Part shown: piece after piece, positions 1 through 40,560 of the stretch
Position numbering within the stretch: position 1 is the stretch's first letter
How the letters are laid out: each line of letters begins with the position of its first letter
DNA from: Akkermansiaceae bacterium
GTDB taxonomy: Bacteria; Verrucomicrobiota; Verrucomicrobiia; Verrucomicrobiales; Akkermansiaceae
Assembly: GCA_015062015.1 (NCBI GenBank)
Contig: SUVM01000004.1
Coordinates: forward strand, 1 to 40,560
Direction: 5' to 3'
DNA: 40,560 bases
Position numbers and translations under genes: made by a program
The notes under the pieces: model-generated
What the model was told of the DNA's origin: nothing
The model's database searches: none
What the model saw: only the letters and a program-made list of their open reading frames with translations

Positions 1-474
1 AACAAAAACTTCCGCTCGCCCGAGGATGGCAACACCCCCATCATCATGGTAGGCCCCGGCACCGGCATTGCCCCGTTCCGTGCGTTCTGGCAACAACGAG
101 TGGCAGATAACGCACCCGGTGCTAACTGGCTCTTCTTCGGCAACCCCTATAAAGCTACAGACGGCTGCTACGAAGACGAGATTGCCCCCTTAGTCGAGAG
201 CGGCAAACTCAAACTCTCCGTAGCATGGAGCCGCGACCAAGCTCACAAAATCTATGTGCAAAACCTCATGGAAGAAGCCGGAGCCGAAATCTGGCAATGG
301 CTGGAGAACGGTGCCGCCGTCTACATGTGCGGAGATGCTAACCGTATGGCAAAAGATGTAGAGAAAGCCCTTCTCACCATCATCTCCACACACGGCAACC
401 GCACCGAGGAAGAAGCTGCAGAATACCTCAAGAACATGAAAGCCGCTAAACGTTACCAAAAAGACGTTTACTAA
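1..474 (+). CDS. Sulfite reductase [NADPH]-like flavoprotein, C-terminal FNR/NAD-binding part (5' truncated by window edge)
   Basis: Open from base 1 in frame; MVGPGTGIAPFRAFWQQR, WLFFGNP, VYMCGDANRMAKDVEKAL and C-terminal KRYQKDVY are typical of CysJ/CPR-like FNR modules. Confidence 0.9.
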   Translation, partial: NKNFRSPEDGNTPIIMVGPGTGIAPFRAFWQQRVADNAPGANWLFFGNPYKATDGCYEDEIAPLVESGKLKLSVAWSRDQAHKIYVQNLMEEAGAEIWQWLENGAAVYMCGDANRMAKDVEKALLTIISTHGNRTEEEAAEYLKNMKAAKRYQKDVY

Positions 475-501
475 TCTGTTCATTCCATCAACCTCCGTAA
501 G

Positions 502-540
502 CCCCCTTGCCCGAGCACCGAGCAAGGGGGACTTCAATTT
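502..540 (+). terminator. Rho-independent terminator-like hairpin after the flavoprotein gene
   Basis: CCCCCTTGC (502-510) / GCAAGGGGG (522-530), followed by acttcaatttt. Confidence 0.65.
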
Positions 541-1583
541 TATGACGCTGCAAAAAAATCTGCCGCCTCACGTTTTGATACACGCACGGCATTAACATAA
601 CGGCTACGCAATAAAGCCGAGCTGGCATGCCCCATTTCCATCTGCAGCTCCGTTAAATTGCGAAAATACACAGCATGATAAGAAGCAAAAGTATGCCGCA
701 ACACATCCGGCTGCCAAGTGCGAATACCGGCAGCACGGCGCAACGCGCGCCAACGATTCACCCAGTTGCGAGGAATCACCCGTCGCACCCCGCGCAACAT
801 CTTTTTACACCGCATCGGCACCACACGTCCACCACCGGTTTTACTCACCGCCGGTCTCACCACAACCTCGCCCTCGCTCCACCGAATATCCTGTGGTTTC
901 AGGCGCGCTACCTCATTAGGCCGTAACCCGCAATACGTCAACAAATACAGAGACAACTTCATATCCTGATGCTCGGGTTCTGCCACAACACGCTCTAATC
1001 TGCGTACTTGCTTTACGGTGAGAGGCACAATCTCTTTCTCCTTTATCTCCGGTGTTTCAACATCACCCACAGGGTTAGTGCTACACAAGCCCCGCCGCTT
1101 ACCATAAGAGAAAATACTATGCAAAATGGCACGTCCCTTGCGGTAACTATGCAAACTTGTTCCGAATGCGGCTTGCAACAACTCGCGGCATTCTACTGCC
1201 GTCATCGCTCGTAGCGGCCGCTGTGCAACCCCGTCTACACGCAACATGCGTCGTACAAAGTGCTTCAAATCTCGCACCGTTGTAGCCCGCCTCCCGGCGC
1301 GTGCTTCGATGCTCTCCCAAGCTACCATTTCAAACGGAGCCGTATGCTCCTCTGCGTGTACCGCCTCAACGCCGTATTCTATAACCCGTCGCAGTTTAGT
1401 AATCAACATACTCCGGTCCACGGATTCAGGGCTCACGCCTAAACGCTCCACCGCCTCTATTACTAAACGTGCTGCATCCGCTACCGACAAAGGCAGCCCC
1501 TCCATTATCTCTTTGCTTATATGTGTGTTCATGGTTGTGTAAGCATTTGCTTTACGAACGAGGACGAACACATTTCTTTTCAT
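540..1583 (-). CDS. Tyrosine recombinase / phage-type integrase
   Basis: SAM-like N-terminal region, YCGLRPNEVARL (Arg I), DVLRHTFASYH (Arg II), MGHASSALLRSRYVNA (GH and Tyr). Exact start uncertain; an internal ATG (MNTHISKE) is possible. Confidence 0.85.
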   Translation of the reverse strand: MKRNVFVLVRKANAYTTMNTHISKEIMEGLPLSVADAARLVIEAVERLGVSPESVDRSMLITKLRRVIEYGVEAVHAEEHTAPFEMVAWESIEARAGRRATTVRDLKHFVRRMLRVDGVAQRPLRAMTAVECRELLQAAFGTSLHSYRKGRAILHSIFSYGKRRGLCSTNPVGDVETPEIKEKEIVPLTVKQVRRLERVVAEPEHQDMKLSLYLLTYCGLRPNEVARLKPQDIRWSEGEVVVRPAVSKTGGGRVVPMRCKKMLRGVRRVIPRNWVNRWRALRRAAGIRTWQPDVLRHTFASYHAVYFRNLTELQMEMGHASSALLRSRYVNAVRVSKREAADFFAAS

Positions 1584-1708
1584 TATCTGTCCGTATCCTC
1601 ACTCAAAGAATCTCTATAATACAAAGCAGGCACAAAATCAAGTGTTCCAATTCTTTCCTGAGCACTTTTGCTTCCTTGCGCAGTTTAACAATTCCCACCA
1701 TCCGGCAT

Positions 1709-1746
1709 GTAAAAGCGGCCCCGGGATTCATTACCCGAGACCGCTT
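1709..1746 (-). terminator. Rho-independent terminator downstream of peroxiredoxin
   Basis: aagcggccccggg ... cccgagaccgctt hairpin; on the minus strand it ends in TTTTAC. Confidence 0.65.
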
Positions 1747-1804
1747 CATTTTCCTCTTGTCTTATGAACGATTGTCTTGCAGTATCACTGCGCAGGGGGG
1801 GGGC

Positions 1805-2389
1805 TTACTCAGAGAGGTAAGCAGCAACACCCTCGTGGGAGGCCGTCATAGCCTTATCACCCTTGTGCCAGCCGAGGGGGCAAACCTCGCCATGCTCCTC
1901 GAAATGTTGCAGGGCGTCAACGATGCGAATCGCCTCATCGATGCTGCGGCCAAGCGGCATGTCGTTTACCAGACTGTGGCGTACAATACCGTCTTTATCA
2001 ATAAGGAACAGGCCTCTGTACGCAACCTTGTCTCCCTCCTCTGCCAAAACGTCGTATGCGGCGGCTACCTCCTTGTTGATATCGGCTACCAACGGGTAGG
2101 TGACACCTTGAATACCGCCTTGGTTGCGCGGGGTGTTCACCCAAGCCCAATGGCAGAACTCGCTATCCGTCGAGCAGCCCACCACTACAGTGTCACGCTT
2201 CTCGAACTCCGGCAGTGCATTCTGGAACCCAATAAGCTCTGTGGGGCATACGAAGGTAAAGTCCTTGGGATAGAAGAAAAGGACCACGTACTTGTTACCC
2301 TTATATTGCTCGAGGCTGAAATTGCTCTCGATAACGCCATTCACCACAGCGTTTGCTGTGAACTCCGGTGCTTGTTTTCCTACTAACAT
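1805..2389 (-). CDS. 2-Cys peroxiredoxin (AhpC/Prx1 family)
   Basis: Peroxidatic FVCPTE, resolving GEVCPLGW, and GRSIDEAIRIVDALQ. Confidence 0.95.
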   Translation of the reverse strand: MLVGKQAPEFTANAVVNGVIESNFSLEQYKGNKYVVLFFYPKDFTFVCPTELIGFQNALPEFEKRDTVVVGCSTDSEFCHWAWVNTPRNQGGIQGVTYPLVADINKEVAAAYDVLAEEGDKVAYRGLFLIDKDGIVRHSLVNDMPLGRSIDEAIRIVDALQHFEEHGEVCPLGWHKGDKAMTASHEGVAAYLSE

Positions 2390-2455
2390 AGTATTGTGTG
2401 TTGTTGTTGTGTTTGAGACTTGTCTTGCGGAGCGATTGCCCGCGTTGCTGAGAGA

Positions 2456-2484
2456 AAATTACCACTTTTTCGATAGGAATGCAA
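2456..2484 (-). promoter_or_regulatory. Promoter of peroxiredoxin: TTGCAT-17-TAATTT
   Basis: Minus strand -35 at 2479-2484 and -10 at 2456-2461, 17-bp spacer. Confidence 0.55.
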
Positions 2485-2492
2485 GACTTTTC

Positions 2493-2526
2493 TTAGAATT
2501 TTTCTAAAAGAGTTAGATTTTTCTAA
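2493..2526. promoter_or_regulatory. Two tandem AT-rich dyads, candidate redox or metal regulator operator
   Basis: TTAGAA-ttt-TTCTAA (2493-2507) and TTAGA-tttt-TCTAA (2513-2526), centres about 20 bp apart, ending 8 bp upstream of the peroxiredoxin -35 box. Confidence 0.55.
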
Positions 2527-2706
2527 TTTATTTTAAGAACATTTATCAAAATTGAAGTAAATTTTGTAAAAAATCCGTAAAAAACAGATAAAATGGGCGA
2601 AAAAAAATGAAACAAAGACAGTCCAAAACAACAAAACAGGATATAAAGAACCAAACTACAAGAAAAAGGCATGAGAAGAAAAAAAGAAAACATACGCACA
2701 AAGTAC

Positions 2707-2736
2707 TTGCGGATGCGGGGCAAGGGCGGCTATACT
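2707..2736 (+). promoter_or_regulatory. Promoter of aroB: TTGCGG-18-TATACT, 6 nt before ATG
   Basis: -35 at 2707-2712, -10 at 2731-2736, ATG at 2743. Confidence 0.6.
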
Positions 2737-2742
2737 TAATGC

Positions 2743-3861
2743 ATGCCGACAATCAGCGTATCACTAGAGGAAAGATCATACCAAGTACAGGTGGCAAACG
2801 GCGCACTTGATACCTTAGGGTATATGGCAGAGAAGCTGAGATTAAGCGGCAAAGCAGCAGTAATTACGGATAGCAACGTATGCCCTCTCTACGCAGAACG
2901 CGTAATACAAAGCCTGCGAGATGCCGAATACGAGAGCAGCCTGCACGTTTTTGAGGCGGGAGAACAAAGCAAAAACCTTCGTACAGTAGAAGAAATTGTC
3001 AACGAGATGGTAGCTGACGGGCACGACCGCAGCAGTTTTATCGTAGCGTTGGGCGGCGGAGTCGTGGGAGACATGGCCGGCTTTATTGCCTCTATCTACT
3101 ACCGGGGCATCCCCTTCATCCAAGTGCCTACAACCGTCATGGCACAAGTAGACAGCTCTGTAGGGGGTAAAACGGCAGTAGATATAGAAGGAGGCAAGAA
3201 CCTGATAGGTGCTTTTTACCAACCGAAATTGGTAATAGCGGATCCCATGACACTGTTGACACTCTCCCCGCGTGTACTGCGCGAAGGGCTGGCAGAAATG
3301 GTAAAACACGCAGCCTTGCGAGAGCCCAAAATGCTGCAAACCCTACAACGTTTATCCGGGGAAATAGACTTAGGCTTTACGCTTTCCACCATCGAACGCT
3401 TACCGGAGCTCATCGCCCAAAATATCAAAATTAAAGCCCGCATCGTAGAGGCAGATGAACAAGAGACCCAAGGAGTACGAGCGTTTCTGAACTTAGGGCA
3501 CACCCTGGGGCACGGAATTGAAGCCAGCGTACCGTACGGAGAACTTCTGCACGGAGAGGTAGTGAGCCTTGGCTTGCGGGCAGCTCTGTATTTATCCGAG
3601 CGCTACGCGGGCATGCCCACCAACGAGGCTCAGGAGGTATTGCGCACACTGCGGTCATTAGAACTGCCTTTGCAGTTACCCCCGAATGTAGACACAGCTA
3701 AAGCACTGGCCAAAACAGCATTCGATAAAAAATTTGTAGCCGGGGCAATACGTTTTGTCCTGTTACAAGGTTTAGGCCGGCCCATCTTAAGCCAAGAAGT
3801 AACGCAAGAAGATTTGGCAGAAGCCCTGCACATGCTTACCACCCCCACCCTTGCTTTTTAA
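2743..3861 (+). CDS. aroB: 3-dehydroquinate synthase
   Basis: FEAGEQSKNLRTVEEIV, ALGGGVVGDMAGFIASIYYRGIPFIQVPTTVMAQVDSSVGGKTAVD, FLNLGHTLGHGIEA. Confidence 0.96.
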   Translation: MPTISVSLEERSYQVQVANGALDTLGYMAEKLRLSGKAAVITDSNVCPLYAERVIQSLRDAEYESSLHVFEAGEQSKNLRTVEEIVNEMVADGHDRSSFIVALGGGVVGDMAGFIASIYYRGIPFIQVPTTVMAQVDSSVGGKTAVDIEGGKNLIGAFYQPKLVIADPMTLLTLSPRVLREGLAEMVKHAALREPKMLQTLQRLSGEIDLGFTLSTIERLPELIAQNIKIKARIVEADEQETQGVRAFLNLGHTLGHGIEASVPYGELLHGEVVSLGLRAALYLSERYAGMPTNEAQEVLRTLRSLELPLQLPPNVDTAKALAKTAFDKKFVAGAIRFVLLQGLGRPILSQEVTQEDLAEALHMLTTPTLAF

Positions 3862-3886
3862 ACAGACTTACACCACATATCATCTT

Positions 3887-4996
3887 ATGACAGACCCCCG
3901 CACAACACAATTAGCCCGGGCGCTTGTGCGCCACTCTTGCAAGCTGCAACCCGGCGAACATATCTTGCTGGATCTTTACGATGCACCGGAGGAAATCGGA
4001 ATCGAGCTTATCCGCGCGGCACGAGAGGCCGGGGCCATCCCCCACATTCGGGAGCATAACAGCCGCGTGGTACGCGAGATGCTGGCCGGTGCCACTGCTG
4101 CACAATACGAATCTATCGCCGCGCTCGAGCTGGAAGAAATGAAAGCCATGCAGGCTTACATTGCCATACGCGGCAGCCGCAACACCTTCGAGAACTCCGG
4201 CATTGCCCCGGAAAACATGCAACTGGCGATGAAATACATGCGCCCCGTACACAACCAACGCGTATGCAAAACCAAATGGTGTGTACTGCGTTGGCCCACT
4301 TCCTCCATGGCACAGGGTGCCGGCATGAGCACCGAGGACTTCGAGGACTTCTACTTCCGCTGCTGCCTGGCAGATTACGATGCCCTGCGCAAAGCCATGG
4401 ACAAATTAGCCGAGCGCATGATGAATACAGACAAGGTACACATTACCGGTCCCGGCACGGATTTAACATTCAGCATCAAAGGTATGCCGGCTATCCCCTG
4501 CTCCGGAGAAATGAACATCCCGGACGGCGAGGTATTTACCGCACCGATACTCAACAGCGTCAACGGCACCATCTTCTACACCGCACCCACCGTATACCAA
4601 GGTATCCCCTTCGATGGTATTCGCCTTACCTTCAAAGACGGCAAGATTGTAGAAGCTCACTGCAACGGAAAAGATGCAGAACTTAACAAAATTTTGGATT
4701 CTGACGACGGAGCCCGATTCATCGGCGAGTTTGCCTTGGGCGTTAACCCCTACATCCTGAAGCCGATGTACGACATCCTCTTCGATGAAAAGATTGCAGG
4801 TTCCTTCCACTTCACCCCCGGCCAAGCCTACGAAAACTGCGACAACAGCAACCGCTCTCAGGTGCATTGGGATATGGTGTGCATCCAGAGAGAAGAATAC
4901 GGCGGTGGCGAAATTTGGTTCGATGACGAGCTCATCCGCAAAAACGGTATCTTTACAGACCCCGAATTGTCCATCCTTAACCCGGCAACCGAATAA
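3887..4996 (+). CDS. M29-family aminopeptidase (AmpS/PepS-like), copy 1
   Basis: MTDPRTTQLARALVRHSCKLQPGEHILLDLYD, GTDLTFSIKGMP, GEVFTAP, GARFIGEFALGVNP, QVHWDMVC, GGGEIWFDDELIRKNGIF. ATG at 3887 preferred over the longer ORF. Confidence 0.9.
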   Translation: MTDPRTTQLARALVRHSCKLQPGEHILLDLYDAPEEIGIELIRAAREAGAIPHIREHNSRVVREMLAGATAAQYESIAALELEEMKAMQAYIAIRGSRNTFENSGIAPENMQLAMKYMRPVHNQRVCKTKWCVLRWPTSSMAQGAGMSTEDFEDFYFRCCLADYDALRKAMDKLAERMMNTDKVHITGPGTDLTFSIKGMPAIPCSGEMNIPDGEVFTAPILNSVNGTIFYTAPTVYQGIPFDGIRLTFKDGKIVEAHCNGKDAELNKILDSDDGARFIGEFALGVNPYILKPMYDILFDEKIAGSFHFTPGQAYENCDNSNRSQVHWDMVCIQREEYGGGEIWFDDELIRKNGIFTDPELSILNPATE

Positions 4997-5004
4997 GCCA
5001 TACC

Positions 5005-6111
5005 ATGAAAGACCCCAGATACACCCAACTTGCACAACAAGTAGTTAACTACGCCGTCAATGTGCAACCGGGCGAGCATGTCAACCTTCGCATGCAAGAC
5101 ATACCGGATGCCATGACAGTGGAGCTCATTCGCGCCGTGCGCGCAGCAGGTGGGCATCCGCATGTGGAAATCACCCACGCCCAAGTCACAAAAGAACTGC
5201 AAATTGCCGCCACAGAAGAGCAATTCGAGCTAGATGGGCGCTATCGTTTACAGCGAGCCGAAGACATGGATGTACACATCTGCTTCTATGCAGATTACAA
5301 CAGTTTTGAGAGCTCTTGCGTACCCGGCGAAAAAATGCAAATGGTCAGCAAACACTTCAAACCCGCCAGCGATGTTGTCTGCAACAAACGCAAATGGACA
5401 ATACTGGCGTGGCCTACATCCTCCATGGCACAGGCAGCGGGTATGAGTAGCGAACAATTTGAGGACTTCTACTTCCGCTGCTGTTTGGCAGACTACGCTA
5501 AATTAAAAGAAGGCATGGTGAAGCTCAAAGCCATGATGGAAGCCACGGACAAAGTGCGAATCGTAGGCCCCGGAACTGATCTGACATTCAGCATCAAGGG
5601 AATACCTGCCATCATCTGCGCCGGAGACTGCAACATACCGGACGGAGAGGTATACACAGCCCCCGTAAAAGACAGCATGAACGGCGTACTTACATATAAC
5701 GCCCCCACTATCTACCACGGAATCCCCTTCGATGGCGTCAGATTCCGCTTCGAAAACGGCAAAATCGTTGAAGCATCTTGCAACGGAGACGACCGGCTAC
5801 TCAACAAGATATTGGATACAGACGAAGGCGCACGCTACATCGGCGAGTTTGCCTTAGGCGTCAATCCCTACATCCTGCACCCCATGCGCGACATCCTCTT
5901 CGATGAGAAGATAGCCGGCTCCTTCCATATGACGCCGGGGCAATGCTACGATGAAGCCCCCAACGGCAACAGCTCCTCCATCCATTGGGATTTGGTGTGC
6001 ATCCAGCGCAAAGATTACGGCGGCGGCGAGATTTATTTCGACGGTAAACGCATCCGCAAAGACGGCATCTTTACCGCCCCAGAGCTCGCCATGCTCAACC
6101 CTGCCCATTAA
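5005..6111 (+). CDS. M29-family aminopeptidase, copy 2 (tandem paralogue)
   Basis: Co-linear with 3887..4996; shares GTDLTFSIKGIPAI, FEDFYFRCCLADY and GEFALGVNPYIL. Confidence 0.9.
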   Translation: MKDPRYTQLAQQVVNYAVNVQPGEHVNLRMQDIPDAMTVELIRAVRAAGGHPHVEITHAQVTKELQIAATEEQFELDGRYRLQRAEDMDVHICFYADYNSFESSCVPGEKMQMVSKHFKPASDVVCNKRKWTILAWPTSSMAQAAGMSSEQFEDFYFRCCLADYAKLKEGMVKLKAMMEATDKVRIVGPGTDLTFSIKGIPAIICAGDCNIPDGEVYTAPVKDSMNGVLTYNAPTIYHGIPFDGVRFRFENGKIVEASCNGDDRLLNKILDTDEGARYIGEFALGVNPYILHPMRDILFDEKIAGSFHMTPGQCYDEAPNGNSSSIHWDLVCIQRKDYGGGEIYFDGKRIRKDGIFTAPELAMLNPAH

Positions 6112-6126
6112 TCCTGCTACAGCATC

Positions 6127-6978
6127 ATGAAGCACCGCCCCATTCACCGAATCTGCAAACACATCAAACACAACAAACGGCGCTACATTATTTTAGTGCT
6201 CTGCGTGTTGTTTTTGATGTGGTGCGTCAAAAAATTCGGTGAGTGGGGAGCCGGGCAATTAGAGTGCACCCACACGGAAATTGACGCCGCGGCTTTACGG
6301 GAAATAGGTACCCTTAAAATAGCCCTGATATCAGACGTACACAACAACAGAGAGTTATTTGAAAAAGCCGTTGCCATGATACAGGCGGAAAAACCGGATT
6401 TGATACTCTTTGCCGGCGACCTCGTCTATGCAGAACGCCGCTTTATGCGCACCCGCTGGGCGGTAGATGGTTTCCGTAAACTGCAAAACACCGCACCAAC
6501 GTTTGCCATACTCGGCAACCACGACTACGAAAAACAAGAGCAAGTAGAGCGCGTGCTTCAAACAGCAGGCATTACCCTACTGCGAAACAAAGCCGTGGAA
6601 TGGACGACACCCAACGGCAAAAAACTACTGCTGGTAGGCTTGGGCGACCACAACGAGGGAGATGAAGCCCCCGGCACCTGCCTGCCGCCAAAAGGAGCCA
6701 CAGAGACACCGGTACTGCTCCTGTCTCACGACCCGGAAAGCCGCCACCTGTTGCAAGATTACGAATGGGACTTGATGCTGAGCGGGCATACCCACGGCGG
6801 GCAATTAGGCAACCCGTTTACCGGCAATTACATCTCATTCCGCTCCTCCATGCCGGGTGGGCTTTTTAAAGAAGACGACGGTAGGCATGTTTTTGTGACA
6901 CGCGGCATCGGCTCCATTATGGATATGAGGTTTTTCTGCCGCCCGGAGGTAAGCATCCTCCTACTCCGCGCAGATTAA
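6127..6978 (+). CDS. Membrane-anchored metallophosphoesterase (YkuE/YaeI-like)
   Basis: N-terminal TM segment; ISDVHNN, FAGDLVYAER, LGNHDYEK, LSHDPE, LSGHTHGGQLG. Confidence 0.88.
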   Translation: MKHRPIHRICKHIKHNKRRYIILVLCVLFLMWCVKKFGEWGAGQLECTHTEIDAAALREIGTLKIALISDVHNNRELFEKAVAMIQAEKPDLILFAGDLVYAERRFMRTRWAVDGFRKLQNTAPTFAILGNHDYEKQEQVERVLQTAGITLLRNKAVEWTTPNGKKLLLVGLGDHNEGDEAPGTCLPPKGATETPVLLLSHDPESRHLLQDYEWDLMLSGHTHGGQLGNPFTGNYISFRSSMPGGLFKEDDGRHVFVTRGIGSIMDMRFFCRPEVSILLLRAD

Positions 6979-7007
6979 ACAATCTGCCCCCACCACACAC
7001 AGCACCA

Positions 7008-7343
7008 TTACGGAGTTGCCTCCAACTCAATAATGGGTTGGGTCGCTTTTTTCTCTACGGCCTCCATCAACATCATTACAGAGACTACCCCATAAAAAAG
7101 GGTCATTCCCCAACCGACCAAATTGACAAACCTACCCAAAAAACGTTCGCTGATAACAAGACTAAGTAAAAACACACCACCGGCAACGGCTGCCGCAAGC
7201 ATAGCCCACATAACAGCACCTTTAATATCGTGCTCATCAAACACAATGGAAATAAACGCCGGAAAAAGAGCAATCATAAAAGAAGCCCCTATGGAGTCCC
7301 ACCTATTAAACGCATTGTGATCTTCTACCTGTTTATCTGCCAT
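7008..7343 (-). CDS. Small membrane protein, unknown function
   Basis: 111 aa with several hydrophobic segments; preceded by TTGCCA-17-TATAAT (7352-7380), 8 nt before ATG. Confidence 0.7.
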   Translation of the reverse strand: MADKQVEDHNAFNRWDSIGASFMIALFPAFISIVFDEHDIKGAVMWAMLAAAVAGGVFLLSLVISERFLGRFVNLVGWGMTLFYGVVSVMMLMEAVEKKATQPIIELEATP

Positions 7344-7351
7344 GGCACTTC

Positions 7352-7380
7352 ATTATAAAGTCAGGCAATGCTTTTGGCAA
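7352..7380 (-). promoter_or_regulatory. Promoter TTGCCA-17-TATAAT, 8 nt before ATG of 7008..7343
   Basis: -10 rc at 7352-7357, -35 rc at 7375-7380. Confidence 0.65.
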
Positions 7381-7383
7381 CAT

Positions 7384-8325
7384 TTATTTCTGACTTTTCT
7401 GCTCAGAATAAGCAAGCACGCGCCGTTTGCGCCACAGGCATAACCCAACAGCCTGCAACAAAGCCCCATATACAGCTCTACGCCGTATCTTCACTTTACC
7501 TTGACCTAAAGGGGTATCGGCTAAAAGCCGCAGGGTCCTTTTACCGATAAGAGCCGGTAAAACAGAAGCAAAACGCAAACGGAAAGTGCCCAAGCGGCGG
7601 CTGTAATCCACACCGTCATTCATATAAGACTCCGCACGGCGCAACCATTTTGTTGCATCGCTGCACAAATAATGCCGCCCGCGGCGGGCATCCTCCTCCC
7701 TATCTCGCAAAATATTAATCAACTGCAAGCCTTGCCCATAGCGCACCCCCGCCTGTAACATCAAGTCTTTACGAGAAGCCTGGCAAAAAGCCTCCCCCAT
7801 TGTGGCATACCCAAGCTCCGTCCAAAACGCACCCACGCATCCGGCTACCATATAGGTGTAGCGGCGTGTATCGTCGTCTGTCTGTACCGTATCGCAAGCA
7901 TCAAAAGCGGTTAAATCCCACACTTGCCCTTCGATGATAGTACCAAGCACCTTGCGAACGAGCATTCTTTGCTGTTCCGGGAACACCCGCAGAGCAGATA
8001 GGCAGGTGCAAAACTCACCCAGCAAGACTCGCTCTGCCTCGCAAGGAATCGTCGGTGCCACCTGTTGAGTTAACAATTCATGCAACGCCTGCAGGTCCTC
8101 ATTGTCTTCATCGGCATCAATAGCGCAGCGCATAGCCTGTAAAGCACGGAGCTTGACCTCTTGGGGTGTATCAAAAGCATCTGCCACACTATCCGTAGCT
8201 CTGGCCAGCATATACCCCAGCGCAACAGCAGGTCGCATCTGACGCGGCAAAAATTGAATCGTCAGATAAAAAGAGCGAGATACGGACTTGAGCAATTCTC
8301 CTGTTACATCTACTACTTGTGCCAT
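7384..8325 (-). CDS. Squalene/phytoene synthase family protein
   Basis: SVSRSFYLTIQFLPRQMRPAVALGYMLARATDSVAD, GQGLQLINILRDREEDARRGRHYL. ATG (MAQVVDV) at 8325 preferred over the TTG at 8343. Confidence 0.88.
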   Translation of the reverse strand: MAQVVDVTGELLKSVSRSFYLTIQFLPRQMRPAVALGYMLARATDSVADAFDTPQEVKLRALQAMRCAIDADEDNEDLQALHELLTQQVAPTIPCEAERVLLGEFCTCLSALRVFPEQQRMLVRKVLGTIIEGQVWDLTAFDACDTVQTDDDTRRYTYMVAGCVGAFWTELGYATMGEAFCQASRKDLMLQAGVRYGQGLQLINILRDREEDARRGRHYLCSDATKWLRRAESYMNDGVDYSRRLGTFRLRFASVLPALIGKRTLRLLADTPLGQGKVKIRRRAVYGALLQAVGLCLWRKRRVLAYSEQKSQK

Positions 8326-8334
8326 TGCAGTGCC

Positions 8335-8363
8335 ATTATGCAACAGTAACCACCCGGTGGCAA
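8335..8363 (-). promoter_or_regulatory. Promoter TTGCCA-17-CATAAT, 9 nt before ATG of the synthase
   Basis: -10 rc at 8335-8340, -35 rc at 8358-8363. Confidence 0.55.
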
Positions 8364-8395
8364 GTTATTTTTAAGGATAAAAAGCAAGATTTTGC

Positions 8396-8424
8396 TTGAT
8401 GCCGCACATATTCAGGCATATAAT
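8396..8424 (+). promoter_or_regulatory. Promoter TTGATG-17-TATAAT, 6 nt before ATG 8431
   Basis: -35 at 8396-8401, -10 at 8419-8424. Confidence 0.6.
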
Positions 8425-8430
8425 GGCAAC

Positions 8431-9282
8431 ATGGCAATACCGCAAAACACCATCGCGCTTATCTTTGATTTTGACCAAACGCTCAGCCCGCACAACATGC
8501 AAGAAGACACCATCTTCCCCGAATTCGGTATCGATGCGGAAAAATTTTGGCAAAAATGCAACGATCGCAGCCGACAAGAAGGATGGGACGGCGAGTTAAG
8601 CTACCTTAAAGAATTGTTGGATACGCTCAGCATAGACGGTGTTAGCAACGACTCCCTGAAAGATTTAGGCAAAAAACTCACCTTTTTTGAAGGCATCCCC
8701 GGTTTTTTTGAAACCTTTGCCTCCAAAACACTCAGCTCGGAGCATCGGTTTGCCGGTATCCATATAGAATACTACATCATCTCCAGCGGTATTAAATCCA
8801 TCATCGACGGCTCTGCCATTCGCCCGTATATGAAAGAGGTTTTTGCCTGCGAGTTTAGCGAACATAACGGCTGTATCAACTTTCCCAAACGCGTCATTTC
8901 TCACACCACAAAAACGCAATTCCTCTTCCGTATTAATAAAGGAATGCTCCGATATACAGAAGACGTAAACGACCACATGGACAGCGACTTGCGGCCCATC
9001 CCGTTCCGGCACATGATCTATGTGGGCGATGGCCCGACAGACGTCCCCTGCTTCACCGTAATGCGCCAACTCGGCGGCACCAGTGTAGCAGTGTACAACC
9101 CGGCGGATTCATCGCGCAAAAGTTTTCGCAAATGCTACAACCTCAAATCGGGCCAACACCGTGTAGATTTTTTTGCACCGGCAGACTACCGAGAAGGCAG
9201 CCACCTCTACAACATCCTGCAAGAGACCGTTCGCAACACGGCAGATGCTATCCTACACAACATGCGCCATGCAGATCGCTGA
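8431..9282 (+). CDS. HAD-superfamily phosphatase-like protein
   Basis: [10 protein letters not shown] (motif I), [12 protein letters not shown] (motif II), [12 protein letters not shown] (motif IV). Confidence 0.82.
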
Positions 9283-9313
9283 ACAAAAACCTACGGTTGA
9301 TTGCAAAATAATC

Positions 9314-9342
9314 TTGAAATATCTGCAAACATAAAATAAAAT
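9314..9342 (+). promoter_or_regulatory. Promoter TTGAAA-17-TAAAAT, 10 nt before ATG 9353
   Basis: -35 at 9314-9319, -10 at 9337-9342. Confidence 0.5.
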
Positions 9343-9352
9343 CCCCATCAGG

Positions 9353-11023
9353 ATGAGTGCGGAGCACAACAGCAAACACAAGGGTAATACCGTTCCCGGC
9401 ATCTTTAACTGGAAGATGGTAAGAAAAGCACTGCGTGCTGCCGAAGAAGGCGTGTATTGCTGGAACCTCCAAACCGACGAGATATTTTACACCGAGCAAT
9501 GCCTGCGGATGATGGGCTTGCCTTTCAACGAATGGGCCCCCAACATCTTTACCGAGGCAGAGCAAACCATCCACCCCGAAGACAGGCAATTCTTCATCAA
9601 CACCGTACAAAAATATTTAGGGCGCCCCACGGTTGCCCCGTTGCGCGTAGAAGTACGCTTGCTCAACCTGCGCTCGCGCGGTTGGCGGTGGATACGCGTT
9701 AACGGCTTACTGGAGCATGACAAAAACAAAGAAGCACGGCAACTTGTCGGCGTATGGGTGGATATTACCCGCCGCAAAATGGCAGATTTGCATGCCATGG
9801 AAGACCGCGACCTCTTCCGCAACCTTATCAACTTTCTGCCCGACAACATCTACTACAAAAACCGAGAGTCCCGTTTTGTAATGGCAAACGAGGCTACGGC
9901 CAAGAAAATGGGCGTTAATACGCCCTCCGACCTCATCGGTTGCAAAGATACACACTTTTTTGCAGACGAAACCACCAGCGTAGCCCGCAGCGAAGAGTTA
10001 GAAATCATGCGCACCGGGGTACCCATCACCAACCGCATCCATCAGGAGAGCTGGAAGGATGGCGAAAGCTCTTGGTGCCGTCTCTCTAAATTCCCTTGGT
10101 ATGATGCACACGGCAACATCAAGGGCATTGTTGGTATCTCCTCCGATGTAACGGAGCTGATTAAAACGCAGCAACGCTACCGCCGCCTTGCCGAGCAATT
10201 GGACGAACGCAACCGAGCTCTGGAAAAAGAAATCTCCCTGGCCAGAGAGATTCAGCACGCCCTGCAACCGTTGCGTATCCCGGACCGCAAATGGACGGAT
10301 GCCACCGGCAACACCAGGCGCATTGCACGCTTCCACCATGTATACATGCCCTGCACCGGCGTAGCCGGAGATTGCTTTGCCGTATTTCCGGTAGGAGACT
10401 CCGGCGTAGGTATGCTGATATGTGATGTCATGGGGCATGGAGTACGCGCAGCGCTGATAGCATCTATGCTAAGGGGGCTTATGGAACAAGTGTCTACCTT
10501 GGCAGATACACCCGGATTGCTGCTTTCCTCCCTCAACCGCCAATTATTCCGCATCTTCAGTCAGGCCAATATCACCATGTTTGCATCGGCCTGTTATGTG
10601 TACTTGGATTTGGATAAACGAAGGCTCACCCTCTCCGGCGCGGGGCACCCTGCCCCCATCATCCTGAGTGCCGAAGGCCGAGCCATCTTACCGCCCATAC
10701 CGCGCTCACCGGCCTTGGGGCTATTAGATACAGCCCTATATCGGGAAAGCGAAATTGCGCTCGAACCCGGCATGAAACTCATGCTCTACACCGACGGATT
10801 ATACGAAGCCAGCAATGCGCAGGGAGAAGAAATGGGGGTACAACGCATCATGAGCTTCCTGCAACACCGCATGCCGCAGAACATCAAAGAGATGATAGAT
10901 ATATCCCTTGCCGGTATGCACCAGTTTACCGGCTCTACCAAACAAGATGACGATATATGCCTCTTGGGTATGGAATTTATAGAAGAAGCGGCAGAAATGA
11001 ATACGGAAACGCAAAATCCGTAA
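9353..11023 (+). CDS. PAS-domain sensor with SpoIIE/RsbU-type PP2C phosphatase domain
   Basis: PAS signatures (WRWIRVNGLLEHDKNKEARQLVGVWVDITRRK; VGISSDVTELIK) and PP2C features (GVAGDCFAVFPVGDSGVGMLICDVMGHGVRAALIASMLRG, LYTDGLYEASN, QDDDICLLGM). Confidence 0.88.
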   Translation: MSAEHNSKHKGNTVPGIFNWKMVRKALRAAEEGVYCWNLQTDEIFYTEQCLRMMGLPFNEWAPNIFTEAEQTIHPEDRQFFINTVQKYLGRPTVAPLRVEVRLLNLRSRGWRWIRVNGLLEHDKNKEARQLVGVWVDITRRKMADLHAMEDRDLFRNLINFLPDNIYYKNRESRFVMANEATAKKMGVNTPSDLIGCKDTHFFADETTSVARSEELEIMRTGVPITNRIHQESWKDGESSWCRLSKFPWYDAHGNIKGIVGISSDVTELIKTQQRYRRLAEQLDERNRALEKEISLAREIQHALQPLRIPDRKWTDATGNTRRIARFHHVYMPCTGVAGDCFAVFPVGDSGVGMLICDVMGHGVRAALIASMLRGLMEQVSTLADTPGLLLSSLNRQLFRIFSQANITMFASACYVYLDLDKRRLTLSGAGHPAPIILSAEGRAILPPIPRSPALGLLDTALYRESEIALEPGMKLMLYTDGLYEASNAQGEEMGVQRIMSFLQHRMPQNIKEMIDISLAGMHQFTGSTKQDDDICLLGMEFIEEAAEMNTETQNP

Positions 11024-11131
11024 AAAAAGCTGTTTTTTTGCAGTAAAACCCAAAAAAAAGATTGCAATCACGCGGGATTCAGGATAGTCTAAGAACAGTT
11101 ACATAAAATCTCTTTACTAAGATTACAACAT

Positions 11132-12601
11132 ATGGAAGACAGCAAACAGGGGGGCGATACGCCCTTTGACCTTACCGAGCTGACCGGTTTCCGGTTTGGA
11201 CCCGCTTGGGCTAAACCGGGGGCTGATACTGCATCTACTCTACCGACTATGCACACCTTTGAACGAGGCGAACGCCGCAGTGGTTCCAAACGTGGGGCAT
11301 TTGACCGCGAGCCTCGCTTCAGCACCCCCGATGGTGCGCAAAACGCTAAACGCCCATTCCGCAAAGACGGAGGACGCCGCCCCGAGCGTGGCAACCGAGA
11401 TGCCCGCACAGAGCGCCCCAAGCGCGAGCTGCCCGCCCCGGCAGAAGGCTACCGTGTAGAGCTGCGTCCCACCAACGGCATTTTAGAAATCTTCAGCAAA
11501 GAGATTCAAAAACAGAAGCGCGCCCTCTCCCTCTTGGATTTATCGCGCATCGTCATGGCGGGCAAAGATCGCTATGATTTGGTGTTCATGAAATTGGAGA
11601 ACGGCAATATGCTCATCCACTCCACCAAGGAAGACGGTGCATGCTGGCTGACAGAGGCAGAAGCCATCTCTTACATGTGGAACGCCCCGTGGTTTGCCGA
11701 GCTTTATACCGAAGAAGAGGTGGAAACCGAAGCCCCCAAAGGCAATTTTACCGCTATTGCCGTGTGCCAACTGGGCGGAGAAATTGTAGGGCCCGTCAAC
11801 TGGCACGGCTACCAAGCCGCCCTCATGAACCTCTACCGCTCTAAATATGCCAATATGGCGCTCGATGCATTCAAAAACCGCATCACCTTAGACAAAACCG
11901 AGGAAACCATTGCCACTTGGCTGAGCAGCGCCGGCAAAAAGAAAGTGTGGAAACCCACCCGAGAAGGAGCCGAAGAAATCCTGTTGGAAGACACCAAAGC
12001 AGTGGAAGCGGACTTTGTTGCCAACCATTACAACACCGTATATGAGACGGTAGATAAAGTATTTATCAACGGTGCTACCCCCCGCAAGAAACTTTCCCCC
12101 GGTATAGCAGCCCACCAAGCCACCTTGTCGGACCGCACACGCCGCTCTCCGCAAATGCTTATCCCCAACCTTTGCCATGGGTTAGCCCGCCACCACATGC
12201 CCATTTATAAGTGGCAAGGCAACCACTACACCGGCCCGAGCCGCGTACGCAGTATACCCGAGGACACCGTATTGGCAGACCGCATGATGGCCATTGTAAA
12301 CTGGAGCAAAGAGAACTCCGGCAAAAAGGTGGAGGCCATGTTTGCAGAGCTCTCCGGGGTACCTGCCGGTACGGATGAAGAAAGCAAAAAGGCGGCATCC
12401 GATGCCTATGCTCCTTTTGCCGCAGACATGATTTGGTTGTTGGAGCAGGGATTTATTGTCGTAACGAGCGACAACTCCATTTGGTACCCCAAGGGAGAAG
12501 CTGCCCCTACCCCCGCCAAACCGGAGCCCCGCAAACGCCACAACAAGCGTAAAGCTACGGCAAAAAAGACGCAGGACGAAGCCCCGAAGCCGGAGGCATA
12601 A
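11132..12601 (+). CDS. Conserved-looking protein of unknown function with low-complexity basic N-terminus
   Basis: 489-aa ORF; Arg/Lys-rich 50-110 region (GDRRPERGNRDARTERPKRE-like), structured core, Lys/Pro-rich tail (KPEPRKRHNKRKATAKK). Confidence 0.8.
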   Translation: MEDSKQGGDTPFDLTELTGFRFGPAWAKPGADTASTLPTMHTFERGERRSGSKRGAFDREPRFSTPDGAQNAKRPFRKDGGRRPERGNRDARTERPKRELPAPAEGYRVELRPTNGILEIFSKEIQKQKRALSLLDLSRIVMAGKDRYDLVFMKLENGNMLIHSTKEDGACWLTEAEAISYMWNAPWFAELYTEEEVETEAPKGNFTAIAVCQLGGEIVGPVNWHGYQAALMNLYRSKYANMALDAFKNRITLDKTEETIATWLSSAGKKKVWKPTREGAEEILLEDTKAVEADFVANHYNTVYETVDKVFINGATPRKKLSPGIAAHQATLSDRTRRSPQMLIPNLCHGLARHHMPIYKWQGNHYTGPSRVRSIPEDTVLADRMMAIVNWSKENSGKKVEAMFAELSGVPAGTDEESKKAASDAYAPFAADMIWLLEQGFIVVTSDNSIWYPKGEAAPTPAKPEPRKRHNKRKATAKKTQDEAPKPEA

Positions 12602-12637
12602 ATAAAAATAGCTCATCCGGTTTAACGTACCAATTTA

Positions 12638-12670
12638 AAGCCCGGTTTCTTATACGAAACCGGGCTTATT
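12638..12670 (+). terminator. Rho-independent terminator
   Basis: AAGCCCGGTTTC ttatac GAAACCGGGCTT then atttctttg-like T-rich tail. Confidence 0.75.
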
Positions 12671-12719
12671 CTTTGCTTAAAACGCATCACATGAAGCCGC
12701 AATTCTTGTGTATAATCAC

Positions 12720-12748
12720 TTGCCCGCAGAGCCCCGGTATGGTACAAT
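12720..12748 (+). promoter_or_regulatory. Promoter of menD: TTGCCC-17-TACAAT, 6 nt before ATG
   Basis: -35 at 12720-12725, -10 at 12743-12748, ATG at 12755. Confidence 0.6.
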
Positions 12749-12754
12749 ACCTGC

Positions 12755-14380
12755 ATGGTAACGCAAGCAAGAATCAGTAAAACTCCGGTTGTACGGGAAT
12801 TGGCAGCCCTCATGCAAGAGCATGGGGTAACACGTTGCGTGTTATGCCCCGGCAGCCGCAATGCGCCGCTCTGTGCCACATTCTGTGCATTACCGCTGTT
12901 CGAATGCCGCTATGTTACGGACGAGCGAAGTGCCGGCTTTGCGGCATTAGGTTGGGCAGCACAGGCACAAGCACCTGTTGCAGTGTGCGTTACCTCGGGC
13001 TCTGCCGTGCTCAACCTACACCCTGCCGTGGCAGAAGCATACTACCGCCATATCCCTCTATTGGTACTCTCTGCAGACAGACCGGCGGCTTGGATAGGCC
13101 AACAAGATGGGCAAACATTACCCCAACCCGGCGTATTCGGGGCACTGGTACGCGCAAGTGTCGACCTACCGATTGAAGATACAAACGGCTGGCGCACCAA
13201 CCGCTTGCTCAACGAAGCCTTGCTGGAGCTCAACCACCGAAACGGCGGCCCGGTGCACATCAATATTCCGCTGGCAGAGCCCCTGTTTGCAACCGATGAC
13301 ACACCTTTAGCACGCCCGCGCATTATCCGCAGAACCGAACTCGCGCGCATGAGTGCACAAGATGAACAGGAACTGCTGGAAATAGTTGCGGCACTACCCA
13401 AACGCCTCATTTTGCTTGGACAACTGGCAACTCAACCGTATTTTCCGCCGGAATTGACGCAAGACCACGCCTTCGCCATTGTGGGAGAACACCTGTGTAA
13501 CTACCCCCGGGCAGATTGTACGCGCCCGGATACCTTGGTAGGCAGAGATGCCGATTACCCGGATATTCCACCCCCGGATTTGCTGATTACCATGGGGGGC
13601 GGCATCATCTCCAAACGCCTGAAACACATGTTGCGCAATAACCCGCCCGCAGAGCACTGGCACATCAGCCCCGATGGCGAAGTTTGCGATACATTCTGCT
13701 GCCTCACTCGCGTTATAGAAGGAGACTATGCCGAATTAACCGAGTTATTGGCTGCCTTTGCCGAAGATGGTGACGAATCATACCGCAAATTGTGGCAGAC
13801 GGAGCCGGCTGCGTTCTCCGGCGGTTACTGCGGCATGACCCTGGTAGGAGAGCTGATGCGCGCCATGCCCACGCCAAGTGTTTTACACTTAGGCAATAGC
13901 TCTGCCGTGCGCTACGCTCAGCTTTTCCCGCTACAGCCCGGTATACAAATAGAATGTAATAGAGGAGTCAACGGCATAGAAGGCTCGCTCTCCACCGCTT
14001 TTGGTTATGCCTATGGCGATAAGCGACTCCAATTCATCGTTTGCGGGGATTTAAGCTTCTTTTACGATATGAACGCGCTTTGGATGCAAAACAGCCCCCC
14101 CGCCAACGTACGCATCCTCTTGTTAAACAACGGCGGCGGAGGCATTTTCAAAACCATCGGCACACCGAAATTGGATTGTGTGGAAGGCACCCACAACGCC
14201 ACAGCCGAGGCGTGGGCAAAAGACCGCGGATTCCGCTATCTCTGCACCCACCCCACAACGGATTTAACCCCGATAATGGCCGAATTAACCGGGGAATCAC
14301 CGTGCCCGATTCTGCTGGAAGCCTTTATTGACAGCAACGAAGATGCCCAAATCCTTAAACAATTTTACACGCTACACTAA
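12755..14380 (+). CDS. menD: SEPHCHC synthase (2-succinyl-5-enolpyruvyl-6-hydroxy-3-cyclohexene-1-carboxylate synthase)
   Basis: ThDP-enzyme features: [88 protein letters not shown]. Confidence 0.95.
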
Positions 14381-14385
14381 AAACC

Positions 14386-15204
14386 ATGACCAGAGAATGG
14401 ACCCCCATCCGCGAGTATAAAGAAATACTCTTTGAACAATACAACGGCATTGCTCGTATCACCATCAACCGAGAGCGCTACCGCAACGCCTTTACCCCTT
14501 TAACCACAGCAGAAATGAGCGATGCTCTGCGCCTGTGCAGAGAAATGCAAAACATTGCCGTTGTGGTACTTACCGGCGCGGGCGATGTTGCTTTTTGTGC
14601 CGGCGGAGACATGAATGTAAAAGGCTACGGCGGCTACATGGATGAGCAAGGCATCCCCCGGCTCTCTGTGTTAGATGTACAAAAACAAATACGCTCTCTG
14701 CCCAAGCCGGTAATAGCTGCCGTTAACGGTTTTGCTATAGGAGGCGGGCATGTACTGCAGGTTGTTTGTGATTTATCTATCGCATCGGAGAATGCCGTAT
14801 TCGGACAAACCGGACCGCGTGTCGGCAGCTTCGATGCGGGGTTTGGTTCTTCTTACATGGCACGCTGCATTGGGCAAAAGAAAACACGCGAAATATGGTT
14901 TCTGTGCCGCAAATACAACGCTGCCGAAGCCTTGGAAATGGGCTTGGTAAACAAAGTGGTTCCCTTAGCCCAATTGGAAGACGAATACGTTGCATGGGCA
15001 GAAGAAATGATGCAGCACTCTCCCATTGCTTTACGCATGATCAAAGCCGGCCTTAATGCAGAGCTGGATGGGCAGGCAGGCATCCAAGAATTAGCCGGGG
15101 ATGCCACCATGCTCTTCTACATGTGCGATGAAGCACACGAGGGCTCCCGTGCGTTCTTGGAAAAACGCAAACCGGATTTCTCGCAATACCCCAAAATGCC
15201 CTAA
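14386..15204 (+). CDS. menB: 1,4-dihydroxy-2-naphthoyl-CoA synthase
   Basis: Crotonase fold: [74 protein letters not shown]. Confidence 0.95.
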
Positions 15205-16259
15205 TGTCCGCTACAGATGCAGAACGACTCATGCACCTACCACCTCAGCTGAAATTGAGGTGGCAGCACCGTGTTTTGCATTTTCGCACACCTGCCGCCA
15301 CATCTCGCGGCACCCTCAGTGCGCGTAGCACTTACACTATCGTGGCAAGCTTACCCGGCAGCATTGGCTATGGGGAATGCTGCACCATGCCCGGCTTGCT
15401 GCCGGAACCGCCGGAAACACAAATTGCCAACGCTTGCGCCTTGGTAGAACAGCAACACTCCGCAGAGCCATTGCGCGATGCGCCTTCGCCCATCAGATTC
15501 GGCATAGAAAGTGCCCTGTTGTCTGTTTTGGCACAGGGAAAACCACGGTGGGAAACCCCATTTACGCGCGGCGAAGTCGGCTTACCTATACACCGCTTGG
15601 TGTGGATGGCAGATACCGCCACCATGTACCGCAGCATGCAAGAGGGAATTGAACAAGGCTTTACCTGCCTTAAACTCAAAGTCGGTGCTTTACCCTTTGA
15701 GCAAGAAACAGCCCTTTTGAAGCAGGCCCGCAACGCGTTTCCGCACGCAGAAATTCGGGTAGATGCCAACGGTGCTTTTAGCCCGAACGAAGCTGCGGAC
15801 AAGTTGCAACAGTTGGCAACCATAGGGGTAAACAGCATCGAGCAGCCTATAGCCCCGGGGAATCCGGCAGCAATGCAACAGCTTTGCCGCACCTCCCCCC
15901 TGCCCATAGCATTGGACGAAGAGCTGATTGCGCACGCCTCTACCCCGCATGCCCGCCGGCTCTTACTGGAAACATTGGCCCCGGCAGCGATCGTCATTAA
16001 GCCCTCGTTACACGGCGGCCTACTTGCAGCCCGTCATTGGGCACAACTGGCAGACGAACTCGGCATAGCGTGGTGGATTAACTCTGCGCTGGAAAGCAGC
16101 ATCGGCCACACAGCCCTGGCAGAATGGTGCGGGCAATATGCCCCCGGCACCTTACATGGGCTCGGCACCGGAAAACTCTTTACGGATGATGCACCCGCCA
16201 ACATCCGCCTGCAAAACAACCGCCTGTATTACGCCTCAGCCTCTCGCACAGACTCATGA
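15204..16259 (+). CDS. menC: o-succinylbenzoate synthase (enolase superfamily)
   Basis: GYGECCTMPG, CLKLKVGA, IRVDANGAFS, NSIEQPI, ALDEELI, VIKPSLHGGL, NSALESSIG; start overlaps the menB stop (TAATG). Confidence 0.92.
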   Translation: MSATDAERLMHLPPQLKLRWQHRVLHFRTPAATSRGTLSARSTYTIVASLPGSIGYGECCTMPGLLPEPPETQIANACALVEQQHSAEPLRDAPSPIRFGIESALLSVLAQGKPRWETPFTRGEVGLPIHRLVWMADTATMYRSMQEGIEQGFTCLKLKVGALPFEQETALLKQARNAFPHAEIRVDANGAFSPNEAADKLQQLATIGVNSIEQPIAPGNPAAMQQLCRTSPLPIALDEELIAHASTPHARRLLLETLAPAAIVIKPSLHGGLLAARHWAQLADELGIAWWINSALESSIGHTALAEWCGQYAPGTLHGLGTGKLFTDDAPANIRLQNNRLYYASASRTDS

Positions 16260-16948
16260 AATTGCGTGCGTTCACCCTACTCTGTCTATTCGCCTTTTTG
16301 CTCACCCTGCACCCGGCAGCAACAACCCAATACATGATAGGCAGAATCTGCGCCCCCTCTCCATGGGGGGAATATGCTATTGTAACAGCAAGCATCCTGC
16401 TATACGCAGGGCTGATTTACTTGTATTTACAGTTATTTTGCCGCTTTCAATACAAACTGACGCAGATAGTGCAGCAAAAATACCCGGAGGCAACCCGCAA
16501 TGCACCCAAACCAAGCATGCCGAAAAAAGCTACGCTTTGTTATATCTGCATCATCGTGTTGATGTTCATTTCTGTGTTTGGTTTTATTCGCACAAAAAAC
16601 GATTTATTGAGAGAAGCCATTCAACAAAACTGGCAACACACCGCCAACATGTGCATGGCATGCGGCATTACCCATGAAAACATTTACGATATAACCACCG
16701 CTACACGCATGCCAATGGAACAGCGCGCCAAGATGCTGCGCCACATGCTGCAACAAACCGATATAGAAGCCAACAAACCCTACTTAACTACCATCTACAT
16801 GGCATGCAGCAAAACCCCTGCATCCCGTGCACTGCTGCCCGTGTTCGAAGAGTTCGGCATCCCGGGTCAATTAAACCACATATCCGGGGCAAACATCAAA
16901 ACACCCAATAAGGACGGTGCCGCCATCAGAGGCCAGCTGCAGATGTAG
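16256..16948 (+). CDS. Putative membrane protein, unknown function
   Basis: 230 aa, ATGA overlap with menC, two or three hydrophobic segments; its 3' end overlaps the convergent ORF by about 82 bp. Confidence 0.6.
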   Translation: MKLRAFTLLCLFAFLLTLHPAATTQYMIGRICAPSPWGEYAIVTASILLYAGLIYLYLQLFCRFQYKLTQIVQQKYPEATRNAPKPSMPKKATLCYICIIVLMFISVFGFIRTKNDLLREAIQQNWQHTANMCMACGITHENIYDITTATRMPMEQRAKMLRHMLQQTDIEANKPYLTTIYMACSKTPASRALLPVFEEFGIPGQLNHISGANIKTPNKDGAAIRGQLQM

Positions 16949-17697
16949 CTCAACGGCTGAGCATATTTATCTCGCAAAACACTCAACACATGCACGGCAG
17001 CACAACCAATACATACGGCACAGTAAAACTCGTGCTCGTAGTCAACCGCATCGTGCGCCAAAATGGAATATAAACTCGTTACAAACACTAAAGCAAGCCC
17101 CAGCGATAATGCCCCGCCGGGAATATGCGGATAGCGCGTTTTCTCTGCCCGTATCACATTAAACAGGAAAAACAACGCTATCAGGCACCACAAGTGCTTG
17201 TTAAACAACATATGCAGCGGCGAAAACCGAAAACCGTAATAATACGCCGGCACCGCGCAAGCAAAAACAAACGCCGCAGATACCAGCAACTCCTTTATAA
17301 ACGGAATCCGCTTCAGCAAGGGCATGTGTGCCGCTAATGCAAACACCAGGGGTATCGCAAAAAAAGCTATCAAAAACTTACCCACGCAAAACAACAGGAG
17401 CCACATCGTGGCTAATAAAGCACAAAACGATACCAATAACAACAAAAAGGCATGCCCTCTATAATACTCCGCATAAGCTGTCTCCCGGCCGGACAACGAA
17501 CGCAGCACACGCGTTGTGAGCGTATACACCCACGTCATCGCAAACAGCAACATGAGCGGACCGAACGTCAGCAGCGGTATCCGGAATAAAGCCGCTATCA
17601 ATACACCCCAACTTAACGCCACTAACGAAACATCCACCCCCCACAGTGCAAACAGCATCCACCATGGTTGTATGATTCGTTCTGAAGTCGTTGTCAC
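16867..17697 (-). CDS. Polytopic membrane protein, possibly a degenerate UbiA-like homologue
   Basis: Seven to nine hydrophobic segments. Probable GTG start at 17697 (VTTTSERIIQPWWML); the longest ORF reaches 17733. Confidence 0.7.
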   Translation of the reverse strand: MTTTSERIIQPWWMLFALWGVDVSLVALSWGVLIAALFRIPLLTFGPLMLLFAMTWVYTLTTRVLRSLSGRETAYAEYYRGHAFLLLLVSFCALLATMWLLLFCVGKFLIAFFAIPLVFALAAHMPLLKRIPFIKELLVSAAFVFACAVPAYYYGFRFSPLHMLFNKHLWCLIALFFLFNVIRAEKTRYPHIPGGALSLGLALVFVTSLYSILAHDAVDYEHEFYCAVCIGCAAVHVLSVLRDKYAQPLSYICSWPLMAAPSLLGVLMFAPDMWFN

Positions 17698-17704
17698 TTT
17701 CCAC

Positions 17705-17733
17705 AGTCTGCACCTAACCAACCTATTTTTCAA
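17705..17733 (-). promoter_or_regulatory. Promoter TTGAAA-17-CAGACT, 7 nt before GTG 17697
   Basis: -10 rc at 17705-17710, -35 rc at 17728-17733; weak -10. Confidence 0.35.
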
Positions 17734-17804
17734 GTCTTCAACCTGTCATGTTTACGCCGAATCAGCGTGCTGACATATTGGCACTCGGAAGTCACGAATT
17801 CTGC

Positions 17805-17834
17805 TTGCCATACCTCTTATCAATAAGATATAAT
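17805..17834 (+). promoter_or_regulatory. Promoter TTGCCA-18-TATAAT, 7 nt before ATG 17842
   Basis: -35 at 17805-17810, -10 at 17829-17834. Confidence 0.6.
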
Positions 17835-17841
17835 ACCGCGC

Positions 17842-18438
17842 ATGGAATGGAACAATAAATTCATGACACTGCTGTACAACACAGTAGAGCGTTATCATGA
17901 GCGTCCTAATACACCGGTGGAATCATTCTTTTTGCCGGAAGAAGCACAATTTTTGGTAGAAATAGGCTACACCCCGGCAGAGATGCATGCCTATGTACAG
18001 GAATACGCCACCTGCGGGGATCCCTCCCCAAGCACCATTTTATTGATTGCCGCCACGCGACGCAGCTTTTTTGTTACCTCCCAGCGTGGAATCTCCGGCA
18101 ACGCCAAACCCTTAACAGAGGAAGATTTGCCGGATGAAAACGATGATTACCAAGGCATACCGTATCTGCCGAGAATGATACGCAAAGCGGAAGCCAAATT
18201 GCACGGAACGCTGGGAGACGGTCTTATGTATTTTTGTGCAAAAGACCGAGAGTTTTTAAGAAACCACGGCAACATTCACCCGGCAGACTTTTTGCATTTG
18301 ACTTGGGCCGCTCACGGAGATAAGCAAAAAATGATTACCACCGTCATCAACGCCATGCGACAAATGCAGGCAGAATCCCCGCAAAAGAAAATACGGCACA
18401 TGCCCGATGCCGTGCAAAGTGAACTCCAATTAGACTGA
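17842..18438 (+). CDS. DUF5069-like protein
   Basis: LPRMIRKAEAKLHGTLGDGLMYFCAKDREFLRNHGNIHPADFL resembles the DUF5069 core (LxRxIDKxRAxLxGxLGxY...DxxFLxFxGI). Confidence 0.65.
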   Translation: MEWNNKFMTLLYNTVERYHERPNTPVESFFLPEEAQFLVEIGYTPAEMHAYVQEYATCGDPSPSTILLIAATRRSFFVTSQRGISGNAKPLTEEDLPDENDDYQGIPYLPRMIRKAEAKLHGTLGDGLMYFCAKDREFLRNHGNIHPADFLHLTWAAHGDKQKMITTVINAMRQMQAESPQKKIRHMPDAVQSELQLD

Positions 18439-18448
18439 TTGCGCGCCT

Positions 18449-18925
18449 ATGCCTGCCCACCCTCAATCGCAGATTCCGACGACACCGCACGTTACAACAG
18501 AGCCGCAGCGCCTGGCGTTGGAGCAAATGTCGGAGCAGCTGATTACAAAACTCAACAAAATGGTTGAGGAGCAAGAGAAACGAGCCCGGGAGTTTGCACA
18601 GCACCGCCATTCTCTCTCCTCTCTGCCCACTGCCGCAACATTGCCCGAAAAACCGCAGCTCCCCACGCCCCCTGCCCCCCAAGTGCCTCCAATCTCTACT
18701 GCCACTTATACACAACCGGAGCTTATTGCCCAGCCGCAAACGCCGATACCACCTCTACCTACCCCGCAACAACGGACTCGCTATCAACAACCAACAGCAA
18801 AACAGAAACACCCGAAGACACGCAAAAATTCCGCACCTCAACAACAACAAGAAAGCGAAGGCATTAGTGCCGGCACCATCATCTTTGTTCTTGCTATCAT
18901 CTTTGTACTACTCAAAGGCTGCTAA
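18449..18925 (+). CDS. Pro/Gln-rich, C-terminally tail-anchored small protein
   Basis: 158 aa; low-complexity middle; C-terminal GTIIFVLAIIFVLLKGC. Confidence 0.55.
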   Translation: MPAHPQSQIPTTPHVTTEPQRLALEQMSEQLITKLNKMVEEQEKRAREFAQHRHSLSSLPTAATLPEKPQLPTPPAPQVPPISTATYTQPELIAQPQTPIPPLPTPQQRTRYQQPTAKQKHPKTRKNSAPQQQQESEGISAGTIIFVLAIIFVLLKGC

Positions 18926-18950
18926 TTTCAATTTTATTTCCTTATTCATT

Positions 18951-21758
18951 ATGTTTAATAACAAATATATCATTCTTGCATTCAGCATAGGAGCCATGAC
19001 GGCCACAAGCCTATTGACCTCTTGCTCTGAGGCAGAGAAAACACCTGCAAGCAGAACCGAAAAGGCGGTTAAGGTATTTCCAATACAGCAAACGGAAGTC
19101 GTAGACACGGCGGAATGGATGGGGTACCTGCGCGGCATAGAAGACACGGATCTTTACCCCCATGTATCCGGCACGTTAGAATACTACGCCGAAGGTATAA
19201 CGGTAAAAGGACCGCGTAAAAATGCCGAAACGGGAGAAATAATACCCGGCGACATCATCTACAAAATAGACGCGAAGCCATTTGAGGCAGAGCTTGCTCG
19301 CGCACAGGCCAATCTGGCAGAAACAGAAGCAACCTTGCAACAGGCCAAAGCTAATAAACAAAAGCAGGAGGTAGACGTAAAGCGCTATCAGGAAAGTGTT
19401 AAAACAGGTGCTATTTCCAGCAAAATGCTAGACGACGCCGAATACACTCTGGCAAGCACAGAGGCGCAGATTAAATCCCTGCAAGCGGAAATTCTGCGCC
19501 AGCAAGCTGCGGTTAAAATTGCAGAAATCAACTTAGGCTACACCGCCGTGCGTGCCCCATACGACGGCCGCGTCGGCACCTCCCTCGTTTCTAAAGGCGA
19601 GTTGGTGGGGCCCACCAAAAAATTAGGCAACATCATTTCCATCGGTCATGTCGGCAACGACATCCCCACCGAAAACGCAAGCGATACCAAACCGCTTCTG
19701 CGGGTAGAATTTGCCATTAACAGTGATGCGCTTACAGAGGATTTTCGTATATTCGGCAACGTTCAATCCGACAAGCAGGATCCGAAGTTAGCCAAACTCA
19801 ACACCTACTTTACCCTCATATTGGAAGACGGCACGGAGTACCCGATTAAAGGCACCTTGGTTTCCATGGATAGCCGCATCGACGACACCGGGCTTATCAA
19901 CATCATCGGGCATATAGAAAACGACGGTCGCTTACGCGGGGGCATGAAGGCAAATGTAAAAGTAAATCTGGAGCGCACCCGCCGCCAGGCTTTGTTGGTA
20001 CCGCCGGATGCCATTCGCAGCATCATGCGTAATAAGTTCATCGTCTTTGTAGACAAAGACAACATACCCCATTCCATACCCGTTAGCATCCAAGGCGAAT
20101 ACGAGGTAGAGGTAAAAGAAGCATCCGGCACCACCACGCGGCAAAAAATGGTGGCCATAGGAGACTACCCCGGACGCCCCCTGCTCGAAGAGTTCAAAAA
20201 ATATAATCTCAAAACCCCGGCGGAGGTAAAAGTCATAGCCGATGCCGATGGCGGTGCCATTGCCATGAACATATCGTCCGCAAACTCCCGATTAGACGCC
20301 CGCCGCCAAGAAGCGAAAAAAGCATACGATGAACAGCAGGGCAGCATTTGGAGCAGCATATGCGTTGCCGTTGGCTTGGAAGACGAAGTACCGCATCCGG
20401 ATAGCATCAAACCCACAGCCATCGCCACGCAGGATTTCTCCTTTACACCGCAAGCTGCCCCCGCTGCTGCAAAAAAGGCACAGGAAATCAACAAAGATGC
20501 TCAGCCGACCATGCCACCCATACCGGTGAAAACCGCTAAACTACTGCAACAGGATGTGAATGTGAACGTAGATTGGTACGGCATTGTACGCGGCAAGGAA
20601 GAAGCACAAATTCGCCCGCAAATCAATGGGTTCCTGATAGAACAAAACTTCCGCGACGGTACCATAGTAGAAGCCGGGCACCTGCTCTACCGCATAGACC
20701 CCGCCCCCTACGATGCTGCACTTGAGCAGGCGCAAGCCAATTTAGAATCTGCCAAAGCCCACCTCGATGCAGCCAAAGTGGATTACGATAAAGCCTGCAA
20801 AGACCTGGAGCGTTACACCAACGCCAACAAACAAACGCCGGGCTCTGTCAGAGAAAAGGATATTGCCGATGCCGAGTGCACTATCCTCACTACCTCTGCG
20901 GCCATTAAACAAGCCGAGGCCACGGTGCAACAAATGGAAGCAGCCCTCAAAACTGCCCAGATTAATAAGGAATACACGGAAATCAGAGCCCCGTTCAAAG
21001 GACGCGTCGGCATCAGCAAAGCCTCTATCGGCGACTTGGTGTCTCAGGCAGACACGCATCCGCTGGTCACCCTTTCCTCTACGGATGACATGCGTGTAGA
21101 CTTTCAGGTTAGCGGCAAAGATGCCCTCAAAATCACCGGACAGATTGCCGAGCAGACGAATCAGGATACCTTGGTGTTCGACGTTATTCTGGAAGACGGC
21201 ACCACCTATCCGGGCAAAGTAGTCTCGGCAGACAACGTGGTAAAGAAATCCACCGGCACCTTCGGTATTGTTGCTAACATCGAAAATACAGACGGAGCCC
21301 TGCGCAGCGGCATGCCGGTAACGGTACGCGGCAAGCTGCAGCAAGAGAAAGGTGCCTTCTTAGTACCGGCGCGTGCGCCGCTTAGCGGAGCACAAGATTT
21401 GGTGATTCTCGTCGGGCCGGATGGTGCCCCCACCCCGCTCCCCATCCAAAAGGGAGCCATCGTCACAATCCCGGTAGAAACAGAGGTGGATGGTAAAAAA
21501 GTCATGCTGGAGCAACCGATGCAGATTATCCGCATCAACCCGAATATGCTCACCCAAATGGGATTCCAAGACACGGCAAATATTCAGGTAGTAGTAGAAG
21601 GCTCTACCATGGCAGCCATGGCTATGGAAGCTAACATGAAAGCGAACTCCAGAGCCAACAAACTCGCACCCTCGCCGTTTATCTACACCAAACCCAAAAC
21701 GGTTGAGCCATCTGTCACAGCAGAAAAAGCCAATACATCTTCTCACAAAAAATTCTGA
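18951..21758 (+). CDS. RND efflux periplasmic adaptor lipoprotein with two fused MFP modules
   Basis: Start at ATG 18951 gives a signal peptide and lipobox (SLLTSCSE). Two complete adaptor repeats: GTLEYYAEGITVKG...YKIDAKPFEAELARAQANL...YTAVRAPYDGRVG and GFLIEQNFRDGTIVEAGHLLYRIDPAPYDAALEQAQANL...YTEIRAPFKGRVG. Confidence 0.92.
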   Translation: MFNNKYIILAFSIGAMTATSLLTSCSEAEKTPASRTEKAVKVFPIQQTEVVDTAEWMGYLRGIEDTDLYPHVSGTLEYYAEGITVKGPRKNAETGEIIPGDIIYKIDAKPFEAELARAQANLAETEATLQQAKANKQKQEVDVKRYQESVKTGAISSKMLDDAEYTLASTEAQIKSLQAEILRQQAAVKIAEINLGYTAVRAPYDGRVGTSLVSKGELVGPTKKLGNIISIGHVGNDIPTENASDTKPLLRVEFAINSDALTEDFRIFGNVQSDKQDPKLAKLNTYFTLILEDGTEYPIKGTLVSMDSRIDDTGLINIIGHIENDGRLRGGMKANVKVNLERTRRQALLVPPDAIRSIMRNKFIVFVDKDNIPHSIPVSIQGEYEVEVKEASGTTTRQKMVAIGDYPGRPLLEEFKKYNLKTPAEVKVIADADGGAIAMNISSANSRLDARRQEAKKAYDEQQGSIWSSICVAVGLEDEVPHPDSIKPTAIATQDFSFTPQAAPAAAKKAQEINKDAQPTMPPIPVKTAKLLQQDVNVNVDWYGIVRGKEEAQIRPQINGFLIEQNFRDGTIVEAGHLLYRIDPAPYDAALEQAQANLESAKAHLDAAKVDYDKACKDLERYTNANKQTPGSVREKDIADAECTILTTSAAIKQAEATVQQMEAALKTAQINKEYTEIRAPFKGRVGISKASIGDLVSQADTHPLVTLSSTDDMRVDFQVSGKDALKITGQIAEQTNQDTLVFDVILEDGTTYPGKVVSADNVVKKSTGTFGIVANIENTDGALRSGMPVTVRGKLQQEKGAFLVPARAPLSGAQDLVILVGPDGAPTPLPIQKGAIVTIPVETEVDGKKVMLEQPMQIIRINPNMLTQMGFQDTANIQVVVEGSTMAAMAMEANMKANSRANKLAPSPFIYTKPKTVEPSVTAEKANTSSHKKF

Positions 21759-21774
21759 TTTACTCTAAACCGCT

Positions 21775-24700
21775 ATGTCTCCTTTTTTCATCAAGCACCC
21801 GATCATTGCCGGTGTCATTTCTATAGTGACAACCATGCTGGGTATTATTTGTATGATGGGGTTGCCGATTTCTCAATACCCGGATATTGCCCCCGTTACC
21901 ATCCAGCTGAGTGCCACCTACCCCGGTGCCAACGCTCAGGAAGTGGCAGATTCCGTAGCCACCCCCATCGAATTGCAGCTTTCCGGCATGCAGGGGTTGG
22001 ACTACATCAGCTCCACTTCCTCCAACAACGGCAGCTGCTCCATTAACGTTATTTTCGAGCCCGGAACCGATGCCAACACGGACCAACAGCTCACCTACAT
22101 GAAATACAGTCAGGCAACCTCTCAGTTGCCCAACTCTGTTGCTCAAATGGGTATCACCATCAAGCAATCCTCCGGGTTGCCCATGGTGCTTTATGCTATT
22201 GATTCTCCGCAGGGCTTCTTTAAGCCCATAGACCTCACCGGCTACGCCTACCTCAACTTGGTAGACCCCATTAAACGCGTTAAAGGTGTAGGCGACTGTA
22301 TGGTATTCGGCGGCCGATATGCTATCCGCATTTGGCTGGACTCGGAAAAAATGGCACAAAAGAACATTTCTGTCACCCAGGTGTATAATGCCGTAAGTGC
22401 ACAAAATGCCATTAACCCGGGTGGTGCTGTCGGTGCAGAACCCATGCCCGACGGGCAAGAGTTCACCTACACCATACGCAATAAAGGGCGTATGGAAAGC
22501 ACAGAAGAGTTTGAGCGCATCATCGTATACCAAGACGATACGCAATCCGTACGTCTTAAAGACATTGCCACCATCGAGTTAGGCTCTCAGAGCTACTCTT
22601 TGGCAGGCCGCATCGGCCAGTCCGTAACAGGAGAAAGCCGCCCCGGCACCGTTTTGGCAATCTACCAAGCAGCAGATGCCAATGCTCTTGAAACAGTGGC
22701 CAACCTCAAAAAACTCTTTGCAGAGAAAGAAGCCGTCATGCCGGAGGGTATGCGCGGGTTCATCGCCTTGGATACCACCACCACCGTGCAAGACTCTATC
22801 AACGAAATCATCCACACGCTGTTTGAGGCGCTGGTACTGGTGGCCTTCGTTGTATTCCTGTTCCTGCAAGGCTGGCGTGCTACGCTCATTCCGCTTATTG
22901 CCGTACCGGTATCTTTGGTAACAACCTTCTGTTTCTTCCCGATATTGGGTTTCTCGCTCAACACCATCTGTTTGTTGGGTATGGTATTGGCCATCGGTTT
23001 GGTGGTGGACGACGCCATCGTGGTGGTGGAAGCCGTAGAATCGCACATGGAAAACGGCATGAACCCGAGGGAAGCCACCTTCGCAGCCATGAAGGAGGTG
23101 AGCGGCCCGGTTATCGCCATTGCTCTTGTGCTGGCAGCCGTATTCCTGCCCTCTGTGCTCTTACCCGGCATCACCGGCACCCTCTTCCAGCAATTTGCCG
23201 TAACCATTGCTATATCCATGCTTATTTCGGCATTCAATGCCTTGACACTTTCTCCGGCACTGTCTGCCCTTTTGCTCAAACCGAAGAAGGAGCACAAATC
23301 CTTCCTTACCCCGTTCTACAACGGCTTCAACAAAGTATATGATAAGATGGCAGCCGGCTTTGCCGCATGCTGCGGTGTGCTTTGCCGCAAGTTGTACATC
23401 TCTATAGCGGCACTGGCAGGGCTTACCGTGCTCATTATCCCCGCTGCTAAACAGGTACCCGGCGGGTTCCTGCCTGCAGAAGACCAAGGCTACCTCTTGA
23501 GCGGCATCATCATGAAACCCGGTGTATCTTTACAACGCCTTGTAGAGCAAAGCCCCAAAATAGAAAAAGCACTACTTGCCGACCCTGCCGTAGAAAACGT
23601 GGTCTCCGTAGTGGGTATGAACATGATGATTGGTGTGCAAACCACCAACGCCGTCACCTACTTCATTAAACTCAAAGACTTTGCAGACCGCCCCGCAATG
23701 AAAAACGGAGAAACACCCACTGCAGACGACATCCAAAAACGCCTGACGGCAGCCTTGGGTGCCAGCGGAGGAGATGGTGTCACCTTCGTTGCATGCCCGC
23801 CTGCTATCCCCGGCGTCGGTACGGGTAACGACATCTCATTTGTACTGGAAGATTTGGAAGGCCAGGGTGTAGCCGCACTTTACACGCAGGTTAAGAAGCT
23901 GGAAGCAGCTCTGAACGCACACCCGGCTATCGGCAGTGCCTCCGACATGATGCTGCCGGCTGTGCCGCAAAAAAGCATCGCCATCGACAAAGAGAAATGC
24001 TTGGCACAAGGCGTAGATTATTCGGAAGCCAACAGCTTATTGCAATGCTTCAACGGCTCCCGCTTCGTTAACTATTATACGGAGTTCGGCCAGCAATGGC
24101 AGGTCTACCTTCAGGCAGACGGCGATCACCGCGTCAATACGGATAAAATCGCCAACTTCTATATCTCCAACAAAAAAGGCGAAAAAGTGCCGCTGGATAC
24201 CCTCGTCACCATTGGCGACATCGCCGATACGGAGTTCGTGCTGCACAACAGTAACTACAATGCCGGCAAAATTTCCGTAAAACCGGCAGATGGTTATTCC
24301 TCTGCACAGGCTATGGAGGCCATAGAGGAAGTATTCTCCCAGTCCATGGATACCACTAAATTTGCCATGGAATATGTGGATATGAGCTTCCAGGAGAAAA
24401 AAGTGCAAGACGGTCTGGGATTGGGAGCCATCTTCACCTTATCGGGCGTGTTTGCCTTCCTCATTATGGCGGCATTGTACGAAAAATGGACACTGCCGAT
24501 AGCCATTTTCCTCTCCGTACCGATTGCGGTACTGGGGGCCTTTACCGGTTTGATGCTCTTTGGGATGACACTGGACATTTACGCCCAGATTGGCTTGGTC
24601 ATGTTGGTAGGTTTGGCCGCCAAGAACGCCATTCTCATCGTAGAGTTTGCCGTACTGCAAATGGAAAAAGGGATGGACTTGATAGATGCAGCCGTAAGTG

Positions 24701-24984
24701 CCGCACGCATGCGTTTACGCCCCATTCTCATGACATCCTTTGCCTTTATTCTGGGCTGTGTACCGTTGTTAACGGCAGAGGGCTCCGGAGCATTGGCTCG
24801 CAACGCCATCGGCGTTGTCGTAGTAATTGGTATGAGCGTTGCAACGCTGGTGGGTGTCTTCTTTATTCCCTGCTCCTTTGTGTTCGTGATGAAACTCTTC
24901 CGCAGTAAAATCACGAAGGCTCATCATGGCGCAGACCCGGACGAAGCAAGTGCCTACGCCAAGCTCGAGGCTCAGGAAAAATAA
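21775..24984 (+). CDS. RND (HAE1/AcrB-like) efflux transporter permease
   Basis: FIKHPIIAGVISIVTTMLGIICMMGLPISQYPDIAPVTIQLSATYPGANAQEV, GLVVDDAIVVVEAVE, MLVGLAAKNAILIVEFA. Confidence 0.96.
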   Translation: MSPFFIKHPIIAGVISIVTTMLGIICMMGLPISQYPDIAPVTIQLSATYPGANAQEVADSVATPIELQLSGMQGLDYISSTSSNNGSCSINVIFEPGTDANTDQQLTYMKYSQATSQLPNSVAQMGITIKQSSGLPMVLYAIDSPQGFFKPIDLTGYAYLNLVDPIKRVKGVGDCMVFGGRYAIRIWLDSEKMAQKNISVTQVYNAVSAQNAINPGGAVGAEPMPDGQEFTYTIRNKGRMESTEEFERIIVYQDDTQSVRLKDIATIELGSQSYSLAGRIGQSVTGESRPGTVLAIYQAADANALETVANLKKLFAEKEAVMPEGMRGFIALDTTTTVQDSINEIIHTLFEALVLVAFVVFLFLQGWRATLIPLIAVPVSLVTTFCFFPILGFSLNTICLLGMVLAIGLVVDDAIVVVEAVESHMENGMNPREATFAAMKEVSGPVIAIALVLAAVFLPSVLLPGITGTLFQQFAVTIAISMLISAFNALTLSPALSALLLKPKKEHKSFLTPFYNGFNKVYDKMAAGFAACCGVLCRKLYISIAALAGLTVLIIPAAKQVPGGFLPAEDQGYLLSGIIMKPGVSLQRLVEQSPKIEKALLADPAVENVVSVVGMNMMIGVQTTNAVTYFIKLKDFADRPAMKNGETPTADDIQKRLTAALGASGGDGVTFVACPPAIPGVGTGNDISFVLEDLEGQGVAALYTQVKKLEAALNAHPAIGSASDMMLPAVPQKSIAIDKEKCLAQGVDYSEANSLLQCFNGSRFVNYYTEFGQQWQVYLQADGDHRVNTDKIANFYISNKKGEKVPLDTLVTIGDIADTEFVLHNSNYNAGKISVKPADGYSSAQAMEAIEEVFSQSMDTTKFAMEYVDMSFQEKKVQDGLGLGAIFTLSGVFAFLIMAALYEKWTLPIAIFLSVPIAVLGAFTGLMLFGMTLDIYAQIGLVMLVGLAAKNAILIVEFAVLQMEKGMDLIDAAVSAARMRLRPILMTSFAFILGCVPLLTAEGSGALARNAIGVVVVIGMSVATLVGVFFIPCSFVFVMKLFRSKITKAHHGADPDEASAYAKLEAQEK

Positions 24985-25012
24985 TTAACCTCCCCGATTT
25001 TACAAAATCCGC

Positions 25013-25055
25013 ACGGCTTCAGCGTCTACCCAACGGGGGCGTTGAAGCCGTTTCT
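25013..25055 (+). terminator. Rho-independent terminator after the RND operon
   Basis: ACGGCTTCAGCG ... CGTTGAAGCCGT then TTCTCTT. Confidence 0.75.
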
Positions 25056-25079
25056 CTTACCCCTGACACACACAAGGGC

Positions 25080-25108
25080 TTGACGCGTAGGCGGGCATGT
25101 GGTACACT
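25080..25108 (+). promoter_or_regulatory. Promoter TTGACG-17-TACACT for the GTPase/GAP1 operon
   Basis: -35 at 25080-25085, -10 at 25103-25108, ATG at 25129. Confidence 0.65.
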
Positions 25109-25128
25109 GCGGTATCGGTTATCTAGCG

Positions 25129-26856
25129 ATGAATGATCAATTATACATCTACGACTGCCTCACCGGCAAACTCCGTGTTTCAAATGGTGATTTCATGGCC
25201 ATAGGTGCAGGTAAACAAAACACCTTCCGCATTAAAACAGAGGCAGAAAGTGCCGGTGTCTTTGCTCAACGCAATGGGGTATGCCGCTTCTTCCCGCATA
25301 ACAAACACTATACATACTCCATTAATTCCAAACAGGTTTCTACGCCTACACTCATCAAACCGGAGAACTTTTACCTGCTGGTGCTCAGCGGCGGGCTCAT
25401 TATCGCGTGGTTTGGCAGCGACGACTCCCGCCCCGATTTCGGCAACTTTGACCCCAATTGCTGGTACATTTACACCCCGGAGACAGACCAATGGAGCGAC
25501 GCCTTGGATTTAGAACTGGTGCTGAGCCGCAGCAAACAATCCCCGGGGGAATCGTTAGCAACTTTTGATGGTTTGGGGCACAATGCCTACCTGCTGTCCG
25601 ACCTTCAACAAGTAGCAGATTTTTACCTCAACTCTACCGACTACAAAGATAAATTAAACAGCCCGGCAGATAACCCACGCAAAAACGGGTTCCGCTGCCC
25701 CTCTTGCCACGAACTCTTCAGCGCAGAGCAAGTGCTGGGCATTGCCGTACATCCGCAACTTCGCGGCGACATCTACTTGGGGGAAAATGCCATGCAACGC
25801 TTTACCCCTGCAAAATATAATGATAAAGGACAAGCCTTGGATGAAATGGGAGCACAATGCAGCGAGTTTGCCTGCCCGCACTGCCACCACAAGCTCCCCC
25901 CGTTTTTTGAGCAAACCACCCACCACCATATCACCATACTGGGTGCGCCGACAGCCGGCAAAGTATATTACCAAGCAGCCCTCATTCACCAGTTAGAGAG
26001 AGAGCTGCCCCGGGACTTCAACATCCCGTTCCGAGATGCAACCCCGGAAAGCAATACCGCGCTCAACAACATGCGTATTCGCACCTTTTATTCCTCCACG
26101 CCGGAGGAATTCCGCGAAGGCCGAGACATGATGCACCATGCCTTACGCCGTAAAGTATGGCGTAACAACGTCTTTGAGCTTGTACCCCGCCCCTTTATCT
26201 ACAACCTCACCAAAGAAAGCAGCGCACACTCCCTGATTTTTTACAACACCGGAAACCGCGAATCCGCTCAGCCCGTTTTACCGCAAATCCGCAAAGGAGA
26301 AGCGGATGCCATCTTCTATCTGTATGACCCGACACTGGAGCCGGCATTCCGAGAAGTGATTCGAGATTTTGCCACCATCCCGCAACAAGCCCCTTGCTCA
26401 AACACCGTTTGCAGCCAATCTCAATTATTATCCGTGGCAGAGATGCACATCCGCACTGCTCTTAACGTGCCGCCGGGAGAAAAAATCAACATCCCCATTT
26501 CCGTTATCGTTACCAAGTGCGACATTTGGAAACAGCTACTGGGGCCGGAGCCCCTGCTCCCCATTGTGCGCAACGGGCGCCTCAAACCGCAAAATCTCTT
26601 GCGTAACTCATTGCGTATAAGAGACCTCCTTTTTCATTTGGCCCCGGAGGTATGCTCTCAGGCAGAATCGCTCTCCACGCGCGTTAACTACTTTGCGGTT
26701 TCCTCCTTCGGTAACCCGCCGGAAGAGTTTAGCGACGAGCTCACCGGCGAGACCTATATAGCCCCGGCAGGCGGTAGGCTTTCCCCGTTCCATGTAACAG
26801 ACCCGGTGCTGTGGTTCCTGTACAATACGGATATGGGCATGTTCCCCGAAAACTAA
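25129..26856 (+). CDS. FHA-like / zinc-ribbon / degenerate double-GTPase (DO-GTPase2-like) protein
   Basis: N-terminal beta-rich FHA-like segment; Zn ribbon CPSC...C..CPHC; P-loop-like ITILGAPTAGKVYYQAALIHQL; LIFYNTGNRE at the G3 position; VIVTKCDIW at the G4 position; NYFAVSSFG near the C-terminus. Confidence 0.7.
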   Translation: MNDQLYIYDCLTGKLRVSNGDFMAIGAGKQNTFRIKTEAESAGVFAQRNGVCRFFPHNKHYTYSINSKQVSTPTLIKPENFYLLVLSGGLIIAWFGSDDSRPDFGNFDPNCWYIYTPETDQWSDALDLELVLSRSKQSPGESLATFDGLGHNAYLLSDLQQVADFYLNSTDYKDKLNSPADNPRKNGFRCPSCHELFSAEQVLGIAVHPQLRGDIYLGENAMQRFTPAKYNDKGQALDEMGAQCSEFACPHCHHKLPPFFEQTTHHHITILGAPTAGKVYYQAALIHQLERELPRDFNIPFRDATPESNTALNNMRIRTFYSSTPEEFREGRDMMHHALRRKVWRNNVFELVPRPFIYNLTKESSAHSLIFYNTGNRESAQPVLPQIRKGEADAIFYLYDPTLEPAFREVIRDFATIPQQAPCSNTVCSQSQLLSVAEMHIRTALNVPPGEKINIPISVIVTKCDIWKQLLGPEPLLPIVRNGRLKPQNLLRNSLRIRDLLFHLAPEVCSQAESLSTRVNYFAVSSFGNPPEEFSDELTGETYIAPAGGRLSPFHVTDPVLWFLYNTDMGMFPEN

Positions 26857-26878
26857 ACCATACTCGCCGTACGCTGCA

Positions 26879-28381
26879 ATGTCTTACCAACTTATCCACG
26901 CCAAACAAAAGAGCGAAGCCTCCGATACCACCCCCCCGGAGCTTTGCGACATTGCATGCAGTACCACAATCCCGGCTTCTCTTAAGGAGGCTCTGGCCCA
27001 GCTTAGCCACAAGCTATACTGCAACTACACACATACCCAAGGCTGCATATACAGCTACCGCATCTTAACCTGCGATGCCACCCCCTACCACATACTCACT
27101 GCTGCAACCCGGCAGCCGGCGCATTCGGCATACAATTATATTTGCCACCATACGGTTTTAACGGAAGACGAGGTAATAACGCTCAGGCGCAATAGTGCAC
27201 GGCCCACCCCTGCCGGTATCATCTGTGCGCTGCAAAGCTCGGGCCATTGGTACACGCAGCAAACCACCTTGCCGCCACAAGCAGATAAAGAGCCCATGCT
27301 GTCGGCCTCTCAATTACCGGATGCCCGCACACAACCCACATGGAAAGAACTTACAGGCCACAAGCGTAATGCGGCTGTGTTGCTTACCCCACCATACACA
27401 AGTGCAACGCTGGTATGCTGTCCGCCGCGCATCACAGAGCAAGAGCGGCTTTTACTGTTGCACGAGGCTACATGGCTTATGCCCACCCGGGGATGGGGCA
27501 AAACCTTCTGCACGGAATGCACCGATAAAACGGCAGATTTTCATGTAACGGAAATCATGCTGACCACCACCCGGTCTGAACAGGCTGCAGCCATAGCCCA
27601 TACACAACGCATACCGATGCTACAGCTTTACCATGGGTTAAACCTACACTTGCAGGATGATGCCAACGGGTTAAGTACCGTTGCTCATCCCCTTGCGGCA
27701 AACCCGCAACCGCAAGTTACCCCCCAAGCTTACCCCACGGCAGAACACGGCACTAACATTTATAAATACACGGAAGCCCCGGATCACGAATGCTTCTTTA
27801 TACCTCCGCCTAAGCATAAAAAATGGCGTTCTTTCAAATATATCGGCATTTTGTTCGGGGTAACAACTGCTGTATACATCGTGGTATGCCATTATGCCGA
27901 CTTCTTTTCGCCACAACCGGAGGCTCCACAAGCCCCCGCTGTTACGGCAACCGCTAACCAAGCAATTCAACAATTCCGAGACATTCTTCGCCGACAAGAT
28001 TCTACAGATGACGCACTCAACAAACTGCATGCCCGCTTGCGAGATTCTGATGCCGCACCCTATGCAAGAAACCTGGCAGATTGCATTCGAATTTTAACCA
28101 CGGATATCAACAAAACCCACGGGCACCCCGAAAATCTGCTTTTCTTGGCAGAACAGGCCAAAGCCATGCACATACCCGTTGCGGATATTGCAAACTATTA
28201 CCTCTTACGGGTGATTAAAGATTACCCGGTAGAAGAATGGGTGGCACACAACACCACCGCACCTGCAAACGCTGCATGGGCACGCTTCTTTAATACCTAC
28301 CCCAACATGGTGAAAGAGTGGCAAACCCATGCAGATTACCATGCTCACATAGAGCCGCTTATCCGTAGGCATCTCCCATAA
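26879..28381 (+). CDS. GTPase-associated protein 1 (GAP1-N2/M-like) with C-terminal TM segment
   Basis: YSYRILTCDATPYHILTAATRQPAHSAYNYICHHTVLTEDEVITLRRNSARPTPAGIICAL and QPTWKELTGHKRNAAVLLTPPYTSATLVCCPP..EATWLMPTRGWGKTFCTE match my recollection of the GAP1-N2/GAP1-M layout; TM at YIGILFGVTTAVYIVVC. Confidence 0.6.
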   Translation: MSYQLIHAKQKSEASDTTPPELCDIACSTTIPASLKEALAQLSHKLYCNYTHTQGCIYSYRILTCDATPYHILTAATRQPAHSAYNYICHHTVLTEDEVITLRRNSARPTPAGIICALQSSGHWYTQQTTLPPQADKEPMLSASQLPDARTQPTWKELTGHKRNAAVLLTPPYTSATLVCCPPRITEQERLLLLHEATWLMPTRGWGKTFCTECTDKTADFHVTEIMLTTTRSEQAAAIAHTQRIPMLQLYHGLNLHLQDDANGLSTVAHPLAANPQPQVTPQAYPTAEHGTNIYKYTEAPDHECFFIPPPKHKKWRSFKYIGILFGVTTAVYIVVCHYADFFSPQPEAPQAPAVTATANQAIQQFRDILRRQDSTDDALNKLHARLRDSDAAPYARNLADCIRILTTDINKTHGHPENLLFLAEQAKAMHIPVADIANYYLLRVIKDYPVEEWVAHNTTAPANAAWARFFNTYPNMVKEWQTHADYHAHIEPLIRRHLP

Positions 28382-28404
28382 ATTCTCTCCCACTTCCTGC
28401 GCAG

Positions 28405-30546
28405 ATGGCTACCAAAAAAACGCAACACCGAGATCGGGAACTACGGCGCCTGGCACTTGCAGAACGTTGGGATGATGTGAAAGTGCTCCTGATGGCGCGG
28501 CTGGATAAAAATCCGGAAGACACCGCAGCCAAGGCAGAATTGCAGCGCTTGGTAGAGGGGCGCCCCTTGCGTATAACCCTCTCTGCGGCAGAACGCCTTG
28601 CTGCAGATGCAGATGATGCAGAACAGGCTTTGTCTCTTCTGCAACGCATACACCCGGTCGATTCTCTTAAAAACCTGCCTAGGCAAGAGTTAAAGCAACT
28701 GCTGCAACAAATTGGGCCAAAAGAGGCTATCATCTCAAAAGCAAAGCGCACTTGCTCTGCCGCACAGCAAGCTTATGTTGCGGAAATCAAAAAACGCCTT
28801 CGCAAGTTTTCTTCTGCATACACCCGCAAATTCATACGCCGCAGTGCCCTTGTTATGCTGTGTATCGGCACCATAATCGGGGCGCGCATGTACCTCAAAC
28901 AACGTGCAGAACAGGCCGCTGCCGCGCTTACTGCCGCTATTCAACAAAAAAACCTCCACGAGCTGAAACGTGCCAAACAAGAGGCTGATACCAAAATCAA
29001 CCGCTTCTTCTGCCCGGAAATTACAGAGGGCCTCGCGGCTGCACAGGATTGGGAAAACGCTATATTCATCGAATTTAAGAAGCTACGCGAAATTGTGGCA
29101 GAACTGGAAACAGGCAAACGCCACTACGCCGGACTGACCGCAAGCGAATTACAACAGATAGACAGGCGCGTACACCAACTCGTCATCGGTAAAGATGACT
29201 TGCTCCCCAAATGGCAAAAACTATACAAGCAGGAAACGCTGCGACTCGAAGCACTCAAAAAACAACTTGTATCTCAACTGGAAGCAAGCATGCCGCAACA
29301 ACCGGTGTTTTGCGGCGAGCCCGATGCCGATGAAGCCGCCCTTACGCAATACATTCATGCCCTGCGCCTCAAAGAAACAGAAGCCCGCAAACTTATTACA
29401 GAATACGCCGCAGATACAAAACTCCTCCCCCCCATTCTACAGGCGCTGGCCTCTGCGCGGCAGATAAAAGAGGAAATCCAACAAATGCGTAAACTGCTTT
29501 CGGCATTGCCCACCTTCACACAATATGAAGATTATTACCGTAGCTGGCAACAATTTTGCCCGCAACAATACCCGGCCGCCATCCGCTTAGCCGCTGCAAA
29601 AAACACATTACCGCAGCCCGAAGATATCAAATACCATGTGCAGGACCCCACCGGCAACTACACGGCACAGCTCATTAAAGCCGCAGAGGCCTGCTTAGTG
29701 CACGGGCAAAGCTCATTTACAGCGGCATACCCCGCCACGCAAGAACAAATCCATATACCGCAAGATCTCTTCACAGCCCCCTCTTACCTATACAAAATAT
29801 ATATATTAAAGAAGCAAGACGGCACCACTTGGTACAGCACCATTGAACCCGTGGTAGACTCCAGCAATTTTATCATCTTTACACGCAGCAGCATAGACCC
29901 GCACTTCTCCCCGGAGCACAATAAGGCAGAGCTCCGGAATGACGGCAGCGTAACGCTCAGCTACACGGATTCCTCCCACCTGCTGCCTAAGCTCAACATA
30001 CAAAAAGAAGATTTTTTTCTCAACGCCAATTTACCCCGGCTACTCACCGATACGCTCAATTTGCGCCAAGGCAGCCACCCGGCCTTAGCGCAGGCTTACA
30101 TCTACCAATGCCTGATGCGGCTCATCGCCAAGCACCCGTACGAGCTGCTCAACGGCATCAAATTCTCGCCCACTCTGCGGCAACACGCAGCCTCGTTCAA
30201 AGCCTTGGTTCAAAAGCATAAAATCGAGCTCTACCCCGGCTGTTGGCTACACCAAACCGAGAAGATGCGGGCGGCAGAGCACGATTTTGCAGAGTGGTTC
30301 CGCAAGCGCAGAGGCCACGACTACCGAGCCGAAATGGCCCGCAACTTCTTGGCCACCTTTCATGTACAGGCTCAATATTGCGGTTTTGTAGGGGATAACG
30401 GGCACCCCGTATTTTGCCGCCCCATCCCCCCCGATTGCACGCTATGGTATGTAACGGCAGAAGGAATTACCGGCAGCCGGGAGCACAGTCTACCCGGGGT
30501 GCTACCTTATTCCCCGATTTTCTTGGAAAAACGCACCGCCCCATAA
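28405..30546 (+). CDS. Coiled-coil protein with one TM segment, third gene of the GTPase/GAP1 operon
   Basis: 713 aa; alpha-helical N-terminal region, TM RSALVMLCIGTIIGARMYL, long coiled coil, C-terminal domain of unknown fold. Confidence 0.75.
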   Translation: MATKKTQHRDRELRRLALAERWDDVKVLLMARLDKNPEDTAAKAELQRLVEGRPLRITLSAAERLAADADDAEQALSLLQRIHPVDSLKNLPRQELKQLLQQIGPKEAIISKAKRTCSAAQQAYVAEIKKRLRKFSSAYTRKFIRRSALVMLCIGTIIGARMYLKQRAEQAAAALTAAIQQKNLHELKRAKQEADTKINRFFCPEITEGLAAAQDWENAIFIEFKKLREIVAELETGKRHYAGLTASELQQIDRRVHQLVIGKDDLLPKWQKLYKQETLRLEALKKQLVSQLEASMPQQPVFCGEPDADEAALTQYIHALRLKETEARKLITEYAADTKLLPPILQALASARQIKEEIQQMRKLLSALPTFTQYEDYYRSWQQFCPQQYPAAIRLAAAKNTLPQPEDIKYHVQDPTGNYTAQLIKAAEACLVHGQSSFTAAYPATQEQIHIPQDLFTAPSYLYKIYILKKQDGTTWYSTIEPVVDSSNFIIFTRSSIDPHFSPEHNKAELRNDGSVTLSYTDSSHLLPKLNIQKEDFFLNANLPRLLTDTLNLRQGSHPALAQAYIYQCLMRLIAKHPYELLNGIKFSPTLRQHAASFKALVQKHKIELYPGCWLHQTEKMRAAEHDFAEWFRKRRGHDYRAEMARNFLATFHVQAQYCGFVGDNGHPVFCRPIPPDCTLWYVTAEGITGSREHSLPGVLPYSPIFLEKRTAP

Positions 30547-30548
30547 GC

Positions 30549-31040
30549 ATGAAAATCGCTATTTTATCCGACGTGCACGACAACGTCAGCAATTTGCTGA
30601 CTGCGCTGTATTACGCCGAAAAACAGCACTGCACGCACCTGCTGTATCTGGGCGATATAGCAGAGGTATCCACCCTGCGCGTCTTGCTCGACTCGTGGAA
30701 CCACCCTGCGGATATCGTTTTCGGAAACAATGAATATGACCTGCGCGCTCACACGGAACTGGTGCAACAGTACCCGCTTGCCTGCCACCATGGAGATGAG
30801 GGGACGCTGTGCCTGCAAGGGCGCCGTATCTACATCTCCCATTACCCCCGCAATGCTTTTATAGCCGCAGATTGCGGGGACTACGATGCCGTCTTTTACG
30901 GCCATACCCATGTGGCAGAGCAAAGGCAACACAGGCAAACGCTGGTAGCCAACCCCGGAGAAGTAGGTGGCATACGCCGTTTACCCGGCTTTGGGGTGTA
31001 TGATACGGCAATAAACGAAATGAGCATTCACCCCCTCTGA
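30549..31040 (+). CDS. YfcE/MJ0936-type metallophosphodiesterase
   Basis: MKIAILSDVHDNVSNLLTAL, LYLGDIAEV, VFGNNEYD, CHHGDE, FYGHTHVAEQ, LVANPGEVGGIRR. Confidence 0.88.
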   Translation: MKIAILSDVHDNVSNLLTALYYAEKQHCTHLLYLGDIAEVSTLRVLLDSWNHPADIVFGNNEYDLRAHTELVQQYPLACHHGDEGTLCLQGRRIYISHYPRNAFIAADCGDYDAVFYGHTHVAEQRQHRQTLVANPGEVGGIRRLPGFGVYDTAINEMSIHPL

Positions 31041-31048
31041 ATACCGCT

Positions 31049-31648
31049 ATGGACTACCAATGCTATACCTATTGCCCATCCGGTGCAGAGCGGCTCCCCT
31101 ACCATATACTCGATGCGCAAGAGCAAATGCTCCCCCCGATAAAACGCTGGGCCAGGCTTCTGCTGCGGCAGGAATTAGCCGCACGCTTAGGAAAAGCCCC
31201 CCAAAAAATACAGTTCTTCCGCAACGAGCACGGCAAGCCGTTTGTGGAAGGGGTACACTTCAACATCAGCCATTCCGGCAACAAATTATGCATGGCTTTT
31301 CATACAAGCCCCATCGGGGTGGATATTCAGCAATGCCTCAAAAAAAACTCTATTTCCAAACTCGCGGCGCACATCATGTGCCCGCAACAACTGCAGCACT
31401 TTACCGACAACGGCTGCCGACCGCAAGAATTTTACACCTGTTGGTGCATAAGCGAAGCCCTGGTGAAATATTACGGCGAAAGCATCTGGAAAGCGCAAAC
31501 ATACCCCTTTATTCTGCACCACCATGGCATAGAATTTTTATTTGAACAAGCGCCTGACGTAGAACTATTCCGGCCGGCAGAGGGGTACTGCGGTGCGCTT
31601 GCATACAAACATACAGCTTGCCGACACCGCGTACAAGGGGTAGAATAA
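31049..31648 (+). CDS. 4'-phosphopantetheinyl transferase superfamily protein (Sfp-like)
   Basis: NEHGKPFVEGVHFNISHSGNKLCMAF, IGVDIQQC, CWCISEALVKYYG. Confidence 0.87.
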   Translation: MDYQCYTYCPSGAERLPYHILDAQEQMLPPIKRWARLLLRQELAARLGKAPQKIQFFRNEHGKPFVEGVHFNISHSGNKLCMAFHTSPIGVDIQQCLKKNSISKLAAHIMCPQQLQHFTDNGCRPQEFYTCWCISEALVKYYGESIWKAQTYPFILHHHGIEFLFEQAPDVELFRPAEGYCGALAYKHTACRHRVQGVE

Positions 31649-31659
31649 CCCAACGCCTC

Positions 31660-32454
31660 ATGTTCTCTCAAATACAAGAATTGGCACTGCACCACCAAAT
31701 CAACTTCCTACTACTGGTAGGAAGCGGTCTTGCTGTCTTTTTGCTGTGCCTGCTCCCCGCCAAACACGCCAATGCAGTTACAGGCTTTGCGCCCGTTACG
31801 CCCACAGCGAAAACGCTTACGCTCTTCTACATAGCCCTTACAACACTCATTTATGCGTCTTCTATTGGGGTAACGTCCAAGCAAACCGGCACAGAGCCGG
31901 CTAACGGCTCCGACCAACTGTACATGATACTGCTGCCCTTACTGCTATATGCTCCGCTATTAGTAAGCTATGTACTGCACGCAGGCAAACATTTTACGCT
32001 CAACACATGCCACATTGGTGCCGTATTTGCAGCCCTGGGGGGAGTCTATGCATGCAGCTACATTTTAGATGCCTCCGGCATACTGTATCTGCTGCAATCC
32101 CTCACAGATTCACCCATAGAGCAACAAAGCATTACACTTCTTAAAACCAAACAGGTAGAAGAAGTATTGTATATTATCGTCGGTGCTGTCATTATTGCCC
32201 CGCTCGTGGAAGAAATCTTTTTCCGAGGATTCATCTTCCGCATCATTTGTCAAAATTCAGGCATGGCCGTTGCGGCAGCTGCATCGGGGTTGTTTTTCGG
32301 GGCTGTCCACGTTTCTCTTCTCCAAACATGCGCCTTAACATGTTTCGGTATCATCCAAGGTATTCTGTACCACAAAACTCAAAGCATTGTATACCCCATC
32401 ATCATGCATGTTCTCTTTAACGGCATAGCTGTTACCTGCATCTATCTCTACTAA
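31660..32454 (+). CDS. CPBP (CAAX/abortive-infection-like) intramembrane metalloprotease
   Basis: APLVEEIFFRGFIFR, FFGAVHVSLL, IIMHVLFNGIA. Confidence 0.88.
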   Translation: MFSQIQELALHHQINFLLLVGSGLAVFLLCLLPAKHANAVTGFAPVTPTAKTLTLFYIALTTLIYASSIGVTSKQTGTEPANGSDQLYMILLPLLLYAPLLVSYVLHAGKHFTLNTCHIGAVFAALGGVYACSYILDASGILYLLQSLTDSPIEQQSITLLKTKQVEEVLYIIVGAVIIAPLVEEIFFRGFIFRIICQNSGMAVAAAASGLFFGAVHVSLLQTCALTCFGIIQGILYHKTQSIVYPIIMHVLFNGIAVTCIYLY

Positions 32455-32464
32455 ACTGCCACCC

Positions 32465-33343
32465 ATGCCTTCCACGCTCAGAGATTTAGGCGAAAATGCC
32501 GTCTTAGAACGCATTTTAGCCACCCTTTGCCCTGCAGCCCCCATGCTAGTAGGCCCGGGAGACGATTGCGCCGTTGTAGCACGAGATGCCGCGTGGGATA
32601 CGTTGCTCAAAACCGATGTAGTGGTAGAGGGCATCCACTTTACCCGGGATACCGCCCCGGAGCGCATCGGCCGCAAGGCTCTGGCGCGCGCCGTGTCCGA
32701 CATCGCCGCCATGGGCGGCATACCGGAGCACGCACTCATCACCCTGCTGGTGCACCCCAACCGCTCTGTTGCTGCCGTAGAGGGCATTTACAAAGGCATT
32801 TCCGCACTGGCTGCACAATTCGGCATCTCCATTGCCGGCGGAGAAACCGCTGCCCTACCTTACGATGGGCTCGTCATCAATGTTGCGCTTACCGGCAGAG
32901 TAGAGGCCGGCGCAGCCGTACTGCGCTCCGGCGGCTCGCCGGGAGACCTCATATACGTCTCCGGGCCGCTGGGCGGGTCTTTCCCGTCCGAACACCACTT
33001 GGACTTTACCCCGCGCATTGAGCTTGCCAGAGCCATTCTGAGCGCAGGTATACGCCCGTCTGCCATGATGGACCTCTCCGACGGTGTGGCAGCGGACCTG
33101 CCTAGACTTGCCGCCGCATCTCGCTGCGGGTTCGAAATCACCCCTCACCTTGTGCCTTGCAACCCCGGCTGCACCGTCGAACAAGCCCTCTCCGACGGCG
33201 AAGATTACGAATTGCTCTTAACCCTCCCTGCGGAACAATCGCATCTGCTCTCTGCTTCAAACATTAAGCTTTTCCCCATCGGGGTGCTTACAGAGTCTCC
33301 GCAAAACCAACTCTCAGGAGGCTGGCAACACTTCTCGCATTAA
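32465..33343 (+). CDS. thiL: Thiamine-monophosphate kinase
   Basis: VGPGDDCAVV, LLKTDVVVEGIHF, GRKALARAVSDIAAMGG, GISIAGGET, MMDLSDGVAADL, SDGEDYELLLTL. Confidence 0.94.
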   Translation: MPSTLRDLGENAVLERILATLCPAAPMLVGPGDDCAVVARDAAWDTLLKTDVVVEGIHFTRDTAPERIGRKALARAVSDIAAMGGIPEHALITLLVHPNRSVAAVEGIYKGISALAAQFGISIAGGETAALPYDGLVINVALTGRVEAGAAVLRSGGSPGDLIYVSGPLGGSFPSEHHLDFTPRIELARAILSAGIRPSAMMDLSDGVAADLPRLAAASRCGFEITPHLVPCNPGCTVEQALSDGEDYELLLTLPAEQSHLLSASNIKLFPIGVLTESPQNQLSGGWQHFSH

Positions 33344-33730
33344 GCATTCTTTTTCAATGCTTCCATTCTATCCCTTTCTAACTTTTTTGTCCCTGAATCC
33401 AATCGTTACAAAATAGTTAACTTTGCTATTTACAACAACTTACATCAAAATCAACATTTGTTCCACAAACCCACACCTCAACTCAAACACCTAAAATATA
33501 AATATAAAGTTTTGTTAAGTATCACGGCGTGTAATGTCAAAAAAAAATAAAGCTGTGGAACGCCCATGGAACAATAGAAACAGGGCGAGACGCTGCGAGC
33601 GTGAAAATAAAAAAACTTTTATTGAAGGAAAATTCGTGGCATATTTCCCCCCGCAACCTCACCGGGGGGGGGGGAGAAGAGATACCACCCCCAAGACAAC
33701 GAAAAATTACAAGAAAGAGATACGAAGCAC

Positions 33731-35146
33731 ATGAACCAACAGGAAAAGGAAAAAAGCCTCTGGGCAGAGATTACGGAAGATCTGCGGCAGCATGGCAATG
33801 TGGCAGCGTACGGGTTCGAGACTTATATCTCACAGCTCACCCTCAAAAAAGACACCGGAACAAAGTTAGTGTTGGAATACCCGGCCGGGATGCTGGTGGA
33901 ATGGGTGGAGTCTTATTATGCCGCAGACATCACATTGTCTGCCACACGAGTACTGAAAGCAGCTCGAGAGCTCGAGTTTGTAGCGGCATCGCAAGATATA
34001 CCGCAACACACGGAAGAACCCGCCTTGGTAGCCCCCACAACCCCGGCTACCCCTGCCCTTGCCACGGAAAAAAAGAAGAAAAAGCGTAACAAGGCTCAAA
34101 ACGCCCCCAGCTGCAACAGCGGGCTCAACGCAGATTTTACATTCGACAGCTTTGTGGTTGGCTCTAACAGCGAATTTGCCGTTGCCGCCGCACACGCCGT
34201 GGTAAACGCCCCAAGCAGCATGTACAACCCGCTCTTCATCCATGGTGCATCCGGTTTGGGTAAAACCCACTTGCTGCAAGCCATCGGCAATGCTGCGCGA
34301 GAAAAAGACGAAAACCTGCAAGTTCTTTACGTCACCAGCGAGGACTTTACCAACAACTATATCGATGCCATATCGCGCAAAGGCGATGCGTTGAGCAACT
34401 TCCGCCGCAAGTACCGCAAAGCGGATATCCTGCTCATTGACGACGTGCAATTCCTCTCCCAAAAAGACAAAACGCAGGAGGAATTCTTCCACACCTTCAA
34501 TGCACTCTTTGCCAGCGGCAAACAAATTGTCTTGGCCTCCGATTGCCCTGCGGCAGAAATCTCTCGCTTAGATGATCGCCTCACCTCGCGATTTGAGCAA
34601 GGTCTTACCGTTGCCCTCAGCGTACCGGATTTGGAAACCCGCATCGCCATTTTGCGCAACAAACGCCGATTGTGGAAGGGCGACCTCATCTCCGATGAAG
34701 TTATCGAATACCTCGCCAAAAACATCACTCGCTCCGTGCGCCGCTTAGAGGGGGCCCTCATTCGCTTAGCTACCTTTGCCTCGTTCTCTCAAAAGAAACC
34801 CACGGTCATGGATGCCCGCATGCAGCTGCGCGATATGTTGCAGGAGGAAAAAAACATCTCCAGCGTCTCTATCTCCGATATCCAAAACTTAGTCGCCGCC
34901 GAGTTCAACATCAAAGTATCGGACCTCAATGGCCGCCGCCGCACCGCCAACATTGCTCATCCCCGCCAAATCGCCATGTTCCTGGCTCGCAAACATACCC
35001 AAATGTCGCTGCAAGACATCGGCGCAGCTTTCGGCGGACGCGACCACGGCACGGTTATCCATGCTGCCAAAACCATAGAAGATAAAATGACTCAGGATGT
35101 GCGACTTAAAGAAACCGTTACGCGCATCGCCACTCAATTTTCCTGA
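33731..35146 (+). CDS. dnaA: Chromosomal replication initiator DnaA
   Basis: FVVGSNSEFAVAAAHAV, YNPLFIHGASGLGKTHLLQAIGN, DILLIDDVQFLS, DDRLTSRFEQGL, GGRDHGTVIHAAKTI. Confidence 0.97.
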   Translation: MNQQEKEKSLWAEITEDLRQHGNVAAYGFETYISQLTLKKDTGTKLVLEYPAGMLVEWVESYYAADITLSATRVLKAARELEFVAASQDIPQHTEEPALVAPTTPATPALATEKKKKKRNKAQNAPSCNSGLNADFTFDSFVVGSNSEFAVAAAHAVVNAPSSMYNPLFIHGASGLGKTHLLQAIGNAAREKDENLQVLYVTSEDFTNNYIDAISRKGDALSNFRRKYRKADILLIDDVQFLSQKDKTQEEFFHTFNALFASGKQIVLASDCPAAEISRLDDRLTSRFEQGLTVALSVPDLETRIAILRNKRRLWKGDLISDEVIEYLAKNITRSVRRLEGALIRLATFASFSQKKPTVMDARMQLRDMLQEEKNISSVSISDIQNLVAAEFNIKVSDLNGRRRTANIAHPRQIAMFLARKHTQMSLQDIGAAFGGRDHGTVIHAAKTIEDKMTQDVRLKETVTRIATQFS

Positions 35147-35179
35147 TTTTTCGGCAAGCTCAAATCCTACTAACCCCAG

Positions 35180-35216
35180 AAAACCACTTTTTCCTATCAA
35201 AAAAGTGGTTTTTTGG
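35180..35216 (+). terminator. Rho-independent terminator of dnaA
   Basis: AAAACCACTTTTT cctatc AAAAAAGTGGTTTTTT. Confidence 0.8.
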
Positions 35217-35217
35217 C

Positions 35218-35247
35218 TTGACAAATTCTGCCGTATGATGTTATAAC
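35218..35247 (+). promoter_or_regulatory. Promoter TTGACA-18-TATAAC of the Rrf2-family gene
   Basis: -35 at 35218-35223, -10 at 35242-35247, ATG at 35260. Confidence 0.65.
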
Positions 35248-35259
35248 AAATAGCGACAT

Positions 35260-35697
35260 ATGTTGAAAATATCTACAAAAGGTCGCTATGCTCTCAGAAT
35301 CATGCTGGATCTTGCCCATCACTGCAACGAAGGGCCGGTGTCTCTGCGAGCAGTTGCCGAACGGCAGAACATAACGCTCAAATACATGGAAAGCATTATG
35401 TCTCTGTTACTAAGAGAAGAGCTTGTAGTAAGCACAAGAGGCAAATCGGGCGGTTACCGCTTAACAAAAGCTCCCAAGGAGTATAACGTGTACGACATTT
35501 TACATGCGGCAGAGGGCAATTTGGCGCCCGTACAATGTCTGGCCACATCGCGCAACGATTGTCCATTACAAGACACCTGCCCCACACTCCCCCTATGGGA
35601 GGGGTTAGATAAAATTGTAAAATCGTACCTCAAGGAATTTACACTTGATAAGGTGGATGCCAAGGCCGTACTGGAACACCGTTGTGACAGGCCATAA
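35260..35697 (+). CDS. Rrf2-family transcriptional regulator
   Basis: MLKISTKGRYALRIMLDLA, GPVSLRAVAERQNITLKYMESIMSLLLREELVVSTRGKSGGYRLTKAP; three Cys (C..C....C) in the cluster-binding loop. Confidence 0.92.
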   Translation: MLKISTKGRYALRIMLDLAHHCNEGPVSLRAVAERQNITLKYMESIMSLLLREELVVSTRGKSGGYRLTKAPKEYNVYDILHAAEGNLAPVQCLATSRNDCPLQDTCPTLPLWEGLDKIVKSYLKEFTLDKVDAKAVLEHRCDRP

Positions 35698-35719
35698 CCA
35701 ACTCTGCTCTTAATGGCAT

Positions 35720-35750
35720 TAACGGCGTACCAAGGTACGCCGTTTTTTTT
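35720..35750 (+). terminator. Rho-independent terminator after the Rrf2-family gene
   Basis: AACGGCGTAC caag GTACGCCGTTTTTTTT. Confidence 0.85.
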
Positions 35751-35777
35751 GAAGGGGGGGAGGAAGAAAGAGAGAGG

Positions 35778-35987
35778 TTAATCTTTTTTGGGTTGGTCGG
35801 GTTTATCCTGCTCGGTTTCGGTAAGCTCTTTTTCGAACTCACGTTTGGCTTTGCGAAACTCGGCTAAACTACGAGCTAACCCGCGCGCAACCTCCGGCAT
35901 GCGCTTGGCTCCGAAAACCAAAAGCACCAACACAAAAAGAATAAACCAATGAGACGGCGAACCAAGATTTGCTAATACCGGGGTCAT
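35778..35987 (-). CDS. tatA: Twin-arginine translocase subunit TatA/E-like
   Basis: 69 aa: GSPSHWFILFVLVLLVFGAKRMPEVARGLARSLAEFRKAKREFEKE. Confidence 0.88.
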   Translation of the reverse strand: MTPVLANLGSPSHWFILFVLVLLVFGAKRMPEVARGLARSLAEFRKAKREFEKELTETEQDKPDQPKKD

Positions 35988-35993
35988 GCCCGA

Positions 35994-36022
35994 ATCATAC
36001 CTCCGCCACGCATACAACGCAA
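35994..36022 (-). promoter_or_regulatory. Promoter TTGCGT-17-TATGAT, 6 nt before tatA ATG
   Basis: -10 rc at 35994-35999, -35 rc at 36017-36022. Confidence 0.55.
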
Positions 36023-36031
36023 GTAAAATCG

Positions 36032-36077
36032 TCCGCCGGCATATAAAAAGATACGGCAAAAAGAAAATCCGCCGGCA
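36032..36077. repeat. Two 10-bp direct repeats TCCGCCGGCA in the tatA/ppi intergenic region
   Basis: Copies at 36032-36041 and 36068-36077. Confidence 0.5.
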
Positions 36078-36105
36078 GAAAGAGCATGTAAGAAACGCTT
36101 TTTGT

Positions 36106-36134
36106 TTGCATAAATCGGGCATCAGTAGTAAAAT
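36106..36134 (+). promoter_or_regulatory. Promoter TTGCAT-17-TAAAAT, 7 nt before GTG 36142
   Basis: -35 at 36106-36111, -10 at 36129-36134. Confidence 0.55.
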
Positions 36135-36141
36135 CCTGCGC

Positions 36142-37188
36142 GTGAAGTTAACACAGCTCAGGTTATACGCAATCAAACTGGCATTATACGGCGGCGGCTT
36201 ATTGTACTTAGCCGGCGACTTATTTTGGTGGCAAGGCCCCCTTTGGAGCACTCTGCACCAAGAATCCGAAGAAGCACAACAGCAAATCCGCAACACAGCC
36301 ATAGAAGTTTACGGCGAAAAAATTTCGCACAACGGCCTGCAACGCTTCACGGCAGAGCAAGCCTGCATCTGCGGACAACAGCCCGCCAATATAACCAAAC
36401 GCGCCCGTAACACCCTGATAACAGACCTCTTAATTCGGCTTAAAACCCGTTACAACGACTCCTCCGTACCGGACTTCGCCCAAGAGGCTACCGCCGCCGT
36501 TACCGAAGCAGAGAGCCGCGCTGCCTCGCCCGAGGCATTCGCGCAGCAACTGCAAACGCACGGCTACACCAAAAACACATTTACGCAAATGCTTGCCGTT
36601 ATCATGCGCGAGCAATACTATTTGCAGGAAACCTTAAAACAGCACTACACCGTATCGGATACCGAGGCTGCCACCCTGGCCGCGTATTTGGCGGATCGCT
36701 TGGTAATGCCCACGCATCGCCATGTGCGCCACATCTTTTTAGCCACGGCCGACAAAGACACCAACACCATACAACAGCAGGCAGAGCAACTGTTAAAACA
36801 GCTGCAAGCCTGCGACTCGCCGGAGACGCTTACTGCCACATTTACAGAGCTGGCAGCCCAATACAGCCAAGACCCGAGAACCGCGCAAACCGGCGGCGAC
36901 TTGGGGGATATTTATGTATACCCCACACCACCGCTGCCGGAGCTACACTTGTTCGGTCCGGAAGCCATACCGGCGCACCGGCCCGGCATTCTGCGCAGTC
37001 CGTGGGGTATTCACATCATCCTTGCCGGAGAAATAATCCCCCCACGCCCCTTAACACGAGAAGAATACGAGCCCAGCCTGCGCACAGCCATAGAGTCTTA
37101 CAAACGAGCAGAAGCCTTAAACTCTTGGATTAAACTGAATACTGCAGAGGCTCATCAGAAAAACAAAATACGTTACCATGAGCAATAG
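36142..37188 (+). CDS. Parvulin/PpiC-type peptidyl-prolyl isomerase, membrane anchored
   Basis: HVRHIFLAT...FTELAAQYSQDPRTAQTGGDLGDIY...RSPWGIHIILAGEIIP; N-terminal TM. GTG 36142 preferred because of promoter position; the longer ORF starts at 35986. Confidence 0.85.
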   Translation: MKLTQLRLYAIKLALYGGGLLYLAGDLFWWQGPLWSTLHQESEEAQQQIRNTAIEVYGEKISHNGLQRFTAEQACICGQQPANITKRARNTLITDLLIRLKTRYNDSSVPDFAQEATAAVTEAESRAASPEAFAQQLQTHGYTKNTFTQMLAVIMREQYYLQETLKQHYTVSDTEAATLAAYLADRLVMPTHRHVRHIFLATADKDTNTIQQQAEQLLKQLQACDSPETLTATFTELAAQYSQDPRTAQTGGDLGDIYVYPTPPLPELHLFGPEAIPAHRPGILRSPWGIHIILAGEIIPPRPLTREEYEPSLRTAIESYKRAEALNSWIKLNTAEAHQKNKIRYHEQ

Positions 37189-38488
37189 CACCCTTTCCGT
37201 CCACAAAATCCTGCATGGGCTGCAGGGCAACCTCACCGTCCCGGGAGACAAAAGCATCTCTCACCGCGTGGCGATTCTCGGGGCATTGGCCCATGGCTCT
37301 ATGCAGGTAACAAACTATCTGTGCAGTGAAGATTGCCTCAACACCCTCCGCGCTATGCAACAGCTCGGCGCGCAGGTTATCCCGGGAGATGCGCCCCAAA
37401 ACTTCACCATAGTCGGCACAGCCATGCAGCCCCATGCCCCGGCGCATGATATAGATTGCGGCAACTCCGGCACGGGGATGCGGCTGATGGCGGGCGTGCT
37501 GGCAGCCCTGCCCTTTGCCTCCCGAATGTACGGCGATGCCTCGCTGAGCAAACGCCCCATGCAACGCATCATCGCCCCCTTACAAGCCATGGGGGCGCGC
37601 ATCGAAGCCCAAGGTGCTAAAGAAGGCTGCGCCCCGTTACAAATTGACGGCAAAAGGCTTTCCCCCATCACTTACACCCTCCCCATGGCCAGCGCGCAGG
37701 TAAAAAGTGCCGTATTACTTGCCGGCATGCTTACCGGCGGCACCACAACCGTGCACCAACCGGCCATTACCCGAGATCATACCGAGCGACTCTTCGAGCA
37801 TTTTGGCATTCCTGCCACCATCTCCGACAACGGCCTCAGCATTTCCGTTACCGGGCCTGTAACTATAACGGCTAAAAACATTACCGTACCGGCAGACATA
37901 TCCTCCGCCGCGTTCTGGATGGTGGCAGCAGCCATAGTCCCCGGCAGCAAATTATGCCTTCGGGGTGTTGGCCTTAACCCCACACGCAACGCAATTCTGC
38001 GCGTACTGCAACGCATGGGGGCTCATATAGACATTACCCCCACCTGTACTGTCGGAGAGCCCTATGGCGACATCACCGTGCGCTATTCTCCGCACCTCAA
38101 AGGCACAGAAATACTTGCAGACGAAGTACCGAACCTGATAGACGAAATCCCCATTCTTGCCGTAGCCGCCGCTTTTGCCCAAGGACAAACCACCATCCGC
38201 AACGCAGCAGAACTGCGCGTTAAGGAGAGCGACCGCATTGCAACCACCGTGCAAAATCTACGCACGATGGGGGCTGCTGCAGAAGAATTTGAAGACGGGC
38301 TCGCCGTCTGCGGCGGTCAACCGCTACACGGTGCTGTGCTGGACAGCTTCGACGACCACCGCATTGCCATGAGCTTCCTCATTGCCGGTTTACAGGCAGA
38401 AGGCCACACCACACTGCTGCATTGCAAGAACATCAACACCTCTTACCCCGGCTTTGCAGAGCACCTGCACCGTTTTCTCAACGCTTAA
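37178..38488 (+). CDS. aroA: 3-phosphoshikimate 1-carboxyvinyltransferase (EPSP synthase)
   Basis: LTVPGDKSISHRVAILGALA, DCGNSGTGMRLMAGVLA, DASLSKRPMQRI, SAQVKSAVLLAGM, ELRVKESDRIATT, DDHRIAMSFLIAGL. Confidence 0.96.
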   Translation: MSNSTLSVHKILHGLQGNLTVPGDKSISHRVAILGALAHGSMQVTNYLCSEDCLNTLRAMQQLGAQVIPGDAPQNFTIVGTAMQPHAPAHDIDCGNSGTGMRLMAGVLAALPFASRMYGDASLSKRPMQRIIAPLQAMGARIEAQGAKEGCAPLQIDGKRLSPITYTLPMASAQVKSAVLLAGMLTGGTTTVHQPAITRDHTERLFEHFGIPATISDNGLSISVTGPVTITAKNITVPADISSAAFWMVAAAIVPGSKLCLRGVGLNPTRNAILRVLQRMGAHIDITPTCTVGEPYGDITVRYSPHLKGTEILADEVPNLIDEIPILAVAAAFAQGQTTIRNAAELRVKESDRIATTVQNLRTMGAAAEEFEDGLAVCGGQPLHGAVLDSFDDHRIAMSFLIAGLQAEGHTTLLHCKNINTSYPGFAEHLHRFLNA

Positions 38489-38497
38489 ACACCTGCC

Positions 38498-40357
38498 ATG
38501 GCCAGAATTACCGAAGAATGCGTCGCGCGCATCAAAGATTCTGCAGATATTGTAGACATTGTCGGCAACTGTATACAGCTGCGCCGCGCCGGTAATTCGT
38601 GGAAAGCCTGCTGCCCCTTTCACAACGAAAAAACACCATCTTTCCACGTTAACCCGGCACGGCAGAGCTTCCATTGTTTCGGTTGCGGCGTTGGTGGGGA
38701 CGCCATCCGCTTCCTGATGATGTTCGAAAACATCGACTACCCCACCGCCCTGCGCCGCGTGGCAGATAAAAACGGCATCGCTGTGGTAGAGGAAGACGAA
38801 AACCCCGAGCAACAACGCAAACGCCGTCTCCGTGCCCGTATCGTAGAGGCTAATCACCTCGCAGCAGACTACTTCCACCGCCAACTCTGCCGCAACCCGG
38901 AGGCCACCCATGTGCGCGCCTACCTCAAAGACCGCCACATCAATATAGAAATGGCCAAAGCCTGGCAACTCGGCTGGGCCCCACCCTCCTTCCTGCAATT
39001 TCAACAACTGGCTGCCTCTCACCGCTTGGATTCCGGATTGCTTACAGAAGCCTACCTTCTGCAAAACGGTAGCCGCGGCAACTACGCCGTCTTCCGGGAT
39101 CGTCTCATGTTCCCTATTCATAACATACGCGGAGAAATCGTCGGGTTCTCCGGTCGCATCATGGCAGAGGGCCAAGACCCGCGCAAGTACGTTAACACGG
39201 GAGATACCGTAGCCTTCCATAAGGGGGAGCTCCTCTTCGGGCTCTACAAAGCCACCGCCCACATTGCCAGAGCAGACATGACCGTCGTCATCTGCGAAGG
39301 GCAAATAGACGTCATTGCCTGCCACGAGAAAGCAGACATCCGCAACGCTGTTGCCGGCCTCGGCACCGCCTTTACGGATGAACACGCCAAAGCCCTGCGC
39401 AAATATGCCAAAAAGGCTATTCTGTGCTATGACGGCGACAACGCCGGCATCAAAGCCAGCGAAAAAACCTACCGCAAACTCGCCGCCACCGGTATGGAGG
39501 TTCTCATGGCAACTCTCCCCCCCGGCGAAGACCCGGATTCGCTCATCCTCCACAACGGCCCGGAGCCCCTGCGAGATGCCATCTCTCACGCCCGCCCCTA
39601 CTTAGAGGTACGGGCAGAAATAGAACAACGCCAAGCCGGCAATAATGCCGCTGCCCGCGCAGCCCTTGTTCCTCAGTTAGCAGACCTCGTTGCAGAAATT
39701 ACGGACCCTATCCGCCGCGATATCGTGATTGCCGATTTAGCCGTCCGGCTCAACACCGGGCTGGAGGAACTGCGAGCCACCGTAAACGAGATAATGCGCA
39801 ACCGCAAAGAAGCCCCCGGCTCCCCATACCCGCAAGATACCTACACAGAGGAAGAAGACTTCTCCATGCCGGGAGAATCTGCAGAGGACGGCAACCGGAG
39901 CGAGCCGCCCCCCCATCGGCACGTCGCCCCCATTCGCCTGCACCCCACCATACGCAACCTCATCGGCTATGCCGCTCGCAATACCGCAGCCCAACAAGCA
40001 CTTGTAGAAAGAATCGAAGAGCTGCAAGACCCCATCAACATGTTGCCCGGCGGTATTATCCTGCAAAAATTGCTCGAAACACTGCCCACCCCGGGGCAAA
40101 CCCCCGCTTGGCACGCCTTTGTACAGGCCTTACCACCGGAACAAGCCGCAGCCTTGGCCCATATGGATAACGAGCTGTTAGACATACCCGACGCAGACGA
40201 TTTCATGGCTCAAGCCTGCGCTCACGCAGCCGCAGATGCAGTAAAAGCCCGCATAGACGGTATCAAAACCGCCATCCGTGCCGGCAACATCACCCCGGAT
40301 GAAGTGGAACGCCTCTTCCGAGAGCTCAACGAGCTCCAACAGTTGCTTAATCATTAA
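38498..40357 (+). CDS. dnaG: DNA primase
   Basis: Zn motif CCPFHNEKTPSFHVNPARQSFHCFGCGVGGDAIRFLM, FRDRLMFPIHNIRGEIVGFSGR, VVICEGQIDVIACHEKADIRNAVAGLGTAFT, CYDGDNAG. Confidence 0.96.
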   Translation: MARITEECVARIKDSADIVDIVGNCIQLRRAGNSWKACCPFHNEKTPSFHVNPARQSFHCFGCGVGGDAIRFLMMFENIDYPTALRRVADKNGIAVVEEDENPEQQRKRRLRARIVEANHLAADYFHRQLCRNPEATHVRAYLKDRHINIEMAKAWQLGWAPPSFLQFQQLAASHRLDSGLLTEAYLLQNGSRGNYAVFRDRLMFPIHNIRGEIVGFSGRIMAEGQDPRKYVNTGDTVAFHKGELLFGLYKATAHIARADMTVVICEGQIDVIACHEKADIRNAVAGLGTAFTDEHAKALRKYAKKAILCYDGDNAGIKASEKTYRKLAATGMEVLMATLPPGEDPDSLILHNGPEPLRDAISHARPYLEVRAEIEQRQAGNNAAARAALVPQLADLVAEITDPIRRDIVIADLAVRLNTGLEELRATVNEIMRNRKEAPGSPYPQDTYTEEEDFSMPGESAEDGNRSEPPPHRHVAPIRLHPTIRNLIGYAARNTAAQQALVERIEELQDPINMLPGGIILQKLLETLPTPGQTPAWHAFVQALPPEQAAALAHMDNELLDIPDADDFMAQACAHAAADAVKARIDGIKTAIRAGNITPDEVERLFRELNELQQLLNH

Positions 40358-40369
40358 CAGGATTGCACC

Positions 40370-40560
40370 TCATGCCCGGAAAAGCGTTTCCAACAGCTCC
40401 GGGGCAAACTCATCCCCCTGAATAAGAGAGGCCAGCACGGGGACTCCGGTAACGTTTTCCAACAAATCGGCATTCGTTACAGCGGCGGTATCCCATTCCT
40501 CCCCGGGGTGGTTAAGCACAATACCGGCACAGGTGAGACCGGCATCTTGTATTGCCTTTA
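40370..40560 (-). CDS. Dethiobiotin synthetase-like protein, C-terminal part (truncated by window edge)
   Basis: Reverse complement reads KAIQDAGLTCAGIVLNHPGEEWDTAAVTNADLLENVTGVPVLASLIQGDEFAPELLETLFRA*; GIVLN plus TNxxLLExxTGVPVL resembles BioD. Absent from the ORF track because no start lies in the window. Confidence 0.65.
   Translation of the reverse strand, partial: KAIQDAGLTCAGIVLNHPGEEWDTAAVTNADLLENVTGVPVLASLIQGDEFAPELLETLFRA

What the first reader, a model, noticed from the sequence alone, without database searches (positions are those of the whole stretch)
25129..30546. Three-gene membrane-associated operon: FHA-like/Zn-ribbon/double-GTPase-like protein + GAP1-like protein + coiled-coil TM protein
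Seen: three co-directional ORFs (gaps 22 and 23 nt) between a terminator (25013-25055) and a promoter (25080-25108). The first has an FHA-like N-terminus, a zinc ribbon and a P-loop-like NTPase core; the second has a layout I recognise as GAP1-N2/GAP1-M plus a TM anchor; the third is a TM coiled-coil protein with a C-terminal domain I cannot assign. Knowledge: double-GTPase and GTPase-associated (GAP1) proteins have been described computationally as cores of NTP-dependent biological conflict systems. Inference: this is a membrane-tethered variant with no obvious effector, so the third protein's C-terminal domain (or the following genes) could be the effector or scaffold.
Basis: partly seen in the sequence, partly recalled or inferred. 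Interest (0 to 1): 0.85.

Follow-up and report, generated by a model that had tools for sequence, protein, structure and literature searches.

The report
GTPase-switch operon with dead GTPase
A gut Akkermansia carries a three-protein membrane complex built around a molecular on/off switch (a GTPase and its presumed off-switch partner); in this lineage the switch has lost its catalytic parts, yet the protein is still strongly preserved, and comparison with relatives suggests how the whole bacterial switch family may work.

Summary
Orthologues of gene A match Pfam DO-GTPase2, and orthologues of gene B match GAP1-N2. A, B and C are co-encoded across Akkermansia and other Verrucomicrobiota, so this is a divergent GAP1-N2-type GTPase system (Kaur 2020). 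New points: (1) In the window's clade the GTPase has lost its catalytic motifs (switch II DxAGE to NTGNR; P-loop GK[ST] to GKV). Its gene is still under strong purifying selection (omega about 0.06), so it is a working pseudo-GTPase rather than a decaying gene. (2) B's cytosolic domain is predicted to have a longin-like fold, as in the GAPs FLCN, NPRL2 and SMCR8. A loop motif D[YH][ST]xR, placed like the NPRL2 arginine finger, occurs in 44 lineages, all with intact switch II, and in 30 of 30 further distant genomes. Every loss of the switch-II glutamate falls in lineages whose B lost that arginine. (3) B and C are single-pass membrane proteins; the window's B lacks a whole C-terminal extracytoplasmic domain. 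(4) Alleles of the operon are exchanged between close species. The conflict role and the effector remain unproven.

The parts
25013..25051 (+). terminator-like hairpin separating the upstream RND operon from this operon
   Evidence: RNA fold -27 kcal/mol, z -4.8
25080..25108 (+). sigma-70-like promoter TTGACG-17-TACACT (not above chance frequency)
25129..26856 (+). gene A: DO-GTPase2-related protein with FHA-like N-terminus, zinc ribbon and degenerate GTPase domain
   Evidence: orthologue Pfam hits; alignment A1; motif survey
25129..25443 (+). FHA-like N-terminal region of A (residues 1-105), weakly supported
   Evidence: FHA/Yop-YscD_cpl hit in orthologue L041; alignment
25696..25884 (+). zinc ribbon of A, CxxC (190/193) and CxxC (249/252)
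   Evidence: four cysteines invariant in 28 homologues
25942..25965 (+). degenerate P-loop GAPTAGKV (residues 272-279; family GxxxxGK[ST])
26245..26259 (+). lost switch II: NTGNR (residues 373-377) in place of DNAGE
26512..26523 (+). retained G4 motif TKCD (residues 462-465)
26879..28381 (+). gene B: GAP1-N2-related bitopic membrane protein, truncated form (500 aa; about 930-970 aa in most relatives)
26879..27268 (+). GAP1-N2 (predicted longin-like) domain of B, residues 1-130
   Evidence: homology to PF20013-positive orthologues; model and Foldseek
27113..27142 (+). site of the lost loop GxD[YH][ST]xR (residues 79-88, QPAHSAYNYI in the window)
27833..27889 (+). single TM helix of B (residues 319-337)
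27890..28378 (+). helical extracytoplasmic part of B; ends at the linker before the domain lost relative to L079 550-966
28405..30546 (+). gene C: bitopic scaffold protein (TPR-like helical N-terminus, TM about 140-165, long helical region, alpha/beta module, SH3-like C-terminus)
30352..30543 (+). SH3-like beta domain at the C-terminus of C (about residues 650-713)
   Evidence: model mc48701e9103c; Foldseek 2k57 prob 1.00, TMt 0.68, E 0.56; assignment of the hit to this stretch is inferred from its length and all-beta character
30549..31040 (+). conserved neighbour: calcineurin-like phosphoesterase (YfcE-like)
   Evidence: Pfam; adjacent in most Akkermansia loci
31049..31648 (+). conserved neighbour: 4'-phosphopantetheinyl transferase
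   Evidence: Pfam

Best explanation
The operon encodes a membrane-anchored switch complex of the DO-GTPase2/GAP1-N2 class. A is cytosolic and docks, probably through the longin-like GAP1-N2 head of B, on two single-pass proteins: B (head inside, tail outside) and C (scaffold inside, large helical part outside). In the ancestral form A is a GTPase whose hydrolysis needs its switch-II glutamate (position of Ras Gln61) and an arginine finger supplied by the D[YH][ST]xR loop of B, so that what B and C sense at the envelope sets the nucleotide state of A. In the window's lineage the finger, the glutamate, the DxxG motif and the P-loop serine have all been lost. A therefore works as a pseudo-GTPase, that is a constitutive adaptor or structural subunit, and signalling must rest on assembly and disassembly of the complex. 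Shown: family, architecture, loss of motifs, retained selection, allelic exchange. Inferred: the complex itself, the GAP mechanism, the sensing role and the output.
For: Family. Architecture and TM positions conserved across Akkermansia, Prosthecobacter and Opitutales. Motif loss: of 155 columns of A conserved in GTPase-intact Akkermansia, only D373, A375 and G376 are lost by every member of both pseudo-GTPase groups. A tree of flanking genes rejects a single origin, p-AU 4e-7. Purifying selection on the dead GTPase domain: dN/dS 0.065 for L119 against L121. Longin-like head: topology b-b-a-b-b-b-a-a and Foldseek Lst4 longin prob 0.96, FLCN-FNIP2 0.89. Arginine and glutamate: R+E+ 44, R-E- 20, R-E+ 6, R+E- 0; 7-8 independent glutamate losses all in R-less background, p about 1e-3. 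Out-of-sample: arginine in 30 of 30 distant GAP1-N2; DNAGE in all 26 neighbouring GTPases whose hit covers switch II. NPRL2 Arg78 lies in KKYSR-NALLFNL, and the longin Arg-finger precedent is PMC8213707. Allelic exchange: dS 0.9-1.75 from the A C-terminus to mid-C against about 0.2 in flanking genes.
Against: Foldseek E-values for B are weak (0.06-0.3), and PAS domains score nearly as well (prob 0.92). The modelled B (L079) itself lacks the arginine loop. The arginine was lost only 2-3 times, so the co-loss test rests on few independent events and was made after seeing the data. The A-gene tree alone does not reject one origin of switch-II loss (p-AU 0.20). Six lineages keep the glutamate without the arginine. 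No physical interaction, nucleotide binding or phenotype has been measured. A third protein C with no effector fold leaves the output undefined.
Confidence: 0.55

Rival explanations
1. Active NTP-dependent conflict system as published: the GTPase still switches, and C or neighbours act as effector against phage.
For: Class membership and operon-wide allelic exchange between close species with conserved flanks, a pattern expected of arms-race loci.
Against: Catalytic motifs are absent in the window's A. No effector fold in C and no meaningful PADLOC hit. The locus is fixed next to phosphoesterase/PPTase in Akkermansia and next to dnaA in the window's group, not in a defence island.
Confidence: 0.15
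2. Core envelope-physiology module, not defence: a vertically inherited complex for envelope stress or assembly, evolved from a proton-motor-linked ancestor, whose outside parts diversify by recombination for surface reasons.
For: Conserved chromosomal position. In Verrucomicrobiaceae and Opitutales the same A-B-C genes are followed by a GYF-TM protein and a MotA/TolQ/ExbB channel. Extracytoplasmic parts of B and C dominate.
Against: A, B and C were not found in complete genomes of several same-genus species (A, B and C; GAP1-N2), and A+B or C can each persist alone, so it is not essential; divergence is very fast.
Confidence: 0.25
3. Degenerating remnant: relaxed selection is eroding a dispensable operon.
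For: Loss of catalytic motifs and of a whole B domain; C or A+B missing in some species.
Against: ORFs intact in five species of the clade at 54-68% identity (95% for one pair); dN/dS 0.065 in the dead GTPase domain; zinc-ribbon cysteines and G4 motif retained.
Confidence: 0.04

Closest known systems
[quoted passage not shown]
   Same: DO-GTPase2 with zinc ribbon upstream of a GAP1-N2 protein carrying a TM; Verrucomicrobiota; membrane-associated; variable third component
   Different: One GTPase, catalytically degenerate in this clade; GAP1-N2 loop arginine lost; B truncated outside; third protein has no FNIII repeats but TPR-like helices, a long helical region and an SH3-like end; no SLATT, tubulin, HSP70 or kinase partner
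Longin-domain GAPs (NPRL2 of GATOR1, FLCN-FNIP, C9orf72-SMCR8)
   Same: Predicted fold order of GAP1-N2 and position of the invariant arginine before strand 5; a GTPase partner whose catalytic residue is lost only where that arginine is lost
   Different: Bacterial, single longin-like head on a bitopic membrane protein, TRAFAC DO-GTPase partner with Glu in place of Gln; GAP activity untested; sequence similarity not detectable
MglA/MglB-type bacterial GTPase-GAP pairs (from memory)
   Same: A bacterial GTPase paired with an operon-encoded regulator
   Different: MglB is a roadblock homodimer without an arginine finger; not compared here by computation

Membership tests
GAP1-N2-type GTPase-centric system (Kaur 2020) | DO-GTPase of the TRAFAC clade with conserved Glu in the Walker B/switch II motif | tested here: not met
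   Orthologues match PF19993 and carry DNAGE, but the window's A has NTGNR and GKV
GAP1-N2-type GTPase-centric system (Kaur 2020) | Zinc ribbon(s) N-terminal to the GTPase domain | tested here: met
   Four invariant cysteines
GAP1-N2-type GTPase-centric system (Kaur 2020) | GAP1-N2 protein encoded directly downstream | tested here: met
   B is orthologous to PF20013-positive proteins (E to 1.5e-22); the window's B itself is below detection
GAP1-N2-type GTPase-centric system (Kaur 2020) | GAP1-M and GAP1-C domains after GAP1-N | tested here: inconclusive
   No Pfam hit to either in window or relatives; the model shows a small alpha/beta part after the N domain
GAP1-N2-type GTPase-centric system (Kaur 2020) | FNIII-repeat third component | tested here: not met
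   No FNIII in C or 22 relatives; model mostly helical
GAP1-N2-type GTPase-centric system (Kaur 2020) | Identifiable variable effector | tested here: not met
   No effector domain by Pfam, PADLOC or Foldseek
Longin-domain GAP | Longin fold | tested here: inconclusive
   Topology fits and Foldseek prob 0.96 to Lst4 longin, but E 0.06 and PAS close behind
Longin-domain GAP | Arginine before strand 5 in the b4-b5 loop | tested here: not met
   Present in 44 lineages of the tree (all with intact switch II) and 30 of 30 distant genomes, but absent in the window's B
Longin-domain GAP | Stimulates GTP hydrolysis of the partner | not testable with these tools
   Needs biochemistry

The most novel reading that the evidence does not exclude
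GAP1-N2 is a bacterial longin-fold GTPase-activating domain that works by an arginine finger (D[YH][ST]xR) on DO-GTPases, analogous to NPRL2, FLCN and SMCR8. Akkermansia has at least twice converted this GTPase-GAP switch into a catalytically dead but selected pseudo-GTPase scaffold, giving natural experiments for what the nucleotide cycle is for.
Probability: 0.45. Interest if true: 0.8.

Novelty: new variant of a known kind. Interest (0 to 1): 0.68.

Why it matters
DO-GTPase/GAP1 systems are widespread but have, to my knowledge, no tested mechanism. The invariant loop arginine, its co-loss with the GTPase's catalytic glutamate and the longin-like fold turn 'GTPase-associated protein' into a specific, testable GAP hypothesis with named residues. 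The window's lineage shows that the complex can outlive its nucleotide switch, so the scaffold, not GTP hydrolysis, carries the function that selection protects there.

Tried and rejected
No relatives of A in viral contigs and no GAP1-N2-like match on plasmids, so no mobile-element association was found. PADLOC gave nothing meaningful. PDB sequence profiles for A and GAP1-N2 found no relatives. B Arg225, first suspected as a finger because all five clade-I members reverse its charge, was dropped because non-Akkermansia relatives have other residues there. Conserved Arg26 of B was dropped because L096/L099 lose it with an intact GTPase. A GYF-like reading of A 112-165 was not supported by Pfam. 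C has no global structural match in the PDB; only its last about 60 residues resemble a small SH3-like lipoprotein. The hope of calling switch-II loss strictly single or strictly multiple from the A tree alone failed (p-AU 0.20); the flanking-gene tree settled it as multiple. Phosphoesterase and PPTase as effectors: the phosphoesterase is also found in genomes without the operon, so it is probably only a neighbour.
Full report
What is there. Three co-directional genes, A (25129-26856), B (26879-28381) and C (28405-30546), follow a stable terminator hairpin with gaps of 22 and 23 nt. The genome (G000, 1.96 Mb, 81% complete) belongs to a genus whose named members in the same tree are Akkermansia or Akkermansiaceae MAGs, mostly from gut or faeces of ruminants, horses, rabbits and other animals.

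Family. A is found in 28 of 37 same-genus genomes including the window's own; all 28 also have B, and 29 genomes have C. 24 of 28 aligned A homologues match DO-GTPase2 and B orthologues match GAP1-N2 with E down to 1.5e-22. The window's own A is among the four that fail, which fits the degeneration described below. The zinc-ribbon cysteines are invariant. The FHA-like N-terminus rests on one distant orthologue at threshold. So the interpretation 'DO-GTPase2/GAP1-N2 system' (Kaur 2020, PMC7159879) is right at family level.

Architecture. Hydropathy over some 70 orthologous loci shows the same plan in Akkermansia, Verrucomicrobiaceae and Opitutales. A is soluble. B has about 310 cytosolic residues, one TM near residue 320, then 0 to about 900 residues outside. 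C has a cytosolic helical part, one TM and a large outside part. The orientation (N-terminus in, C-terminus out) is inferred from basic residues before the TM. The AlphaFold model of a full-length B (L079, 966 aa, pLDDT 85.6) shows an alpha/beta head, TM, a helical outside domain, a disordered linker (498-548) and a final domain (550-966). The window's B stops at 500, at that linker, so one whole domain is missing. Similar truncations occur independently in several other lineages. The model of C (pLDDT 89.4) has no global PDB match; its last about 60 residues, an all-beta stretch, probably account for the hit to an SH3-like small lipoprotein (2k57, prob 1.00, TMt 0.68, E 0.56).

The GTPase is dead here but kept. 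Across the family the P-loop is GxxxxGK[ST] and switch II is D-x-A-G-E. In the window and its four nearest relatives switch II is gone and the P-loop is degraded in all but one, L078 (window GAPTAGKV and NTGNR; L077 even loses the P-loop lysine), while the TKxD motif and zinc ribbon stay. A second group (L079, L080, L089, L122) lost switch II but mostly keeps its P-loop and has full-length B. Of 155 columns conserved in GTPase-intact Akkermansia, the only ones lost by all members of both groups are the D, A and G of switch II. A tree of A alone does not reject one origin (p-AU 0.20). A tree of flanking genes (DnaA, ThiL, a 145-aa neighbour protein, phosphoesterase, PPTase) rejects it (p-AU 4e-7), so the loss happened at least twice. 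Between L119 and L121, both lacking switch II, the GTPase domain has dN/dS 0.065. The protein is therefore very probably functional without the catalytic machinery.

A mechanism for the intact form. The head of B (GAP1-N2) has the strand-helix order of a longin domain, and the better Foldseek hits by probability include the Lst4 longin domain and the FLCN-FNIP2 GAP complex (prob 0.96 and 0.89; PAS domains up to 0.92; E-values 0.06-0.3, so this is suggestive only). Longin GAPs use an arginine finger; for SMCR8 this has been seen by cryo-EM, and it is proposed for NPRL2 and FLCN (PMC8213707). NPRL2 Arg78 lies in KKYSR-NALLFNL, which I read as directly before strand 5. GAP1-N2 has G-x-D-[YH]-[ST]-x-R at the same place, between strands 4 and 5. 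All 44 lineages in the tree that keep this arginine have an intact DNAGE. Among 26 lineages without it, 20 have lost the glutamate or the whole motif. Seven to eight glutamate losses, five of them forced by well-supported branches, all lie in the arginine-less 43.5% of the tree length (p about 1e-3, post hoc). As an out-of-sample check, 30 of 30 GAP1-N2 proteins from other families and classes of the phylum have the arginine, and all 26 neighbouring GTPases whose hit covers switch II have DNAGE (25 of them with the P-loop also covered and intact). The original description of GAP1 does not mention a longin fold or a GAP mechanism. This is the most informative new inference, but it is computational.

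Diversification. For close species pairs the flanks are mostly 92-97% identical while parts of the operon fall to 65-86%. For L119/L121 the synonymous divergence is about 0.2 in flanking RND and dnaA and 0.9-1.75 from the start of B into C (already raised at the end of A), returning to 0.1-0.2 in the last half of C. That is import of a divergent allele, not only fast protein evolution. It fits either a conflict locus or a surface-exposed complex.

Wider context. In Verrucomicrobiaceae and Opitutales the operon continues with a GYF-domain TM protein, a MotA/TolQ/ExbB-type channel and, in L035, two single-TM coiled-coil proteins. In most Akkermansia loci the neighbours are instead a calcineurin-like phosphoesterase and a phosphopantetheinyl transferase. 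Some species keep C without A and B (L046, L047, next to phosphoglycerate kinase) and others keep A and B without C (G009, G023), so the parts are separable.

Verdict. The role (envelope physiology or phage conflict) is not decided by sequence.

Noticed in passing
L035:153-3523, L132:17220-18772, L133:16914-19052: Outside Akkermansia the A-B-C operon is followed by a GYF/DUF4190 or GYF/RDD TM protein, a MotA/TolQ/ExbB-family channel and (in L035) two single-TM coiled-coil proteins with an Asp at the start of the TM, which look ExbD-like; a possible proton-driven motor linked to a DO-GTPase.
   Followed up: partly
window 26512-26523: In the window's clade the G4 motif is TKxD where all 38 GTPase-intact relatives have GKxD, a change towards the canonical motif in the clade that lost the P-loop and switch II.
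   Followed up: no
L031:11414-14167 (- strand; same genome, contig C108): A 917-aa paralogue of C with its own TM and shared C-terminal region; in L034 its counterpart lies near a Ser/Thr protein kinase gene.
   Followed up: partly
L110/L115 operon: Mosaic divergence: B and downstream flank 92-98% identical, but A 75-84% and the C-terminal part of C 70-81%, suggesting separate exchange of A and of the end of C.
   Followed up: no
window 25462-25623 (A residues 112-165): WYxY...W.GP...L segment between the FHA-like region and the zinc ribbon recalls a GYF domain by eye; no Pfam support.
   Followed up: partly
L043:7434-16318: A more distant DO-GTPase gene cluster with a double-zinc-ribbon protein and an HSP70-vWA fusion, like the HSP70 theme of Kaur 2020.
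   Followed up: no
window 11132-12601: 489-aa ORF with no Pfam match in an otherwise well-annotated stretch.
   Followed up: no
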